Assembly: GCF_002797535.1 (NCBI RefSeq) | Contig: NZ_PGFD01000002.1 | Span: forward strand, 186,001 to 250,000 | Source: Chryseobacterium geocarposphaerae | GTDB taxonomy: Bacteria > Bacteroidota > Bacteroidia > Flavobacteriales > Weeksellaceae | Direction: 5' to 3' | DNA length: 64,000 nt | Shown: positions 1-64,000 of the stretch, piece by piece | Numbering within the stretch: position 1 is the stretch's first letter | Layout of the letters: each line of letters opens with the position of its first letter | The notes under the pieces: generated by a model | What the model was told of the DNA's origin: nothing | The model's input: only the letters and a program-made list of their open reading frames with translations | Database searches by the model: none | Position numbers and translations under genes: made by a program

Positions 1-710
1 ACAAACATTTCACCCTGCATATTTTCTTTAAAATCTCTTCTCATATCCTGAAGAGGGTCGTTGTAAAAATCCAGTTTTTTCCGGTTTCTTACTTTTTCGG
101 ATACCTCCAGAGGCTTTGTTCCGTAATACGTTTCCACAAATCCAACGGTATCGTAAGTCTCCTTCAAATTATTGTTTTTAATTAATGTGAAAATGAAATT
201 GGATCCTGAATCTTCAAGCCGAAAAATCAATCCCGGAAGCCCACGAAACTTATAAGGACCTTCCGAAATATTAACCTCTTTATTAAACCACGCCACCCAG
301 CTTCTTCCTCCAAAATTTGCCGTCGCTTTTTGCAGTGTATTCTCTCCAAACTTTTTGGTTTCATTGGTTAGGTTCCATGAAATTTTATCCTCAGATGGAA
401 ATGAAAACATATCATGACCAATCAGTTCATAATTTTGATTTTTATTTGAATTTCTTTCTCTTTTCAAAGAAGGAAACCAGCCACCATATTGATGGTCATA
501 TCTTCCCGTTGCCTTATTAATTGAGTCTGATCTTAAATAATTATATTCATAAAATTTAACATCTTTGGGGTTGACGTCTAAAACATAGTTAATTTTCTCA
601 TACCGGCTCTGGGTGGAATCCATCTTAAATTGCAATTCATAAATAAATCTCTGGGTCTGTGCATTGATGCAAAAACTCATCATTATTAATAATAAAAGTA
701 TTCTTTTCAT
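1..710 (-). CDS. GLPGLI family protein (3' part cut by window edge)
   Basis: The frame opens at an ATG at 710 and runs off the left end, so only about the first 236 residues are seen. The N-terminus is a signal peptide (KRILLLLIMMSFCINA, then QTQ). The mature part contains the family signature PYKFRGLPGLIFRLEDSGS near residue 160, which defines GLPGLI proteins (TIGR01200-type, restricted to Bacteroidota). The family is exported and of unknown function, often near TonB-dependent receptors. The start is supported by the signal peptide. Function cannot be assigned beyond family membership. Confidence 0.85.
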   Translation of the reverse strand, partial: MKRILLLLIMMSFCINAQTQRFIYELQFKMDSTQSRYEKINYVLDVNPKDVKFYEYNYLRSDSINKATGRYDHQYGGWFPSLKRERNSNKNQNYELIGHDMFSFPSEDKISWNLTNETKKFGENTLQKATANFGGRSWVAWFNKEVNISEGPYKFRGLPGLIFRLEDSGSNFIFTLIKNNNLKETYDTVGFVETYYGTKPLEVSEKVRNRKKLDFYNDPLQDMRRDFKENMQGEMF

Positions 711-913
711 AGTAATATTTTCAGTAAATATACAAAATAAAAAGAACCTTGCAATACACAGTAGTAATTTATACAATTGAATATATTTTAATCGAACAAT
801 AAGGGAAATTTGAGCAGCATAATACCTTATTAATCAAAAATTTAAAATAATTCATTAACAATTGAATTTTTTATTTAATTTTAAAATGTAAATAACCATT
901 AAAACAAATTATT

Positions 914-1924
914 ATGAAAACAATCTCAGACGAAGAATTTTATGCAGGTCTAAAAGACCTCCCACAAATCAAGTATCCTTTTCAAGACCTAATTCATCCT
1001 GAGTTTCAAGAGGCTCGTGAAATATATTACGACTGGATTGATGAGGAATACGGTTTTCACAGCTTAGAAGCCCGCGAAAAACATAAAAAACATAATTTCG
1101 TAGATATTGCAACTCGAGGAATGCCCTTTTTAAAATCGCTGGCGGAATATCATCCTGTATCTGTTTACACTGCAAACGGATCCATGATGGATGACTATTT
1201 TGATAAATGTACATTGGAGGAAATGTATACAATAAGTGATCGAATAGATGACCTTCTAACCGGCAGAGAATCTGAAGAGCCGAAGGAAAAAGGCATTTAC
1301 CATTTTTATTGGCGATTACGTCAGTATGCTATAGAATGTGACTTTCCCGAACATTTATATAAGAGATTTGTAAGCGCAATACATAGAGTATTTAATGCTT
1401 ATGCTGAAGAAAAGGCTTATTACAGAACGAATACCATACCGCCATTGCACATTTACACCTTAATTCGTATGGATAATAGCGGTGTTCCTCCATTTAGCAT
1501 TTATGTAGCTTTACAGAAAGACTATCGCACAATTCCAGATGAAATTTTCGACCATCCTCATATCATAAGAATGCAGAATTTATGCGCTTTTATGGTCGGA
1601 ATACATAATGATTTCATTTCTTTACCTAAAGAACTTCACAGAGAGGGTGATACCATGAACCTTATAAAAGTAATGCAGAATGAATACAATTTACCCCTAC
1701 ATGATGCTTATATGAAAGCTCTTGAGCTTCATGATCAATATCTGGATGAATTTTTAGTTCTGCAAAAGAACCTTCCGTTTTTTGGTGACTTCCAGAATCT
1801 TGTAGCTGATTATGTAGCCGACCTTGGAATAATGGTAGCAGGAATATACAGATGGCATACTGCCGATACTTCCCGATATGTAAACGGGGGTTATGTGGAA
1901 GGAGAATATGTGAGCCAGCAATAA
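914..1924 (+). CDS. Class I terpene synthase
   Basis: A 336-residue bacterial class I terpene cyclase, which ionises a linear prenyl diphosphate with Mg2+ and cyclises it. Visible motifs are the Asp-rich DDYFD (93-97), the effector-region Arg in LIRMD (R185), the NSE/DTE-type metal triad NDFISLPKE (N232, S236, E240) and the C-terminal W314 with RY (321-322). Length and motif spacing are normal for the family, so the enzyme looks active. It stands alone: no prenyl transferase, P450 or methyltransferase is next to it. It converges on rpsJ with a shared terminator. Related Chryseobacterium enzymes are reported to be diterpene synthases; product and chain length here cannot be read from sequence. 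Confidence 0.93.
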   Translation: MKTISDEEFYAGLKDLPQIKYPFQDLIHPEFQEAREIYYDWIDEEYGFHSLEAREKHKKHNFVDIATRGMPFLKSLAEYHPVSVYTANGSMMDDYFDKCTLEEMYTISDRIDDLLTGRESEEPKEKGIYHFYWRLRQYAIECDFPEHLYKRFVSAIHRVFNAYAEEKAYYRTNTIPPLHIYTLIRMDNSGVPPFSIYVALQKDYRTIPDEIFDHPHIIRMQNLCAFMVGIHNDFISLPKELHREGDTMNLIKVMQNEYNLPLHDAYMKALELHDQYLDEFLVLQKNLPFFGDFQNLVADYVADLGIMVAGIYRWHTADTSRYVNGGYVEGEYVSQQ

Positions 1925-1945
1925 TTTGATTCATCATAAAAAAAT

Positions 1946-1975
1946 AAGAATCCGTTCCTTTTTGGAACGGATTCT
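1946..1975. terminator. Bidirectional intrinsic terminator
   Basis: A perfect 13-bp inverted repeat (AAGAATCCGTTCC / GGAACGGATTCTT) with a five-T loop sits between the convergent terpene synthase and rpsJ. A and T runs on the flanks suit termination in both directions. Confidence 0.85.
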
Positions 1976-2002
1976 TTATAATCATTGCAAAGTATGCAAT
2001 TA

Positions 2003-2308
2003 TCACACTTTAATTTCTACATCTACACCTGAAGGAAGTTCTAACTTCATTAGAGCATCCACAGTTTTAGAAGAAGAAGAGTAGATATCCATCAATCTCT
2101 TGTGAGCTGATAATTGGAACTGCTCTCTAGCTTTCTTGTTTACGTGTGGAGATCTCAACACTGTGAAGATTCTCTTGTTAGTTGGCAATGGAATTGGTCC
2201 GTTTACAACAGCACCAGTAGCCTTTACCGTTTTTACGATTTTCTCTGCAGATTTATCTACCAAGTTGTAATCGTAAGATTTAAGTTTTATTCTGATTCTT
2301 TGTGACAT
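2003..2308 (-). CDS. rpsJ: 30S ribosomal protein S10
   Basis: A 101-residue S10, full length. It starts [13 protein letters not shown] and carries the conserved [19 protein letters not shown] segment. S10 sits in the 30S head and, as NusE, takes part in antitermination. It is last in the operon rpsL-rpsG-fusA-rpsJ, 17 bases after fusA. In many Bacteroidota rpsJ leads straight into rplC; here it is followed by a terminator and a convergent terpene synthase gene. Confidence 0.98.
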
Positions 2309-2325
2309 TTTAATCTAATTTAATA

Positions 2326-4443
2326 TTAACCTTTAGCCTTAGCGATTACTTCTTCAGCAACGTTCTGTGGAGCAGCTTCGTATCTTTCGAATTCCATAGA
2401 AGATGTAGCTCTACCTGAAGATAATGTTCTAAGAGAAGTTACATAACCAAACATTTCAGAAAGCGGAACGAAAGCTTTGATAACTTTAGCGTTATTTCTG
2501 TCATCCATACCGTTTACTGTACCTCTTCTTCTGTTAAGGTCACCTACGATATCACCCATATACTCTTCAGGAGTTACTACTTCCAGCTTCATGATTGGTT
2601 CCATGATAACTGCTTTAGCAGCTCTACCAGATTCTTTGAAACCTAACTTCGCAGCAAGTTCGAAAGATAATTGGTCAGAGTCAACCTGGTGATAAGATCC
2701 ATCTTTCAATGTAATCTTCATAGATTCAACCTCAAATCCAGCCAAAGGACCGTTCTTCATAGCTTCTCTGAATCCTTTTTCAACTGAAGGGATAAATTCT
2801 TTAGGAATGTTACCACCTTTAATTTCGTTGATGAATTCAAGACCAGTTTTACCTTCGTCAGCAGGACCGATTTCGAATACGATATCAGCGAACTTACCTC
2901 TACCTCCAGATTGCTTTTTGTAAACCTCTCTGTGGTTAGCTTTTTGTGTAAGAGCTTCTTTGTATTCTACTTGCGGTTGACCTTGGTTAACTTCTACTTT
3001 GAACTCTCTTCTCATACGGTCTACGATGATATCCAAGTGAAGCTCACCCATACCAGAGATAATAGTTTGTCCTGAAGCCTCGTCAGTCTTAACCTGGAAC
3101 GTTGGATCTTCTTCAGCTAATTTAGCTAGAGCGTTACCCATTTTATCCTGGTCAGCTTTAGTTTTAGGCTCAACAGCGATACCGATTACCGGATCCGGGA
3201 AGATCATAGATTCAAGAACGATTGGGTTCTTTTCATCCGATAATGTATCTCCTGTTTTGATATCTTTAAATCCTACAGCAGCACCAATATCTCCAGCTTC
3301 AATAAATTCAACCGGATTTTGCTTGTTAGCGTGCATCTGATAGATTCTTGAGATTCTTTCTTTGTTACCAGATCTTGTGTTCAAAACATAAGAACCAGCA
3401 TCCAGTCTTCCTGAATAAGCTCTGAAGAATGCCAATCTACCTACGAATGGGTCAGTAGCAATCTTAAATGCTAATGCAGAGAATGGCTCTTCTACAGATG
3501 GTTTTCTTTCGATGTCAGCATCAGTTCTTGGGTCTGTTCCTTTGATATTATCCTTATCTAGTGGAGAAGGAAGATATTTACAAACAGCATCAAGCATGAA
3601 CTGTACTCCTTTGTTTTTGAAAGAAGAACCACAAGTCATTGGGATGATAGAAAGATCAATAGTAGCTTTTCTAAGTGCTTCGTTGATTTCTTCTTCAGAA
3701 ATTGAATCCGGATCTTCAAAGAATTTCTCCATCAAAGTCTCATCATAATCAGCTACAGCTTCTACTAATTTCTCTCTATATTCAAGAACTTCATCTTTCA
3801 TGTCTTCAGGAATTGGAACTACTTCATAAGTAGCACCTTGTCCAGCTTCATCCCAGATGATCGCTCTGTTTTTAATTAAGTCTACAACCCCTTTGAAATC
3901 TTCTTCAGCACCGATTGGTAAAACGATTGGAACTGCATTAGATCCTAACATTTCTTTTACTTGTTTTACAACGTTTAAGAAGTCAGCACCTTGTCTGTCC
4001 ATTTTGTTTACGAATCCCATTCTTGCAACTTTGTAGTTGTCAGCAAGTCTCCAGTTTGTTTCAGACTGAGGCTCTACTCCGTCTACTGCAGAGAAAAGGA
4101 ATACCAATCCATCTAATACTCTCAAAGATCTGTTTACTTCTACAGTGAAGTCAACGTGTCCCGGTGTATCGATGATGTTGAAGTGGTAAGGTTTTGTTTC
4201 AGGTAATTTCTTACCTTGATCTGTTGGGAAATTCCAGTTACAAGTAGTTGCAGCAGAAGTAATAGTAATACCTCTTTCTGCTTCCTGTTCCATCCAGTCC
4301 ATTGTAGAAGCACCATCGTGAACCTCTCCAATTTTGTGGTTTACACCTGTATAGAATAAAATCCTTTCTGTAGTGGTAGTCTTACCTGCATCAATGTGAG
4401 CAGCAATACCAATATTTCTTGTAAATTTAAGATCTCTTCCCAT
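2326..4443 (-). CDS. fusA: Elongation factor G
   Basis: A 705-residue translational GTPase that drives ribosomal translocation. G1 is [19 protein letters not shown] near residues 15-33, G3 is [10 protein letters not shown]4 is NKMDR. Domains II to V follow, including the RGQQPQ-like region ([13 protein letters not shown]) and the domain IV stretch GGRGKFADI. Length is canonical. It starts 6 bases after rpsG, indicating tight co-transcription and probable translational coupling. Confidence 0.99.
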
Positions 4444-4449
4444 TTCAGA

Positions 4450-4926
4450 TTAGAATTTGAAGTGCGAGAAAGCCTTGTTAGCTTCCGCCATTTTGTGAGT
4501 ATCAGTTTTCTTTTTGAAAGCTGCACCTTCTTCTCTTGAAGCAGCTACAACTTCGTTAGCTAATTTCAAAGCCATAGACTTATCATTTCTAGCTTTAGAA
4601 TATTTGATTAACCATTTCATTGCCATAGAAATTTTTCTATCAGCTCTGATTGGCATAGGGATTTGGAAGTTAGCTCCACCTACTCTTCTAGAACGTACTT
4701 CTACGTGAGGCATTACATTAGTCAATGCATCTTTCCAGATTTCAAGTGCAGTTTTTTCGTTATCTCCTTTTTTAGTTTCTACGATATCCAATGCATCATA
4801 GAAAATTTTGAATGCAATTGACTTCTTACCGTCAAGCATTAGGTTATTTACGAATCTAGTTACCAATTGATCATTAAATTTCGGATCTGGTAACAACGGT
4901 CTTTTTTTCGCTTTCGTCTTTCTCAT
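4450..4926 (-). CDS. rpsG: 30S ribosomal protein S7
   Basis: A 158-residue S7 that nucleates assembly of the 30S head on 16S rRNA. It begins [17 protein letters not shown] and contains [17 protein letters not shown] and the C-terminal [17 protein letters not shown]. Second gene of the str-type operon, 22 bases after rpsL and 6 before fusA. Nothing unusual is seen. Confidence 0.98.
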
Positions 4927-4948
4927 TGTCTTATTCCTTATTTAATGA

Positions 4949-5362
4949 TTATTTTTTCTTTCCTTTTGCTGGTGCAGCTGCAGCCTGACCTGGTTTAGGT
5001 CTCTTAGCCCCATACTTAGATCTTCTCTGTGTTCTTCCATTTACACCTGCAGTGTCTAATGCACCTCTTACGATGTGGTAACGTACTCCCGGTAGGTCTT
5101 TCACCCTTCCGCCTCTTACCAATACTATCGAGTGCTCTTGAAGATTATGTCCTTCGCCCGGGATGTAGGCGTTAACTTCTTTACCGTTAGAAAGTCTTAC
5201 CCTTGCAACTTTTCTAAGTGCAGAGTTAGGTTTCTTCGGTGTAGTAGTATATACTCTCGTACATACACCACGTCTTTGTGGACAAGAATCAAGGGCAGCC
5301 GATTTGCTCTTCTTGGCAAGCGTGGCTCTTCCTTTTCTTACTAATTGTTGAATAGTAGGCAT
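4949..5362 (-). CDS. rpsL: 30S ribosomal protein S12
   Basis: A 137-residue S12 of the decoding centre. The streptomycin-relevant loops are wild type in form: [13 protein letters not shown] (lysines at 43-44) and [12 protein letters not shown]. The C-terminus has an Ala/Lys tail ([13 protein letters not shown]), about a dozen residues longer than the E. coli protein, as is common in Bacteroidota. First gene of the operon, preceded by a clear promoter. Confidence 0.98.
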
Positions 5363-5386
5363 TTAATTGCTTTTTATTTTAGGGTG

Positions 5387-5416
5387 CAAAAATAGTAATA
5401 TTTTTTTAATTAACAA
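5387..5416 (-). promoter_or_regulatory. Bacteroidota-type promoter of rpsL operon
   Basis: On the minus strand, TTG (5416-5414), 19 bases, then TATTTTTG (5394-5387), matching the TTG-N19-TAnnTTTG pattern. It lies 25 bases upstream of the rpsL ATG. Confidence 0.8.
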
Positions 5417-5506
5417 GCAGTTATGTAGAAATTATAGCCAATATTAATTTTTAATTAAAATACAGCTACGGGCAGAGTGTTTGGTAAGAAAGTAATTTCA
5501 AAACAA

Positions 5507-6952
5507 TTATTTAAGTTTCAATTGCGACGTATACAAAACTTTTGATTTATCCTGAACCGTATCATTCAGCAACCATTTTATTTTAGGATTCAGAGAACCT
5601 GCAATATTTTCTTTTAGACTTCCTTTCTGACTATTTGTATGCTTATATTTAAATGACTTATGTATAACAGGAAAATCATAAGTGGTAATGGTAACCAAAT
5701 CCTCCTCATCATTATATAAATACTTTTTACCAGTAAATTTAGACATCTGAGGTTTTATAATATTTCTATTTCTCAAAAAATTCCCCGGATCTTTTAAATT
5801 ATATAATGTGTGAAATACGAAAAATAAACAAGCTATCCGCCAAAGCCATTTATCCGAATCCGAATTTTCAAAATATAAGATCAGAAAAGAAAAAAACAAA
5901 CAAATATTTGATGCCGCCATCATTCTCACATTCATTTCCTCAATCTGCTGAAACCAGCCCGACACCCACAGAGAGACCCCATACACCAAAGCAGTAGTCC
6001 ATAATATAATATGGAAAAAATTCAGCTTTCCCTCTTTTGCTTTTTTATAATATTTAAAAAAATAAACAGCTACCGCAATATCCAATATAAAAATTAAGAA
6101 CTGGAAAATCATGCTTGGCAAACTAATAGAAGCCGGCTTCAGTCCCACAAAAGGATTCACCAAATTGAACAATCCTAAAATATTCCTTATAGTATATATA
6201 GAAAAACCGCTTGAAGGCAATCCTCTTTCATTCTCCCCCACCATACTTCCGAAATACAAATAATTAAAAAGTAAATACATTACTACACCAAAGCCAGACA
6301 TCAAAATACAAAACAATAGAGGTTTAAAGTAGTTTGCGTTTTTTATCCTGTTAAATATCATCCCAAATGAAACAATAAACCCCAATAATATATATATCCC
6401 GGAGTATCTCGTTACAAACATACAGATCAGCATTAAAGCAGCATAAAATGCATACATATATTTATACCTCTCTTTCATAAAGATTTCATGTAAAAAATAA
6501 AACAGGAAATACATAAAGAAAATAAAGGGACCTTCTGACATGGTCTGAATAAAAACAAAAAAGAGTGTTTTACCAGTAAATAATAAAACCGTCTCCCGAA
6601 AGTAAAATTTCTTCCAATAAGAAAAACCTAAAATACCCCCTATAAAAAAGAGACTCAATATTCTTGAAGACAGGAAATAATCATTACAAAATTCATAAAC
6701 CACTCTTAATAAAACCGGGTAACCCAACGGAAACAAATTAGTTTCCGGAAAAGGCAAATCTGCTGCAATCCCAAAATAAGACAGACTATCCGCTCCAATT
6801 CCTCCGTTTGCAATAAAAAATGGCTGAAAAAAATAAATAACAACAATAAAAACCGCTAAGATTTTATATTTAAGCATACCTGATACGTCATTTTGAGCAA
6901 TAATAAGGAAACTTATCCAAACTATTTTAAGAAAATCAGCAATAGCGAGCAT
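5507..6952 (-). CDS. Polytopic membrane protein, GT-C glycosyltransferase-like
   Basis: 481 residues with roughly ten to twelve hydrophobic segments and a soluble C-terminal tail of about 90 residues. The first outside loop holds acidic residues (GGIGADSLSYFGIAADLPFPE) followed by NLFPLGYPVLLRVVY. This layout resembles GT-C enzymes that use lipid-linked sugars, where an Asp in loop 1 is catalytic, but no family-specific motif is certain. The start is unsure: ATG at 6952 gives an extra hydrophobic N-terminus, while Met26 would put the first membrane span at the end. Monocistronic. It could instead be an unrelated Bacteroidota membrane protein. Confidence 0.6.
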   Translation of the reverse strand: MLAIADFLKIVWISFLIIAQNDVSGMLKYKILAVFIVVIYFFQPFFIANGGIGADSLSYFGIAADLPFPETNLFPLGYPVLLRVVYEFCNDYFLSSRILSLFFIGGILGFSYWKKFYFRETVLLFTGKTLFFVFIQTMSEGPFIFFMYFLFYFLHEIFMKERYKYMYAFYAALMLICMFVTRYSGIYILLGFIVSFGMIFNRIKNANYFKPLLFCILMSGFGVVMYLLFNYLYFGSMVGENERGLPSSGFSIYTIRNILGLFNLVNPFVGLKPASISLPSMIFQFLIFILDIAVAVYFFKYYKKAKEGKLNFFHIILWTTALVYGVSLWVSGWFQQIEEMNVRMMAASNICLFFSFLILYFENSDSDKWLWRIACLFFVFHTLYNLKDPGNFLRNRNIIKPQMSKFTGKKYLYNDEEDLVTITTYDFPVIHKSFKYKHTNSQKGSLKENIAGSLNPKIKWLLNDTVQDKSKVLYTSQLKLK

Positions 6953-6988
6953 CTATTATATTTAACAGCAGTTCGGCACGGTATTTTC

Positions 6989-6996
6989 TACCTTTG
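6989..6996 (+). promoter_or_regulatory. -7 element of dps
   Basis: TACCTTTG fits TAnnTTTG and lies 21 bases before the ATG at 7018. It overlaps an in-frame TTG at 6994, which therefore cannot be the translation start. Confidence 0.65.
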
Positions 6997-7017
6997 CGAT
7001 ATATAAATAATAAACCT

Positions 7018-7494
7018 ATGAAAAACGCAAGTATTATTGGATTAAAAGAAGCCGATTGCAAGAAAATTGCTGAAAAACTAAATGTCCTTTTAGCAAACTA
7101 TTCTGTTTTTTACCAAAACACAAGAGGCTCTCACTGGAACATTAAAGGTGAGCAGTTCTTCACCCTTCATCCAAAATTCGAAGAGCTTTATAATAGCCTG
7201 GTACTTAAAATAGATGAAATCGCCGAAAGAATCCTGACATTAGGAGCAACACCTGCACACAACTATTCTGAGTATTTAAAAGTTGCAACCATTAAGGAAA
7301 GCCAGGAAGTAAGTGACGGAACTAAAAGCGTGGAAATTATCTTAAATTCTTTCAAAGTGGTTATCGATCTTCAAAGAGAACTTTTAGACATCACCGAAAA
7401 AGCAGGAGATGAAGGTACCAATTCTCAAATGAGCGACTATATCACAGAGCAGGAAAAAGAAGTCTGGATGTACAACTCTTATCTTGGCAAATAA
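7018..7494 (+). CDS. dps: Dps family ferritin-like protein
   Basis: 158 residues from the ATG at 7018. Dps dodecamers oxidise and store iron with H2O2 and may shield DNA. The ferroxidase ligands are all in place with canonical spacing: H39 in SHWNIKG, H51 in LHPKFEELY, D66 and E70 in DEIAERI, followed by LGATP. A longer reading from TTG at 6994 is rejected because it would start inside the -7 promoter element. No long basic N-terminal tail is present, so DNA binding is uncertain. A terminator separates it from pncB. Confidence 0.93.
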   Translation: MKNASIIGLKEADCKKIAEKLNVLLANYSVFYQNTRGSHWNIKGEQFFTLHPKFEELYNSLVLKIDEIAERILTLGATPAHNYSEYLKVATIKESQEVSDGTKSVEIILNSFKVVIDLQRELLDITEKAGDEGTNSQMSDYITEQEKEVWMYNSYLGK

Positions 7495-7521
7495 GCATAA
7501 ATTTATCCTTATAGATTAAAA

Positions 7522-7546
7522 AAATCACCTTACATTTAGGTGATTT
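7522..7546 (+). terminator. Intrinsic terminator after dps
   Basis: AAATCACCT / AGGTGATTT, 9-bp stem with a 7-base loop, followed by a T-rich run, between dps and the pncB promoter. Confidence 0.75.
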
Positions 7547-7559
7547 TATTTTTAATGAC

Positions 7560-7567
7560 TAAATTTG
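7560..7567 (+). promoter_or_regulatory. -7 element of pncB operon
   Basis: TAAATTTG, 18 bases before the pncB ATG at 7586. It overlaps an in-frame TTG at 7565, ruling that codon out as the start. No clear -33 TTG is seen. Confidence 0.6.
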
Positions 7568-7585
7568 CGTATAAAATACACAATA

Positions 7586-8764
7586 ATGCACGACATACGA
7601 CTCAATTCCATCTTGGATAACGATTTCTATAAAATAACCATGCAAAACGCTGTGGTAAAATTATTCCCAAGTTCCATCGTAAAATATGAATTCATCAACA
7701 GAGGAAAACATCAGTTTCCGGAAGGTTTTGATACTGCATTAAGAGAAGCCGTAAATAAAATGGCCGAACTTAAGCTTACAAAAGATGAAAAAAGATTTAT
7801 GGCAAGAACATGCCCTTATATTGATCTCCCTTACCTGGATTTTCTTGAAGGATATCATTACGACCCTTCCGAGGTAAAAATAATTCAGACAGGAAGCGAT
7901 CTTTCTGTAACCGTAGAAGGTCTTTGGTACAGAACCATACTGTGGGAGGTTCCATTGTTAGCTTTAATCAGTGAACTTCATTACGAAATGAATCATATGG
8001 AAAGAGATTCCAATGAAGTTGTAATGAGCAAAACCCTGGAAAAAGCTGATGGGTTAGGAAAATTAGGTGTGAATTTCGCAGAGTTCGGAACAAGAAGAAG
8101 ACATTCTTATAAAGTACAGAATCTGGTAATGGAAGCTTTAACACAAAAAAAGGATTCAACTTTTATCGGAAGTTCAAATGTTCATTTCGCAATGAAATAC
8201 GGAGTAAAGCCAATTGGAACACACGCCCACGAATGGTTCATGTTCCATGCTGCCGAATACGGTTTTAAAATGGCCAACGAATTAGCTTTGGAACATTGGG
8301 TAGATGTCTACAGGGGCGATTTGGGAGTTGCGCTTTCAGACACCTATACAACAGATGTTTTCTTCCAGCAATTTGATAAAAAATTTGCTAAACTTTTCGA
8401 CGGTGTTCGTCATGACAGTGGAGATCCACTGGAATTTGCGGACAAAACCATTGCCCATTATCAAAAACACGGAATCAATCCATTATTCAAGTATATTATT
8501 TTTTCCGATGCTTTAAATCTGGAAAAGGTAGAGGAAATCACCAATTACTGCAGAGGAAAAATCGGAATTTCATTCGGAATCGGCACTAATCTGACCAATG
8601 ATGTCGGTTTAAAGCCCATGAATATTGTTATGAAACTTATAGGAGTTCAGGCACCTAATCATGATTGGATTCCAACCGTAAAACTTTCCGACGAACACGG
8701 AAAATACACCGGTGATCCAAAAATGATCGAGCTGGCAAAAGAATTTTTAAGAATAAAAAACTAA
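7586..8764 (+). CDS. pncB: Nicotinate phosphoribosyltransferase
   Basis: 392 residues from the ATG at 7586. The enzyme joins nicotinate to PRPP (with ATP) in the Preiss-Handler NAD salvage route. Signatures are LDNDFYKITMQNAV at the N-terminus, AEFGTRRRHSY, GTHAHEWFMFHAAEYG, GVRHDSGDP and GIGTNLTND. Length is as expected. It heads a likely operon with the next three genes (gaps of 4, 9 and 26 bases), although those appear to be exported or unrelated proteins. Confidence 0.97.
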   Translation: MHDIRLNSILDNDFYKITMQNAVVKLFPSSIVKYEFINRGKHQFPEGFDTALREAVNKMAELKLTKDEKRFMARTCPYIDLPYLDFLEGYHYDPSEVKIIQTGSDLSVTVEGLWYRTILWEVPLLALISELHYEMNHMERDSNEVVMSKTLEKADGLGKLGVNFAEFGTRRRHSYKVQNLVMEALTQKKDSTFIGSSNVHFAMKYGVKPIGTHAHEWFMFHAAEYGFKMANELALEHWVDVYRGDLGVALSDTYTTDVFFQQFDKKFAKLFDGVRHDSGDPLEFADKTIAHYQKHGINPLFKYIIFSDALNLEKVEEITNYCRGKIGISFGIGTNLTNDVGLKPMNIVMKLIGVQAPNHDWIPTVKLSDEHGKYTGDPKMIELAKEFLRIKN

Positions 8765-8768
8765 CCAT

Positions 8769-9236
8769 ATGAAAGCAAAAATCCTCGTAGCAGTTTTCAT
8801 TTTCACAGTATTTTTTTCATTTGCTCAAAAGACAACAGAAAAGCCAAAGTTTAACCAACAACTGGCCACAGAACTTGGTGCCGACAAATACGGAATGAAA
8901 GCTTATACCATTGTAATGTTAACAACCGGAGCAACCAAAATAGATGACAAAAATAAGATGGGAGAATTGATGAAAGGACATTTGGCTAATATTGGAAAAT
9001 TAGCAGACGAAGGAAAAATAATTGTTGCAGGACCGTTTTTAGAACAAAATAAGCAGAACTTTCGTGGAATGTTTATCTTCAACACCAAATCAAAGGAAGA
9101 AGCTGAGCAATGGGTAAAAACCGACCCCGCAGTTCAGGCAGGAGTTTTCAGTTACGAAATTTTTCCATGGTACGGTTCTGCTGCACTTCCAATGTATTTG
9201 GAACATCATAAGGAAATTTCAAAAGAGAATCCGTAA
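8769..9236 (+). CDS. Exported YciI-like domain protein
   Basis: 155 residues with a signal peptide (KILVAVFIFTVFFSFAQ). The mature part is a YciI-like (YCII-related, ferredoxin-like) fold: YTIVMLTTGATK, then HLANIGKLADEGKIIVAGPF, and EEAEQWVKTDPAVQAGVFSYEIFPW. YciI domains are usually cytoplasmic; an exported form is common in Bacteroidota. Biochemical role is unknown. It starts 4 bases after pncB and is likely co-transcribed. Confidence 0.8.
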   Translation: MKAKILVAVFIFTVFFSFAQKTTEKPKFNQQLATELGADKYGMKAYTIVMLTTGATKIDDKNKMGELMKGHLANIGKLADEGKIIVAGPFLEQNKQNFRGMFIFNTKSKEEAEQWVKTDPAVQAGVFSYEIFPWYGSAALPMYLEHHKEISKENP

Positions 9237-9245
9237 AACTTTAAA

Positions 9246-10136
9246 ATGAAAAAACTAATTTCCATTCTTTCACTTCTCGTATTCGGAGTTTTTTTTGCTC
9301 AAAATAAAATCAATGCTGTAGATGTTTCATCCGTACAGTTGCGAATTATGCAGAAATACAGGAATTCAGACTCCATTCAAAAGAAAAAAATTTATTCCGA
9401 CTCCATCTATTCTCCCTATCAGAAACTATGGAACGGATATCTGGGAAATTCCGACAAAGTGATTAAATGGCACAATGAAAATGAATCGCAAATCAAGGCA
9501 TGGCAACAGAAAAGTGAAAAGATAAATGGAAAACAAATCTCCAGTTCATTGCAGAAGTTTTCTAAAGAAATGAAGAAACTAACCGGATATGACACCAAAG
9601 GAACTTGGTATATATTATTCGGTCCGGCATGGACAGATTTAGGTGGCTTAGGGAAATATGCTATGGTTATTGATCTGTCTCACGAAAACAACACCTCAAT
9701 AGAAAAAGTAGAATTGATTTTACCACATGAAATCACTCATCAGATTATGATGACAACAAACAAACATATTGACAAAACTGCGCTTGAGCCTATAATAGGA
9801 GAAGGCTTTGCCGTATGGATGAATCAAAAATACTGGAAGAAAAAATACTCTCTTGCACAACATCTTGGATATACGGACTCCGAATTGAAAGCATGTGAAC
9901 AAAACCTTCAAAATATAAAAGATTTCTTTGAAAAAAATAAATTCTCCGAAGACAAAGATATTATTGATATTCTCCGAAGCAGAGAAACAAAGCTAAACGA
10001 AAAACTACCCGGAGCTATAGGATATTATATAGGCTATAAAATTATTGAACAGTATGTTTTAAAAAACGGGAAAGACTCATGGAAGGATGTTTTCACAAAA
10101 TCTCCTCGTGAAATCTATGAAAAAAGCGGATTCTGA
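9246..10136 (+). CDS. Exported gluzincin-like zinc metalloprotease (putative)
   Basis: 296 residues with a signal peptide (cleavage near FFAQ, residue 19). It holds HEITH (161-165) and, 21 residues on, GEGFA with E186, the HExxH...E arrangement of gluzincins; LPHEITHQIM is a good active-site helix. The fold is probably related to DUF2268/peptidase MA-like proteins, but family is not certain. Nine bases separate it from the YciI-like gene. Substrate unknown. Confidence 0.7.
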   Translation: MKKLISILSLLVFGVFFAQNKINAVDVSSVQLRIMQKYRNSDSIQKKKIYSDSIYSPYQKLWNGYLGNSDKVIKWHNENESQIKAWQQKSEKINGKQISSSLQKFSKEMKKLTGYDTKGTWYILFGPAWTDLGGLGKYAMVIDLSHENNTSIEKVELILPHEITHQIMMTTNKHIDKTALEPIIGEGFAVWMNQKYWKKKYSLAQHLGYTDSELKACEQNLQNIKDFFEKNKFSEDKDIIDILRSRETKLNEKLPGAIGYYIGYKIIEQYVLKNGKDSWKDVFTKSPREIYEKSGF

Positions 10137-10162
10137 TTAATTTTATCACAAAACTAAATACC

Positions 10163-10918
10163 ATGAAAACCATCGAAGAAGTTCTTAAAAAATTAGACGC
10201 AATCATTATCTGGTGTAAGGAAAACAAAAGCCCGGCCGGATATTTTGCCTGTACTTATAAAATTATGACCGCACAGGTTTTAAAAGGAATTCAGCAGAAA
10301 AAATTTGAAGATAACTCAAGAATGATCTTGCTGGATATTGCTTTTGCTCAAAGATATCTTGAAGCATGGGAGAATTATCAGAAAGGTAAAAAATGTACTA
10401 ACGCCTGGTATTTAGCTTTTGAAGCGGCAAAAAATAAAGAGCTTCTTATTTTACAGCATATTTTCTTAGGGATGAACGCCCATATTAATTTAGATCTGGG
10501 AATATCCGCAGCTTCTATTATGCCTTACAGAAAAATAAATCCCTTAAAAACAGACTTTGAAAACATCAACAATGTTATCGCTTCCATCAACCAAAAAGTT
10601 CAGGATTCATTAAATAAAATATGTTATCCTGTAGAACTGATCGACAAAATATCGAACGGAAAAGACAACACCGTTCTAGACTTTGCCATATCCAGAGCCA
10701 GAGAAACTTCCTGGGCAACAGCAGTCATTGCATCAAATACTCCTAATTTTCTAAGAGATTCGGTTATCGGAATTGTAGATTATGCTGCAGCAAAAGTGGC
10801 CACACAAATTTTAAAACCAAGAATTCTGACACCTGCTTTACTTAAAGAATTAAAAAAATGTGAAAGCAGTGATGTAGTGAAAAATATAGAAATCCTTGCT
10901 TCAACAAAGAATATTTAA
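10163..10918 (+). CDS. DUF5995-like cytosolic protein
   Basis: 251 residues, no signal peptide. The recognisable block is QHIFLGMNAHINLDLGISAA (about 109-128), typical of DUF5995 proteins, flanked by an N-terminal helix bundle (CKENKSPAGYFACTYKIMT). It is predicted mostly alpha-helical. No catalytic motif can be named and its role is unknown. Likely last gene of the pncB operon. Confidence 0.7.
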   Translation: MKTIEEVLKKLDAIIIWCKENKSPAGYFACTYKIMTAQVLKGIQQKKFEDNSRMILLDIAFAQRYLEAWENYQKGKKCTNAWYLAFEAAKNKELLILQHIFLGMNAHINLDLGISAASIMPYRKINPLKTDFENINNVIASINQKVQDSLNKICYPVELIDKISNGKDNTVLDFAISRARETSWATAVIASNTPNFLRDSVIGIVDYAAAKVATQILKPRILTPALLKELKKCESSDVVKNIEILASTKNI

Positions 10919-10997
10919 TTAAATACATAAAATAGTGCCTTGAATTTTGGCGAAAAATTTTACGGTTTTCCATAAAAGAAATCCACTTTCGTTTTTG

Positions 10998-11005
10998 TAA
11001 TTTTG
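10998..11005 (+). promoter_or_regulatory. -7 element of rmuC
   Basis: TAATTTTG ends only 4 bases before the first ATG (11010). A start site at normal distance would fall at or next to that ATG, so the transcript may be leaderless, or translation may begin at the second ATG (11016). Confidence 0.5.
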
Positions 11006-11009
11006 ACAA

Positions 11010-12509
11010 ATGGAAATGAGTTATTTGATCATCGGATTTATTGTTGGAGGAATTTCAGGAGGTCTCATCCTTTATTTCATGGTGAAATCATCCAGAGTTT
11101 CCAGAACTTCATATGATGAACTTTCCCGTCAAAACATTAAAATGATCTCTGATCTGGAAAATGTAAATGAAAAAGTTCAGGATCTTCAAACTCAGATTTC
11201 AAGAGAAAAAGATTCTTACTTAGTTCAGAGCGATCTTTTAGACGATCTCAAAAATGAATTTGCAAAAATATCTGCAGAATACACTTCCATTCAATCTCAA
11301 TTCGAAGACCAAAAATTAACGCTTTTCAATCAGACTCATCAGATTGAAAAACTTTTGGATGAAAAGCAGGATCTTATTGCTAAAAACGCAGAGCTTTCCG
11401 CAGTAAACCAAAACCTCAAAACTTCTCTGGAAACTCAGAAAGAAGAAATTTCAAAAATTCAGGAAGAAGGAAAATTGCAATTTGAAAACTTAGCCAATAA
11501 AATTCTAGAAGAAAAAAGTGAAAAGTTTACGTCTTTAAATCAAACCAATCTAAAAACGATCCTTGAACCGTTTCAGGAAAAGATTAATGATCTCAAGAAT
11601 AAGGTAAATGAAGCCTATGAAAAAGAGAATAAAGAACGTTTCTCACTGGCTGAAAAAGTAAAAGAATTAGCCTTACTGAACCAGCAAATTTCTGAAGATG
11701 CAAAAAGACTGACAAAAGCATTAAAAGGAGAAAGCAAAACTCAGGGAAACTGGGGCGAAATGATATTGGAAAGTATTTTAGAAAAATCAGGACTGGTAAA
11801 AGGCCGCGAATATTTTCTTGAACATGAGCTTCGCGATGAAGACAACAAAGCACTTTTTTCAGAATTTTCAGGTAAAAAAATGCGTCCCGATGCAGTCGTA
11901 AAATATCCGGACGAAAGAAATGTCATTATCGATTCAAAAGTTTCTTTAACCGCCTTTACGGAATTAGTGGACGAGACCGATGCAGAAATCTACCAGATAA
12001 AAATTAATCAACACCTCAATTCCATTAAAAACCACATCACACAGCTAAGTCAAAAAGCATATGATGATTATGGAAAGTCTTTAGATTTTGTGATGATGTT
12101 CATTCCCAGCGAGCCCGCTTATATTGCAGCCATGCAGGCAGATCAAAACCTATGGAATTTTGCTTATGAAAGAAGAATTTTACTTCTCAATCCAAGCAAT
12201 CTTATTACCTCTCTGAAACTTATTGCAGATCTCTGGAAAAGGGAATACCAAAACAGAAACTCTATTGAGATTGCAGAACGCGGTGCGAAACTTTATGATA
12301 AATTCTCCGGTTTTGTAGAAAATCTTGAAAAAGTCGGCAAAAATATAGACCAGGCAAAAAATGTTTATAATGACGCATTTAAGCAGCTATACACTGGAAA
12401 TGACAACCTGATTATCCAGACTCAAAAATTAAAATCATTGGGAATTAAAAATAAAAAAGAACTTCCTCAAAGTCTGATTGACAATTCCCAAACTCCATTA
12501 GAATCTTAA
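11010..12509 (+). CDS. rmuC: DNA recombination protein RmuC
   Basis: 499 residues: one N-terminal membrane anchor (about 5-23), a long coiled coil (about 35-180), then the RmuC domain with LKGESKTQGNWGEMILESIL and RPDAVVKYPDERNVIIDSKV, which resembles a PD-(D/E)xK nuclease core. RmuC limits recombination at inverted repeats in E. coli. The start is either 11010 or 11016 because the promoter element lies just upstream. Four bases separate it from the methylase gene. Confidence 0.93.
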   Translation: MEMSYLIIGFIVGGISGGLILYFMVKSSRVSRTSYDELSRQNIKMISDLENVNEKVQDLQTQISREKDSYLVQSDLLDDLKNEFAKISAEYTSIQSQFEDQKLTLFNQTHQIEKLLDEKQDLIAKNAELSAVNQNLKTSLETQKEEISKIQEEGKLQFENLANKILEEKSEKFTSLNQTNLKTILEPFQEKINDLKNKVNEAYEKENKERFSLAEKVKELALLNQQISEDAKRLTKALKGESKTQGNWGEMILESILEKSGLVKGREYFLEHELRDEDNKALFSEFSGKKMRPDAVVKYPDERNVIIDSKVSLTAFTELVDETDAEIYQIKINQHLNSIKNHITQLSQKAYDDYGKSLDFVMMFIPSEPAYIAAMQADQNLWNFAYERRILLLNPSNLITSLKLIADLWKREYQNRNSIEIAERGAKLYDKFSGFVENLEKVGKNIDQAKNVYNDAFKQLYTGNDNLIIQTQKLKSLGIKNKKELPQSLIDNSQTPLES

Positions 12510-12513
12510 CAAT

Positions 12514-13278
12514 ATGATAGAAAGCTTTCAAAACGAAAAAATAAAAAATCTTACCAAACTTATCACTGACAATCGTCACAGAAAGAAATCGAATGTTTTT
12601 GTCGTAGAAGGTGATCAGGAAAACGAAAGAGCTCAGAAGTATGATTTCGAGCCTGTAGAGTTCTATATCTGTGAAAGTATCTTCAAAGGCAAAACTCCCC
12701 TGGGAAAAATTCACCTGGTAAGTGAAAAAGTCTATGAAAAAATAGCGTACAGAGGAAGCTCTGAAGGAATTATCGGTATTTATAAAACCAAAAATGAGAA
12801 TCTGCAAGCATTTAAACCCAAAGAAAATTCAACCATAATTATTGTAGAAGGAATAGAAAAACCCGGAAATTTAGGAGCCATATTAAGAAGCTGTGAAGCA
12901 TTTGGAATAGACGCTCTTATTGTATCTGATGGGAAAACCGATTTTTATAATCCTAACGTTATTCGTTCAAGTGTAGGTTGCTTGTTCGGTATGAATGTAT
13001 TTCAGTCGGAAAATCAGGAAACGCTAGATTTCTTGAAAAAAAATCAATTTAATATCTATACAACCATTATGGACGAAACCGCCGAAAATTTACCTCAAAG
13101 AGATTTTACACAGAAGTCTGCTATTGTTTTCGGAACAGAACATTCAGGATTAAGTGATTTCTGGCTGAATAAAGGACAAAATACCCTTATTCCAATGAGC
13201 GGAAGTATTGACTCTTTAAATCTGAGCAATGCCGTAGCAATTACCTGCTATGAAGCATTAAGGCAAAAAATGATTTAA
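12514..13278 (+). CDS. SpoU/TrmH-type RNA 2'-O-methyltransferase
   Basis: 254 residues. SpoU motif 1 is EGIEKPGNLGAILRSCEAFG, motif 2 is AIVFGTEHSGLS, motif 3 is IPMSGSIDSLNLSNAVAI. These form the SAM-binding deep-trefoil knot. The N-terminal segment (RHRKKSNVFVVEGDQENERA) matches the substrate-binding domain of the 23S rRNA methylases of this family. The exact target nucleotide cannot be read. It follows rmuC by 4 bases and is closed by a terminator. Confidence 0.92.
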   Translation: MIESFQNEKIKNLTKLITDNRHRKKSNVFVVEGDQENERAQKYDFEPVEFYICESIFKGKTPLGKIHLVSEKVYEKIAYRGSSEGIIGIYKTKNENLQAFKPKENSTIIIVEGIEKPGNLGAILRSCEAFGIDALIVSDGKTDFYNPNVIRSSVGCLFGMNVFQSENQETLDFLKKNQFNIYTTIMDETAENLPQRDFTQKSAIVFGTEHSGLSDFWLNKGQNTLIPMSGSIDSLNLSNAVAITCYEALRQKMI

Positions 13279-13309
13279 AAATATAACCTTTACCTTTAGA
13301 ACATAAAAA

Positions 13310-13333
13310 AACCGCTTCAAAAATGAGGCGGTT
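13310..13333. terminator. Bidirectional terminator
   Basis: AACCGCTTCA / TGAGGCGGTT with one G-T pair and an AAAA loop, flanked by A and T runs, between two convergent genes. Confidence 0.8.
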
Positions 13334-13357
13334 CTTTTATTGTAAGATAAGTTAGAA

Positions 13358-13603
13358 TTATTTCTTAACTTCTTCTTTTTTAACTTCAGTAGTTGTAGTA
13401 GTCTTAACAGCTGTAGTATCAGCAGCTTTAGTAGCTGTAGAATCTGTAGTTGGAGCAACTGCTGTAGAATCTGTAGTAGGAGCAACTGCAGTAGAATCTG
13501 TAGTTACAGCTGTAGAATCTGTAGTAGTAGTTGTAGCTTCACCTTTTTTACAAGCAACCAAAGAAATAGCAGCGATAGCAGCTACGAATAATGACTTTTT
13601 CAT
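13358..13603 (-). CDS. Small repeat-containing lipoprotein
   Basis: 81 residues. A lipoprotein signal ends in SLVAC (C18), giving a membrane-anchored chain that is almost wholly Thr/Ala/Asp/Ser/Val/Lys. It is built on tandem TTDSTAVAP units (four TDSTA repeats at about 28-60), then ends in a Lys/Glu tail. The DNA repeats at about 27-bp spacing, so copy number could vary by slippage. A disordered, probably surface or periplasmic lipoprotein; function unknown. Codon bias and the signal peptide argue that it is real. Confidence 0.75.
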   Translation of the reverse strand: MKKSLFVAAIAAISLVACKKGEATTTTTDSTAVTTDSTAVAPTTDSTAVAPTTDSTATKAADTTAVKTTTTTEVKKEEVKK

Positions 13604-13672
13604 AATAAATTAAATTTAATTTTGTTAATATTGTTTTATAAAACTCTTTTCTGTTCTATTATTTGAACGAGA

Positions 13673-13680
13673 CAAAGGTA
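13673..13680 (-). promoter_or_regulatory. -7 element of the repeat lipoprotein gene
   Basis: TACCTTTG on the minus strand, giving an mRNA leader of roughly 60-70 bases. No good -33 element at standard spacing. Confidence 0.5.
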
Positions 13681-13786
13681 GAGCAGATAGAAAATTTGTG
13701 TATGAAAAATAATTGTAATACTTTTGTAAAACAATTTTACAAATAAACACAACTGAATTTCAACAACTTAATCATTTAAACTAAAA

Positions 13787-14950
13787 TTGACAGATTTAGA
13801 TCTATTGCATTTTGAGCAGCTAAAAAAGGACGTACAGGCTCAATATTTGGAACAACACACCCCTTCTTTTGAGGATATTTCAAAATGGAAGGGTATTGAT
13901 ATCATCTATTTCCAGGAAGATCTTCGTAAAAAAGCAAAAGGCAACATCAGCGAAAAGTCTTTTTATACTTATTTCAAAACTTCTCCAGTCACCAAGCTTC
14001 CCCGAATTGATATGCTCAATTTATTGAGTGTTTACACGGGTTACGAATCTTGGTACGATTTTAAAAAGCAACACCTTTTTGCCGGAGAATTACTCACAGA
14101 AGATGAAAAATTAACCGAAGAAGAAAATAAAGAATTAGAAAAAACGGTATCAGCATCACTTAATTTACCCAAAACCGAAAATTTGGCAGCAAAAACAGAG
14201 TTTACGCCTCAGGAAAATGCCAATTTACAAAAAAACAACACTGAAAATCAAATAATTAATAAAAATATTCAGAAATCAAACAGCTCTGATTCTGAGGTCC
14301 AAAAAACCAAGAAAAATTTCTTCAAAAGGAACGCTTGGGCCATCATTACTTCAATTTTAATTCTTATTACAGGGTTACTTGGTTTCAAGGATGTCATTTT
14401 TCAAAAAACTTACACCTATTGTTTTACGGATGCAGATCGCGCCGTTTCGGTGATGAATACGATTGAGATAAAAGTTATCAAAGAAAATGAATCTCCTATT
14501 CTTTATAAAATTAAACCCGGAGAATGTTTTCGTTATTCTACCAAAGATAAGAACCTAAAGCTCCAGATAAGCGCGCCTTTTTATGAAGATCTTGAAATAA
14601 ACAGAAGTCTTGAAAATGCACCTGAAGAGGAAATGATTGAATTAAAACCTGATGATTACAAAATGGCTGTCAATTATTTCTCAATAAAAGACGCCAATGG
14701 CAACCCTGAACTACTGAAACAGAAACGTAAACAACTGGACAATCTCATCAGTGACAACGCTATCATTTATCAGGTTTACGACAACGCCACCTATGGTATC
14801 GAAACTTTAGACAAACAAAAATATATTACTCTGGTAACCACTCCTACGACTTCTCTTAAAAACCTAAGCGTTATTGAAATGAAAAGAGAAAAAGGAAAAA
14901 TAGTATCTATTAAATTTAAAATTGCTAATACAGATGAAAATAATAAATAA
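13787..14950 (+). CDS. Single-span membrane protein with conserved N-terminal helical domain
   Basis: 387 residues starting at TTG: an in-frame stop lies 18 bases upstream (13769-13771) and there is no usable ATG before residue 76. Residues 1-95 form a helical domain with FQEDLRKKAKGNISEKSFY and LPRIDMLNLLSVYTGY, a pattern I associate with Bacteroidota-specific membrane-linked proteins. A charged linker follows, a membrane span at about 183-200, and a C-terminal periplasmic part of 185 residues. Function unknown; the N-terminal domain looks like an intracellular interaction domain. The next gene overlaps it by 17 bases. Confidence 0.65.
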   Translation: MTDLDLLHFEQLKKDVQAQYLEQHTPSFEDISKWKGIDIIYFQEDLRKKAKGNISEKSFYTYFKTSPVTKLPRIDMLNLLSVYTGYESWYDFKKQHLFAGELLTEDEKLTEEENKELEKTVSASLNLPKTENLAAKTEFTPQENANLQKNNTENQIINKNIQKSNSSDSEVQKTKKNFFKRNAWAIITSILILITGLLGFKDVIFQKTYTYCFTDADRAVSVMNTIEIKVIKENESPILYKIKPGECFRYSTKDKNLKLQISAPFYEDLEINRSLENAPEEEMIELKPDDYKMAVNYFSIKDANGNPELLKQKRKQLDNLISDNAIIYQVYDNATYGIETLDKQKYITLVTTPTTSLKNLSVIEMKREKGKIVSIKFKIANTDENNK

Positions 14951-15518
14951 TCTTTTAGTCTTGGCAGTAATGCTTTTCGGTTTAGCATCATGTAACAAAA
15001 AAAGCGCTGAAGTAAGCGATTTAGATAAATTAAGAAACAGCAACAACAAAAAAACGTATCCTGCTGTACAAATGGACAGCGCACAAGCGATTAACTTCAT
15101 TACCAAACAAAAAGTCCAGGAATTACTGGATCTTTCGACGCTTTATCTCTCAGGAAACAAAGACACAGAAATTGATACTGTTATCTATTCTCAAATGCAA
15201 AGCTACTTCAATAAACCGGACAGTCTTACGTTCAAAAGATTATTCCGTGAACTTGACAGCTTAAAGGTCAAAACAGTAAAAGTAAACAATCTGGAAGTGT
15301 ATAAAGATGTTCATAAAAAAGACACCTTAGATTTCGCAAAATTCAGTGTTGAATATTTTGATAACAAGAATAAATCTATCGGGGTTTTTGAGAAAAATGC
15401 ACAATATATCTTGCAATCCGCACCCGTGAAATTTAAAAAAGAATTTAAGTTTTATTTCTTAAATTTCTATTCTAAACCTTTACCAAAAGACAGTACATCA
15501 GTCGGAGTTACCAAGTAG
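14934..15518 (+). CDS. Lipoprotein of unknown function
   Basis: 194 residues from the ATG at 14934; the lipobox FGLASC is directly after the hydrophobic core, which fixes this start over a TTG 12 bases upstream. The remainder is charged and helical with no known motif. It overlaps the upstream membrane-protein gene by 17 bases, suggesting translational coupling and a joint role at the envelope. Its 3' end overlaps the convergent MTHFS gene by 52 bases. Confidence 0.7.
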   Translation: MKIINNLLVLAVMLFGLASCNKKSAEVSDLDKLRNSNNKKTYPAVQMDSAQAINFITKQKVQELLDLSTLYLSGNKDTEIDTVIYSQMQSYFNKPDSLTFKRLFRELDSLKVKTVKVNNLEVYKDVHKKDTLDFAKFSVEYFDNKNKSIGVFEKNAQYILQSAPVKFKKEFKFYFLNFYSKPLPKDSTSVGVTK

Positions 15519-16042
15519 TCGAGCGGAATATCATTTTCCCAGACATCATCGATATTTTCATCGGGGTTAAAGTAATTAACTCCGATTTTTTTTACGTCTT
15601 CGGAAATATTTTCAAAAAAGTTATCATAAAAACCTTTTCCATACCCCACTCTATTTCCTTTTGTATCACAATATAAAAGCGGAGTAATTACATAATGAAA
15701 GAAAGCCTCCCCCGAATCTTCGTTGGAAACAGGTTCAGGAATTCCCCAATAGCTGTTTTCAAAGAGAGTATCTTCAAAAATTTCAATATGAATTAATTGA
15801 TCAGCAACAACCTTAGGGACAAAAACACGAATATTCTGTTTTAAAAAGTAATCAATGAATATTTGAGTATCAATTTCTTTTTTTTCTACAATAGGAATAA
15901 AGAGATGCACTTTTTCTCCTTTTTCAGGCTTAAAGTAACCAATGAAATTTTCAAAAATCTTTTTAGATAACAAGAAAGCCTCATCAGTTGACAAGGCTTT
16001 TCTTTTTTGCATATATTTTTTTCTAAGCTCAGCTTTTAACAT
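15467..16042 (-). CDS. fau: 5-formyltetrahydrofolate cyclo-ligase
   Basis: 191 residues. The enzyme turns 5-formyl-THF into 5,10-methenyl-THF with ATP. Visible are the N-terminal ELRKKYMQKRKAL and the signature NRVGYGKGFYDNFF near the C-terminus. Length is normal. It begins 5 bases after trhO ends, so the two are co-transcribed. The last 52 bases overlap the convergent lipoprotein gene, both frames intact. Confidence 0.92.
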   Translation of the reverse strand: MLKAELRKKYMQKRKALSTDEAFLLSKKIFENFIGYFKPEKGEKVHLFIPIVEKKEIDTQIFIDYFLKQNIRVFVPKVVADQLIHIEIFEDTLFENSYWGIPEPVSNEDSGEAFFHYVITPLLYCDTKGNRVGYGKGFYDNFFENISEDVKKIGVNYFNPDENIDDVWENDIPLDYLVTPTDVLSFGKGLE

Positions 16043-16047
16043 AATGG

Positions 16048-17424
16048 TTATGCATTTTCAGACGGCTGCGTAATTTTATATAATTTATCAGACAAACGAA
16101 CTCTGAAAGGAAGCTCAAAAGTAATCTGATCTCCTGCTTTTGCAGAATCACTAAAGTCACCGTTTACAAAAATCTGAGTAATGATAATTTCCTGATCGCC
16201 CGTTGTTGGTCCGGAAATTAAAACTTTATCTCCTACAGAAAGCTCTTTATTCTCAATTAAAAACTGTGCAATTTTTGATTTTGAATAATAATGTTCAGCT
16301 TTTCCGATTAAAGTCTTTTTAACTTTTATTTTCTGACGGATATCTTTTGTTTCAGGTTTTGCTTTTGCTAAGGTTTGGGTTGATAAATCTCCTGAATTTT
16401 TAAATTTCAAAGCTTCAGATTTTCCTTTTCTGAACACTTTGTTACCAACCTGTAATCCTTTTCTTAATTTGACCTGCTCTTCCCAAGGTAAGTGAATCGT
16501 CTCAAGACATTCGGTAGAACAAGTATTTTCCATCGCCGCTTTACACTCATCACATTGAATAAATAATAAATGACAGGCGTCGTTGGCACAATTGGTATGG
16601 TTATCACAAGGCTTTCCGCATTGATGACACTGAGCGATAATATCATCTGTAATTCTTTCTCCCAAACGGTGGTCGAATACGAAGTTTTTACCAATAAACT
16701 TACTTTCAATCCCCTCCTCTTTTATCTGGCGGGTGTATTCAATAATTCCGCCTTCCAACTGGAAAACATTTTTAAAGCCCCGATGTTTGAAATAAGCACT
16801 CGCTTTTTCACAACGGATTCCCCCGGTACAATACATCAACAGGTTTTTATCTTCCTTAAAATCCTGTAGCTGATCATTAATAATCGGTAAGCTTTCTCTG
16901 AAGTTCTCTACATCCGGAGTAATGGCCCCTTCGAAATGCCCCACTTCACTTTCATAGTGATTTCTAAAATCCACTACAATCGTGTTCGGGTCTTCCAGCA
17001 TCTCGTTAAATTCACGGGCTTTTAAGTGAACTCCCTTATTGGTAACATCGAAAGTTTCATCATTCAGACCGTCTGCAACGATCTTGTTTCTAACTTTGAT
17101 GGTTAGTTTTAAAAAGGAATGATTATCCTGCTCCACTGCTACATTCAATCGAATGCCTTTCATAAAGTCATATGCTTCCAGCGTATCACGAAATGCTTCA
17201 AAATTGTCCGCAGGAACGCTCATCTGAGCATTAATTCCTTCATGAGCAACATAAATACGTCCCAATGCATCAAGCGCATTCCAGGCTATAAATAAATCGT
17301 CGCGAAATTTTTTTGGATCTTCAATTTTGGCATACGCATAGAAAGACAATGTAAGACGTTCCTTACCAGCTTCATCAATTAGTTGAGCTCTTTCTTCTGC
17401 GCTTAAGGTGTTGTACAGTTGCAT
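16048..17424 (-). CDS. trhO: tRNA uridine(34) hydroxylase TrhO with extra U32-like C-terminal domain
   Basis: 458 residues, about 100 more than E. coli TrhO (YceA). The N-terminal part has the UPF0176 domain, then the rhodanese domain with catalytic C199 in MYCTGGIRCEKA, then a Cys-rich metal-site region (CHQCGKPC ... CDECKAAMENTCSTEC, about 265-306). TrhO makes 5-hydroxyuridine at tRNA position 34 using O2. Residues about 370-451 add a small beta-barrel (GKAEHYYSKSKIA, VGDKVLISGPTTGDQE, RLSDKLYKI) that matches the C-terminal domain of peptidase U32 proteins such as TrhP, the prephenate-dependent enzyme for the same modification. It is the first gene of the trhO-fau unit. Confidence 0.9.
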   Translation of the reverse strand: MQLYNTLSAEERAQLIDEAGKERLTLSFYAYAKIEDPKKFRDDLFIAWNALDALGRIYVAHEGINAQMSVPADNFEAFRDTLEAYDFMKGIRLNVAVEQDNHSFLKLTIKVRNKIVADGLNDETFDVTNKGVHLKAREFNEMLEDPNTIVVDFRNHYESEVGHFEGAITPDVENFRESLPIINDQLQDFKEDKNLLMYCTGGIRCEKASAYFKHRGFKNVFQLEGGIIEYTRQIKEEGIESKFIGKNFVFDHRLGERITDDIIAQCHQCGKPCDNHTNCANDACHLLFIQCDECKAAMENTCSTECLETIHLPWEEQVKLRKGLQVGNKVFRKGKSEALKFKNSGDLSTQTLAKAKPETKDIRQKIKVKKTLIGKAEHYYSKSKIAQFLIENKELSVGDKVLISGPTTGDQEIIITQIFVNGDFSDSAKAGDQITFELPFRVRLSDKLYKITQPSENA

Positions 17425-17456
17425 GCTATAAACGTTTTAAGTGAGAAAAATTTTTG

Positions 17457-17464
17457 CAAAGGTA
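17457..17464 (-). promoter_or_regulatory. -7 element of trhO
   Basis: TACCTTTG on the minus strand, 33 bases before the trhO ATG. The 382-base gap 17425-17806 otherwise holds only this, the htrA promoter, and two weak AT-rich inverted repeats. Confidence 0.6.
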
Positions 17465-17746
17465 ATCATTTAATTTTAATTGAATCCTGGTTGATCAGTG
17501 ATTAATATTAATAGTATAGTATGCTGTTTATTACGTTTTGGAATAAAATTTATAGTTTTAAAACACAGAATTTAACTTTTGAATCTATCTGTTAATCTTA
17601 CACTATGTCATATTGTCATTTAATAAAATTTTAAGATTAGTTAATAGTGACAAATAATTACCACATAACATCTAAAATAATGTTATTGTAGTTAAATTTT
17701 AGTTAAAAGTGAAACATTTAATACCGATTGCATACCTATTTAGCAT

Positions 17747-17754
17747 TAAATTTG
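17747..17754 (+). promoter_or_regulatory. -7 element of htrA
   Basis: TAAATTTG, with TTG at 17728-17730 only 16 bases upstream, shorter than usual. Leader of about 45 bases before the ATG at 17807. Confidence 0.5.
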
Positions 17755-17806
17755 TTTACAATAAAACGAAAAGATAAATAACATAAATAATTAAGAAAGA
17801 TATACA

Positions 17807-19330
17807 ATGAAGAGTACTTTAAAAAAACTATTACCATTTGCAGTAGTAGGCGTTATGTCCGGAGCTACTACCGTTGGAGCATTGCAATATTTTAATCATG
17901 ATTCCAACAACGGAGACCAATCATATTTTACAAAATCAGCGTCAAATGTTTCTTTTGCAGGAATGAATTCTGCAGCCGTAGGTGAAGATTTTGTGAAAGC
18001 AGCAAAAACAACAGTTCCTGCAGTAGTTACTATTAAAAACTATCAATCAAGATCAACGAGCAGAGCTTCAGAACAAGATCTTTTTGATTTTTTCTTTGGT
18101 CCACAAAATGGGAGAGGTCAGCAAAGACAGCAACAACAGGCTCCTGACAATATGCCATCGGGAATGGGATCAGGAGTAATCATTTCGCCAGACGGTTATA
18201 TTATTTCAAACAATCACGTGGTAGCCGGAGCGAATAAGCTTGAAGTGGTTTTAAGCAATAAAAAATCTTATATAGCAACCTTGGTAGGAACCGATCCGAA
18301 TACGGACATTTCTCTATTAAAAATTGAAGAAAAGGGATTACCTTATTTAAATTTTGCGAATTCTGACAATATTGAGGTAGGACAATGGGTGCTTGCCGTA
18401 GGAAATCCGCTTGGATTAAATTCTACAGTTACCGCAGGTATTGTATCGGCTAAAGGAAGAGGAATCGGGATTTTAAGTTCACAAGGAAAAGCAGCCAACC
18501 CTATTGAAAGCTTTATTCAGACGGATGCGGCAATTAATCCTGGAAACTCCGGAGGAGCTTTGGTAAATACGAACGGAGACCTAATTGGTATTAACTCAGC
18601 GATTCAGTCTACAACAGGTTATTATCAGGGATACGGATTTGCAGTTCCTTCAAACCTGGCCAGAAAAATTGTTGAAGACATTAAAAAATTCGGTATTGTA
18701 CAAAGAGGATTCCTTGGAGTAACAACGATAGATCTTTCAAATGATCAATTAGTAGCGGCTTACAATAAAGATCAAAAGACTAATATAAAAGCCGGATCTG
18801 GTATGTATGTTACAGGCTTTGGAGAAAATAGCGGTGCGGAAGATGCAGGCATTAAAAAAGGAGATATCATCACTAAAATCGACTCTTATGCTATTACAGA
18901 CTTTGCCGATCTTTCTGCTGCCATTGGAAGTAAAAGACCTGGAGATAAAGTACAGGTTACTTATCTAAGAAATGGCAAAGAAAATGTAACAACAGCTACC
19001 CTTAGAGATCAAAAAGGAGGAACTTCTACAAGAACCAAGGCAGATCTTAGTGTTACAGAAAGAATCGGGGCAGAATTCAAGCCTTTGGATGAGAGATTCA
19101 AAACTGATTACGGATTAAACAGCGGAGTTATCGCGACCAATGTAACAGAAGGAGGCGAAATTGCCAAAATCGGAATTGTAGACAATTATATCGTAATCGA
19201 AGTGAACGGAAAACCGGTAAATTCACAGAAAGATGTTGAGAAAATCCTTGATAAATATTCAGGAAATGTACAGGTGAAATTTGTGGATGCTTACGGACAG
19301 ATCTACACAAGAGGTTTCAAAATGCCTTAA
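17807..19330 (+). CDS. htrA: Periplasmic Do-like serine protease HtrA/DegP family
   Basis: 507 residues: N-terminal signal/anchor (about 8-26), trypsin-like protease domain, two PDZ domains (about 285-375 and 410-505). The catalytic triad is H137 (SNNHVVAG), D167 (NTDISLLK) and S248 (NPGNSGGAL). A Gln-rich LA-type loop (GRGQQRQQQQAP) lies ahead of the protease core. The protein degrades or chaperones misfolded envelope proteins. Monocistronic, between its own promoter and a strong terminator. Confidence 0.95.
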   Translation: MKSTLKKLLPFAVVGVMSGATTVGALQYFNHDSNNGDQSYFTKSASNVSFAGMNSAAVGEDFVKAAKTTVPAVVTIKNYQSRSTSRASEQDLFDFFFGPQNGRGQQRQQQQAPDNMPSGMGSGVIISPDGYIISNNHVVAGANKLEVVLSNKKSYIATLVGTDPNTDISLLKIEEKGLPYLNFANSDNIEVGQWVLAVGNPLGLNSTVTAGIVSAKGRGIGILSSQGKAANPIESFIQTDAAINPGNSGGALVNTNGDLIGINSAIQSTTGYYQGYGFAVPSNLARKIVEDIKKFGIVQRGFLGVTTIDLSNDQLVAAYNKDQKTNIKAGSGMYVTGFGENSGAEDAGIKKGDIITKIDSYAITDFADLSAAIGSKRPGDKVQVTYLRNGKENVTTATLRDQKGGTSTRTKADLSVTERIGAEFKPLDERFKTDYGLNSGVIATNVTEGGEIAKIGIVDNYIVIEVNGKPVNSQKDVEKILDKYSGNVQVKFVDAYGQIYTRGFKMP

Positions 19331-19356
19331 TTAAAAGCTAAACTTAAACTTCATAC

Positions 19357-19385
19357 AAAAAACGCTGCAATCTGCAGCGTTTTTT
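19357..19385. terminator. Bidirectional terminator after htrA
   Basis: AAAAAACGCTGCA / TGCAGCGTTTTTT, 13-bp stem and 3-base loop; serves htrA and the convergent membrane gene. Confidence 0.85.
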
Positions 19386-19390
19386 ATTAT

Positions 19391-19843
19391 TTATGATTTA
19401 TTCATTTTCTCAGCGATTCTTTTTTTCTTACTACGTTCATACAGCACTTCAACAATTTTTCCTCCGATCCAGGAAAATGGAAAAAAGGTAAGGAAAATAG
19501 AGATCTTATAAAATGTAGGATGATATGGAAAAATGATAACATCCAACATTGCTATAAACAGCATGATGAAACCAATAAGAATAGCATAAGCCACTTTAGC
19601 ATATTTAACGATAATTGCCGTTGCCACTCCTCCTACTGTAGTTCCTAAGCCGGAAATAAACAAAAGGAATCCGAAGAAAGCTTTATCATTCTGCATGCTC
19701 TGAAGAAATCTTTGCCAATGCTCAAACGGAGCAAAAGCTTCAAAAGTAACCCATTGTGGAAACACTCTTATCCCAAGAGTAATAATAAGCCCCGCAATAC
19801 CGAGCCCTACAATAACCGCCAATGTATTTCTTAAAAAGTTCAT
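19391..19843 (-). CDS. Four-span membrane protein
   Basis: 150 residues with about four membrane segments (6-26, 57-80, 84-104, 108-130) and a basic tail (ERSKKKRIAEK). No domain recognised. It begins 10 bases after ridA and so is probably in its operon. Function unknown. Confidence 0.65.
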   Translation of the reverse strand: MNFLRNTLAVIVGLGIAGLIITLGIRVFPQWVTFEAFAPFEHWQRFLQSMQNDKAFFGFLLFISGLGTTVGGVATAIIVKYAKVAYAILIGFIMLFIAMLDVIIFPYHPTFYKISIFLTFFPFSWIGGKIVEVLYERSKKKRIAEKMNKS

Positions 19844-19853
19844 GAATTACTGC

Positions 19854-20234
19854 TTAATCCTGATGTGCAATCATAGAAATTTCGATATCAACATTCTTTG
19901 GCAGACAAGAAACCTGAACCGTCTCACGGGCAGGATAACTATCAGCATCTAAATAAGAAGCATAAATATCATTCATTACTGCAAAATCATCCATATTTTT
20001 AAGGAAAATTGTTGCCTTTACAACGTTTTTAAATGTCATTCCAGCTTCTGTAAGAATAGCTTCAAGGTTTTTCATTACCTGGTGCGTTTCTTTTTCAATT
20101 CCTTCCACCAATTTACCAGTTGCAGGATCTACAGGAATCTGTCCGGAAATATACAAAACTCCGTTTGCAAAATTAGCTTGTGAATAAGGTCCGATAGCTG
20201 CAGGTGCATTAACTGTGTTGATTATTTTTTTCAT
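19854..20234 (-). CDS. ridA: RidA family enamine/imine deaminase
   Basis: 126 residues, full length. Signature elements are APAAIGPYSQA at the N-terminus, the active-site Arg in YPARETVQV (about residue 104) and E117 in DIEISMIA. RidA hydrolyses reactive 2-aminoacrylate and related imines in the cytosol, protecting PLP enzymes. Confidence 0.95.
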   Translation of the reverse strand: MKKIINTVNAPAAIGPYSQANFANGVLYISGQIPVDPATGKLVEGIEKETHQVMKNLEAILTEAGMTFKNVVKATIFLKNMDDFAVMNDIYASYLDADSYPARETVQVSCLPKNVDIEISMIAHQD

Positions 20235-20252
20235 TAGAATTTATTTTGGGTG

Positions 20253-20260
20253 CAAATATA
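20253..20260 (-). promoter_or_regulatory. -7 element of ridA
   Basis: TATATTTG on the minus strand, 18 bases before the ridA ATG. No clear -33 at standard spacing. Confidence 0.55.
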
Positions 20261-20301
20261 AAATTTATATTCCATTTCTCTCCTTCAATATCACTTCCAT
20301 C

Positions 20302-22890
20302 TTAGAAAGGTGCATTTGGCTGCGTAAAGCTTCTGTCTTTATACTTCAATGCGTCACTTAAAATGTTCGCTTTTATCCCGATAAAGAAGTCGTATACCTT
20401 ATAGCGTCCAAAAGGAACCCAGTTAAAATTGATGGTAAAACTTCTCTGATCCCTTGAAAAACCAATACGCGTTAAAGCCAAATCTTTCGTCACTAAATCA
20501 TAATGCGTACTTCCGGTAATATTCCAATACGGTGTTAATTTAATGCTTCCGTCAAGCCCCAGAGAAGCCATTCTGTTAGGAGTTCTGGACAAACCTTTTG
20601 AATACTGATAGTTTGTACTGATATTAAGTGTCCAGGCCTGATCAAAATGAGCATAATTATCGTCATCAAAATAATAAACTTCATTTCGGATATCTCCTTT
20701 TGCAGGATATTTTTTAGGATAATCTACTTTTTCACCAAAAATTTCACTGCTCAAAGGATAAGACATCTGTACATTAAAGCCCTGTAAACTAAAATGACCA
20801 AAGTCTTCGGTTCTTATCCCGGTTTCTGCTCCCGGCTCAAATATAATTCTATAGGGGTCTAATGATAAACTTGTATTTACAGTAAGCTTGTTATTAAAAA
20901 AAGACGATTGCCCGTTGATTGTCATTATAGACCAAGGATGATCTTTTGCCGCAAAATTATAATTCCCGGCAAGGCTTAGTGATTCAAAGATTTTTACTTT
21001 TTTCAATCCGGTGGAATCACTTTTTGATTTTACTTTCATTTCAATATTGTTTCCAATATTAAAATTAAGCGCTCCTACCATTCCTGTAGTTGGAGATCCT
21101 ATAATTCCGTTATTTTCAAAAATAGAATAAGGTGTAAGCGCACCATTTGCTGTATAATAATTTTTATAGTACCCGAATTTTGTATCTCCAAAATCAGGGG
21201 AATAAGTAAACCCAATGCTTGGTGTCACCACATGTCTGATTGCTTCAATAGTCGATCCTTTTTTAAAGTTTGCCTGACCGTATAATGTAGTCTGAATACT
21301 TGCAGTAGTAGAAAAAGTGGAATATCCTGCAATTTTATTATTCATTTTATTCACCACTTCCATTTCAACAGGATCATAATACTTCGTTAATGTTTTAGTG
21401 GTTAAAGCATTGTCAATATTCGCCCCTAAACTAAAAGTAAAATATTTTGCAACTGTAGTATTCGTTCCCAGTGTAATATTATTCTTTATTCCGGTCTGCA
21501 ATTTATCCCACATTGCTTTTTTAAACAATTCACCACTATTGGCCTGAACATAATTATTAAGGTTCAAACTTGTATTCACAGTAATATTTTCAAGAAGCCC
21601 ACTTCTTGTTCCGGTTTTTGACTTGAACAAATAAAATTGGTTTACCGCTACATTCATCTGAGGAAGTCGCAAATCTGAAAGCCCGGTTGCAAAGTTTTGT
21701 GAGTAAGAGGCAGTTCCTGTAATTGTAATAGGCAGTGTTAGGAACCTTTTGGTAAGCGTTAATGTTGAATTCTGTTGTGTCTGCAGCACACTCTGATCCA
21801 AAATATAACCATTGTTTACCGTATTATTATAGAATGTCTGGCTGGTTGCATTAACAGAAGCAGAGAATGTTAAAAACGGATTAGCTTTTGTATCCTGTGT
21901 ATGGGTCCATGCAATCCTATAAGTTCCTGTTTCGGTATAATTTTCAAGTCCTTTTATTCCTCTAATAGTCTTTCCTATGTCCGCTGAAAAGCTACCCGAA
22001 TACCTATATTTTTTTAAATAATGCATTTCGGGACGTAAGTTCCAGCTTCCTTTTGTATAAATATCTGCTAGAACTTTGAGATCGAAATGCTCCCCGATAG
22101 GCTGATAATATCCGATCCCGTTTAAAAAGAATCCTACATCCTGTCGCTCTCCAAAACTAGGAATTAAAATTCCGGCAGATCTTTTAGAAGAAAAAGGAAG
22201 GATGGCAAAAGGCAAGATGAGTGGAGTCGGAATCTCCTCAATATACATCCTGATGGGTCCTGTTACAATCTGGGAATTGTTTTTTGTCTTGATTAATTTA
22301 ATATTGGAAGCCCTCATTTTATAATCGGGCAAAGTATCTTTCTTTTGGATAAAATAAGTATCAGTAGTGTAATCTCCGTTCTTCATTGCAAATACAGTAT
22401 CACTGTATTTCTTTGTTTTCTGTGCTATGATAACTCCTTCACTTTCTTCCGTTCGAGCATTATAAGCAATAGCCTGCCTGGTTTTGGTATTATAGCTGAA
22501 TTCTGTTGTTTCATACTTTTTCCCCCCTTGATTGGTGATTACATTTTCTATAATCTTTCCGGAAGCATCCTGCTTTCCTCTTGCATAAATCAAACTTCTT
22601 TCATGATCTATCGAAATATAATCTGCATCTATCTGCATATCCTGGTATTTCACCTGGGCATTTTTCAACAGATAGGTCATTTTCTTCTGAACATCATTTC
22701 GCTCTTCATCAGCTTTTGTTCTCAGAACATCTTCTAAAGATTCTTTTTTTACAGCAATGGTATCCTTTTGGATAATAGTATCATTAACCGCACTTTTAGG
22801 CAATTTTTCAGGCGTTTTCTGTGCTAAAAAATTGTTAAAAATTAGGATAATTAAAATTTGTAATATATTTTTGGAGACGGTTTTGGCCAA
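20302..22890 (-). CDS. lptD: LPS-assembly outer membrane protein LptD
   Basis: 862 residues. After a signal peptide, an OstA/LptA-like beta-jellyroll (about 85-215: YQDMQIDADYISIDHERSLIYARG) is followed by the large C-terminal barrel, whose entry has PLILPFAILPFSSKRSAGIL and PSFGERQDVGFFLNGIGYY. LptD with LptE places LPS in the outer leaflet. This is the Bacteroidota form, whose sequence differs much from E. coli. It diverges from the amidase gene across only 53 bases, putting two envelope functions on a shared intergenic region. Confidence 0.9.
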   Translation of the reverse strand: MAKTVSKNILQILIILIFNNFLAQKTPEKLPKSAVNDTIIQKDTIAVKKESLEDVLRTKADEERNDVQKKMTYLLKNAQVKYQDMQIDADYISIDHERSLIYARGKQDASGKIIENVITNQGGKKYETTEFSYNTKTRQAIAYNARTEESEGVIIAQKTKKYSDTVFAMKNGDYTTDTYFIQKKDTLPDYKMRASNIKLIKTKNNSQIVTGPIRMYIEEIPTPLILPFAILPFSSKRSAGILIPSFGERQDVGFFLNGIGYYQPIGEHFDLKVLADIYTKGSWNLRPEMHYLKKYRYSGSFSADIGKTIRGIKGLENYTETGTYRIAWTHTQDTKANPFLTFSASVNATSQTFYNNTVNNGYILDQSVLQTQQNSTLTLTKRFLTLPITITGTASYSQNFATGLSDLRLPQMNVAVNQFYLFKSKTGTRSGLLENITVNTSLNLNNYVQANSGELFKKAMWDKLQTGIKNNITLGTNTTVAKYFTFSLGANIDNALTTKTLTKYYDPVEMEVVNKMNNKIAGYSTFSTTASIQTTLYGQANFKKGSTIEAIRHVVTPSIGFTYSPDFGDTKFGYYKNYYTANGALTPYSIFENNGIIGSPTTGMVGALNFNIGNNIEMKVKSKSDSTGLKKVKIFESLSLAGNYNFAAKDHPWSIMTINGQSSFFNNKLTVNTSLSLDPYRIIFEPGAETGIRTEDFGHFSLQGFNVQMSYPLSSEIFGEKVDYPKKYPAKGDIRNEVYYFDDDNYAHFDQAWTLNISTNYQYSKGLSRTPNRMASLGLDGSIKLTPYWNITGSTHYDLVTKDLALTRIGFSRDQRSFTINFNWVPFGRYKVYDFFIGIKANILSDALKYKDRSFTQPNAPF

Positions 22891-22913
22891 TTTTATGTTA
22901 TATAATTAAGGTC

Positions 22914-22921
22914 CAAAATTA
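22914..22921 (-). promoter_or_regulatory. -7 element of lptD
   Basis: TAATTTTG on the minus strand, 24 bases before the lptD ATG, inside the 53-base divergent gap with the amidase gene. Confidence 0.55.
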
Positions 22922-22943
22922 ATATAATTTTTAAAACTGTAAG

Positions 22944-24236
22944 ATGTACAAACAAAATTTTAAAATAATTTTATCATTTCTTGCGATACTCCTTTTCAAC
23001 TTTTCCTCTGCTCAAAAAAAATTCACCGTAGTCTTAGATGCAGGTCATGGCGGAGGAGATATAGGAGCCAACAGAAACTACTCTGATATAGGGCTTGTAC
23101 AAGAAAAAGACGTTACACTCGGCATCGTTCTTAAACTGGGAGCCATGCTTGAGAAAAATAAAGACTTTAAAGTCATATACACCCGTAAGATTGACGAATA
23201 TCCTTCTTTAACGGACAGAACCAATATCGCCAACAGAAGTAAAGCGGATTTATTTATTTCCGTACACGTAAACTCATCTCCGAGTAAAACAGCTACCGCA
23301 AGAGGAACAGAAACCTTTGTACAGGGGCCTGCCCAAAACAGAGAAAACCTGGAGGTAGCAAAACAGGAAAATAATGTGATTTACCTTGATGAAAAAGATA
23401 AAGAAACATTCTCCTCTTATGATCCCTCCTCACCGGAATCATTGATTGCCTTAAAATTACAGCAGAGCAAATATCTCGAAAACAGTCTTATTTTAGGAAC
23501 CTTTGTGGAAGATAATTTTGCTAAAACAGGAAGGTATTCCCGTGGAGTAAAACAGGAAAACCTCCACATCTTAAGAAGAAGCGCCATGCCTTCTATTTTA
23601 ATTGAAACTGGTTTTGTCAACAATTATGATGATGCAGCATTTTTAAATTCCGAACAGGGACGACAAGAGACTGCTGAAAATATTTATAAAGCTATTATTG
23701 ATTATAAAAAGGCGGTGGACCGAAAAACTTCTTCAGGTACCATTGTGAAAAAACCTGAGCCGGAAAAACCTGCCGAAGTTGCTTTGAAAAACGATTTCAG
23801 AATACTTCTAATCACTTCATCTGTAAAATATAATGACGGAGACCCTGCTTTAAAAGGACTTAATTATATTCTGACCATAAAAGAAGGAGGAGTTTACAAA
23901 TATTACTACAGTGTTACGAACATGGCCTCAACGAGAGACATCAATCTTAGAACCGCAAAAGATGCCGGATTTAAAAACGCATACGCTGTCGGGTTTATGC
24001 CTAACCAGAAACTGAGTACCGGGTATTATACCATTGAATTATATGCAGGTCCGGATAAACTGAGCAGCAATTCTTTCATTCTTCAGTCTCTTAAAGATGT
24101 AGACAGAACCAAGACCAATGGAACCTTCTACTACACCTATGGAAAGGCGGATTCTTTAGAAGGAGCAATAGACCTCCAAAAAGACCTTGAGAAGAAGGGA
24201 ATTAAAAACACTGTTATTCAGAAAGTTTACAAATAG
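22944..24236 (+). CDS. N-acetylmuramoyl-L-alanine amidase (Amidase_3)
   Basis: 430 residues with a signal peptide. Amidase_3 zinc site: H35 (LDAGHGGGDIG), E54 (LVQEKDVTL), H108 (FISVHVNSS), and catalytic E221 (SILIETGFVNN). An insertion (about 125-205) within the catalytic domain may be a regulatory helix. The C-terminal 150 residues have a SPOR-like pattern (FYYTYGKADSLEGAIDLQKD). It cleaves peptidoglycan cross-bridges at the stem peptide during cell separation. Divergent from lptD. Confidence 0.93.
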   Translation: MYKQNFKIILSFLAILLFNFSSAQKKFTVVLDAGHGGGDIGANRNYSDIGLVQEKDVTLGIVLKLGAMLEKNKDFKVIYTRKIDEYPSLTDRTNIANRSKADLFISVHVNSSPSKTATARGTETFVQGPAQNRENLEVAKQENNVIYLDEKDKETFSSYDPSSPESLIALKLQQSKYLENSLILGTFVEDNFAKTGRYSRGVKQENLHILRRSAMPSILIETGFVNNYDDAAFLNSEQGRQETAENIYKAIIDYKKAVDRKTSSGTIVKKPEPEKPAEVALKNDFRILLITSSVKYNDGDPALKGLNYILTIKEGGVYKYYYSVTNMASTRDINLRTAKDAGFKNAYAVGFMPNQKLSTGYYTIELYAGPDKLSSNSFILQSLKDVDRTKTNGTFYYTYGKADSLEGAIDLQKDLEKKGIKNTVIQKVYK

Positions 24237-24250
24237 GTCAAAAAATAATT

Positions 24251-24280
24251 TTGAAGTTTAAAAGTTTATTTATACTTTTG
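24251..24280 (+). promoter_or_regulatory. Promoter of first tRNA-Glu gene
   Basis: TTG at 24251-24253, 19 bases, TACTTTTG at 24273-24280: a full match to the Bacteroidota consensus, 14 bases before the tRNA. Confidence 0.8.
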
Positions 24281-24294
24281 CAACCTCAAAATTT

Positions 24295-24366
24295 GGCCTA
24301 TTCGTCTAGTGGTTAGGACTCAAGATTTTCATTCTTGCAACAGGGGTTCGATTCCCCTATAGGCTA
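24295..24366 (+). tRNA. tRNA-Glu (TTC)
   Basis: 72 nt. Acceptor arms GGCCTAT / ATAGGCT (G-U first pair), anticodon stem CAAGA/TCTTG around loop TTTTCAT giving anticodon TTC, T-arm GGGGTTCGATTCCCC. CCA is not encoded. It differs from the other two copies in the acceptor and anticodon stems. Confidence 0.95.
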
Positions 24367-24443
24367 CAAATAAAAGATAATATTAACTCGCGAGAGGATA
24401 AATTAAAAAAACCAAAAATTTTTAAATTTTTTAAAAAATAAAT

Positions 24444-24474
24444 TTGGTAGATAAAAAAAAAGTTTATACTTTTG
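24444..24474 (+). promoter_or_regulatory. Promoter of rpsT
   Basis: TTG at 24444-24446, 20 bases, TACTTTTG at 24467-24474, 18 bases before the rpsT ATG. A TTG within the -7 box (24472) is in frame but cannot be the start. Confidence 0.75.
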
Positions 24475-24492
24475 CACTCACATTTGAACGAT

Positions 24493-24747
24493 ATGGCAAA
24501 TCATAAATCAGCATTAAAGAGAATTAGACAGAACGAAGCAAGAAAACTTCGTAACAGATACTACCACAAGACTGCTAGAACAGCAATGAAAGTATTGAGA
24601 AATGAAGAGGACAAAGCTGCTGCTGCAGAACAATTGCCAAAGGTTATCTCTTTGTTGGATAAATTAGCTAAGAAAAACATTATCCACAAAAACAAAGCAG
24701 CTAACTTGAAAAGCAAATTAACTAAGCACGTTAATAAACTAGCTTAA
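24493..24747 (+). CDS. rpsT: 30S ribosomal protein S20
   Basis: 84 residues from the ATG at 24493 ([18 protein letters not shown]), the classic S20 start. Lys/Arg-rich helical protein binding 16S rRNA. Nested between tRNA-Glu genes: own promoter upstream, second tRNA-Glu beginning 11 bases after its stop, so mRNA and tRNA may share a transcript. Confidence 0.97.
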
Positions 24748-24758
24748 TAAGTATAGTT

Positions 24759-24830
24759 GGCCCGTTCGTCTATCGGTTAGGACCTCAGATTTTCATTCTG
24801 GTAAGAGGGGTTCGATTCCCCTACGGGCTA
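24759..24830 (+). tRNA. tRNA-Glu (TTC)
   Basis: 72 nt, acceptor GGCCCGT / ACGGGCT, anticodon loop TTTTCAT (TTC). Identical to the copy at 24921. It lies 11 bases after rpsT with no separate promoter seen. Confidence 0.95.
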
Positions 24831-24920
24831 CAAGATTTAATTACTACTCTAACCTGGTAATTAAATAAGAGTTGAAACTTATAAAAACAAAAAGCTAACC
24901 CTGCATTTGCAAAAGTAGAT

Positions 24921-24992
24921 GGCCCGTTCGTCTATCGGTTAGGACCTCAGATTTTCATTCTGGTAAGAGGGGTTCGATTCCCCTACGGGCTA
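24921..24992 (+). tRNA. tRNA-Glu (TTC)
   Basis: 72 nt, same sequence as the copy at 24759. A poor -7-like TGCATTTG lies at 24902-24909. Followed at once by a terminator. Confidence 0.95.
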
Positions 24993-24995
24993 CTT

Positions 24996-25023
24996 AAAAG
25001 AGATTCAAAAATGAATCTCTTTT
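24996..25023 (+). terminator. Terminator of the rpsT/tRNA-Glu unit
   Basis: AAAAGAGATTCA / TGAATCTCTTTT, 12-bp stem with a 4-base A loop, then T-rich sequence. Confidence 0.8.
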
Positions 25024-25096
25024 TATTTTACCCAACTTTCTTTATTCAATTATAAAAATAATATCATTTATTTCTGACAAAGTGAAATTTAATGTA

Positions 25097-25104
25097 TATC
25101 TTTG
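25097..25104 (+). promoter_or_regulatory. -7 element of the GntR-type regulator gene
   Basis: TATCTTTG, 31 bases before the ATG. The palindromic operator follows after 4 bases, covering the probable transcription start. Confidence 0.65.
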
Positions 25105-25108
25105 CAAT

Positions 25109-25119
25109 TCATCAGATGA
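25109..25119 (+). promoter_or_regulatory. Operator copy 1 (GntR-type palindrome)
   Basis: TCATCAGATGA, a perfect 5-1-5 palindrome. The same 11 bases, with flanking AAT on the left and T on the right, recur at 25811 before the transporter gene. Its place just after the -7 element fits autorepression. Confidence 0.7.
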
Positions 25120-25135
25120 TATGATGTATTAAAAT

Positions 25136-25789
25136 ATGCAGATCCAAAGAAAAACATTAGCACAGGAAGTGGCAGATCGATTGATTGAAGGAATCGTCAG
25201 CAATGAATATGCTGTTGGGGAGAAATTGCCTACCGAGCCTGAACTTATGAAAATCTACGGAGTGGGAAGATCAAGCATTCGTGAAGCCATCAAAATACTT
25301 TCGATTCAAGGAGTATTGGATGTGCAACAGGGAGTGGGGACTTTTGTTATTTCTAATATCATTCATGAATCGCTGGAATCTCAGATGGATAAGGCGCAGA
25401 TTGAAGATGTACAGGAAGTGCGTTCTTTACTGGATGCTAAAATTGCAGCCAAGGCAGCACTACATCGTGATGAAGAACAGTTGGAGAAAATCCAATTCTA
25501 TCTGAATCAAAGAAATACATTGGCGGAAGAAAAAAAAGCACTGGAATGTTATCAGGCAGATATCAATTTCCACATTGCCATTGCCGAAGCCTGTGGAAAC
25601 AGTCTTTTAAAGGAAATTTATAAAATAACAAGTTCCCATATTTTGAGATCTTTTGAAATCAGGCATAATGACACTTCCTCTTTTATTATTTCCCAGGCTA
25701 TTCATGAACGACTGTATTTGGCTATAGAAAATAAAAATGCGGAGGAAGCAGCCTTTATTGCTCAACAAATTGTTGATCAGATTTATTAA
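25136..25789 (+). CDS. GntR/FadR-subfamily transcriptional regulator
   Basis: 217 residues. N-terminal winged helix (about 8-70) with VGEKLPTEPELMKIYGVGRS and SSIREAIKILSIQGVL, then an all-helical FCD ligand domain (about 90-215) with DINFHIAIAEACGN and QAIHERLYLAIENKN, holding likely metal-binding His residues. FadR-type regulators respond to small carboxylates. It is directly upstream of an Fsr-like MFS gene and a shared palindrome stands before both, so the two form a regulator-pump pair. The effector is unknown. Confidence 0.92.
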   Translation: MQIQRKTLAQEVADRLIEGIVSNEYAVGEKLPTEPELMKIYGVGRSSIREAIKILSIQGVLDVQQGVGTFVISNIIHESLESQMDKAQIEDVQEVRSLLDAKIAAKAALHRDEEQLEKIQFYLNQRNTLAEEKKALECYQADINFHIAIAEACGNSLLKEIYKITSSHILRSFEIRHNDTSSFIISQAIHERLYLAIENKNAEEAAFIAQQIVDQIY

Positions 25790-25810
25790 AAATTAAACTT
25801 TTAACAAAAT

Positions 25811-25821
25811 TCATCAGATGA
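25811..25821 (+). promoter_or_regulatory. Operator copy 2 (GntR-type palindrome)
   Basis: The same perfect palindrome TCATCAGATGA in the 52-base gap between regulator and transporter genes, 20 bases before the MFS ATG. The wider context (ATTCATCAG...CTTATGAAT) is itself roughly symmetric. Confidence 0.7.
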
Positions 25822-25841
25822 TCTTATGAATTGAAATTATT

Positions 25842-27038
25842 ATGGAAAATATCACAACAAAAAACATCGACACCAACAAAATTGTCTATCCTATTTTATT
25901 TATGATCAGTTTCTCCCATTTTTTAAATGACCTGATCCAATCTACCATTCCTTCACTCTACCCCATCGTGAAAGGTGAATTTAATTTATCTTTTGCCCAA
26001 ATTGGAATTATCACACTGGTATTTCAGCTTACAGCTTCCATTTTACAGCCATTCGTCGGAATTTATACCGATAAAAAGCCGAATCCAAGATCTCTGGCTA
26101 TCGGAATGGGATTATCAATGGCAGGTTTATTATTGCTGGCAGCAGCTCAACAATATTACGTAATCCTGATTGCAGTCGGGCTAATCGGAATGGGATCATC
26201 CGTTTTTCACCCTGAAGCATCAAGAGTAGCTCAATTAGCTTCCGGAGGACAGAAAGGTTTGGCACAATCTATCTTTCAGGTTGGCGGAAATTCAGGGAGT
26301 GCTATTGGGCCTCTATTGGTTGCATTAATTATCCTCCCGTTAGGAAAAGGCTATGTCGGTCTTTTTGCCATTGCAGCGTTTATCGGGATCATTGTTCTGT
26401 GGAGAATCGGAAACTGGTACGCAGAAAGATTAAGCTTAAAAAAATCATCAAAACATCCGAGTGATATTATCCATATCAATCTATCCCGTAAAAAAGTTAT
26501 TTTTTCAATTACCATCTTATTAGCACTGGTATTTTCTAAATACATTTATCTGGCGTCGATGACCAATTATTTTACATTCTTCCTGATTGATAAATTTCAT
26601 ATTTCTGTAAAGGACTCTCAGTTGTACTTATTCATGTTTCTTGCAGCAGTGGCAGTAGGAACTATTTTAGGGGGAAAATTAGGAGATAAATACGGAAGAA
26701 AGAAAATTATCTGGATCTCAATTCTAGGAGCGGCTCCGTTTACGCTTTGCCTGCCTTATCTTTCCTTATTCTGGACCATCACTTTTGCTGTTATCATCGG
26801 ATTAATTATTGCTTCGGCATTTTCGGCAATCCTGGTATTTGCGACTGATCTTTTGCCTAATAAAATAGGATTGGTTGCAGGATTGTTCTTTGGATTTATG
26901 TTTGGAATGGGCGGAATCGGTTCGGCCGTATTAGGAGCAGTTGCAGACGATACCAGTATTGAATATGTATTTAAAATCTGCGCATTTTTACCATTAATGG
27001 GAATCATCACCGCATTTCTGCCTAATCTAAAAAAATAA
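25842..27038 (+). CDS. MFS transporter, fosmidomycin-resistance (Fsr) type
   Basis: 398 residues, 12 predicted membrane spans. Fsr-like hallmarks are SHFLNDLIQSTIPSLYPIVK in TM1, the motif-A-like GIYTDKKPNPRS after TM2, VFHPEASRVA in TM4 and GGKLGDKYGRKK between TM8 and TM9. Related pumps export fosmidomycin or other small acids; the actual substrate is unknown. Regulated most likely by the adjacent GntR-type protein through the operator 20 bases upstream. Confidence 0.9.
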   Translation: MENITTKNIDTNKIVYPILFMISFSHFLNDLIQSTIPSLYPIVKGEFNLSFAQIGIITLVFQLTASILQPFVGIYTDKKPNPRSLAIGMGLSMAGLLLLAAAQQYYVILIAVGLIGMGSSVFHPEASRVAQLASGGQKGLAQSIFQVGGNSGSAIGPLLVALIILPLGKGYVGLFAIAAFIGIIVLWRIGNWYAERLSLKKSSKHPSDIIHINLSRKKVIFSITILLALVFSKYIYLASMTNYFTFFLIDKFHISVKDSQLYLFMFLAAVAVGTILGGKLGDKYGRKKIIWISILGAAPFTLCLPYLSLFWTITFAVIIGLIIASAFSAILVFATDLLPNKIGLVAGLFFGFMFGMGGIGSAVLGAVADDTSIEYVFKICAFLPLMGIITAFLPNLKK

Positions 27039-27041
27039 AGA

Positions 27042-27068
27042 AACCTCCACCTTTTCTCGGTGGAGGTT
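27042..27068. terminator. Terminator after the MFS gene
   Basis: AACCTCCACC / GGTGGAGGTT, 10-bp GC-rich stem with a 7-base loop. No long T run on the plus side, so strength is uncertain; it lies between convergent genes. Confidence 0.65.
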
Positions 27069-27104
27069 AACAACAAGTGTTCCATTACTACTTTAAAATA
27101 TCAG

Positions 27105-28046
27105 TTAAATCCCGAGATTCAGGAAAATACTGAAACGGGATTTAGCTTCAATATCACCTCCCGCCAAACGGGAATATACGGGAAGCATGACTTCACTTCC
27201 CAAGCTGAATCTTTTATAAGAGGTTTCAAAACCAATTTTACCATACAAAGCGCTTCCTGCTGTATTAGGTAAAACCTCATCAAATTGTCTGTTTCTGTCA
27301 TAAACTTCCCCCTGGAAACCTGCCTTTCCCGAAAAAACAGTTATATCATTTCCTAAAAGCTGGTAAAAGCCTGTTGCCGCATAATTCCACTGGTTTCCGA
27401 AATGGTAATGTTTTTTATTTTCAGTTTTAACAATGTAATCTGTATTCAGCAGAACAGCGATCTTATTTTTCTGAAATTTATAATTGACAACCATCTGATA
27501 ATCCCAACTTCCTGTTCCTAACTGAAAGCTCGGATTGACACCTGTAATACCCTTTTCATCAAATTTCCCCAGCGGAAGTTTCAGTCCAAATCCTCCATTC
27601 AGCTGATGGGTATTATCTTTTGAATTCAAAAACTGATAAATTCCCATCAGGTTCAAATCTCCGATTCCATTGATATTGATATCTCCCTGCATAGTTTTCT
27701 TTTCATGGAAATGAAACGGTAAGCTTGCATACACACTTAGTTTTTTCGTCAAAGGAATTTTACCCCAAAGCTGTATAGTATTAAAATACTGATCCTTAGT
27801 TAAGTCCTTTACAAATAGGTTTTCCTTCGCTTTATAATGCTGGGCAAAATATTTAATCCCGATAAACTGAGGATTCAGTAAAGATTCAAAACCGGAAGAG
27901 CCGTTTCCTGCAGCACATCCGCAAGCATCACAATCATCTAAAACAACCGGATTAAAATACTTAGGAATAAAAAGGCTATCATGGATTGTTTTAGCCTGAA
28001 ATCCATTCAACAAAATCAGACCTATGATTAAAAAAAACTTCTTCAT
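27105..28046 (-). CDS. Outer-membrane beta-barrel protein with CDACGC motif, partner of MbnP/MbnH
   Basis: 313 residues from the ATG at 28046, which follows the mbnH stop by one base; a TTG 12 bases further upstream is less likely. Signal peptide, then the motif DDCDACGCAAGNGSSGFESL near residues 35-55, then alternating beta strands with aromatic ends typical of a 12-16 strand barrel, ending SRFSIFLNLGI. The closely spaced cysteines at the mature N-terminus could bind a metal. Gene order (MbnP, MbnH, this) points to a shared pathway, perhaps metal uptake across the outer membrane. Its family is not named with certainty. Confidence 0.7.
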   Translation of the reverse strand: MKKFFLIIGLILLNGFQAKTIHDSLFIPKYFNPVVLDDCDACGCAAGNGSSGFESLLNPQFIGIKYFAQHYKAKENLFVKDLTKDQYFNTIQLWGKIPLTKKLSVYASLPFHFHEKKTMQGDININGIGDLNLMGIYQFLNSKDNTHQLNGGFGLKLPLGKFDEKGITGVNPSFQLGTGSWDYQMVVNYKFQKNKIAVLLNTDYIVKTENKKHYHFGNQWNYAATGFYQLLGNDITVFSGKAGFQGEVYDRNRQFDEVLPNTAGSALYGKIGFETSYKRFSLGSEVMLPVYSRLAGGDIEAKSRFSIFLNLGI

Positions 28047-28047
28047 T

Positions 28048-29100
28048 TTATTCTGCAAATTTTGGATTCGTGATAAAATTTTTATCGGAAAGTGTTTTCA
28101 GAAAAGCAATAATCAGTTGTTTTTCCTGAGGTTTCATCGCAATTCCTAGATGTCCGTTTTTCTTCAGTTGCGGATCAAGATTCGGACTGTTTTCTACGTT
28201 ATCTGAATAAAAATTAAGTACCGCTTCCAATGTATAAAATCTTCCATCGTGCATATAAGGTGCTGTATATTCTACATTTCGCAAACTCGGCACCCGAAAT
28301 TTCATCCAGTCGTTTTGATCAAGTGTCACCCGATACCTTCCTGCATCTTTAAACTGCACGTTGTAATACATTCCTGTATTCCTGAAACTTTCATCCGTAA
28401 ATAATGCTCCGCTGTGACAAGACGCGCATTTTTGCTGAAATAAGCTCATGCCTTGTGTTTCTTCTGAAGAAAAATTTTCTTTTCCTTGCTTTACCCTGTC
28501 ATATTTAGAATCCGCGGAAATCATGGTTACCATAAACTGGGATAATGCTTTCAGTACTCTTTCTCCTGTAATATTCTCATCTCCATAAGCTGCCTTGAAC
28601 AATTTCTTATATTTAACATCTGAACTTAACTTCGAAACTACTTCCGGCATCGAGCTATCCATTTCGTCTTCATTGGTAATGGGAATAATCGGCTGTTCAT
28701 CCAGATTATGGACCACTCCGTCCCACATATATCGCTTTAGAAAAGCCATATTCTGAATGGGTGGTGCATTCCGGATTCCGATTCTGTCGTCTACTCCATG
28801 ACTTACCGTATGACCGTGATGTGTAAACGCATTTTCCTGGATATGACAGAACCCGCATGAAATCGTATTGTTGCGCGAAAGTCTTCCTTCATAAAATAAT
28901 TTTCGTCCCAACTCCACGCCGTTTTTTGTGACCGGATTTCCGGAGGTATCAAAAATCATTTCCGGAAAGTACGACGGGAATGAAAGACTGTAAACCTCAT
29001 CTTTTTCCAACGGTTCTATCACCTCATCAGAACATGATACAAAACTTAAAAAAAATAAGGATAATAACCCGGTTTGAAATATCTTAATCATTGTGAACAT
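28048..29100 (-). CDS. mbnH: Di-heme enzyme of the MbnH / cytochrome c peroxidase family
   Basis: 350 residues. Lipobox FVSC (C23), then two c-type heme sites: CGFCH (82-86) and CASCH (225-229), in the bacterial CcP/MauG fold (ELGRKLFYEGRLSRNN, YTAPYMHDGRFYTLEAVLNFY). MbnH from a methanotroph oxidises a Trp of MbnP to kynurenine. Assignment to MbnH rather than ordinary peroxidase rests on the neighbouring MbnP-like gene. It overlaps mbnP by 17 bases. A second ATG (29091) is an alternative start. Confidence 0.85.
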   Translation of the reverse strand: MFTMIKIFQTGLLSLFFLSFVSCSDEVIEPLEKDEVYSLSFPSYFPEMIFDTSGNPVTKNGVELGRKLFYEGRLSRNNTISCGFCHIQENAFTHHGHTVSHGVDDRIGIRNAPPIQNMAFLKRYMWDGVVHNLDEQPIIPITNEDEMDSSMPEVVSKLSSDVKYKKLFKAAYGDENITGERVLKALSQFMVTMISADSKYDRVKQGKENFSSEETQGMSLFQQKCASCHSGALFTDESFRNTGMYYNVQFKDAGRYRVTLDQNDWMKFRVPSLRNVEYTAPYMHDGRFYTLEAVLNFYSDNVENSPNLDPQLKKNGHLGIAMKPQEKQLIIAFLKTLSDKNFITNPKFAE

Positions 29101-29911
29101 GGTCTACTTTAAACATTTTCGTCAGGTTATCCGTTACATTTACTAAATGTTGGCTTGAGCCCATCATCATATTATTGGTAGAATTTAAAAACAACGGCGT
29201 TTCTCCACTTAAATACTGATTAAGATCAGCCAGAATATGAATAGAAGGTGTAATTTGATTTGTCACTCTTGCTGTTGTCGGAAGATTCAAAGTAATTTCC
29301 CGGTAAAGATCCGGAGTACCATTGGCCGTTACATTCCCCATATTTCCGGTATGATTCATGAATTCTGTGTCGAGAGAATTGATCCCGTATTTCCCTTCGA
29401 GCTTTACAAAAACATAACCTGCCGCCCAGGACCAAGACATTCCTTTTTGTTTGGCCTTATTCCAGAATTCCGCTTGCCCGTCCTGTCCCAACAGATAGGC
29501 ATTCTGACTGATTCCCAAACCCAATTTTATTTTTTTATAATTGTTCTTCGGGATTTCATTGAGATTAACATAGACAATGCCTGCAATTGCATCAGCCTGG
29601 TCGATGATGAAAGCACCTTTATCAGGATTATTTTCGTGATATTTAAATTCATTTTCGTTTTCATCAATCAGACTGATGTTACTGATCACATATTTTATGT
29701 TGGAGAACTGATGCTTCTGTCCCTGTGAAGATGTTTGTGTGGTCTGATTCAAAACGATATCTCCCAGATTATTAAACCCGTTTTCAAATTTGAGCTGAAG
29801 GTTTCCCTTTGCTTCTGCTGATGAGTCATCTTCATCGTTGCTACGACAGGAGATAAAAGTGAAAAAAGAAAAAGCAATAAGGGATAATGATAAAAATTTA
29901 TAAATTTTCAT
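29084..29911 (-). CDS. mbnP: MbnP-like copper-binding lipoprotein
   Basis: 275 residues. Lipoprotein signal ending FISC (C22). The family pattern is clear: FENGFNNLGDIVLN at the start of the mature part, KYVISNISL, and the Trp-rich KGMSWSWAAGYVFVKLEGKY (about 153-172), where MbnP carries the Trp oxidised by MbnH. The C-terminus has Met/His residues (MMMGSSQH, DHVHND) apt for soft metals. First gene of mbnP-mbnH-OMP, with overlap into mbnH. Which Trp is modified here is not known. Confidence 0.85.
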   Translation of the reverse strand: MKIYKFLSLSLIAFSFFTFISCRSNDEDDSSAEAKGNLQLKFENGFNNLGDIVLNQTTQTSSQGQKHQFSNIKYVISNISLIDENENEFKYHENNPDKGAFIIDQADAIAGIVYVNLNEIPKNNYKKIKLGLGISQNAYLLGQDGQAEFWNKAKQKGMSWSWAAGYVFVKLEGKYGINSLDTEFMNHTGNMGNVTANGTPDLYREITLNLPTTARVTNQITPSIHILADLNQYLSGETPLFLNSTNNMMMGSSQHLVNVTDNLTKMFKVDHVHND

Positions 29912-29951
29912 TGTTGATTTTTTAAGTTAAAATTTTTAATTGATTATTGAT

Positions 29952-29969
29952 TGAACGGTAGAACGTTCA
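29952..29969 (-). promoter_or_regulatory. Inverted repeat upstream of mbnP (possible operator)
   Basis: TGAACG-N6-CGTTCA, a 6-bp perfect inverted repeat followed by a T run, 41 bases before the mbnP ATG. It could be an operator; no regulator can be named. Confidence 0.4.
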
Positions 29970-30010
29970 TTTTTTTAACTGCAAAAGCTGACACAGAATA
30001 AGCACCTCTT

Positions 30011-30089
30011 TGTCATTTCGTAGAAATCTAAGGGGAGTTATTTAAATTATAACGTGAACATCTTCGCCGAGACTCCTATGGAATGACAG
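30011..30089. repeat. Degenerate palindromic intergenic repeat
   Basis: Left arm TGTCATTTCGTAGAAATCT and right arm GACTCCTATGGAATGACAG are imperfect inverses about 40 bases apart. They resemble REP-like repeats with GTCATTcCG...CGGAATGAC ends that are frequent between flavobacterial genes. Confidence 0.5.
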
Positions 30090-30148
30090 TTACACATTTA
30101 AATTAAAGATGAAAACTCTTGCAGTAAAACAAGATTTTGAAAAATAAC

Positions 30149-30517
30149 TTAAAAAACGGGTGGTCTGAAAATATGTTTTAAAAACAGGAAAGAGTACGCT
30201 GTTTTATAAAGGAAATTAGAATTTGAAAAGAATTTTTTTTCTGCTGCAGTAATTTCAGCAATTTCAGGGAGAACGTAGATATCCAGTAATTTCTGTCCTG
30301 AATTTTTTGTTTTGTTTAAAGGGGAAGAATCGGTATCATTTGTTTTCGCTATTTCCCTGCTCAGGTAACATTTTCCGTTACAGTGAATCTCCGGATTGCT
30401 CTTATTGATACACAACACTTCGGAGATATACTCATAATTTACAGCATATTCCACCAGTGGAACCAGAGGCCTGAATACCACAAATAAAGTGAGAAATATG
30501 CTGCAAACTAAGTTCAT
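30149..30517 (-). CDS. Small membrane-associated CxGKC protein, copy 1
   Basis: 122 residues. An N-terminal hydrophobic segment with FRPLVPLVEYAVNYEYI, then a cysteine module LCINKSNPEIHCNGKCYLSREIAKT (three Cys) and a C-terminal FRPPVF. The product at 32373-32738 shares this layout: RP..PL..YAVNY.YI, LC...C.GKCY..E.AKT and a terminal [RH]PP. It begins 7 bases after sodA, as part of the metal island. The Cys module suggests binding of a soft metal, perhaps copper. No known function. Confidence 0.75.
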   Translation of the reverse strand: MNLVCSIFLTLFVVFRPLVPLVEYAVNYEYISEVLCINKSNPEIHCNGKCYLSREIAKTNDTDSSPLNKTKNSGQKLLDIYVLPEIAEITAAEKKFFSNSNFLYKTAYSFLFLKHIFRPPVF

Positions 30518-30524
30518 TCAATCA

Positions 30525-31199
30525 TTATTTTTTGCTGGTCGCTTCTTCGTATCTTCTGCTGATTTCCTTCCAGTTGGTTACGTTCCAGATCGCAGCTAAA
30601 TAATCAGCTCTCTTATTCTGATATTTCAGATAATAAGCATGCTCCCATACATCAATACCGAAAATAGGAGTTCCTTTTTCTTCCACAACATCCATCAAGG
30701 GATTGTCCTGATTAGGTGTCGAGGAAACGAATAGTTTTCCGCTTTTATCTACCGCTAACCAAGCCCATCCTGAGCCAAAACGGTCTGCTCCCGCTTTGCT
30801 CATCTTTTCCTTGAAGGCATCCATACTTCCGAAAGCATCATTAATCGCTTTTGCCAGTTTTGCAGATGGCTGTGTATTTTTTTCAGGCGTTAAAACCGTC
30901 CAGAACAATTCGTGGTTGTAATGACCTCCTGCATTATTTCTCACTGCAGCCGGCAATTTTGATACATTCGATAAAATCTGAAACAAGGTTTGTTTCTCCT
31001 GTGGTGTTCCTGCAATGGCTTTATTCAGATTCGCAACATAGGCAGCTGCATGTTTTGAATAATGAATTTCCATGGTCTGTGCATCAATATTACCCTCCAG
31101 TGCATTGTAAGCATACGGCAAAGGCGTCTGTTTGAACTGAGCTAATGCAAACTGCGCCGCGAAAACTGCGCTTAAGGCAGCAATTTTTAAAATTTTCAT
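30525..31199 (-). CDS. sodA: Exported superoxide dismutase, Mn type
   Basis: 224 residues with a signal peptide ([14 protein letters not shown]), unusual for the Fe/Mn family, so it acts in the periplasm or outside. Metal ligands are H46 ([11 protein letters not shown]), H96 (YNHELFW), D183 and H187 ([10 protein letters not shown]). GGH at 91-93 and NQD at 163-165 favour manganese or a cambialistic site. It lies downstream of the SCO gene (31 bases) and is likely co-transcribed. Confidence 0.93.
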
Positions 31200-31230
31200 A
31201 ATGTTTTGTTTTTTAGTGGTTAAACAATAA

Positions 31231-31911
31231 TTATTTTAATAATTTCTTAATGTCTTCAATTAATATCTCCCGGTCAGGATGATATTTCCCCATCAGTTTC
31301 GCTGTTTTTCCTTCCGGATCCTCATAGTTTAACCCGGAATAATAAAGGATCGGCATATTGTCTTTATTATATCTGCAGCGGATATTCCCTTCTTCATCTA
31401 CAAGAGCAATCATTCCGCTGTGATTAAGACTTTCGCTTTCATCTTCTTTGTCCCCAACGTAAATATTGAACTGATCTGCCAATTTTCCGATATAATCTCT
31501 GTTACCCGTTAAAAAATGCCAGTTCGGAGACTTTACACCAATTCTTTGAGCATGTTCTTTCAGTGATTGAGGGGTATCATTTTCGGGATCAATACTTATT
31601 GAAATAATTCCGAAATCAGGGTTGTTGATCTCGTCCTCAATTGCTCTCATGTTAGTATTCATTACCGGACAGATTGTAGTACATCTGCTGAAAAAAAATT
31701 CTACCAAATACACTTTTCCAAGCATATCTTTGTTGGTGATTTTTTTATTATCCTGGTCCGTCAACTGGAAATCAGGAACCTTCATTACCGTATAAAGGTT
31801 CTTTTTAAAGTAGCCCATTCCTACACCGATTCCCAGAAAAAGCAACGCAAAAACCGCAATCGGAATAATCACTTTGCTTTTTGTATTGTTTGGGTTTTTA
31901 TTTTTGGGCAT
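31231..31911 (-). CDS. SCO family copper/thiol protein
   Basis: 226 residues: N-terminal membrane anchor (about 13-34) and a thioredoxin fold outside the membrane. The copper ligands are present: C77 and C81 in SRCTTICP and H164 in [12 protein letters not shown] proteins deliver copper to the CuA site of cytochrome oxidase or act as thiol reductants. It overlaps the YHS lipoprotein gene by 14 bases, so the two are translationally coupled. Confidence 0.93.
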
Positions 31912-32173
31912 ACTTTTCAGGATTTTTTTTGAATTCGTCTTTGCATAATGAACTGCAAAAACCGTACGTTTTATTTTTATATACTGCCGTATCTTTCATA
32001 TCAGGCTCTGTCGGCATATGACATATAGGATCTACTGCGTTGGCAAATTTTATCTTTTTTACATCTGATTTTACAGCGGTATTGGCTTTTTTATGCTTTA
32101 CTTTAGGGGTTTCCTGAGCACATGCCATTAATGAAACGGACAATAATGCCGTCAAAAAAATTTTTGATTTCAT
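31898..32173 (-). CDS. YHS-domain lipoprotein
   Basis: 91 residues. Lipobox LMAC (C18), then a YHS domain (about 46-89): DPICHMPTEP and [21 protein letters not shown] with C51, C73 and C77. YHS domains bind metals and are often found with copper ATPases or SCO. It overlaps SCO by 14 bases. A periplasmic metal-donor role is likely but inferred. Confidence 0.88.
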   Translation of the reverse strand: MKSKIFLTALLSVSLMACAQETPKVKHKKANTAVKSDVKKIKFANAVDPICHMPTEPDMKDTAVYKNKTYGFCSSLCKDEFKKNPEKYAQK

Positions 32174-32372
32174 TTTAAATTAAATTGAAATTAATAGTGG
32201 TATTGAAAAAATAATTGATTTTTAAACTAAAATTAATATGAGCTGAATCAATTTTGAAGAAGCCAAGTCCATGATTCTTTAAGCATTCTATTTCACCTAA
32301 AGATATTTTTAATTTTCTTGAAACTTGATAAAATCAGTGATTTAAGCTAACTAAAAATTTAGTTTAAATCAT

Positions 32373-32738
32373 TTAAGACAAAGGAGGATGGAATATCCTG
32401 GCGAAATATTCTGAAGTGTGAGATTTGCTATAATCCGAGGATGGACTTTTTATAGGAATATCAAATTGATTTTTGTCTGAAAAGGAAAGAATCTCTTGAG
32501 AAAGAAAAACATCTAAGCCGGTAATTTTTATATTCTGGCTATTATTTGACTGTTTTTCTGTCTTTGCCAGTTCTTTTTCAACATAACATTTCCCTTTACA
32601 GGTAGACTGGGGAATATTTCTTTTTTCACAAAGGTTTTTAACGATGTAATCATAATTAACCGCATAATTAATCAAAGGCAACACAGGACGTATCGCAATT
32701 GTGAAAATAATAAATATGGAAATGAAAAACTTCAACAA
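32373..32738 (-). CDS. Small membrane-associated CxGKC protein, copy 2
   Basis: 121 residues, start TTG (32738 or 32735; a TGA lies just upstream and no ATG follows). Shares its whole layout with the product at 30149-30517: IRPVLPLINYAVNYDYI, LCEKRNIPQSTCKGKCYVEK, and a C-terminal FHPPLS. Conserved Cys and the shared neighbourhood indicate a common role in metal handling. The two copies bracket YHS-SCO-SOD, as expected after duplication or as a repeated partner. Confidence 0.72.
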   Translation of the reverse strand: MLKFFISIFIIFTIAIRPVLPLINYAVNYDYIVKNLCEKRNIPQSTCKGKCYVEKELAKTEKQSNNSQNIKITGLDVFLSQEILSFSDKNQFDIPIKSPSSDYSKSHTSEYFARIFHPPLS

Positions 32739-32898
32739 TCAATTCTCTTCTACAAATATACTACTGAAATTTGTTTTTACGGTTGATTTATGATGAATGT
32801 CATTGTTATTTTTTTCCCACAGATCTCTCAGATTACACAGACCTATTTATATTCGTGGAACCTGCAGGAGGTTGATTTAAATAGATGCTAAATGTATT

Positions 32899-33011
32899 TA
32901 AATTTTATCTCCCGTAAATTGGGCTGATTACGCAGATTTTTATATTCTAATTGCAATAAAAAACAAGTGCAATCATCTGTGACATCTGTGTGATCTGCGG
33001 GAGATAAATTT
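32899..33011. repeat. Palindromic intergenic repeat A
   Basis: Outer arms AAATTTTATCTCCCG and CGGGAGATAAATTT are inverse except for one extra A. The interior carries ATCTGTG/CGCAGAT-type half-sites. Part of a 364-base gene-free stretch (32739-33102). Confidence 0.7.
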
Positions 33012-33020
33012 CAGGATGCT

Positions 33021-33087
33021 TTTCCCACAGATCGCACAGATGTTATCTACATTTTTAATCTGTGAAATTTGTGGGATCAGTGGGAAA
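33021..33087. repeat. Palindromic intergenic repeat B
   Basis: TTTCCCACAGATCGCACAGAT (33021-33041) pairs imperfectly with 33058-33087 (ATCTGTGAAATTTGTGGGAT, then CAGTGGGAAA). The CCCACAGAT half-site also occurs at 32817. This looks like the CACAGAT-type REP family of flavobacteria, directly downstream of the ATPase gene's stop side. Confidence 0.7.
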
Positions 33088-33102
33088 TGATCTATAGTTT
33101 AT

Positions 33103-35055
33103 TTAAAATTTCATCCGTTGAATTCTTACCGCATTTAAAATAGCCAACAACGCAACCCCAACATCTGCAAAAACCGCTTCCCACATCGTTGCCAATCCTC
33201 CCGCCCCCAACGTCAGAACAATTGCTTTAACTGCAAACGCCAGGACAATATTCTGCCAAACTATTTTTTTAGTTTGCTTTCCTATATTGATCGCCATTGG
33301 AATTTTACTGGGTCTGTCATCCTGAATTACGACATCTGCGGTTTCAATCGTCGCATCGCTTCCCAATCCGCCCATGGCAATTCCTACATCGCTTAAAGCA
33401 ACAACAGGTGCATCATTTACTCCATCTCCTACAAATGCTACGGTCTGATTTTTTGCTTTGATTTCTTTTACTTTATTCACCTTGTCTTCAGGAAGCAGGT
33501 CTCCGTAAGCATTCTGAATTCCTAGAGTATCGGCAACATACTTCACAACAGACGGTTTATCTCCACTCAGCATTGTCGTTGCTACGTTTAATGATTTTAA
33601 TTTATCGATGGTTAATTGTGCGTCGGCTTTAATAGAATCTGCAATTGTTAAATAACCGACAAACTTTTTATCATAAGCCACAGCAATTAAGGTATAGACA
33701 ATATTTTCAGGTTTTATATGGTAGCTGATTCCGAACTTATCCATCAACTTGAAATTACCTACAAGTAATTCCTTTCCGCTAATGATTGCTTTTAATCCGT
33801 GTCCTGCAATTTCTTCCACATTTTCCAATGAAATGGAGTGATCAATTTCTCCAACATACTCATGGATTGCGGTTGCAACGGGATGCGAACTTTTACTTTC
33901 TAAAGCATTGACGAATTTTAAAATTTCATCTTTATTAAATTCATTATCAAAATCAACTTCCTGGACTTTGAAAACCCCTTCCGTCATCGTCCCGGTTTTG
34001 TCCATCACTACATTCTGAACATTTGCCAAAACATCCAAGAAGTTACTTCCTTTGAATAAGATCCCATTGCGGCTTCCCGCTCCTATTCCTCCGAAATATC
34101 CCAACGGAATGGAAATCACCAATGCACAGGGACAGGAAATCACCAGGAATACCAATGCTCTGTACAGCCAGGTTTTGAATTGATAGTCTTCAACAAAAAA
34201 GTATGGCAATAGCGTAATCCCGATAGCGAGAAAAACAACAATCGGTGTATAAATTTTCGCAAATTTTCTGATGAATAATTCTGTTGGAGCTTTCTGAGCC
34301 GTTGCATTCTGAACCAATTCCAAAATCTTGCTCAGCTTACTGTCTTTGTAAGCCGTGGTGACTTTCACCAAGCTGACTGTATTTAAATTAATCATTCCCG
34401 CTAGAACAGTTTCTCCTTTGGTTTTGATATCCGGTTTACTTTCACCCGTTAATGCAGCCGTATTAAATGAAGCTGTTTCAGATAACAGCTCTCCATCCAA
34501 TCCCAGTTTCTCCCCCGATTTTAACTGAATTATTTCACCAATATTTACGTTTTCGGCTTTTACAGTTTCAGGTTTACCATCTTTTAAAACGGTTACTTCA
34601 TCAGGACGTTGATCGAGCAAGGATTTGATATTGCTTTTTGCTCTCGTTACTGCCATTGCCTGGAAAACTTCACCTACCGAATAGAAAAGCATTACTGCAA
34701 CACCTTCGGGGTATTCACCAATAGCAAAAGCTCCTACTGTTGCGATTCCCATTAAGAAAAATTCAGAAAAAACATCGCCTTTTGTGATGCTTTCATAGGC
34801 TTCTTTTAAAACAGGCAATCCAACAGGAATGTAAGCAACTAAATACCACACTAAACGAATCCAGCCAACAAACCAATCCTGTTTTATATAATTGTCTAAA
34901 GCAATACCTACTAATAATAAAACAAAGGAGATTATCGCCGGCAGAAACATCTGAAATACTGATTGATCTCCCGTATCATGAGAATGACCATGATCATGAC
35001 CTTCATGATTGTGATTATGTTCTTTTTTTGGTTTTGTGCTACAGCATTCTTCCAT
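33103..35055 (-). CDS. P1B-type heavy-metal ATPase (Zn/Cd/Pb class)
   Basis: 650 residues. Motifs: TGES (203-206), membrane CPC (308-310), phosphorylated D352 in DKTGTMT, HP (391-392) and GDGVNDAP near 547. The CPC plus the final-helix DVGVALLAILNAVR point to the Zn2+/Cd2+/Pb2+ export class rather than copper, though this is inference. There is no N-terminal HMA domain; instead CC (4-5) and the His cluster HNHNHEGHDHGHSH (13-26). It follows a Fur-family gene by 45 bases, and a palindrome lies in that gap. Confidence 0.93.
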   Translation of the reverse strand: MEECCSTKPKKEHNHNHEGHDHGHSHDTGDQSVFQMFLPAIISFVLLLVGIALDNYIKQDWFVGWIRLVWYLVAYIPVGLPVLKEAYESITKGDVFSEFFLMGIATVGAFAIGEYPEGVAVMLFYSVGEVFQAMAVTRAKSNIKSLLDQRPDEVTVLKDGKPETVKAENVNIGEIIQLKSGEKLGLDGELLSETASFNTAALTGESKPDIKTKGETVLAGMINLNTVSLVKVTTAYKDSKLSKILELVQNATAQKAPTELFIRKFAKIYTPIVVFLAIGITLLPYFFVEDYQFKTWLYRALVFLVISCPCALVISIPLGYFGGIGAGSRNGILFKGSNFLDVLANVQNVVMDKTGTMTEGVFKVQEVDFDNEFNKDEILKFVNALESKSSHPVATAIHEYVGEIDHSISLENVEEIAGHGLKAIISGKELLVGNFKLMDKFGISYHIKPENIVYTLIAVAYDKKFVGYLTIADSIKADAQLTIDKLKSLNVATTMLSGDKPSVVKYVADTLGIQNAYGDLLPEDKVNKVKEIKAKNQTVAFVGDGVNDAPVVALSDVGIAMGGLGSDATIETADVVIQDDRPSKIPMAINIGKQTKKIVWQNIVLAFAVKAIVLTLGAGGLATMWEAVFADVGVALLAILNAVRIQRMKF

Positions 35056-35093
35056 AACTTAAAAATTTTAATCAAAATTAGGAGCAAACTGAA

Positions 35094-35108
35094 TGCAATG
35101 CTATTGCA
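35094..35108 (-). promoter_or_regulatory. Palindromic site ahead of the ATPase gene
   Basis: TGCAATGCTATTGCA, a perfect 6-3-6 inverted repeat at the end of the Fur-family gene, 39 bases before the ATPase ATG. The same half-sites recur at 35639-35655. Confidence 0.55.
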
Positions 35109-35520
35109 AACTTTCGAGACAAGTTTCACAAATTCCTTTCGCAAAAAGTCTTATTTCATCTATTCTGAAATTTGTCTGAACATTTTCCGGAAACGAGATA
35201 TCTTCTTTACAGGTGGTCTGTTTGCAGATTTTGCAGTAGAAGTGCAGATGCCAGTCTTTATGCGTAGTTTCGTCGCATCCGTCATGGCAAAGCTTATATT
35301 TTGTTGTTGTATTCTCCTGAATACTGTGGACAATTCCTTTTTCTTCAAAAGTTTTTAATGTTCTGTAGATGGTAGTCCGGTCTGCATGATCGAAGTGACT
35401 TTCGATTTCAGACAATGATAATGCTGCGTCCTGAGAACTTAAAAAGTCATATACCAAAATCCTCATACTTGTAGGTTTGGTATTTTTGTTAATCAATTTA
35501 TCTTCGATGTGTGTTTTCAT
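35101..35520 (-). CDS. Fur-family metalloregulator
   Basis: 139 residues. Winged helix with LSEIESHFDHADRTTIYRTL (about 37-56) and FEEKGIVHSI, then the dimer domain with structural zinc cysteines CKICKQTTC and GICETC and His-rich metal site HKDWHLHFYC. The pattern is that of Fur/Zur/PerR; metal specificity is not decided, but the P1B ATPase downstream suggests zinc or a toxic divalent metal. It probably regulates itself and the ATPase through the repeated TGCAAT-N3-ATTGCA palindrome. Confidence 0.92.
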   Translation of the reverse strand: MKTHIEDKLINKNTKPTSMRILVYDFLSSQDAALSLSEIESHFDHADRTTIYRTLKTFEEKGIVHSIQENTTTKYKLCHDGCDETTHKDWHLHFYCKICKQTTCKEDISFPENVQTNFRIDEIRLFAKGICETCLESLQ

Positions 35521-35543
35521 TCTTCAGGATTTAAGGTTCTTCT

Positions 35544-35551
35544 CAAAGTTA
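35544..35551 (-). promoter_or_regulatory. -7 element of the Fur-family gene
   Basis: TAACTTTG on the minus strand, 23 bases before the ATG. No clear -33 TTG. Confidence 0.5.
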
Positions 35552-35638
35552 GCTGTTTTTTCAATGTTTTCATCATTGGCTGCTTCTGTTTACATCTATC
35601 AGACGTCATTTAAGTTTACAAAAGTCTTTCTAAAATTG

Positions 35639-35655
35639 TTGCAATCATATTGCAA
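35639..35655 (-). promoter_or_regulatory. Palindromic site upstream of the Fur-family gene
   Basis: TTGCAATCATATTGCAA, a perfect 7-3-7 inverted repeat about 120 bases upstream of the ATG and sharing TGCAAT-N3-ATTGCA with the site at 35094. It lies upstream of the -7 element at 35544. Confidence 0.55.
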
Positions 35656-35773
35656 AATTCAAGGTATTAAAAATAACTTCAACCCAAACGTTATATGTAT
35701 AAATAACATTTTTTAATTACTTTACTGTTTTAAAAAAAATTATATTGGATAACCAACTTAAATCAATTCAAAT

Positions 35774-36163
35774 ATGAAAAACATAATAATGATATTATTC
35801 CTAGGATTATTAGTAAGCTGTGATCCTGGGTATACCATATACATTAGAAACAAATCACAAAATAACTTATATGTTGAAACTGATCGTGCAATAGAAAATC
35901 GGTTGGTAAGCAAAAGAGGGCCTATTTGTGATTCAATTATTTCAAAAAAGGTGGGCTCATCAAATCTAAAAGAGCTTTATAAAGTAAATAAAAATCAAAA
36001 TATTTTATTATTCTCTTATTTAGGCGCCCCGAACTCAGATTACTTCCCGTACAAGAGTGTTAAAATAATAAAGAATTCGGATACCATTAAAATTGATAAA
36101 AATAACCTCATTCAAAAAATTACCAAGGGCAAGAATAGCAACTACTATATAAATATAGATTAA
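35774..36163 (+). CDS. Small lipoprotein, unknown
   Basis: 129 residues. Lipobox LLVSC (C16), followed by DPGYTIYIRNKSQNNLYVETD; the rest is Lys/Asn/Ile-rich with a beta-strand pattern. The AT-rich base use is stronger than in its neighbours. No family recognised. Alone on the plus strand between a Fur-family gene and a SusC/D pair. Confidence 0.6.
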   Translation: MKNIIMILFLGLLVSCDPGYTIYIRNKSQNNLYVETDRAIENRLVSKRGPICDSIISKKVGSSNLKELYKVNKNQNILLFSYLGAPNSDYFPYKSVKIIKNSDTIKIDKNNLIQKITKGKNSNYYINID

Positions 36164-36265
36164 TTGTAATAATATCATCTCAAAACAATGAAATTAGATA
36201 ATTTAATACCAATAAACTAACCCATTTCTGACAATCACAGATTATATTTTCACACTATAAATAAA

Positions 36266-36296
36266 AAAGAGCAAGAAATTCACTTGCTCTTTTTAA
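36266..36296. terminator. Bidirectional terminator after susD
   Basis: AAAAAGAGCAAG / CTTGCTCTTTTT, 12-bp stem with a 7-base loop; ends 3 bases from the susD stop codon. Confidence 0.85.
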
Positions 36297-36299
36297 TTA

Positions 36300-37793
36300 T
36301 TACAAATTCGGATTATTTTCAATCTCTTTCTGCGGAATAGAGAATAAATAATATTTGCTGTTGGCTACAAACGGAGACTGATCAGGGAATGCAAAAATCG
36401 TATGTCCTCTTCCGTTAACGGTTTTTACAACACCAGCCGGAGTCGTGATCTGTACCTGAATCGCCTGTCCGCTTGAATTGGTAAACGGTTTTCTCACGAC
36501 AGTTCCCTGCGTTCTGATAATGTCTGACAATGAGAATCCTTCACCAAACAATTCTTTTCGTCTTTCAATCAATACTTCTTTGATCACATCGTTTTGTGCT
36601 AAAGAACCAGAATATTGATTGGCGTTTCTTGCTGATTTCAACTGATTTAAAACGGTTACAGCATTTGTAACATTTCCGCTTCTCGCTTCAGCTTCGGCCT
36701 CAATTAAATACATTTCAGCAGCTCTCATGTAAACAATATCTGCAATTAAATTGGCTTTAAATTTAAACTTCGCATATCGCAGCAATCCTTCCCTTCCCGG
36801 ATTTCCATCCCATGAAAACAGTGAATAACGGATATCATTGGTATCAAACAGGTCTTTAAAATAAGGATCCGCCATAAAGCTGTAATAATAACTTCCCGAA
36901 GACGACACATCTAAAAAGTGGAAAGCATAGCTTTCACCTGACTGTTCCTGTGTCTGGCCGTGTCCCCAGATCCATTCTCCATTACTGATATCATTGAATC
37001 CGTCTTTATATTTTTCCGCCGTCATCAAAGCATACCCATTTCTCGCAATTTTTGCAGAAGCTGCAGCTTTTGTCCAGTCTCCGGTATTCAAATAAGCTCT
37101 TGCCAGTAATCCATTGACAACTGATCTGTCAATTTTGTCCTTGTTGTTTCTTGAATAACTTTGAAGCAACTGATCCGCATCTGCCAAATCACTTTTAATT
37201 AAAGTATAGATTTCTTCAAGGCTGGCTTTTTTCTTTCCTACTGAGCTTGTTGTTGTCGGTTCAGTATAAATTGGAGCCGTTAAAGCCGTTTTATCTTTTA
37301 AATAACTGAATTGATAAAAACTCGCCAGATTTAAATAACAAAATGCCCTCAATGCTTTAGCCTGACCTTTCACCTGATTTTTTTTCTCCTGGCTCCCCTC
37401 TACTCCATCGATTCTTGCAAGAACATTGTTCATATTATTGATGGTAGAATACAGCAGACTCCAGATAAAAAGTGGCCTGCTTCCCGTATTATTCACCAAA
37501 TCTGTAAAAGCATACGCTCCGGGAAATCCATATTTATTGGTTAAAACCGCCACATCACTTCCCATAGCATCACTTGTTCTCAACACTGTGGAGTACCCGA
37601 TATTCGCGTAAGTTGTCCCATCGTCATTAAATTTAGCCCAGGTTCCGTTGATTACCGTTTCCGCACTTTCTGCTGTCTTGAAAACTTCCTCTTCATTAGC
37701 CTGATTGGTCGGAGCAGTTTCCAGATCACTTTCACAGCTGATTAAAGACCATGCTGTGATTAATGCAAAAGATATATATTTTAATTTTTTCAT
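36300..37793 (-). CDS. SusD/RagB family outer-membrane lipoprotein
   Basis: 497 residues. Lipobox LISC (C20), N-terminal SusD_like helices (QANEEEVFKTAESAETVING), TPR-like helices with RAFCYLNLASFYQF and ARAYLNTGDWTKAA, and the C-terminal IERRKELFGEGFSLSDIIR (about residue 400). SusD lids cover SusC channels and bind the ligand outside the cell. Starts 18 bases after susC. Control by the upstream SAM-I riboswitch suggests a sulfur compound or a methionine-containing ligand instead of a glycan. Confidence 0.93.
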   Translation of the reverse strand: MKKLKYISFALITAWSLISCESDLETAPTNQANEEEVFKTAESAETVINGTWAKFNDDGTTYANIGYSTVLRTSDAMGSDVAVLTNKYGFPGAYAFTDLVNNTGSRPLFIWSLLYSTINNMNNVLARIDGVEGSQEKKNQVKGQAKALRAFCYLNLASFYQFSYLKDKTALTAPIYTEPTTTSSVGKKKASLEEIYTLIKSDLADADQLLQSYSRNNKDKIDRSVVNGLLARAYLNTGDWTKAAASAKIARNGYALMTAEKYKDGFNDISNGEWIWGHGQTQEQSGESYAFHFLDVSSSGSYYYSFMADPYFKDLFDTNDIRYSLFSWDGNPGREGLLRYAKFKFKANLIADIVYMRAAEMYLIEAEAEARSGNVTNAVTVLNQLKSARNANQYSGSLAQNDVIKEVLIERRKELFGEGFSLSDIIRTQGTVVRKPFTNSSGQAIQVQITTPAGVVKTVNGRGHTIFAFPDQSPFVANSKYYLFSIPQKEIENNPNL

Positions 37794-37811
37794 TGTTTTT
37801 CATTTTAAATG

Positions 37812-40721
37812 TTAAAGAGTTGCCTGTACACCAAACGTAATTGTCCTCATGGCAGGATATCTGTAATAGGTTGTTCCGTCTAAGGTTTGTTCAGGATCCA
37901 TTCCTTTATGCTTATAGAATGTTAAAAGGTTTTCTGCCTGAACATAAACTCTGAACTTCTTCAAACCTATTTTTTCAAAATAATCCGATGGAAGTGTATA
38001 GCCTAAGCTCACATTTTTCACTCTAGCATACGTCCCCGAGTATAAGAATCTTGAAGATGTTGAAGTCCAGTTATTCGTTGTTGTACTTAAAGCCGGGACA
38101 TCGGTGTAACGGTTTTCAGGCGTCCATCTGTTCAGCATTTCCGCACTCCAGGCTCTACCTGCTGAACTTCCGTTATGCATCAGCATCGTATAATCCGTAT
38201 CTAAAATTTTTCCTCCAATAGCAAATGATACTAAGGTTGAAAAATCAAAGTTTTTGTAAGCCAGACTCGTGGTAATTCCTCCCATTACTTTCGGAAGAGA
38301 TGAACCCTGCAGTGTTTTTGTAGCTTTTGCATATTCTGAAGTGGTTCCTTCTACCGTATTTCCGCTGGCATCTGTTGTAATCGTTTTCCAAAGCGGCTTT
38401 CCGTTATTCGGATCTACTCCTGCCCATTCAGGAATGAAGAAATCATAAACAGAACCACCTACCTGCAATAGTTTTGTACCACTTACAATAGAGCCTTTCG
38501 GAAGTTTCGTGATTTCATTTTTGAGAGTACTTAAATTCACATCCACATTCCACTCAAAATCTTTTGTTTTAATGGGTGTTGTGAATAATGAAAATTCAAA
38601 ACCGGTATTTTTTAGTTCACCAATATTCGCCTGATATTCACTGAAACCTAATGACGGAGCCAAAGGCATTCCAAACAGAAGATCTTTACTTTTTCTCTGG
38701 AAATATTCTACATTACCTTTAATTCTGTTATTCAGAACAGAAAATTCAATACCTGCATTCAAATTCAGGTTGGTTTCCCATTTCAGATCCGGAGTCGGCA
38801 GTTTGCTTGCTACCGTTCCTCCTTCTCCCAAATTATTATAAAAAGCATATAAACTTTGGTAAGCATAATAAGTACTCAGCTTATCATTTCCCTGGCCTCC
38901 GTAGCTTGCACGAAGTGTCAACTGGTTAAAGACATTTAAATTTTTAATAAAATCTTCATTCGACGCCTTCCATGATCCTCCTACCGACCAGAATGTCCCC
39001 CATCTGTTTTCCGGAGAGAATCTTGAAGAGCCGTCTGCTCTTACCGATCCTGAAACAAAATATTTATTTTTATAATCGTATTCAGCTTTCCCTAAGAAAC
39101 TCAACAATCCCAATTTGTCACTATTTCCTGAGAAGCTTCCCAGCAAAGCTGCAGCATCAGGCTCATAATAATACGGCAATGAAAACTGGCTTCGGCTTCC
39201 TGAAATCGTCTGATATTCGTAATGGTAAAATTCCTGACCACCCAAAATATTGATGTGATGCTGTCCGAATTTTTTATCGTAGGTTAAAATATTACTTGTT
39301 GTGTAGGACAGCGTTCTCGAATTGGTTTTTGTAACAGCCCCCCCGATTTCAGTTCCCTCTCCTAATAACGGATTGGTATAATAATGGCCATTATAATTAA
39401 CCAGATCAACCGAAAAGCTTGATTTAAATTTCAATTCAGGCAGGAAAGTGAATTCTGCAAAACCTTTCCCTGAGAAGTTATCTTCTCTGTTCTCATTTTT
39501 ATCCAAAGGTAATGTTGCTGCAGCATTTTCATTTTGTAATGCACTTGTAGGCCTGTATTTTCCGAAATCATAAATATAATTTCCGCTGGAGTCCAATTTA
39601 TAGCTTCCGTCTGCATTTCTTTCGTAGTAAGGATAAAAAGATGGTATAACTCTCGCCGCATTGATCACATTATCCGTTCTCGAATCCGATGACGGCGGTG
39701 CTTCCTGAAGACTGTTCGTATACGCTAAATTCGCTCCTACATTCAGCCATTTTTTGACTTCAGAATTGATTTTTAATCTTGTGCTGTATTTTCTGAAGCC
39801 AGACTCAATGGCAATTCCTTTATCATCCAAATATCCTAAAGAGAAAAAATAATTGCTCTTCTCATTTCCTCCACTAAAATCCAAATCAACCTGATTTCTG
39901 GAAGCCGTTCTCTGCAAAATATCTTTCCAGTTGTCATTCCATAAAGCTGTTGCACCCGGCAAAAGTTTCCCGTCAGTTCCTACTGGTTTTACATAATTTG
40001 CTCCGTAAGGATTGATTCCTAAAGCGTTTACCAAATTATCGGTTGCCATCTGTGCCGCCTGCTGGGAAGAAACCTGGCTTGATGTGTATCCGTTTCTCAA
40101 GGCTTCCCAATACAATTGAAAATATTGGTCGGTGGTTACCTGCTCATAATCCTTTACTGCTCTGCTTGAGAAACCCTGGCTTATATTAAAGTTTACTCTC
40201 GCTTCGCCCTTTTTACCGGATTTAGTCGTTATGATAATTACACCATTTGCCCCTCTGGAGCCATATAATGAACTTGCTGTAGCATCTTTCAGAACACTGA
40301 TCGATTCAATATCATTAGGACTTATCGCGTTGATATTTCCGTCAAAAGGTATCCCGTCTACCACAAATAAAGGATTACTCGACGCACTGACAGAACCGAT
40401 TCCACGAATTCTGATTGATGCTGTAGACCCCGGCTGTCCTGAAGCGCTTACCGCCTGAAGTCCGGGAACCTGCCCCTCCAATGCTTTTGTGATGTTGGTA
40501 ACAGGCCTGTTATTAATTTTCTCACTCGAAATCGTCGCTACCGAACCTGTATAGCTTGTTTTCTTAGCTTTTCCATACGCCACAACAACCACTTCATCTA
40601 TTTCTTTTTCATGAAGCGTATCTTTTTTTGCTTCCTGGCCATTCACATTACCGATCCCAAGAAAGAAGGTTGCAACGGGGGGAATCCAAACTTTAGAAAT
40701 AATTAAATTTTTATTAATCAT
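37812..40721 (-). CDS. SusC/RagA TonB-dependent transporter under a SAM-I riboswitch
   Basis: 969 residues from the ATG at 40721 (an in-frame TTG lies 6 bases upstream). Signal peptide, TonB box DEVVVVAYG, plug domain with PVTNITKALEGQVPGLQ, RIRGIGS, LFVVDGIPF and SVLKDATASSLYGSRGANGV, then a 22-strand barrel ending RYPAMRTITFGVQATL. The usual CarboxypepD-like N-terminal domain is absent. The leader (40722-40901) is a SAM-I riboswitch, so expression should fall when SAM is abundant. That implies import of methionine, a peptide or another sulfur source. The substrate itself is not readable. Confidence 0.93.
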   Translation of the reverse strand: MINKNLIISKVWIPPVATFFLGIGNVNGQEAKKDTLHEKEIDEVVVVAYGKAKKTSYTGSVATISSEKINNRPVTNITKALEGQVPGLQAVSASGQPGSTASIRIRGIGSVSASSNPLFVVDGIPFDGNINAISPNDIESISVLKDATASSLYGSRGANGVIIITTKSGKKGEARVNFNISQGFSSRAVKDYEQVTTDQYFQLYWEALRNGYTSSQVSSQQAAQMATDNLVNALGINPYGANYVKPVGTDGKLLPGATALWNDNWKDILQRTASRNQVDLDFSGGNEKSNYFFSLGYLDDKGIAIESGFRKYSTRLKINSEVKKWLNVGANLAYTNSLQEAPPSSDSRTDNVINAARVIPSFYPYYERNADGSYKLDSSGNYIYDFGKYRPTSALQNENAAATLPLDKNENREDNFSGKGFAEFTFLPELKFKSSFSVDLVNYNGHYYTNPLLGEGTEIGGAVTKTNSRTLSYTTSNILTYDKKFGQHHINILGGQEFYHYEYQTISGSRSQFSLPYYYEPDAAALLGSFSGNSDKLGLLSFLGKAEYDYKNKYFVSGSVRADGSSRFSPENRWGTFWSVGGSWKASNEDFIKNLNVFNQLTLRASYGGQGNDKLSTYYAYQSLYAFYNNLGEGGTVASKLPTPDLKWETNLNLNAGIEFSVLNNRIKGNVEYFQRKSKDLLFGMPLAPSLGFSEYQANIGELKNTGFEFSLFTTPIKTKDFEWNVDVNLSTLKNEITKLPKGSIVSGTKLLQVGGSVYDFFIPEWAGVDPNNGKPLWKTITTDASGNTVEGTTSEYAKATKTLQGSSLPKVMGGITTSLAYKNFDFSTLVSFAIGGKILDTDYTMLMHNGSSAGRAWSAEMLNRWTPENRYTDVPALSTTTNNWTSTSSRFLYSGTYARVKNVSLGYTLPSDYFEKIGLKKFRVYVQAENLLTFYKHKGMDPEQTLDGTTYYRYPAMRTITFGVQATL

Positions 40722-40730
40722 AATCAATTT

Positions 40731-40779
40731 TATTTGCTATTAATTAAATTTTATTCTTTTATAGAAAAGACAGCAAATA
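40731..40779 (-). promoter_or_regulatory. Likely expression platform (start-site sequestering hairpin)
   Basis: On the mRNA, UAUUUGCU (40779-40772) can pair with AGCAAAUA (40738-40731), which lies 9 bases before the susC start codon. No GC hairpin plus U run follows the aptamer, so control is more likely at translation than by termination. The switching partner was not established. Confidence 0.45.
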
Positions 40780-40806
40780 GCATCAATAATCATGATTAAC
40801 ACTGTG

Positions 40807-40901
40807 CTCATCTTTCCTTTTTCAAGGCTGAATGTAACACCTTGCATAATGCAGGTTGTTAAGATTTCACAGGGTCAGTTCCCTCCATCTTTCTTTATAA
40901 G
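40807..40901 (-). ncRNA. SAM-I (S-box) riboswitch aptamer
   Basis: All core features of the S-box can be traced on the minus strand. P1 is CTTAT with ATGAG. P2 is AGAT/ATCT with the conserved GATGGAGGGAACTGACCC and its GTGAA turn. P3 is ACCTGCA-TTA-TGC-A-AGGT. P4 is CCTT-GAAA-AAGG with a GNRA loop. The 3' edge GGAAAGATGAG closes P1. The class binds S-adenosylmethionine and turns genes off. It starts about 6 bases after a good promoter's -7 element and ends 85 bases before the susC ATG. Confidence 0.93.
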
Positions 40902-40907
40902 CCGTTG

Positions 40908-40938
40908 CAAATCTAAAAACAAAAAGTCCACAAAACAA
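40908..40938 (-). promoter_or_regulatory. Promoter of the riboswitch/susC/susD unit
   Basis: TTG (40938-40936), 20 bases, TAGATTTG (40915-40908) on the minus strand; the start site would fall at the first base of riboswitch P1. The remaining sequence to aroQ (40939-41231) is AT-rich with nothing further recognised. Confidence 0.8.
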
Positions 40939-41231
40939 GTAGACTTTAAAATTTTAATTATAAATTTTATAAAAATTAACTAAATTTTATTTTAAAACAA
41001 ACAAAAATAGACAGTTATAAAAAATGTTAAATTTATAAACATGAGAAATATCATTAAAAATAATGCAATCCTAAATTTTTACTCTAAAATGGATTTGAAA
41101 AAAAAATTCTATTTTCATTTTGAGCATATTTTGAGTTTTAAGACAGCTCTCGATACATTTTTCTTCATTTCATTTCGAAAAACACTCGAACTGACGTACG
41201 ATTAATTCAAAAAACTTTTTAATTTTATCAA

Positions 41232-41639
41232 ATGAAAGTTTTAATTATAAATGGTCCTAATCTCAATTTATTAGGAACAAGAGAGCCGGAAATTTATGGA
41301 ACGATTTCGATGGAGGATTGTTTGGAAAACTTAAAATCTGAATTTTCTTCTCATCAAATACAGTATTACCAGTCGAATATTGAAGGCGAACTGATTAACA
41401 GGCTTCAGAAGAATGACTTTGATGCTCTGATTATTAATCCGGGAGCTTTTACCCATTATTCTTATGCAATTGCAGATTGTTTAAAAAATATTCAGAAGCC
41501 GAAAGTAGAGGTACATATCAGTAATATTTATAAAAGAGAAGAGTTCCGCCAGAAATCCGTAACGGCTGCAAATACGGATGCGGTTTTATCAGGATTTGGA
41601 ATGGACGGTTATAGGCTGGCTGTTTTGAGTTTGAAATAG
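41232..41639 (+). CDS. aroQ: 3-dehydroquinate dehydratase, type II
   Basis: 135 residues, slightly short but complete. Type II signatures: INGPNLNLLGTREPEIYG (with the active-site Tyr), LIINPGAFTHYSYAI, and VEVHISNIYKREEFR with the catalytic His. Catalyses step three of the shikimate pathway in the cytosol. Monocistronic. Confidence 0.97.
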   Translation: MKVLIINGPNLNLLGTREPEIYGTISMEDCLENLKSEFSSHQIQYYQSNIEGELINRLQKNDFDALIINPGAFTHYSYAIADCLKNIQKPKVEVHISNIYKREEFRQKSVTAANTDAVLSGFGMDGYRLAVLSLK

Positions 41640-41656
41640 CTAATCGTTCTCGTTCT

Positions 41657-41715
41657 GATTTTACAGATGGCGCAGATGTTTGAAAATATATTTGATCTGA
41701 CTGATTTGTAAAATC
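41657..41715. repeat. Degenerate CACAGAT-type palindromic repeat
   Basis: Left arm 41657-41677 (GATTTTACAGATGGCGCAGAT) and right arm 41694-41715 (GATCTGACTGATTTGTAAAA then TC) are imperfect inverses. They share the ACAGAT...CGCAGAT half-sites with the repeats at 32.9-33.1 kb. Confidence 0.5.
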
Positions 41716-41726
41716 TTTAGAATAAA

Positions 41727-41754
41727 AAAATCCTCATCAAATGATGAGGATTTT
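41727..41754. terminator. Bidirectional terminator between aroQ and pckA
   Basis: AAAATCCTCATCA / TGATGAGGATTTT, 13-bp perfect stem with a 2-base loop, between convergent genes. Confidence 0.85.
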
Positions 41755-41758
41755 ATTT

Positions 41759-43378
41759 TTAGTTTGTTGTTTGTTCTTGTAACTGAGGTCCTGAAGGAAT
41801 CAATTTTTTACCTTCTTCAGTATTGCAATACTGCTCAAAGTTCTTGATATATCTTGCAGCCAAGTCTTTTGCTTTTTCTTCCCATTCAGAAACATTGCTA
41901 TAAGTATCTCTCGGATCCAAGATACCTTCAGAAACATTTGGTAATGTTGTAGGAATTTCAAGATTCATAATAGGAACCATTGCTTTAGGAGCATTTTCTA
42001 TAGAACCATCAATAATTGAATCAATAATCGCTCTTGTATCCTTTAAAGAAATTCTCTTTCCGGTACCATTCCAACCTGTATTTACCAGGTAAGCTTTTGC
42101 GCCATGCTCTTTCATTTTCCCGATCAATGTTTTTGAATACATTGTCGGATGTAATGTTAAAAATGCTTCACCAAATGCTGGAGAAAAAGATGGTTCCGGC
42201 TCAGTAATTCCTCTTTCAGTTCCTGCCAATTTTGAGGTATATCCGCAAAGGAAGTGATATTGGGCCTGGTCTTCATTCAAAACAGAAACCGGAGGCAATA
42301 CCCCAAATGCGTCTGCAGAAAGGTAAACAATCTTTTTTGCATGTCCTGCTTTTGAAGGCAACACAATTTTATTGATATGATAAATCGGATAAGAAACCCT
42401 TGTATTCTCAGTGATAGATCCGTCTGTATAATCAGCAACACCATTATTTACTACAACATTCTCCAATAATGCATCTCTTTTAATGGCAGCGAAAATGTCC
42501 GGTTCTTTTTCAGCAGAAAGATCAATTACTTTTGCATAACAGCCTCCTTCATAGTTGAACACTCCATTGTTATCCCAACCATGCTCATCATCACCGATTA
42601 AGTATCTTTTCGGATCTGCGGATAAAGTCGTTTTTCCTGTTCCTGAAAGTCCGAAGAAAAGAGCAACATCCCCTTCTTCTCCTACGTTCGCAGAACAGTG
42701 CATAGAAGCCATACCTTTTAACGGAAGATAGTAGTTCATCATAGCGAACATTCCTTTTTTCATTTCCCCGCCGTACCAAGTACCTCCAATGATCTGAAGT
42801 TTTTCAGTAAGGTTGAACATCACAAAGTTTTCGGAATTCAATCCCTGAGCTTCCCAGTTTGGATTGGTAGTTTTAGAACCGTTGATTACAGTGAAATCCG
42901 GCTCTCCAAAGTTTTCCAGCTCGTAATGCGAAGGACGAATAAACATGTTAGTAACAAAATGTGCCTGCCACGCTACTTCAACAATGAACCTTACTTTTAA
43001 TCTCGTATCTGCGTTTGTTCCACAGAAAGCATCTACTACATAGATCTTTTTTGCATCAGAAAGTTGGTTCAGCACTAAATCTTTACAAGATTTAAAGATT
43101 TCCAGCGTAGTTGGTAAGTTAACTTTACCATCCCAGAAAATTGTTTCTCTTGTAACATCATCCTGAACTATATATCTATCTTTAGGTGAACGACCCGTGA
43201 AAATTCCTGTTTTTACCGATACCGCACCAGATTCCGTAAGCTCTGCTTTTTCAAACCCTTGATTTTCAGGAGAAACTTCAGCCTGATACAATTCTTCATA
43301 CGAAGGATTATATATTACCTGATAGTCTCCTTTAATCCCTAATTTTTCTAAATCTTGGATGATTTTAGCGTTTTTCAT
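41759..43378 (-). CDS. pckA: Phosphoenolpyruvate carboxykinase (ATP)
   Basis: 539 residues. P-loop [16 protein letters not shown] and metal site IGDDEHGWD (about 243-265), PEP-site Arg region [15 protein letters not shown] near the N-terminus and EGGCYAK. The enzyme makes PEP and CO2 from oxaloacetate with ATP, the entry to gluconeogenesis. Monocistronic, with a possible -7 element TAATTTTG at 43421-43414 (minus). Confidence 0.98.
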
Positions 43379-43413
43379 TTTACTTATATTTTTCTATTTC
43401 TTTTTTTGTTCAA

Positions 43414-43421
43414 CAAAATTA
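43414..43421 (-). promoter_or_regulatory. -7 element of pckA
   Basis: TAATTTTG on the minus strand, 35 bases before the pckA ATG. No -33 TTG at standard spacing. Confidence 0.5.
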
Positions 43422-43508
43422 ATATTAATTAATTGTTAAAAGTGGTCTAAATATAATGATATAAGTCAGAATGGCAAATAAAAAAACGAGTTTATAAAAA
43501 ACTGCAAA

Positions 43509-44411
43509 TCAGTTAATTAAATCAGAATACTCAAAAATTGTGTGAAAACCTTTTCCCCAAAAATAGTCCTTAAAGCCCTCAAATTTTGAGCTCATTACAA
43601 AATCTCCACCCCAAGCGCCTAAACTTTTGATAAATACCGGACAATCAGCGAAAAACCTCGCTTTAACTGTCGGAATTTCAAGAAAATTGGAGATTCTTTG
43701 CTCATGAATCAACATTAGTTCAGAAAAATTTTCCAATTCGCTACATAGTAAAATATTTCTTGTAAGATCCGAAAATTCATCGACCAGTTTTTGGGACTTT
43801 GTTTTTGACTTGTAAAGACTGATTCCTTCACGGCTATCCTGCTTCTGATTTAAGTGGATAAAAATTAGTTCATTTTTGAAAGGGGGATCAAAGTCCACCT
43901 TTTCATATTTAACCTCAGGAACGCTCTGAAAAATGATGGCAGATTTCTCTTTTGCTACCGCAATATCATAACCACTACCTCCCAAGCTTATCTTATTTAA
44001 ATAGAAAGGATCAACTTCAGCCCATTCCGCAAGATTGTTCATTAAAGTAGAACTGCTACCCAAACCATAATCTGCCGGAAACTGAAGATTGGTTGTTAAG
44101 TGATAAGTAAAATTGTTTTTGAATTTAATAGTAGAAAGTGCCTGAACGTTCTTTAATGTTTTCAAGATAAATTCAGCACTTGAAGGAATATTGGTTTCCA
44201 GGATCTGCCAGTTTTGATAATCTATGACAGCTTTTAACCAAAGTTTATTTTGATGATAGGCTTCCCAGCATATAAGGGATTTTTCATCATTTTTTTCTTT
44301 AAAAGAAAACTCTTGTCCCAGCTTGGTAGGTACCGCTAAGACAAGAGCTCCGTCCATCGCGAAATATTCTGAAGTCAGCATTAGCTTCCCTGGTGAAAAT
44401 ATCTCGCCCAT
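43509..44411 (-). CDS. GYDIA family GHMP kinase
   Basis: 300 residues. GHMP fold with FSPGKLMLTSEYFAMDGALV at the N-terminus, ATP motif ADYGLGSSSTLMNNLAEW (about 115-132) and the naming motif GGSGYDIAVAKEKSA. The group is typical of Bacteroidota and thought to act on a mevalonate-pathway intermediate, though the substrate is unproven. It follows fabD by 15 bases, so the two are co-transcribed. Confidence 0.9.
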   Translation of the reverse strand: MGEIFSPGKLMLTSEYFAMDGALVLAVPTKLGQEFSFKEKNDEKSLICWEAYHQNKLWLKAVIDYQNWQILETNIPSSAEFILKTLKNVQALSTIKFKNNFTYHLTTNLQFPADYGLGSSSTLMNNLAEWAEVDPFYLNKISLGGSGYDIAVAKEKSAIIFQSVPEVKYEKVDFDPPFKNELIFIHLNQKQDSREGISLYKSKTKSQKLVDEFSDLTRNILLCSELENFSELMLIHEQRISNFLEIPTVKARFFADCPVFIKSLGAWGGDFVMSSKFEGFKDYFWGKGFHTIFEYSDLIN

Positions 44412-44426
44412 GATTTTTTTATTAGA

Positions 44427-45302
44427 TTAGATTGCAGAAGCTACGTCCACAGAACCATCAATCTTCTTGATCAACCCTTGTAACGTTTTCCCCGGTCCAA
44501 CTTCTACGAAATTAGTTGCACCGTCTTTAATCATATTCTGAACTGACTGCGTCCATTTTACAGGACCTGTTAATTGAGCAATCAGATTTTTTTTAATTTC
44601 ATCCGGATCAGAAACTGAAGTAGTCGTAATATTCTGATACACAGGAATAGTAGCTTTTCTGAATTTTGTCTGTTCAATAGCAGCAGCCAATCTTTCTTGT
44701 GCGGGTTGCATCAATGGAGAATGGAATGCTCCGTTTACAGGTAACAACAATGCTCTTTTTGCTCCTGCTTCTTTTAATTTTACGCAAGCTTCTTCAACAG
44801 CAACTGTTTCTCCAGAAATTACCAATTGTCCGGGACAGTTGTAATTGGCAGGAACTACAATTCCACTAATCTGTGCGCAGATTTCTTCAACTTTAGCATC
44901 TTCCAATCCTAAAATCGCCGCCATAGAACTTGGATTCGCATCACAAGCTGCCTGCATCGCTTTTGCTCTTTCAGAAACCAATTTCAAGCCATCGTCAAAA
45001 GATAAAACTCCATTGGCAACCAACGCTGAAAATTCTCCTAAAGAATGCCCTGCAACCATTTCAGCCCCAAGACCGTTTACTGCTTTAAGTGCAGCTACTG
45101 AATGTATAAAAATTGAAGGTTGAGTAACCTCAGTTTTTTTAAGATCTTCATCTGTTCCATTAAACATAATAGAAAGAATGTCGAACCCTAAAATTTCATT
45201 GGCAGATTCCATCAAGTCCTTAATGTCTTTTCGAGAATCATACAATTCTTTTCCCATTCCTACGAACTGAGAACCCTGCCCAGGAAATACAAGTGCTTTC
45301 AT
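44427..45302 (-). CDS. fabD: Malonyl-CoA:ACP transacylase
   Basis: 291 residues from the ATG at 45302. A TTG at 45326 lies within the -7 promoter element and is rejected. FPGQGSQFVGMG at the N-terminus, nucleophile S87 in AGHSLGEFSALVA, catalytic His in NGAFHSPLM. Loads malonate onto ACP for fatty acid synthesis. Confidence 0.97.
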   Translation of the reverse strand: MKALVFPGQGSQFVGMGKELYDSRKDIKDLMESANEILGFDILSIMFNGTDEDLKKTEVTQPSIFIHSVAALKAVNGLGAEMVAGHSLGEFSALVANGVLSFDDGLKLVSERAKAMQAACDANPSSMAAILGLEDAKVEEICAQISGIVVPANYNCPGQLVISGETVAVEEACVKLKEAGAKRALLLPVNGAFHSPLMQPAQERLAAAIEQTKFRKATIPVYQNITTTSVSDPDEIKKNLIAQLTGPVKWTQSVQNMIKDGATNFVEVGPGKTLQGLIKKIDGSVDVASAI

Positions 45303-45323
45303 GTATTGATTTAAAATATTTTG

Positions 45324-45331
45324 CAAATATA
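45324..45331 (-). promoter_or_regulatory. -7 element of fabD
   Basis: TATATTTG on the minus strand, 21 bases before the fabD ATG; fixes the start at 45302. Confidence 0.6.
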
Positions 45332-45368
45332 AGTATAATTAAGAATACCTTTAAGTGAATTAAATCAT

Positions 45369-47282
45369 TTAAGGAACCAACCTAATAACTCTGTACCCAG
45401 TATTTACATAAGCTCCATTGGCTTTTGATTTTACAAACTCAAATTTGGTAGCCAGCTGGGTCTGTACTTTATTCATTTGTCTGAAGATCTCTCCTTTTCT
45501 GTTTTCTCTTGTCAACATATCATTTACAACATCAAATCCTATTACTGCATATTTTGGAGGTGTCTTACAATATTTGCTTTTGTATGCTGCTAAAATTTCT
45601 TTTTCAAAACTACCTTCTGCATTGATTTTTCTATCCATAAGGTAAACTAAGTTTGCCTGACTAAGCTCATCTACTTTTTTCTCAAAAACAGGAGCATAAT
45701 ACATACTGAACGCTTTTATTCCCTGCACATCTTTGGAAAGAGAAATCACTTTATTAGCAAAAGCTTCTCCCACATCATTGCTATCATTAGCCAAAACAGC
45801 AATCACAGGAGCAGACTGCCCCGTCATCATATTCTGATCTAACTGAATTTCGGAAGCAGAATTAACGATAATTACATTTGGTTTCTTAAGCGCTTTTTCT
45901 AAACCGCTCTTGATATAGTTTGCATTCGTTTTTTTAGCGTCTGCGACAATGTAAATCTTTTGATCAGAGTAAGAAGCTCTTACTTCATCCACAATTTTAT
46001 CGGCATAGGTCTGATCGTTTGTTTCTACAATAATCAGGTTGCTATAGTTATATAATTCCGGAGAGTTGGCAAAAGGAGCAACAATCGGAATTTTTTGATT
46101 TTTTGTAAAATCTAAAACGTCTACGACATTCGATTTGAAGAATGGTCCAATAATCAAATCTGTATTATCAGGATTGATTTGTGTCAAAGAGTTTCTGAAA
46201 GTTCCTTCGTTACCGGAGTCCACAATTTTAATTTCTAGCTTCTGACCGTTTCTCGCGTTTCTTTCGATGGCTAATTTAGCTCCTGTCAAGAAGTCCATTG
46301 CCATAGACCTGTACTGGGTTTCGTTTGTACTATATCCAAAAGGAAGCATTAAAACAACGCTTAAAGCATCCCCATTTTTCTTTACATAAGCAGGATCCTG
46401 TTTTTTAATTTTCAAAACCATTCCTGCTTTTAAACCATGTGATAAATCAGGATTCAAAGCGATTAGTTCATCAATAGAGATTCCAAACTTATTGACAATA
46501 GAAAAGACAGTATCGCCCTGCTGAACGGTATAAGTAACAAAATCATCGCCCGCAACAGCTTCTGAAGTTGCAACAGTTCCACTTTCTGAATCCATTTTCT
46601 CTTTTGAGCTAACAGGTTCAGAAGTTATAGCTGTGTTTGTTTTTTTAACAATAATTTTTTCTCCAGGTTTCAGTCCTCTTTCTTCTAATCCCGGGTTTAA
46701 AGCAAATAATTCTTTTTGAGAAATATTGAATTGTTTTGAGACTCTGTAATAATTATCTTTTGCTTGTATAACATATTCCCCGTCTGCAATGGTATCGGAA
46801 TCGGCAGATTTTTCAACAGCTTTAGGAGCTGCCACAGCAACTTGCGACTCACTTCCTCCGTATTTTTTGATGTTTGCAAGAGGTAAAGTGATTTCATCCC
46901 CAATCTTCATATGGGAATCAAGATCGGGATTAAGTGCTCTAAGATCAGTTTCGGAAATATGATATTGTTTTGTAATTCCGTAAATCGTTTGTTTAGGCTG
47001 TAAAATAATTTTCCCGGATTGAGAAGAAGTATTTGTTTTTGGCTTTTCAGCAACAGTTGTTTTAGAAGCTGAAGTTGTTCCGGATTTTACCGTTAAAACA
47101 TCACCAATTGCCAGTTTCCCTTCTTTAAATTTAGGGTTCAGTTTAAGTAATTCATCAACAGTGAGCCCGTATCTTTTAGCAATATTGTAAGGAGTATCAC
47201 CTTTTACAACGGTGTGTGATTTCTGAGCAGATGCTCCCAAAACCATACATATACTGGATAAAATAAAAAACCTCTTTATCAT
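45369..47282 (-). CDS. Exported protein with four LysM repeats and a periplasmic receptor-like domain
   Basis: 637 residues. Signal peptide (to about 19), LysM repeats at about 22-66, 91-134, 169-213 and 249-293 (each ending in the GD.L/GEKI.VK pattern), then a type 1 periplasmic-binding-protein fold (about 306-637: LMLPFGYSTNETQYRSMAMD, LIIGPFFKSNVVDVLDF, YAVIGFDVVNDML). The LysM part should hold it on peptidoglycan. The receptor fold resembles branched-chain amino acid binding proteins and LpoA-like envelope regulators, so it may sense or regulate wall synthesis. Ligand unknown. Confidence 0.85.
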   Translation of the reverse strand: MIKRFFILSSICMVLGASAQKSHTVVKGDTPYNIAKRYGLTVDELLKLNPKFKEGKLAIGDVLTVKSGTTSASKTTVAEKPKTNTSSQSGKIILQPKQTIYGITKQYHISETDLRALNPDLDSHMKIGDEITLPLANIKKYGGSESQVAVAAPKAVEKSADSDTIADGEYVIQAKDNYYRVSKQFNISQKELFALNPGLEERGLKPGEKIIVKKTNTAITSEPVSSKEKMDSESGTVATSEAVAGDDFVTYTVQQGDTVFSIVNKFGISIDELIALNPDLSHGLKAGMVLKIKKQDPAYVKKNGDALSVVLMLPFGYSTNETQYRSMAMDFLTGAKLAIERNARNGQKLEIKIVDSGNEGTFRNSLTQINPDNTDLIIGPFFKSNVVDVLDFTKNQKIPIVAPFANSPELYNYSNLIIVETNDQTYADKIVDEVRASYSDQKIYIVADAKKTNANYIKSGLEKALKKPNVIIVNSASEIQLDQNMMTGQSAPVIAVLANDSNDVGEAFANKVISLSKDVQGIKAFSMYYAPVFEKKVDELSQANLVYLMDRKINAEGSFEKEILAAYKSKYCKTPPKYAVIGFDVVNDMLTRENRKGEIFRQMNKVQTQLATKFEFVKSKANGAYVNTGYRVIRLVP

Positions 47283-47319
47283 AATAGATCGTTATATTTA
47301 CAAAAATACTTCTTTAAAA

Positions 47320-48906
47320 TTAAATGGCAACAATAATCAATTTGGATTCCTGAACCACCATTTCTTCTAAACAAGTTTCAAGCCATGAATACCCGAAGTC
47401 AGCAAAAAATACACTAAAGTTATACACTCTTTCCTGCCAATTCTTGGAAGGATGCACATCCAGAAACAGATTTTCCAATCTTTCCAGCAATTCGCTTTGT
47501 TTAATTTTTTCTGCGTGAAGAAGGCGCTTTTTCATTCGGGCAAATGATTTCAGCTGTCTTACTTCTTCGGCTTTCACCATATTTCCAAAAGATTTTTCGG
47601 TGGTTTCCGCCACAGCTTTCAGTTCAGAAAAATTGTTCATTAATAGACTTTCTTTTTCGTCTAAAAGTTTTAAGATGCTATTATCCTCAACTATTTTATG
47701 ATTGATAATTGTTGTAAAATTCTCAAAAAAATCTTCTATTCTAAGATTCAGCTTCTGAATTTTCCCTAATGTTTTCTCCTTTAAAAACAACATGGAATTT
47801 CTCGGAATCAGCACCGGGAAGGGAATATTTATTTTTTTGAAATAATCTTTAAGTTCCAGCCAATACATAATCTCGGCGTTCCCTCCAATATAAGCCAGAT
47901 TGGGTAAAACACATTCCTGATACACCGGACGCATCAAAGCATTCGGACTGAATTTTTCAGGTGCATTTTCCAATTCATTTAAGATTTCTTCTTCTGTAAA
48001 CGAGATATTTTTATCTACAATGAAATAGTTATTTCCGTCAAAATCAATTCTGTCTCTTGTTTCTGAAAGATAGAAGAGATTGATCTCACGAGGGTTTACT
48101 TGCACTTTTCCATATTTCTCAGTCAGAAAATCCACTTTTTCTTTTGAAATCTTATTCAAACTGAAATTAAGAAGCTCATCTTTGAAAATACCTTTAACCT
48201 GTTTTTTGAGTTCTCTTGAATCTCCATCCAAGATCAACAAACCGAATTCAGAGAACAATCTGTTGACTAAAATTCTAATAGCCTCCGTCAATGTATTTCC
48301 TGCTTTATAAGACTCTTTCAGCATCAAAATCAGTTCGGTTCCAAAAATAGAATCTTTGAATTCTTTTTCAAATTCGGAAATGAAATGCGTATCATGAATA
48401 TGGATTCTTCCTACAGCACCTCCTGATTTTTCATTGGTCTCATAATAATTAGACTCAGTTTTAAAATGGTTGATCTCCGCAAAATCATGATCTTCCGAAG
48501 CCATCCAATAGACCGGAACAAAATTAAAATCAGGGAAATTTTCTTTTAAATAAGTACAGGTTTTAATTGTTTGTAAAATTTTATATACAAAAAACGCAGG
48601 TCCTGAAAAAAGGTTCAATTGATGCCCCGTCGTAATCGTAAATGTATTGGGCTGTTTTAAGCTTTCCAAATGTTCTTTCTGTTTTGAGGAAAGTACAACA
48701 TCTGAAAGCTGATTTTCTAAAGCATTACATAAAATAATTCTTTGTTCTGAAGAGAACGCATCCTGCTTGACATGAATCTGATTTCTAAAATGATCTATAG
48801 AAAATGTATTTTCTTCAAATCCCTCAATTTTCTGATTCAAAAAGTCTTTTACTAACTGAGGAATGCTTTGTATATCTTGAAATGATATTTTATTAATAGT
48901 TTTCAA
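47320..48906 (-). CDS. bshC: Bacillithiol biosynthesis cysteine-adding enzyme
   Basis: 528 residues from TTG at 48906 (LKTINKISFQDI), which leaves 14 bases after the porin stop. The only upstream alternative is GTG at 48939, which would overlap the porin gene by 19 bases; no ATG exists. Family signatures: FTITTGHQLNLFSGPAFFVY and FVPVYWMASEDHDFAEIN with a catalytic-like DHD, plus a C-terminal coiled coil. BshC adds Cys to GlcN-malate in the last step of bacillithiol synthesis. Other bsh genes are not in the window. Confidence 0.93.
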   Translation of the reverse strand: MKTINKISFQDIQSIPQLVKDFLNQKIEGFEENTFSIDHFRNQIHVKQDAFSSEQRIILCNALENQLSDVVLSSKQKEHLESLKQPNTFTITTGHQLNLFSGPAFFVYKILQTIKTCTYLKENFPDFNFVPVYWMASEDHDFAEINHFKTESNYYETNEKSGGAVGRIHIHDTHFISEFEKEFKDSIFGTELILMLKESYKAGNTLTEAIRILVNRLFSEFGLLILDGDSRELKKQVKGIFKDELLNFSLNKISKEKVDFLTEKYGKVQVNPREINLFYLSETRDRIDFDGNNYFIVDKNISFTEEEILNELENAPEKFSPNALMRPVYQECVLPNLAYIGGNAEIMYWLELKDYFKKINIPFPVLIPRNSMLFLKEKTLGKIQKLNLRIEDFFENFTTIINHKIVEDNSILKLLDEKESLLMNNFSELKAVAETTEKSFGNMVKAEEVRQLKSFARMKKRLLHAEKIKQSELLERLENLFLDVHPSKNWQERVYNFSVFFADFGYSWLETCLEEMVVQESKLIIVAI

Positions 48907-48920
48907 CTTTGGTGTAAATT

Positions 48921-50858
48921 TTAGTTGAACAAATACCACACGATTCCAATATTTAACCTAAAATCATAGGTCGGATAGTGTGGAAATGCATATGCTTTGT
49001 TGTGGGAAAGGAGTGTTCCTACCTGCTGTCCTTCTATGAAAAAGAACATTTTTTTAACCTTCATATTAAAGTAGGCATCAATCATAGGTTGTCCTCCGAT
49101 TGAAAAAGAATTTGCCGTAGGTAAAATATATTCGTTAAGTATCGGAAAATATTCTCTTGATGCGAATTTTGAGAAGTAATAGGCTTTTATCCCCATCTGA
49201 ACTTCCGCAGCATTCTTAAATGCTTTTGCCTGATAAAATAAATTAGCTCTTCCAATAAAACTTGGCATAGGTAGAAGATCCTTATTAGTCAGTGCATTTT
49301 GGAACTGCAATCTTGTGTTCAAATGAAATTTACCATAACTGAAAGTAGCATCCCCTCCGATCTGAGAAATATTCAATGAGCTATTGCTTTGCTGAGGCTT
49401 TGCGCCGCTGTCAAAATAGGTATAATTATCTATTCTGAAATAATTAACAAACAATTCTGTTTTGAACCATTTCAAATTAATATTCCCTCCAATCTCTGTC
49501 ACGGTTTGATTTTTAGCATCCTGGAGATAATAATTGAATTTTTTATACACAGAAGTATTCATCAGATAATTGAAAGAAGGATATACACTCTGGAAATTTA
49601 CTTTAGCATTGACAAAGTAATCTTTTACCGGTTCAAATTTCAAATTATTTGTTGTTTTAAGATAAGTTCCGAATTGGCTTCCATTAGAAAACTCAAGGAA
49701 TGAATTCAACTGGATTTTATCTAACAATTTAATCTGTAAATTTCCAACGGCTCCAATCCTGTTCTCTTTAAGCTCATTGGGAATCACCAAATCTGTCAGC
49801 GAAATTTCTGAAGCTCCAAATTTTAACATCTGATACCGGACTCCCGCATCAAGCTTGAATTTTTCATTATCAAAAACCAAACTGAACGTATTACTAAAGT
49901 TATCCGAATATTTTTTTGAAACATAGAGCGCTCCGGTCACAATTTCTGCAGGAAGGCTATACCAATAAGATTCTAAGCTTGTCTGTCCGTAGTAATATTT
50001 ATTCCCTTCATGAGAAAGAGTATGCCTTATTTTAAACGGAAATTTTTCCGAATTGAAAGGTGTTAACTGATGAGTCAAGTAATATCTTCTATAGGAGAAT
50101 TGAGAGCTTGAAGTTCCCAGATTAACCTGAACATTCTGTCTGTTGCTTGAATTGCTGTCACCATTTTGAAAAACACTGTCAATCGCAATTCCACCGTTTT
50201 CCTGATTGTTCACATTCTGGTGCAGATAGTGAGCAAACAATTCATAGTTTCCTTTTTTAGAAACATAATGCCCTGAAAATAATGTATTGTTATTTGCCGC
50301 TAAAGAATTTCTATAAAGCCCTTGAGAACGAAGCCCCATATATTCTAATGCAAAATTAAATCTCTTGCCTATATTTTGAGTATAAGTAGATTTCAAAGCT
50401 GCTCCATTTTTCATTGCATTATGATAAACAAATGTTGCAGTCGGTGTTTTCACGTCATAATAGTGAATATCTTCAACTCCTAAAATTCCATAGGATTTAT
50501 TTGAGGGAAGTAAGGTTAGATTTTGTTCAGCATTTACCTCATGTGACAATGGATTGAATCCAGATCCTATATTTGCAAGCTGAGCCTTTCCAAAGTTATC
50601 TCTGTTATTATACTGTGAAAAAATATTTGTTTTATCAACCGTCAATACCGTATCAAAAATCTTCTTTTCACCATATTGCTTTTGATATAGATAATCATTA
50701 ATGGTAGGCTTGAATATTTTTAAGGAGTCTTTCTTCCCTGAATCTATGATTAAAGAGTCTCCCTCCTTTTGAGGAGTCAGGCTTTTATCTTTATTATTAA
50801 CTATTTGGGCCTGAGCTGTAAAGCTTAGAAAGAGTATGATAAGAAATATGTATTTCAT
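48921..50858 (-). CDS. Putative outer-membrane porin (Porin_10-like)
   Basis: 645 residues with a signal peptide (ILFLSFTAQA). The mature N-terminus (about 20-70) is polar, then beta strands rich in aromatic residues run to the C-terminal YDFRLNIGIVWYLFN, with a terminal hydrophobic residue pattern typical of barrels. The family resembles the Bacteroidota putative porins of PF14121. It is cotranscribed with bshC (14 bases). Transported solute unknown. Confidence 0.82.
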   Translation of the reverse strand: MKYIFLIILFLSFTAQAQIVNNKDKSLTPQKEGDSLIIDSGKKDSLKIFKPTINDYLYQKQYGEKKIFDTVLTVDKTNIFSQYNNRDNFGKAQLANIGSGFNPLSHEVNAEQNLTLLPSNKSYGILGVEDIHYYDVKTPTATFVYHNAMKNGAALKSTYTQNIGKRFNFALEYMGLRSQGLYRNSLAANNNTLFSGHYVSKKGNYELFAHYLHQNVNNQENGGIAIDSVFQNGDSNSSNRQNVQVNLGTSSSQFSYRRYYLTHQLTPFNSEKFPFKIRHTLSHEGNKYYYGQTSLESYWYSLPAEIVTGALYVSKKYSDNFSNTFSLVFDNEKFKLDAGVRYQMLKFGASEISLTDLVIPNELKENRIGAVGNLQIKLLDKIQLNSFLEFSNGSQFGTYLKTTNNLKFEPVKDYFVNAKVNFQSVYPSFNYLMNTSVYKKFNYYLQDAKNQTVTEIGGNINLKWFKTELFVNYFRIDNYTYFDSGAKPQQSNSSLNISQIGGDATFSYGKFHLNTRLQFQNALTNKDLLPMPSFIGRANLFYQAKAFKNAAEVQMGIKAYYFSKFASREYFPILNEYILPTANSFSIGGQPMIDAYFNMKVKKMFFFIEGQQVGTLLSHNKAYAFPHYPTYDFRLNIGIVWYLFN

Positions 50859-50903
50859 TTATTGCTTTTGTGTAGCAAAAATAAGAAATAATGGGGAATA
50901 AAA

Positions 50904-50925
50904 AACCCCGTCTTTCGACGGGGTT
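50904..50925 (-). terminator. Terminator of the second SusC/D operon
   Basis: AACCCCGTC / GACGGGGTT, 9-bp GC-rich stem with a TTTC loop and T-rich flanks, 24 bases past the stop of the third lipoprotein gene. Confidence 0.8.
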
Positions 50926-50948
50926 CTTATTTTTAATTATTAGAATTA

Positions 50949-51788
50949 TTAGTTACCAGTGAATACTTCTGTAGCTGGTTGGCCACCATTGTAATGTCCA
51001 ACAAGTGTACCAGCAGCATTTCTAACATGCCAATATACTTTCAAAGTTAATACTCTTGTACAAGGATTAAAAGTTGAAGCCGGTCCAGTACTCGGATCAC
51101 TAGCATAAGCCATTTGACCTGCAGCTGGCGCATAACCAGTTGGTTGTAATGGAATAGAAACTTGGTAAGTAACCGGATCATAATTTACTTTTAAATCACT
51201 ACCATCGTCCATATATCCCTTAATAATAAACTGATTAGTTGATCCTGAACTGAAGTTCTGTACCTGATAAGTTGAACCAGCAGGAGCCATCCAATAAGCA
51301 ACAGAATTAGTAAATAATCCAGTACCAATAAAATTACTAATAGGACAAGTTAAAGACATTCTTACAGTAAGCTTATTGCTAAAAACAGCACTAGGTAGTG
51401 TCGGAGATTGTACTTTGAAGACAGCAAATTTAGGAGATTCTGTCATTTTAGGAGTTAAAACTCTTATTGTAAACTGTCCATTTGCAGATCCAGAAGCTAA
51501 CGTACTTGTATTATTATTAAGTATCTGAAAATCAACACCTTCAACTGCTGTTGAATTAGCCTGATCTAACACAAGCTTTACTTGGTGATCACCACTAACA
51601 ACATGTGTTGTACCATAATCAATCTTAGCGTCTGCATAAGGGGTACCCGCTGTTGCAAGTATTTCTTGAGTGTCTACTTGAAAGTGTACATAGGAATCAC
51701 CTTCATAGTAAGGCTGTTCAGCTTCACATGAATATGCTACCATAAGTAATGAAGCACATCCTAAGAATATATTAAATAACTTTTTCAT
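50949..51788 (-). CDS. SusC/D-associated surface lipoprotein (Calx-beta/DUF4843-like)
   Basis: 279 residues. Lipobox AYSC (C21). The first domain (about 30-145) has HFQVDTQEI and QANSTAVEGVDFQI, as in Calx-beta or DUF4843 folds that occur with SusD proteins; the second half is beta-rich (IIKGYMDDGSDLKVNYDP). As third gene behind SusC and SusD it is likely an extra outer-surface binding protein of the complex. Confidence 0.75.
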   Translation of the reverse strand: MKKLFNIFLGCASLLMVAYSCEAEQPYYEGDSYVHFQVDTQEILATAGTPYADAKIDYGTTHVVSGDHQVKLVLDQANSTAVEGVDFQILNNNTSTLASGSANGQFTIRVLTPKMTESPKFAVFKVQSPTLPSAVFSNKLTVRMSLTCPISNFIGTGLFTNSVAYWMAPAGSTYQVQNFSSGSTNQFIIKGYMDDGSDLKVNYDPVTYQVSIPLQPTGYAPAAGQMAYASDPSTGPASTFNPCTRVLTLKVYWHVRNAAGTLVGHYNGGQPATEVFTGN

Positions 51789-51810
51789 AATGAAGTTTTA
51801 AAAATTTAAA

Positions 51811-53355
51811 TTAATAACCAGGATTCTGCTGAATAGCAGAGTTAACATTTGTTTCGCTAGTTGGAATTGGCAACGCCCACTTATAACTAGTTAGAGGCAG
51901 ATTTGAAGGGTTACCTGCTGGGTAATTTGCGGTCGCAGATTGATAATCTGCCGGATTTCTATCTATTCCTGAGTTTGCTAATGTTCCTAATCTTTTTAAA
52001 TCTATGAAACGATATCCTTCAAAAGCAAATTCTATTCTTCTCTCATCAAGAATTGCTTTCCATGCAGCTTGTGCATTAGCAAAAACCGGCAAAGTCTGTG
52101 CAGTACTATATCTAGAATCTCTCAATGCTTTTAAAGCTGTTGCAGCACCTACCAAATCACCTGCAGCCGTTCTAGCTTCAGCTCTGATTAGATACATTTC
52201 TGCCAACCTCATTACTTTAACATCATTGTTATTAGCATTTGAAGCAGTTGAAGCCCAAGGAGCAGCACCTGCTGTCAATGTTCCACCGTGCTTATTGATT
52301 AGCAATCTATCTGAATTTCTAACATCAGCTGCCGTAGCATAATTTGGATCGATTGTAGAATTTGGATTCACTAATGTTCTATAACGTGTATCTGAAGTGT
52401 TCAATTTATTAAACAACGCTCTACTTATCTCATACCAAGGAGCTCCTGCTACAGAAGGCGAACCATTATACCAAGCATTATGAAGGTTGCTCGCTTGAGC
52501 ATTTTGTGTATTTGTTCTCTTTAACTTAAAAATAACTTCTACATTACTAGCATTAGATTCAGTAAGGAAAACTGATGGATAAGTTGCATATGTTGATAAA
52601 GACAACCCAGAAGTACTGATAACTGTATTAGCCCATGTTTCTGCATTTGTATAATCACCTGCATAAGTATAAGCTCTCGCTTTTAATCCTTGTGCAAATG
52701 TTTTACTAGCATAAATATTAGAAAAAGCTGCTGCAGGTAAGCCATTATACAACGTAATAGCTTGATCTAAATCATTGTGAATAAATGAATAAAACTCTGC
52801 GTTAGTATTTCTAGGATAATCATTATCATCAATACCATAAATTTTATTTGAAATAATACCAGCAAGGGCTGACGGGTTTTTCATATCCGTAGTAAAATAA
52901 GATAAGATTCTCAAATGACAGTAAGCTCTTAAAGTTAAAGCTTCCGCCTTTATTTTATTGATCTTATTAATATCAGCCGTTGTTGTTGGTTTCAATTTAG
53001 TTGCTAGATCTAATACTCGATTAGTTCTTGCGATAGTAAAATAATTTACAGCCCAAAGATTATCAGGGGCAGTTGCCTGAGGAGTCATGAAAAACACATA
53101 GTCATCATTAATACCCTGCCCTCCATTTTCAAAACCAATACCCACTTCATCAGTAAAAATAGAAACAAATTCAGACTCACTTCTGCTTGTTAATCCATTA
53201 TATGTATTGTTTAAGAATAATTGTAAATCATCTGCAGTTTGGATTGCTGTTTCCTCAGTTAAAGCACCAGGTGCATAAGTTTCCATCAATTCTTCGCTAC
53301 ACGAAGTCGCAGTTAATCCTAAAACTGCTATTGCTATATAAAATATCTTTTTCAT
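51811..53355 (-). CDS. SusD/RagB family outer-membrane lipoprotein
   Basis: 514 residues. Lipobox ATSC (C19). SusD_like N-terminus with ETAIQTADDLQLFLNNTYNG, TPR helices (LRAYCHLRILSYF, ARAYTYAGDYTNAE) and the C-terminal MRLAEMYLIRAEARTAAGD and DERRIEFAFEGYRFIDLKR. It starts 17 bases after its SusC partner. The ligand is probably a glycan or peptide; no enzyme genes nearby give a hint beyond a divergent secreted subtilisin. Confidence 0.94.
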   Translation of the reverse strand: MKKIFYIAIAVLGLTATSCSEELMETYAPGALTEETAIQTADDLQLFLNNTYNGLTSRSESEFVSIFTDEVGIGFENGGQGINDDYVFFMTPQATAPDNLWAVNYFTIARTNRVLDLATKLKPTTTADINKINKIKAEALTLRAYCHLRILSYFTTDMKNPSALAGIISNKIYGIDDNDYPRNTNAEFYSFIHNDLDQAITLYNGLPAAAFSNIYASKTFAQGLKARAYTYAGDYTNAETWANTVISTSGLSLSTYATYPSVFLTESNASNVEVIFKLKRTNTQNAQASNLHNAWYNGSPSVAGAPWYEISRALFNKLNTSDTRYRTLVNPNSTIDPNYATAADVRNSDRLLINKHGGTLTAGAAPWASTASNANNNDVKVMRLAEMYLIRAEARTAAGDLVGAATALKALRDSRYSTAQTLPVFANAQAAWKAILDERRIEFAFEGYRFIDLKRLGTLANSGIDRNPADYQSATANYPAGNPSNLPLTSYKWALPIPTSETNVNSAIQQNPGY

Positions 53356-53372
53356 TAGTTAAATTTTAATAA

Positions 53373-56204
53373 TTAGAATTTAATATCAAACCCTAGTGTA
53401 TAAATTCTTGGTGATGGATACCTTCCCTGATCAGAACCAATATTACTCTCCGCATCAAATCCTTTCCATTTAGACCAAGTTACAAGGTTTTCTGCCTGCA
53501 ATGTAATAGAAAGAGAATTTACGAAAGTATTTTTAATCAATGATTTAGGAACATTATATCCAACTTGTACATTTCGAAGTCTTAAATAAGATCCGTCAAC
53601 CAAGAACCTATCAGATAAACCGTCATAGTTAATATTCTGAGCTTTTAAAGAAGGAATATTAGTATTTGTGTTTGTCGGAGTCCAAGCATTTAATAAATCT
53701 GCGCTCACATTGAAGCTACCTAAGTTAGACGGATCCATTACAGAAGCCCAGTCATAATCGTATCTGTAAACTTTAGCTACATAAGTAAATGTTGTATTTA
53801 CAAACCATCCTTTATAATCTAAGTCAAAACCGAAACCACCTTGGAATTTAGGATTGAATCCATATTTCAGTGGTTTTAAATCTGCAGTAGTTGGAGTCTC
53901 TGTAGGATTTCCGTTTGCATCTTCAAATAGAAGGTTACCATTGGATTGATTTACGCCTAAGTAATGATAAACATATGGAGCTTGATAAAGTTGTCCGTTC
54001 ACACTATATTGCATTGGTATAGTACCATCAATCAAAGGTTCACTTGGTAAGTTGTAAACTCTTTCTTTATTCATTGCCCCGTTTCCTCTCAAGGTAAGAG
54101 TCAAATTACTGTTCTTAATTACATCATAAGCAAAGTTAATTTCAATACCATTATTTTTCAAATCAATAGGAGAGTTCATGTTAACAGCTCCAGTACCAAT
54201 TAAATAACTTTGTGGCCAAGGATAGAAAATCTCTACACCTTTCTTTTCATATACATCGAAAGTACCTCTTAATCTTCTTTTGAACAATTCAAAATCTACC
54301 CCGGCATTCCATTGTTTAGTAGTTTCCCAGTGCAAATCAGGATATCCTAAGCTGATACCTAAAGCTTGAGTACCATTATAGCTATTAGATCCTGTTACAT
54401 AAGAGTTTAAATATGCTTTTGGGTTAAGCCCTGCGAAAATTGTTCCATCTACAATTCTTTGGTTACCCGCCGTACCATAAGATCCTCTAATTTTAAGAAT
54501 ATTTACCCATTCAATATTCTTCATAAAGTTCTCTTCATTAATATTCCATCTTGCTCCAACAGACCAGAAAGTCCCCCATCTATTGTCTTTACTGAAACGG
54601 CTGGTTGCATCTCTTCTAACATTGGCTACAACTCCGTATTTAGATTTGTAATCATAGTCTAAGTTAGCAAAGTATGAATACATATTTAGTCTAGACTGAC
54701 CTGCACTCACGTTAGGAACATTATAATTATCTCCGGCTACAAAAGCAGGGTAACCTGTCCCAGTTCCTGGAACCCACACTTTAGGATTTAAACCATTTTG
54801 AGTAAAACTTGTTGTTTTAATCATATAGTTATTGTATTCATATCCTCCTAAAACATCAATTTTGTGATCTCCTATTCTCTTAGAATAACTTAATTGATAT
54901 AAGTTGTTAAAGTTAAATTGTCTTGAAGTAGACATGGTTTCCCAACCAATCCAAGTTTGATTAGAGGCTTTAAAATATACTGAATTCCAAGCATCTGGTG
55001 TTTGATAAGAATTCCCATCTAAAGATAACAACTGTGCATTAGCCCTCATTGTCGCTGTTAACTCATCTGTTATTTTATAATTTGCCTCAGAAGTTAAATC
55101 TAATCTTAAATCATCTGTTGCAGATTTATAAGTTCTTTCTTTATCCATCAAGAATAAAGGAGTATTAACTAAATTAGCAGAAATTCCCCCACCTGACACA
55201 TAATCATTAGGTGAAATATAAGGAGCCCCTCTCAAACCACCAATAACTAAGTTTTGATTTACACCTCCTGTACCTAAGCTAGAAGCCTGAGTATTTCTAG
55301 AAAGACCAGCATAAACACCTACTCTATAAGTAAATTTATTATTATTTGTCTTACCATTTACATTGGTTCTTAAAGAGAATCTTTTTAAACCTGTCGTAGA
55401 AAGTACTCCTTGCTGCTCTAAATAACCAACATTTGTATATGAACTAAGGTTTTGACCACCTGTTGTTATTCCAAAATCATGACTTTGTAGTAAAGAAGGA
55501 TTAAAGAAATAGTCTAACCAATTAGTATTAACATTAAAGTTTGCAATTTCATCATAAGTCATTCCAACTCCTTTACCAGCACTTGCCATTTTTTCTAAAG
55601 TAAGCAACTGCTTTGCATCAGCCATATTATATCTATTATTCTGCAAAGTTGAAACTCCAATCTGCGAACGATAGTTAAACACTGTTTTAGAAGCGAAACC
55701 GCCTCCTTTTGTTCTGATCACAATAACACCATTAGCACCTCTGTTACCATACATAGCTGTAGCAGAAGCATCTTTCAAAACCTCCATACTTTCCACATCA
55801 TTTGGGTTCAAAGATCTAAAGCTATCGGCATTTGTCGGGAATCCATCAATAACGTATAATGGATCTGTATTACCATTAATTGTACTGAATCCTCTGATTA
55901 CAACCGTTGGCTTCGCTCCCGGCTGACCACTTCCTGTTGAAATATTAACACCTGCCAACTGACCTTGCGCAATGTTCATCAAGTTCGAGTTTGGACGATT
56001 ATTAATTTTCTCACTCTCAATTTTTGCAGTTGAAATAACAGCCTGTTTCTTAGTTGTAGATTTCAAACCAACAACAACAACCTCTTCGATGTCTTTTACA
56101 TCAGCTGTATCTTTCTTACGGCGACCGTTTTCCTGTGCAAGTAAAGAAGCACTCCCTAAAAAGAAAAGAACCCCTGTGCTCAGTAACTTTAATTTAACAT
56201 TCAT
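53373..56204 (-). CDS. SusC/RagA TonB-dependent transporter
   Basis: 943 residues. Signal peptide ending SLLAQ, TonB box EEVVVVGLKS, plug with NSNLMNIAQGQLAGVN, VVIRGFSTING, LYVIDGFP and EVLKDASATAMYGNRGANGV, then the barrel up to YPSPRIYTLGFDIKF. No CarboxypepD-like N-terminal domain. First gene of a three-gene operon. Unlike the pair at 37.8 kb, no riboswitch is seen in its leader. Confidence 0.94.
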   Translation of the reverse strand: MNVKLKLLSTGVLFFLGSASLLAQENGRRKKDTADVKDIEEVVVVGLKSTTKKQAVISTAKIESEKINNRPNSNLMNIAQGQLAGVNISTGSGQPGAKPTVVIRGFSTINGNTDPLYVIDGFPTNADSFRSLNPNDVESMEVLKDASATAMYGNRGANGVIVIRTKGGGFASKTVFNYRSQIGVSTLQNNRYNMADAKQLLTLEKMASAGKGVGMTYDEIANFNVNTNWLDYFFNPSLLQSHDFGITTGGQNLSSYTNVGYLEQQGVLSTTGLKRFSLRTNVNGKTNNNKFTYRVGVYAGLSRNTQASSLGTGGVNQNLVIGGLRGAPYISPNDYVSGGGISANLVNTPLFLMDKERTYKSATDDLRLDLTSEANYKITDELTATMRANAQLLSLDGNSYQTPDAWNSVYFKASNQTWIGWETMSTSRQFNFNNLYQLSYSKRIGDHKIDVLGGYEYNNYMIKTTSFTQNGLNPKVWVPGTGTGYPAFVAGDNYNVPNVSAGQSRLNMYSYFANLDYDYKSKYGVVANVRRDATSRFSKDNRWGTFWSVGARWNINEENFMKNIEWVNILKIRGSYGTAGNQRIVDGTIFAGLNPKAYLNSYVTGSNSYNGTQALGISLGYPDLHWETTKQWNAGVDFELFKRRLRGTFDVYEKKGVEIFYPWPQSYLIGTGAVNMNSPIDLKNNGIEINFAYDVIKNSNLTLTLRGNGAMNKERVYNLPSEPLIDGTIPMQYSVNGQLYQAPYVYHYLGVNQSNGNLLFEDANGNPTETPTTADLKPLKYGFNPKFQGGFGFDLDYKGWFVNTTFTYVAKVYRYDYDWASVMDPSNLGSFNVSADLLNAWTPTNTNTNIPSLKAQNINYDGLSDRFLVDGSYLRLRNVQVGYNVPKSLIKNTFVNSLSITLQAENLVTWSKWKGFDAESNIGSDQGRYPSPRIYTLGFDIKF

Positions 56205-56471
56205 ATTAACAAATTTTAATATTATTTTGCTGCAAATATGTTAAAAAATATTAACACCACCAAAATTTTTTTAATTAGCTTTCATTTTTTTATAAAGCTA
56301 TTCTTATTTTAATATATATTCTGAATATTTATTAATACTTTTTCAATATAAACCCACAGATTTCTACAACAGATAACATTCATTTTTTAATAATCTAAGG
56401 ATAATATCAATTAAAAAAACAAATACAAATTCACAATTATTAAAAAAAATCTTTTTTTTATAAATACAAAG
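56205..56471. other. Divergent AT-rich intergenic region
   Basis: Very AT-rich sequence between susC and the protease gene. For susC only a weak CATATTTG box (one mismatch to TAnnTTTG) is visible on the minus strand at about 56235. No riboswitch, repeat or small gene recognised. Confidence 0.5.
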
Positions 56472-56502
56472 TTAATCAATGTTGATTAATTTTGTATTTT
56501 TG
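56472..56502 (+). promoter_or_regulatory. Promoter and palindrome of the secreted protease gene
   Basis: A perfect palindrome TTAATCAATGTTGATTAA (56472-56489) overlaps one -7 candidate TAATTTTG (56487-56494); a second, TATTTTTG (56495-56502), follows directly. The layout suggests a repressor site. Confidence 0.55.
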
Positions 56503-56519
56503 ACAAATTTTTTTATGCA

Positions 56520-58442
56520 ATGAAAAATAAATACTATTTATTATTAGGATTATTAATTCTACCTACGCTTTTTAGTGCTCAAACAGTTGAGGAAAGAAAA
56601 AAAATTGCTTCTTTTTCTAATAAATCAATAAATGAAAGTTTAGTAAACGAACTTAATAAAGAATACAAAGCTGCGAAAATAAGAGTTGAAAACTATCTTC
56701 ACTCTAATCCTAATGTAAAAAAGAAAAATTTCATAGGTTTAGATAACGCAACGATGATAGAACTTATGGATGTAAGCCCTAACGGAGATTTAATATATGC
56801 AAAAACTCACAATCAGGGAGCGGCTATAACTGCCAGAGCAAACAAATTATATTCTGGAGGTGGACTAGGGATTAACATACAAGGACAAAACATGATTGCC
56901 GGTGAATGGGACGGAGGCAGTGCAAGGTTTAGTCATCAAGAATTCCTTGTAAATGGCTTCAGCAAGATCAACATATTAGATGGTGCAAGCGGAGCCGATC
57001 ATGCCACCCATGTTGCTGGAACTATTGCCGCACAAGGAATTAATCCTTTAGTTAGAGGAGTTGCCTTTAATTCAAGCATCAACTCATACGACTGGAATAA
57101 TGATTTATCTGAGATGACAACTGAAGCATCAACGGGTCTACTTACTTCTAACCACTCTTATGGCTTTGGATCTTTAAGTTCACAATGGTTCTATGGAGCA
57201 TACGATAGTAGGGCAAGACAAATTGATATTATCTGTTCCAGCAATCCATATTATTTGCCTGTTTTTTCCGCTGGGAATGATCGGAATGAAACTACAGCTC
57301 CGGGCTCAACTCAAATCTCAGCAAAAGGAGGCTATGACATGATATTTGGTCATGGAAATGCAAAAAATATTATAACAGTTGCCGCAGTTAATCAGGTTAC
57401 AACATACACTGATCCTTCAAGCGTAGTTATGTCAAGTTTTAGTAGTTGGGGACCTTCAGATGACGGCAGAATAAAGCCCGATATCTCAATGAAGGGAGTA
57501 TCTGTGAGATCTACTCTTAATACTTCCGATACAGCAACTGGAATCATGAGTGGTACATCAATGGCATCTCCTGGAATTACAGGTGTCGTTTTGCTACTGC
57601 AGCAATATTACAATCAGTTGTATACTGGTTATATGAAAGCTGCGACAGCAAAGGGTCTCATTTTACACACTGCAGATGAAGCCGGAACAGATATAGGACC
57701 CGATTATTCATTTGGATGGGGACTTGTAAATGCCGAAAAAGCTGCGATTGCTATTAGAGATAAGAATAATACTTCAGGAAGTAAAAGTATTATAGAAGAG
57801 CTTACTCTTCAAAATGGAGGAACATACACTAAGACAATTACCGCAAGTGGAAGCAATCCTTTAAAAGTATCAATTTCTTGGACTGACCCTGCTTCACCTA
57901 CATGGAACACCGGAACCAATGACCCTTCAACAAATTATTTAGTTAACGACTTAGATGTAAAAGTTGTCCAAAACAGCTTAACTTTCTATCCTTGGAAGTT
58001 ACAAGGTATGTCATCTCCTTTTAGCCCTGCAACTAATACAGGAACAAATAATGTTGACAATTTCGAAAGAGTTGATGTTGACAACCCTGTTGGAAGCTAC
58101 ACTATTATTGTTACCCACAAAGGCACGTTAACCGGAGGGAGCCAAAATTTCAGTTTAATTACAACTTCAGATACTCTTTCCACGTTATCTACAAATGAGG
58201 TTGCGACCACTAATGATAAAAAAGTTGAATTTTATCCTAACCCAGCGAAAGATTACATCTATATCAATGAAAAAGATGCAGATTTGTTGATTAACATTTA
58301 TGATGCATCCGGAAAGCTTGCCTTAACCTCCAAACTAACTGACAACAAAATAAATGTTACCACACTTGTGAAAGGAAACTACATTGCCAACTTTATTACT
58401 AAAAAGGGAGAAATTAAAACTTTTAAATTTATTAAAGAGTAA
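56520..58442 (+). CDS. Secreted subtilisin-like (S8) protease with T9SS sorting domain
   Basis: 640 residues. Signal peptide (cleavage near FSAQ, residue 21), short pro-region, S8 catalytic domain with D131 (AGEWDGGSARF), H161 (ADHATHVAGTIAA), oxyanion N253 (FSAGNDRN) and S347 (IMSGTSMASPG). A P-domain-like beta sandwich (about 425-560) with SWTDPASPTWN follows, then a type A T9SS domain (about 567-640) with VEFYPNPAKDYIYI and a terminal FKFIKE. Exported by Sec, passed through the type IX system and fixed at or released from the surface. Divergent from susC. Confidence 0.95.
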   Translation: MKNKYYLLLGLLILPTLFSAQTVEERKKIASFSNKSINESLVNELNKEYKAAKIRVENYLHSNPNVKKKNFIGLDNATMIELMDVSPNGDLIYAKTHNQGAAITARANKLYSGGGLGINIQGQNMIAGEWDGGSARFSHQEFLVNGFSKINILDGASGADHATHVAGTIAAQGINPLVRGVAFNSSINSYDWNNDLSEMTTEASTGLLTSNHSYGFGSLSSQWFYGAYDSRARQIDIICSSNPYYLPVFSAGNDRNETTAPGSTQISAKGGYDMIFGHGNAKNIITVAAVNQVTTYTDPSSVVMSSFSSWGPSDDGRIKPDISMKGVSVRSTLNTSDTATGIMSGTSMASPGITGVVLLLQQYYNQLYTGYMKAATAKGLILHTADEAGTDIGPDYSFGWGLVNAEKAAIAIRDKNNTSGSKSIIEELTLQNGGTYTKTITASGSNPLKVSISWTDPASPTWNTGTNDPSTNYLVNDLDVKVVQNSLTFYPWKLQGMSSPFSPATNTGTNNVDNFERVDVDNPVGSYTIIVTHKGTLTGGSQNFSLITTSDTLSTLSTNEVATTNDKKVEFYPNPAKDYIYINEKDADLLINIYDASGKLALTSKLTDNKINVTTLVKGNYIANFITKKGEIKTFKFIKE

Positions 58443-58470
58443 GAAATTAAATTCCTGAATGAATATGTAT

Positions 58471-58502
58471 AAAAAGCTGCCCAATTAATGAGGCAGCTTT
58501 TT
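58471..58502. terminator. Bidirectional terminator after the protease gene
   Basis: AAAAAGCTGCC / GGCAGCTTTTT, 11-bp stem with a 10-base loop; its end touches the stop codon of the convergent gene. Confidence 0.8.
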
Positions 58503-59263
58503 TAATTTTCAGGGTTTAGCACTTCTATATTTTTTATTATTTTGCTGATATATACATTGCGCTTCTTATTATTGAAACTTTTACCAAGCTTTTTTATTTC
58601 TTTTTTTAAGAATGATAAATCCCACTCAATTAAAAGTTTAACTTTCTTTCTCTTGTCATAAGGATTTATTATTAGGAAAACTGTTTTTGAAACATAACCT
58701 TTAGAAGTAGAAATATTTTTAGACTTTATAATTTTAAGAGGTCTCAACCAGCAATAAAAATCAGAAAAGGATTTATTTACAAAAATTGTTTTATTAAGAT
58801 TTTGTAAAATATAAATATAAGGTTCTGTATCCTCATCAATCAACTTAGATCTGAAGTGTGTTACAAAAAACTCTCCATTGTTTTCTGCTTTTAGAGACTT
58901 TATGTAATATTTTTGATATTCTTTTGAAACATCATTATTAAGCTCATATAATTCATTTAGCCTATTAATCACCTCATTCTTATAAAAGCTAATATTATCC
59001 CATATTATGGTAATTTTATAATTACTTTTAATTGATCCAGAAAAATAGAATTGCGTAGCATAATTACAGCCACTTCTTTGAGTATAAAGAATTTTCGGCG
59101 GTAATTGATTCATTTCATGTAATAATTTAGAAAAAGGCTGATTGAGATAGAGGTTTTTATTCATCTCAAATTGCTTTATGTAATTGAGAGTATCTAGTTG
59201 AGCCAATACCTTTAGGTGTACTAATACAAGCATACAAAGGAGTATTTTATATAATATTTTCAT
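58502..59263 (-). CDS. Secreted protein of the QLDTLNYxKQFE family, long copy
   Basis: 253 residues. Signal peptide ending in LAQ (about residue 22), then QLDTLNYIKQFEMNKNLY and NQPFSKLLHEM, a stretch that is repeated almost unchanged in the gene at 61117-61530. The remainder is mixed alpha/beta and Lys/Asn/Ile-rich with no known motif. It is directly downstream of a decayed linker copy, so it may have been the partner (immunity-like) gene of a lost cassette. That role is inference. Confidence 0.65.
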   Translation of the reverse strand: MKILYKILLCMLVLVHLKVLAQLDTLNYIKQFEMNKNLYLNQPFSKLLHEMNQLPPKILYTQRSGCNYATQFYFSGSIKSNYKITIIWDNISFYKNEVINRLNELYELNNDVSKEYQKYYIKSLKAENNGEFFVTHFRSKLIDEDTEPYIYILQNLNKTIFVNKSFSDFYCWLRPLKIIKSKNISTSKGYVSKTVFLIINPYDKRKKVKLLIEWDLSFLKKEIKKLGKSFNNKKRNVYISKIIKNIEVLNPEN

Positions 59264-59357
59264 TTATAAAATTTATGTTTTTTTCGATTTTACATCTTTA
59301 GAAGAAGAATTACTAAATAATTGAGGTAATAGTTCCTGAGATTATATACAGAGTATT

Positions 59358-59466
59358 AGGATTTTCTCCTCCTCCCGTGCTTCCACCGCCGCCGCCTCAT
59401 GTTCCCTGATCATGATACGTCATTGATTTCTAAACACATTGTGATTACAATATATAGCAGTGTACC
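59358..59466 (-). pseudogene. Decayed linker cassette, copy 1
   Basis: On the minus strand the sequence reads LYIVITMCLEINDVS, then a stop and frame change, then GGGGGSTGGGENP. This is a degenerate copy of the linker VTTTCLEQNDD...GGGSTGGGENP found at 60818 and 62286. Nothing of the downstream JAMM-like domain remains here. The gap 59264-59539 holds no other gene. Confidence 0.75.
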
Positions 59467-59539
59467 TGCTACTCTCATTGTAAATCAAGCAGCTTCAGTA
59501 GTTATAGAAATTAAATAATAACCTCGGAAAGACGTTTAT

Positions 59540-60091
59540 TTACTGTTTTACTAAATGAATGAGTTGTTCATAAGGAATCGTAGGTTGAAAATTTATAGGA
59601 CATTTTCCTTCTATTGTAGTATCATTATCTGGAATCATTATAATAGTCATTTGATCGGGTGTTGTAGGCTGTATTCTTAAATAGACGTCTCCATATTCTG
59701 CACACCCTATACTTGGACCATGGAAATATACTATATATGCCTTTAAGTCTGGTTGAAAATTTGTTCCAAAAAAATGAGTTTTATCATCATCTGCTTCTGC
59801 AAAACTATTATAAATAATATTTCCATTAGAATCTGTGATTCTAAGTCTTCCGATTAATCTATCATCTTTAATATCCTTACCTACATTTTCTTTTTTAATA
59901 AATTTAAACTCATAGTTTTTTCCATTTAAGTTTCCTTGCCAAGTTCCTACATATTTGTTAAGAGAATTATTTATATCTTTTACATAGGTAAAATTTGGGC
60001 AAGGAAAAGGAGGATTTTCCTGCATGCATTGGGCTGCGGTTTCTAAAGAAACTGTTTGAGATTTACAAGAAACTGTAAATAAAATAAATAG
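59540..60091 (-). pseudogene. DUF6705-like lipoprotein gene with damaged 5' end
   Basis: The clean part starts at ATG 60025 (MQENPPFPCPN) and gives 161 residues with KYVGTWQGNLNGKNYEF and a C-terminal EQLIHLVKQ, matching the family of the genes at 62576 and 63150. In the same frame upstream lie the remains of a lipoprotein signal (ILFTVSCKSQTVSLETAAQC), but it runs into a stop (60092-60094) before any start codon. Either the start was lost by a small deletion or the protein is now made without its signal. Probably not functional as an exported protein. Confidence 0.65.
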
Positions 60092-60120
60092 TCAATAAAT
60101 AATATTTCAGAATAAATATA

Positions 60121-61068
60121 TTAGTTCGGGCAGTTGATTTCATCAGTATCTGTTTTAGTTGCATTTAATTTTATTTCTGTAGTTGTTCCATTAGTATTAG
60201 TTCTGTATAAAGATATTCCTTTCAAATTCATTTTTTCGTCTATAAATTTAAGAAATCCAAACTCTCTTGCCTTTACATTTTCGTTGCGATATTTCATAAA
60301 ATCAACAAAAAGATCTTTGTATGTTTCTGTTTGAGCGTCAGTAAAAGTTTTTATCTGATATTGATTTCCTGTAAAACGAATCTGATAATTTCCTAGACTG
60401 GAAACCATTACTCCATATACATTGTTCAATGGTTGTCCTGTAGTTTGAGCATTTTTCACTAAGTCCATAAAATATGCTATATCAGCCGGGGAAAACATTT
60501 TAATACCATTCTTATCTCTTTCATAGCCTTGGGCGTCAAGAAATTTATAATTATTAACATGGGTATGGATAAATCCTTTGATGTAAGTATTTGTCTCCAC
60601 ATTTGGTAAACTAAGTGTGTTAGCATTATTAGTTGCACCTGCATTATCTTTATAAATATAATCACCACTCCATTTTTGGATGTAACCTGTTTCTTTTTTA
60701 AGATTGGTTTTGCCTTCTAAATCTGTAATCTTGTTTTTGAACTCGATATCAGCTCTTTGCAATTTAATCTGTTCACACAAATCATTTTTAGGGGGCAAGT
60801 TTGGCAGACTCGGCAAACCGATAGGACAGCCGTTTTCATCGGTAAAGCCAGATTCAGGATTACTCGGGATTATAGAAGTATCACAAGGCGGATCATAAGG
60901 ATTTTCTCCTCCTCCCGTGCTTCCACCGCCTCCTCCTCCGGTTCCCGGATCAATAGGAGTAATGATGTCATCATTTTGTTCCAGACAGGTCGTAGTGACA
61001 ATGGTATACAATATAGGAGGCGTTCCTTGCTCCAGCCCGTTATAGATAGGACAGCTTTCATAACCGTG
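60121..61068 (-). pseudogene. Orphan C-terminal module: linker plus JAMM-like domain
   Basis: An open frame of 315 residues with no proper start: it begins after a stop at 61071-61069 with GYESCPIYNGLEQGTPPILY, and only a TTG (61011) could serve. Then comes the linker (VTTTCLEQNDD, Gly-rich GTGGGGGGSTGGGENP, PPCDTSIIPSNPESGFTDEN) and a domain with KTNLKKETGYIQ, HTH (at 60567-60559), 22 residues, SPAD, then YGVMVSSLGNYQI and a C-terminal NLKGISLYRTN. The HxH...SxxD set resembles the JAMM metalloprotease signature. It looks like the displaced C-terminus of a larger protein. Whether it is expressed is unknown. Confidence 0.65.
60818..61003 (-). repeat. 186-bp linker repeat, copy 2
   Basis: Direct repeat of 62286-62471, same length and no gaps, with about 12 differences counted by eye (about 94% identity). 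Encodes the linker from VTTTCLEQ to ENGCPIG. Differences cluster in the Gly codons. Confidence 0.85.
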
Positions 61069-61116
61069 TTACGCCGTTGGGTTCCGTTACACCATCGATA
61101 TTGTAGCCAAATTATT

Positions 61117-61530
61117 CTAATGTGAACGATAGACCTTTATATCCTTCACTATTTTATTACCATAATAATTTTTCTCATCATTAGTAAAAAAGAAACCGTT
61201 TTTATTCTCATAATAATCCGTCTCTGACACAGGTAAAGGAGTTTGCCATACAATAACTAATATTATATTACTCGAAAATGATTCATCCATTTCGCAGAAT
61301 TTAAATCTTGAAAAAGGTATTATACTTTTATTTTTAAAACTCATTCCTCCCCACACAGACTTTGGTTGTATTTGTACCATATTATTTAATAGTTTGGAAA
61401 ATGGTTGATTAATATACTCAACTTTATTAGCCTCAAATTGTTTTAAATAATTCAAAGTGTCCAACTGGGCAGAGATTTCCAAGCTTATCAAAAAAAATGA
61501 GCAAAAAAATATTTTATATAGTGTTTTCAT
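61117..61530 (-). CDS. Secreted protein of the QLDTLNYxKQFE family, short copy
   Basis: 137 residues. Signal peptide, then AQLDTLNYLKQFEANKVEY and INQPFSKLLNNM as in the 253-residue protein at 58502-59263. The middle of that protein is missing here; the ends correspond (KIVKDIKVY versus KIIKNIEVL). Its stop codon abuts the out-of-frame 5' remains of the orphan module downstream. Either a deleted relic or a shorter family member. Confidence 0.6.
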   Translation of the reverse strand: MKTLYKIFFCSFFLISLEISAQLDTLNYLKQFEANKVEYINQPFSKLLNNMVQIQPKSVWGGMSFKNKSIIPFSRFKFCEMDESFSSNIILVIVWQTPLPVSETDYYENKNGFFFTNDEKNYYGNKIVKDIKVYRSH

Positions 61531-61542
61531 TTTTCATTTTAT

Positions 61543-62471
61543 TTAAAGGTTACAGTTTTCCGTTCTATTATAAATTTTCTTTTTTGGATTGTTTGAATCT
61601 TGTTGTTCTTCCACAAATATAGGCTTAAAGTCTCCGTTAGGATCTTTTTTGCTTAATCCTACTCCTGAGTTATACTTTTTCAAGATATATGCCATTGCCA
61701 ATTCAAATGATTCATTTTTGGATTTCCCATCTTCTTCTTAAAATAATCAGAAACATCATAAAAGCTATCTCCTATAACATTTCCATATACCCAACTTCCA
61801 TATTGATTATCAGTATATTCATTTTCGGGATAAGTAGTAGCAAAACTTTTGAATTGATTTGATCTATAATGCTATAAACATAATCATTTCCATCATAGCT
61901 TATTGTATAATATAAAGTAAATTCGCTATTGGTATCGTTAGCTTTCATGAAAGAATAAATATCAGTCGCAGAAGGAGGAGCCGCACCTCCCGGACTATGA
62001 GTATGTACTCCTGCTTTTACTGTAAAATAAGAACTTTTTGCCACAATATTTGTTTGTGTACCGGAAAAGTCTTCAAATATAGGAGTTACCTGCTCTATTC
62101 CATTTACATCTATGCCAAGAGAAAAAGATTTTTCATTTACATTGGTTGCGATTCCCGTTTTAACTTCAACAATCCTATCATTTGCTTTAGTCTTAGAAAG
62201 AAATTCCTTTGCCTTTATATTATTCTCCAAAATTTTATCACAAGGTTTAACTTTTGGATCAGGTAAATTCGGAATGGTAGGTGTCCCGATAAGACAGCCG
62301 TTTTCATCGGTAAAACCAGATTCCGGATTACTCGGGATTATAGAAGTATCACAAGGCGGATCATGAGGATTTTCTCCTCCTCCCGTGCTTCCACCACTAC
62401 CTCCACCTGTTCCCGGATCAATAGGAGTAATGATGTCATCATTTTGTTCCAGGCAGGTCGTGGTTACAATG
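61543..62471 (-). pseudogene. Frameshifted linker plus JAMM-like module
   Basis: Read right to left: linker (IVTTTCLEQNDD to TDENGCLIGTPTIPNLPDPK), KVKPCDKILENNIKAKEFLS, then VKAGVHTHSPGGAAPPSATD, an HxH-x8-SxxD JAMM motif at 62005-61961. Near 61858 the frame shifts (QINSK, then SFATTYPENEYTDNQYGSWV), and near 61735 it shifts again (DYFKK, then NESFELAMAYILKKYNSGVG), ending NRTENCNL and a stop at 61545-61543. Two frameshifts and no start codon mark it as a pseudogene, unless they are sequencing errors. The 5' side joins directly to a DUF6705 fragment. Confidence 0.8.
62286..62471 (-). repeat. 186-bp linker repeat, copy 3
   Basis: Partner of 60818-61003 (about 94% identical by eye). Similarity stops abruptly at 62471, where sequence related to a DUF6705 gene begins. 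Confidence 0.85.
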
Positions 62472-62568
62472 GATAGGAATTATTGAGATATTACTTCCTA
62501 AAACATAAATAGACGATTGTAATTTACACGAAATCATAACAAATAAAAGTGATAATAAGATTTTTCAT
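62472..62568 (-). pseudogene. 5' fragment of a third DUF6705-like gene
   Basis: Starts with ATGAAAAATCTTATTAT at 62568, like the two intact neighbours. It then lacks about ten bases of the signal-peptide core, is frameshifted, and continues in a second frame as FVMISCKLQSSIYVLG before joining the linker repeat at 62471. It is the remains of a third tandem copy cut by the recombination that brought in the linker module. Confidence 0.75.
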
Positions 62569-62575
62569 CTTATCA

Positions 62576-63142
62576 TTATTGTTTTATTAACTCAATATCT
62601 GTTGGTACTCTAACATCAGTAGCAGGATTTAAAGACATACCTGGAATACCTTGTGCTGGTACAATACCGGTTACTTTTAAATCCCAATGAAGTTTCTCAA
62701 TACCGTTTTGATTAGAGTAAGTCAGAATAATTTTACTATGAATCCTTGGTCTTTCTGGGTCTTTAAAATATAATGTTACTTTATTTGTATTCCCTTCCCA
62801 CAAAGTAAATCCAAAAATTCTTGATTTTTTCCCAGTAAAATTAGATGTATTGGTATTTACAACAGTATTTCCATTTATAGTATAAATATAATTACCTTGT
62901 AATTCATCAACATAATAATCTATAATTTTTACCATTTCTGCTTTATTGAGTATAATGGTAAATATTTTTCCGTTTTTATTATATGTCCATGTTCCTACAA
63001 ATTTATTTAAAACATTATCGGTGTCTTTTAGATAACTGTTTTCGGGACTATTGACAGGGCTTTGCCCTAAAGTGTAAATAGGAGATTGTGATTTGCAGGA
63101 AATCATAACAAATAAAAATAAGAGTATAATAAGATTTTTCAT
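62576..63142 (-). CDS. DUF6705-like lipoprotein, copy 2
   Basis: 188 residues. Lipobox VMISC (C16) then KSQSPIYTLGQSPVN. The core has KFVGTWTYNKNGKIFTI and YFKDPERPRIHSKI, and the end is GIVPAQGIPGMSLNPATDVR to IELIKQ. Both ends are nearly identical to the gene at 63150-63707 while the middle differs. The FVGTW start of the core recalls lipocalin-like barrels. I place it in DUF6705 from memory. It could be an immunity-like partner for the JAMM-type modules; unproven. Confidence 0.75.
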   Translation of the reverse strand: MKNLIILLFLFVMISCKSQSPIYTLGQSPVNSPENSYLKDTDNVLNKFVGTWTYNKNGKIFTIILNKAEMVKIIDYYVDELQGNYIYTINGNTVVNTNTSNFTGKKSRIFGFTLWEGNTNKVTLYFKDPERPRIHSKIILTYSNQNGIEKLHWDLKVTGIVPAQGIPGMSLNPATDVRVPTDIELIKQ

Positions 63143-63149
63143 CTTATCA

Positions 63150-63707
63150 TTATTGTTTTATTAACTCAATATCTGTTGGTACTCTAATGTCAGTAGCGGG
63201 GTTTAAAGACATACCTGGAATACCTTGTGCTGGTACAATACCTTTCACTTTTAATTCCCAATGAAGTTTCTCAACTCCACCTTGGTTAGAGTATGTTAGG
63301 TCAACTTCACAGGAAACTCTTGGTCTTTCTGGGTCATAAAAAAGCGAACTTACTTTATCTAGATTATTTTCCCACAACCAAGCTCCTGATATTTTTGATT
63401 TATTAATAGGGTAATTACTTGTATCAACAATCGTTAAAGAACCATTTGTATATATGTAGTACCCTTTTAACATATCTTTGTAGTATCCATTCAGATCAGC
63501 TTTATATTTTTGAAGGGTTATAGTAAAGGTTTTTCCATTATTCTCATACTTCCAAGTACCTGAAAATTTATTCAAGATATTGTTTGTATCTTTTATATAA
63601 GCATTATTCGGAAGATTTGTAGGACTTTCTCCTAAAGTATAAATAGGCGATTGTGATTTACAGGAAATCATAACAAATAAAAATAAGAGTATAATAAGAT
63701 TTTTCAT
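63150..63707 (-). CDS. DUF6705-like lipoprotein, copy 1
   Basis: 185 residues, lipobox VMISC (C16), KSQSPIYTLGESPTN, core KFSGTWKYENNGKTFTI and FYDPERPRVSCEVDL, C-terminus as in the next copy. Only 7 bases separate the two genes, and the joint between them recurs at 62562-62594, marking tandem duplication. It lies 14 bases downstream of the JAMM-module gene at the window edge, so it is probably co-transcribed with it. Confidence 0.75.
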   Translation of the reverse strand: MKNLIILLFLFVMISCKSQSPIYTLGESPTNLPNNAYIKDTNNILNKFSGTWKYENNGKTFTITLQKYKADLNGYYKDMLKGYYIYTNGSLTIVDTSNYPINKSKISGAWLWENNLDKVSSLFYDPERPRVSCEVDLTYSNQGGVEKLHWELKVKGIVPAQGIPGMSLNPATDIRVPTDIELIKQ

Positions 63708-63721
63708 AGTTTCAAATTTAA

Positions 63722-64000
63722 TTAATTACACGGAATTGTATTTACCATATCTGTAATGGAATTATAAGTAAGCCTACTCCAACTGCCTAGGTCCTTATTT
63801 GCCTTATAAAGACCTATGCCGTGAGTGGGTAATGCTTTTGAAACTTGCTTAATGACATCATCATAAACAATATTTCCTTTTTTCTTAAGATCCCCATAAA
63901 ATTTATTATATAATTCTTCTTCTTCCTCACCCCATATTTTATAGGTTTGAGTCAGAAATAAGTTTGGATCTTCCACTACCATTGCAAAAACTCCTGCTTT
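63722..64000 (-). CDS. C-terminus of a JAMM-module protein (5' part beyond the window)
   Basis: 92 codons plus stop, open to the right end (first visible residues KAGVFAMVVEDPNLF). The end, THGIGLYKANKDLG ... VNTIPCN, corresponds to NLKGISLYRTNTNG ... INCPN of the orphan module at 60121 and to NSGVGLSKKD ... TENCNL of the pseudogene. So this is the last part of a related protein, likely the still-attached, intact version. The HxH motif would lie just off the window. Confidence 0.7.
   Translation of the reverse strand, partial: KAGVFAMVVEDPNLFLTQTYKIWGEEEEELYNKFYGDLKKKGNIVYDDVIKQVSKALPTHGIGLYKANKDLGSWSRLTYNSITDMVNTIPCN

Follow-up and report, generated by a model that had tools for sequence, protein, structure and literature searches.

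The closest described systems are the Rhs, SitA and JAB-type toxins. In Salmonella rhs, fusion of the main gene to an orphan tail by recombination is a published precedent (Koskiniemi 2014, PMC3967940), and lipoprotein polymorphic toxins are known experimentally from myxobacteria, where SitA tails include a WHH nuclease (PMC5562445). Nuclease activity has been suggested for JAB toxins (Zhang 2012, PMC3482391), and the same study places Amoebophilus APD1/APD2 behind a lipobox. We have analysed 64,000 nucleotides of Chryseobacterium geocarposphaerae (contig NZ_PGFD01000002.1, positions 186,001 to 250,000), referred to here as the window, and interpret an array at its right-hand end, with good confidence, as belonging to a probable polymorphic toxin/immunity locus that combines Rhs-like orphan cassettes with a lipoprotein carrier. 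In the mechanism proposed, the main gene, just past the window, would make an exported lipoprotein with an exchangeable enzymatic tail, currently a JAMM-type metallopeptidase-like domain, and each tail would be followed by its own immunity gene, the small gene for a lipoprotein or secreted protein. The array would be a store of former tails and their immunity genes, and the linker and N-domain end that they have in common would serve as a homology arm, at which recombination could join the expressed head to a different tail. Toxicity, neutralisation, surface location and contact delivery to neighbours are properties which we infer for this system.

The initial annotation had placed a large main gene, of T9SS, Rhs or similar type, to the right of position 64000. 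Rightward extension of the contig did reveal by blastn a gene with the same linker, predicted at C2:251252-252802, 1.25 kb right of the window (equivalent to window positions 65252-66802), but its product is a 516-aa lipoprotein and not a T9SS or Rhs giant. The interval between this gene and the window edge is occupied by an intact DUF6705 gene, which would lie at 64661-65239, and the remainder of displaced module B. The main protein consists of a constant N-domain, a Cys- and Gly-rich linker and a C-terminal tail; its export signal is similar, not equal, to published export signals, and Cys22 is invariant in an N-domain alignment of 26 heads. Of 173 Chryseobacterium genomes, 51 carry the N-domain. 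Neither Pfam nor NCBIfam gave a family match to the main protein, N-domain included, up to E 1, and these searches detected no RHS repeat, two-partner-secretion or haemagglutinin repeat domain. NCBIfam contains models of T9SS sorting domains, and no C-terminal match to one was observed in the main protein up to E 1.

Reading of the ORFs in the window recovered every piece of the array of alternating linker/JAMM-like modules and small genes, all on the minus strand and where the initial annotation had put them. Proceeding leftward from the window edge, the C-terminal end of module B, carrying a JAMM-type tail by ORF and motif, occupies 63722..64000, the complete ORF extending past the edge (63722-64450). 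It is followed by a DUF6705 lipoprotein-like gene, the probable immunity gene of module B (63150..63707; Pfam PF20448, 97.1 bits), a second DUF6705 gene (62576..63142; 97.9 bits), the two proteins being 69% identical when aligned, and a remnant of the start of a third (about 62496..62568; 85.9% by blastn to the beginning of 63150-63707). Displaced module C comprises a linker and N-domain end at 62286..62470 (94.1% to the main gene across 185 bp by blastn) and a frameshifted JAMM-type tail at 61543..62230, read as ORF pieces 61772-62230 and 61543-61701. Its probable immunity gene, a QLDTLNY gene at 61117..61530, encodes 137 aa with a signal peptide, by pattern, and is 76% identical to the partner of a module-C-type main, L043. 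An out-of-frame trace of the N-domain end at 61012..61063 (N-domain match C2:246973-247065, 97%) precedes module A' (60121..61011), in which linker and JAMM-type tail are intact and the lipoprotein start is absent; the main-gene blastn match spans both, with 91.3% identity over 922 columns (window 60147-61063). Further left are the ex-partner of A', a DUF6705-like gene lacking a signal-peptide start (59540..60025; 27.3 bits), a linker relic (59355..59412; blastn, 89.7% over 58 bp) and a QLDTLNY gene with the domain twice in tandem (58502..59263; ORF and two profile matches), probably an immunity gene left without a tail. DUF6705 thus exceeds the curated Pfam cut-off of 24.4 bits in four genes, the remaining one at 35.8 bits. 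The main gene also matches at 64394-64529, outside the window (91.9% over 136 bp), and, because the blastn matches in the array have E from 0 to 8e-16, they are not due to chance.

The serial leftward push at first envisaged is one of the weaker parts of the initial reading. Head fragments of decreasing length, observed in genomes G020 and G133, fit displacement and decay in general. However, an age gradient in linker identity to the main gene was looked for along the array and none was seen, the values in array order being 91.9, 94.1, 91.3 and 89.7% over differing lengths, and the farthest intact module, A', differs little from the current main tail. The block formed by A', its partner and the relic is 85% identical by blastn over 1742 columns to the main tail, its partner and the next linker.

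Tails borne on the same N-domain are mostly JAMM-type and also include Tae4 amidase, AHH nuclease and Tox-MPTase3 domains, and precomputed annotations place AHH and Tae4 on further relatives. The loci examined were part of the matches, 60 regions at first and then 20 loci from further matches; most of these 20 were chosen because their main ORFs were unusually long or divergent, so as to detect non-JAMM tails. Matches to JAMM-type tails were observed in 141 of 173 genomes. The JAMM-like label given initially is justified by retention of E, HxH and SxxD in the tails of the main protein, A' and B, and, by reading, in the first piece of module C. E329, H371, H373 and D399 do not vary among 32 sequences selected as JAMM-like by reading, and invariance in a 50-row alignment is partly built in by its selection by motif; in L044, L054, L075 and L079, Thr or Ala takes the place of the JAMM Ser. 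No Pfam family named these tails above its cut-off, either in the 32 JAMM-like proteins or in the 50 tails. Toxin-JAB1 (PF15659) matched solely the first piece of module C, at 14.4 bits against a cut-off of 21 (E 0.056), and was absent among the first 25 of 33 Pfam families listed for the 50 tails. Prok-JAB was the most often matched of the families listed for these tails, yet in 7 of 50 with a best E of 0.0011, and had no match at E 0.001 in the genome of the window. A profile search of the PDB ranked BRCC36, a JAMM protein, first, weakly at E 0.51, and Foldseek returned no match at E 0.001 for models of the full-length main protein and of the tail. The first Foldseek rows for the tail model are PCNA and look like noise. 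An anti-phage defence role is unsupported, as PADLOC had no match for seven proteins.

Tae4 tails take their name from type VI effectors, and TssC is found in the genome of the window and in 170 of 173 genomes of the genus, which could indicate a toxin/immunity locus whose product is delivered by the type VI secretion system of the genus instead of as a surface lipoprotein. TssC is so nearly universal that its presence is no guide to dependence on this system. A lipoprotein signal is unusual for type VI cargo, and it is present on the head; moreover, the N-domain is found in G029 and G152, both lacking a TssC match. Type VI delivery is therefore improbable.

Partner genes were assigned by a fixed rule: on the strand of the tail, the longest ORF with a minimum of 80 aa and a start between -75 and +260 bases relative to the tail stop. 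This rule may err in a few cases, for example L079. The module set took in 58 of the 60 main ORFs with a length of 380 aa or more, plus 14 other ORFs bearing the motif. Of these 14, two (L056_6033, L059_7535) were removed by reading as chance and three (L041, L063, L094) represent mains whose heads are broken; exclusion of modules without a partner ORF left 66 for the linkage test. A common partner family was observed in 198 of 202 module pairs of the same tail cluster, whereas shuffling gave 73 on average and 122 at most; this is, at the level of sequence, tail-partner linkage, neutralisation being a separate and presumptive matter. The module-C-type cluster has a QLDTLNY partner in 7/7. Among 28 DUF6705-linked mains, tail and partner similarity correlate at 0.66, a value reached in 0 of 1000 permutations, versus 0.06 for head and partner. 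Head and tail similarity also correlate (0.28, above 1000 permutations), indicating that exchange is not free. Partners generally look secreted, the exception being Imm11-type genes behind AHH nucleases, which lack a signal peptide and are Imm11 by Pfam (three over the cut-off, one slightly below). With tails sorted by simple motifs, a hydrophobic N-terminus was scored in 0/4 AHH partners and 67/69 partners of other tails, at a cut of 1.5 chosen after the values had been seen; L075 (1.05) and L135 (1.33) did not reach this cut, and an AHH partner (1.30) lies close to L135. Since their partners look secreted, JAMM tails are suggested to act in the envelope of the target.

Comparison between genomes, by which the initial annotation proposed to detect swapping, revealed it. 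At the same site in the sister genome G020, whose flanks match at 92.7% (1348 bp) and 90.7% (2545 bp), the same N-domain carries a different tail and is followed by a different partner, and the orphan set also differs, DNA identity collapsing at the linker/tail boundary in this comparison of one chromosomal site in two genomes. All three displaced modules occur elsewhere as tails of full-length proteins: module B on P0043 (80%) and P0004 of C. taihuense (76%), the first piece of module C on main P0021 of C. formosus (63%) and A' on P0001 (98%). P0001 is a single-switch mosaic of the main gene and the window orphan, and may be an assembly chimera.

Such a mosaic, together with the lipoprotein signal and silent cassettes sharing homology arms next to one expressed gene, could be produced by antigenic-type variation of a surface lipoprotein, in which the tails evade phages or recognition and the partners are accessory lipoproteins. 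We regard this as very improbable, as the tails are enzymatic and include several known toxin domains, each tail type has its own partner family and AHH tails are followed by Imm11-type genes. In another reading, JAMM peptidase lipoproteins with a routine role in the envelope or in nutrition duplicate and decay without purposeful exchange. This would account for the copies in tandem and their decay in G000, G020 and G133 and for the preponderance of JAMM-type tails (54/78 mains by motif), but is highly unlikely given that one head bears unrelated tails, that tail clusters differ in 205 of the 238 pairs of mains whose heads are similar and that JAMM-plus-DUF6705 cassettes occur on other lipoprotein heads.

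The polymorphic toxin/immunity reading, also that of the initial annotation, is favoured by tails and partners that move together and by the toxin-domain tails with their Imm11-type neighbours. Sequence comparison establishes a constant head with variable, unrelated tails, toxin domains among them, a candidate immunity partner that changes with the tail, displaced cassettes and a tail switch at the linker of one site. A hitherto unrecognised weapon, genus-wide and extending to relatives of Chryseobacterium, in which surface lipoproteins with several interchangeable anchors draw on pooled toxin tails and are delivered by contact, needing no dedicated secretion machine, the commonest tail being a JAMM peptidase directed at the envelope of the target, is a tentative extension that we would place somewhat below an even chance; if true, JAB-type toxins here would be peptidases, not nucleases as once proposed. 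This question becomes testable because, within one carrier family, partners of nuclease tails lack a signal peptide while those of JAMM tails look secreted. DUF6705, a Pfam family of unknown function present in 135 of 173 genomes and for which no papers were found in the literature searched, acquires a candidate function. The literature searched likewise yielded no description of this lipoprotein carrier, and the candidate locus resembles a bacterial weapon of a kind not yet described, with a swappable warhead.

As in Rhs (PMC3967940), an expressed main gene is followed by start-less tail fragments that are each paired with an immunity gene, here a candidate one, near-identity over about 0.5 kb could allow main-orphan fusion through recombination, and orphan tails sit on full-length proteins in other strains. 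In contrast to Rhs, the main gene lacks RHS repeats and encodes a small lipoprotein carrier with an unnamed N-domain. The JAMM tails resemble Tox-JAB-1, Bacteroidetes JAB tails with E, HxH, S and D and a lipoprotein immunity protein, but Tox-JAB-1 is Rhs-fused and Imm65-linked, whereas the tails here fall below the Pfam JAB cut-offs and have DUF6705 or QLDTLNY-type partners, whose apparent secretion argues for an envelope target rather than the nuclease activity proposed (PMC3482391). Constant, lineage-specific heads with polymorphic tails are also described in that source for MafB-N and Amoebophilus APD1/APD2, although the Amoebophilus effectors, unlike this locus, are thought to be aimed at a host. 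SitA of Myxococcus differs in phylum and in its sitB gene (PMC5562445), no recurrent same-strand gene of this kind being observed upstream of the mains, where the most frequent occurred in 6/60. As in SitA, the toxin itself would be a lipoprotein with a conserved N-terminus; the predicted lipoprotein signal, polymorphic tail and downstream candidate immunity gene are all found here, and the locus points to a second, independent case of lipoprotein toxins, in a common environmental genus.

The main gene, predicted to lie beyond the right edge of the window, was located by rightward extension at C2:251252-252802 (C2 being contig NZ_PGFD01000002.1, of which the window is C2:186001-250000, in a genome of 4.1 Mb), and all features listed in the initial annotation were found in the window by sequence reading, Pfam and blastn. 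From right to left, the order is infB (named from reading of its translation), two opposite-strand genes (one HU-like, one for an XRE-type regulator), the main gene, the DUF6705 gene at C2:250661-251239, which is intact, module B, of which only the end falls inside the window, and the array. The main protein, of 516 aa, carries a lipoprotein signal (...FMICSC-RTDQ, by pattern), and a linker joins its N-domain, or head, of ~235 residues to a JAMM-type tail, metallopeptidase-like with an E, HxH, S, D motif. The linker recurs at four further sites with 90–94% identity and flanks of variable extent (blastn), and the tail profile gives five matches in this genome, all at this locus and none elsewhere. 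The small XRE-type gene (C2:252934-253305, L001:10934-11305) is divergent from the main gene and may control the toxin gene; it is missing from the sister locus L039.

The displaced tails (orphans) of the window are also found on full-length proteins. Module A' (60121-61011) is the tail of P0001 at 98% identity, module B (ending at 63722) that of P0043 (80%) and of P0004 of C. taihuense (76%), and the first piece of the frameshifted module C (61543-62230) occurs on P0038 (65%) and P0021 of C. formosus (63%). On these alignments, the window orphans are putative former or future tails. P0001 differs from the main protein at three columns in the part absent from orphan A'; at 34 columns where the main protein and A' differ, the first four match main, neither, main and main, and the remaining 30 all match the orphan. 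A single crossover between main and orphan A' would account for this pattern. P0001 is possibly an assembly chimera instead; its longest contig is 55,984 bases and its database entry is without source. The crossover would resemble Salmonella rhs, for which the same kind of main/orphan fusion is described (PMC3967940).

Comparison of the locus with a relative bore out the proposed exchange of C-termini, as genome G020 has the same site and head, identity collapses in the tail and the orphan set differs. The infB side matches at 92.7% over 1348 bp, the opposite flank at 90.7% over 2545 bp and the head at 94.5% over 888 bp. In 60-base steps, identity is 0.88–1.00 in the head, 0.78 at the linker end and 0.37–0.58 in the tail, with a single later step at 0.78 behind the main gene. 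Two G020 orphans are of a type absent from the window and one is A-like by reading; one orphan retains head residues from 80 onward. In genome G133, locus L040 (G133:C1:2829600-2847000) contains several tandem head copies with tails, shorter or broken after the first, a row of increasingly broken copies that is a possible record of repeated displacement. Given the shortened and broken heads in both genomes, a gene that has been displaced seems to be eroded from its 5' end over time.

Each putative toxin tail and its partner, the small putative immunity gene behind it, travel together as judged by cluster membership and similarity. DUF6705 (PF20448) partners accompany three tail clusters (14/14, 8/8 and 6/6 modules, the last with one further module lacking a partner), a second partner family 9/9 modules of one cluster and the QLDTLNY family 7/7 modules of one cluster; smaller clusters are less uniform, and two Tae4 mains have unlike partners. 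Among 66 modules, 198 of 202 same-cluster pairs have a common partner family, against 73 on average, and never more than 122, in 2000 shuffles. Over 54 mains, similarity correlations are 0.60 for tail-partner, 0.18 for head-partner and 0.28 for head-tail; the last exceeds all 1000 permutations, thus related loci tend to retain their tail. Where two mains have similar heads, their tail clusters differ in 205 of 238 pairs. In the 28 mains with DUF6705 partners, the values are 0.66 for tail-partner (0/1000 permutations) and 0.06 for head-partner. The second partner family and QLDTLNY, which align with a few shared residues, may form one superfamily. The QLDTLNY gene at window positions 58502-59263 encodes two domains in tandem without its own tail and is perhaps a free-standing putative immunity gene.

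The N-domain was detected in 51/173 genus genomes with at most 13 matches per genome (single-sequence query), in 82/320 family genomes and 7/33 genera (26-row profile), and in 14/296 genomes spread across the order. A protein search for relatives gave 148 matches; among the 120 listed, the entries that have a source name are annotated as lipoprotein, as DUF4329 domain-containing, or as hypothetical or uncharacterised protein. Tails of the 60 main ORFs (from sixty fetched regions and four further loci) differ widely. Pfam identified Tae4 in L048 (1.2e-23) and L074 (4.4e-17), AHH in L082 (2.9e-10) and Tox-MPTase3 in L087 (1.5e-8), the remaining mains of the first scans having no tail family above cut-off; among seven mains scanned from 20 further loci, three are AHH, one is Tae4 and three have no family. 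JAMM-type tails are commonest (54/78 mains, by motif), E, H, H and D being invariant among 32 JAMM-like sequences picked by reading. Tails of L057, L078, L080 and L137 matched no family above cut-off in Pfam scans, and a recurrent L076/L080/L083 group has small partners with hydrophobic N-termini; the tails of L057, L078, L137 and this group are candidates for new toxin domains.

DUF6705 and the JAMM tail profile occur in 135 and 141 of 173 genus genomes, respectively, both exceeding the N-domain count. An extra sample comprised 16 DUF6705 loci from 12 genomes unmatched by the single-sequence N-domain search, one of which (G163) was weakly matched by the 26-row profile. In 14/16 loci (L106-L116, L119-L121) the DUF6705 genes are accompanied by a JAMM ORF; L117 has a truncated JAMM ORF only and L118 none. 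At those 14, the JAMM tails are borne by other lipoprotein heads that look unrelated, and the partners are of DUF6705, QLDTLNY or related type. At least three other lipoprotein-like heads bear JAMM tails (translations read by eye, not by profile), beginning SCVHDE or similar, SCHNEDF/SCRNEDF, and SCRTNEDYL. With JAMM tails on several such heads, the cassettes seem, judged by eye, to be common to several anchors.

Partner location was predicted for the 73 mains with a partner out of 78 examined, from an N-terminal hydrophobic stretch of ≥1.5, a cut chosen after the values were known (one AHH partner is at 1.30 and one other partner at 1.33). Such a stretch is present in 52/53 JAMM, 3/3 Tae4, 4/4 HExxH and 8/9 other partners and in 0/4 AHH partners, which match Imm11 (2.3e-13, 1.5e-10 and 6.8e-9; the L082 partner, at 2.3e-4, just below cut-off). 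Partners of nuclease tails thus look cytoplasmic and those of amidase, metallopeptidase and JAMM tails secreted or membrane-bound. Such a match of predicted location to tail type is what immunity proteins should show, and the secreted or membrane-bound look of the JAMM partners suggests an envelope site of action for the JAMM tails. In Zhang 2012 (PMC3482391), JAB toxins are considered possible nucleases, and Imm65, the Tox-JAB-1 partner, is the sole lipoprotein immunity protein of that collection.

Mature N-termini of the mains are mostly C-R-[NT]-[DE], with position +4 acidic in 55/59 (a few starts are mis-set). The published export signals (PMC5080379), the Capnocytophaga K-(D/E)2 motif and a predicted F. 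johnsoniae SDDFE, resemble them only in part. By clustering, the most frequent same-strand gene upstream is present at 6/60 main ORFs, and the commonest neighbour is a divergent XRE regulator (29/60); relatives of the regulator lie 66–242 bp in front of 20/64 loci (tblastn). TssC, present in 170/173 genomes, does not discriminate on delivery.

Literature searches covered polymorphic and lipoprotein toxins (Bacteroidetes, Flavobacteri, Chryseobacterium), the Chryseobacterium T6SS and JAB toxins. Titles and abstract openings of the papers listed, in a coverage without most subscription journals, yielded no published account of the carrier family, and no DUF6705 paper was found in such coverage; the toxin mention in a C. 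gallinarum paper refers to Ntox23 proteins. The initial annotation was right in kind: the locus is very probably a putative polymorphic toxin/immunity locus with orphan cassettes and Rhs-like logic, on a lipoprotein carrier that we did not find described.
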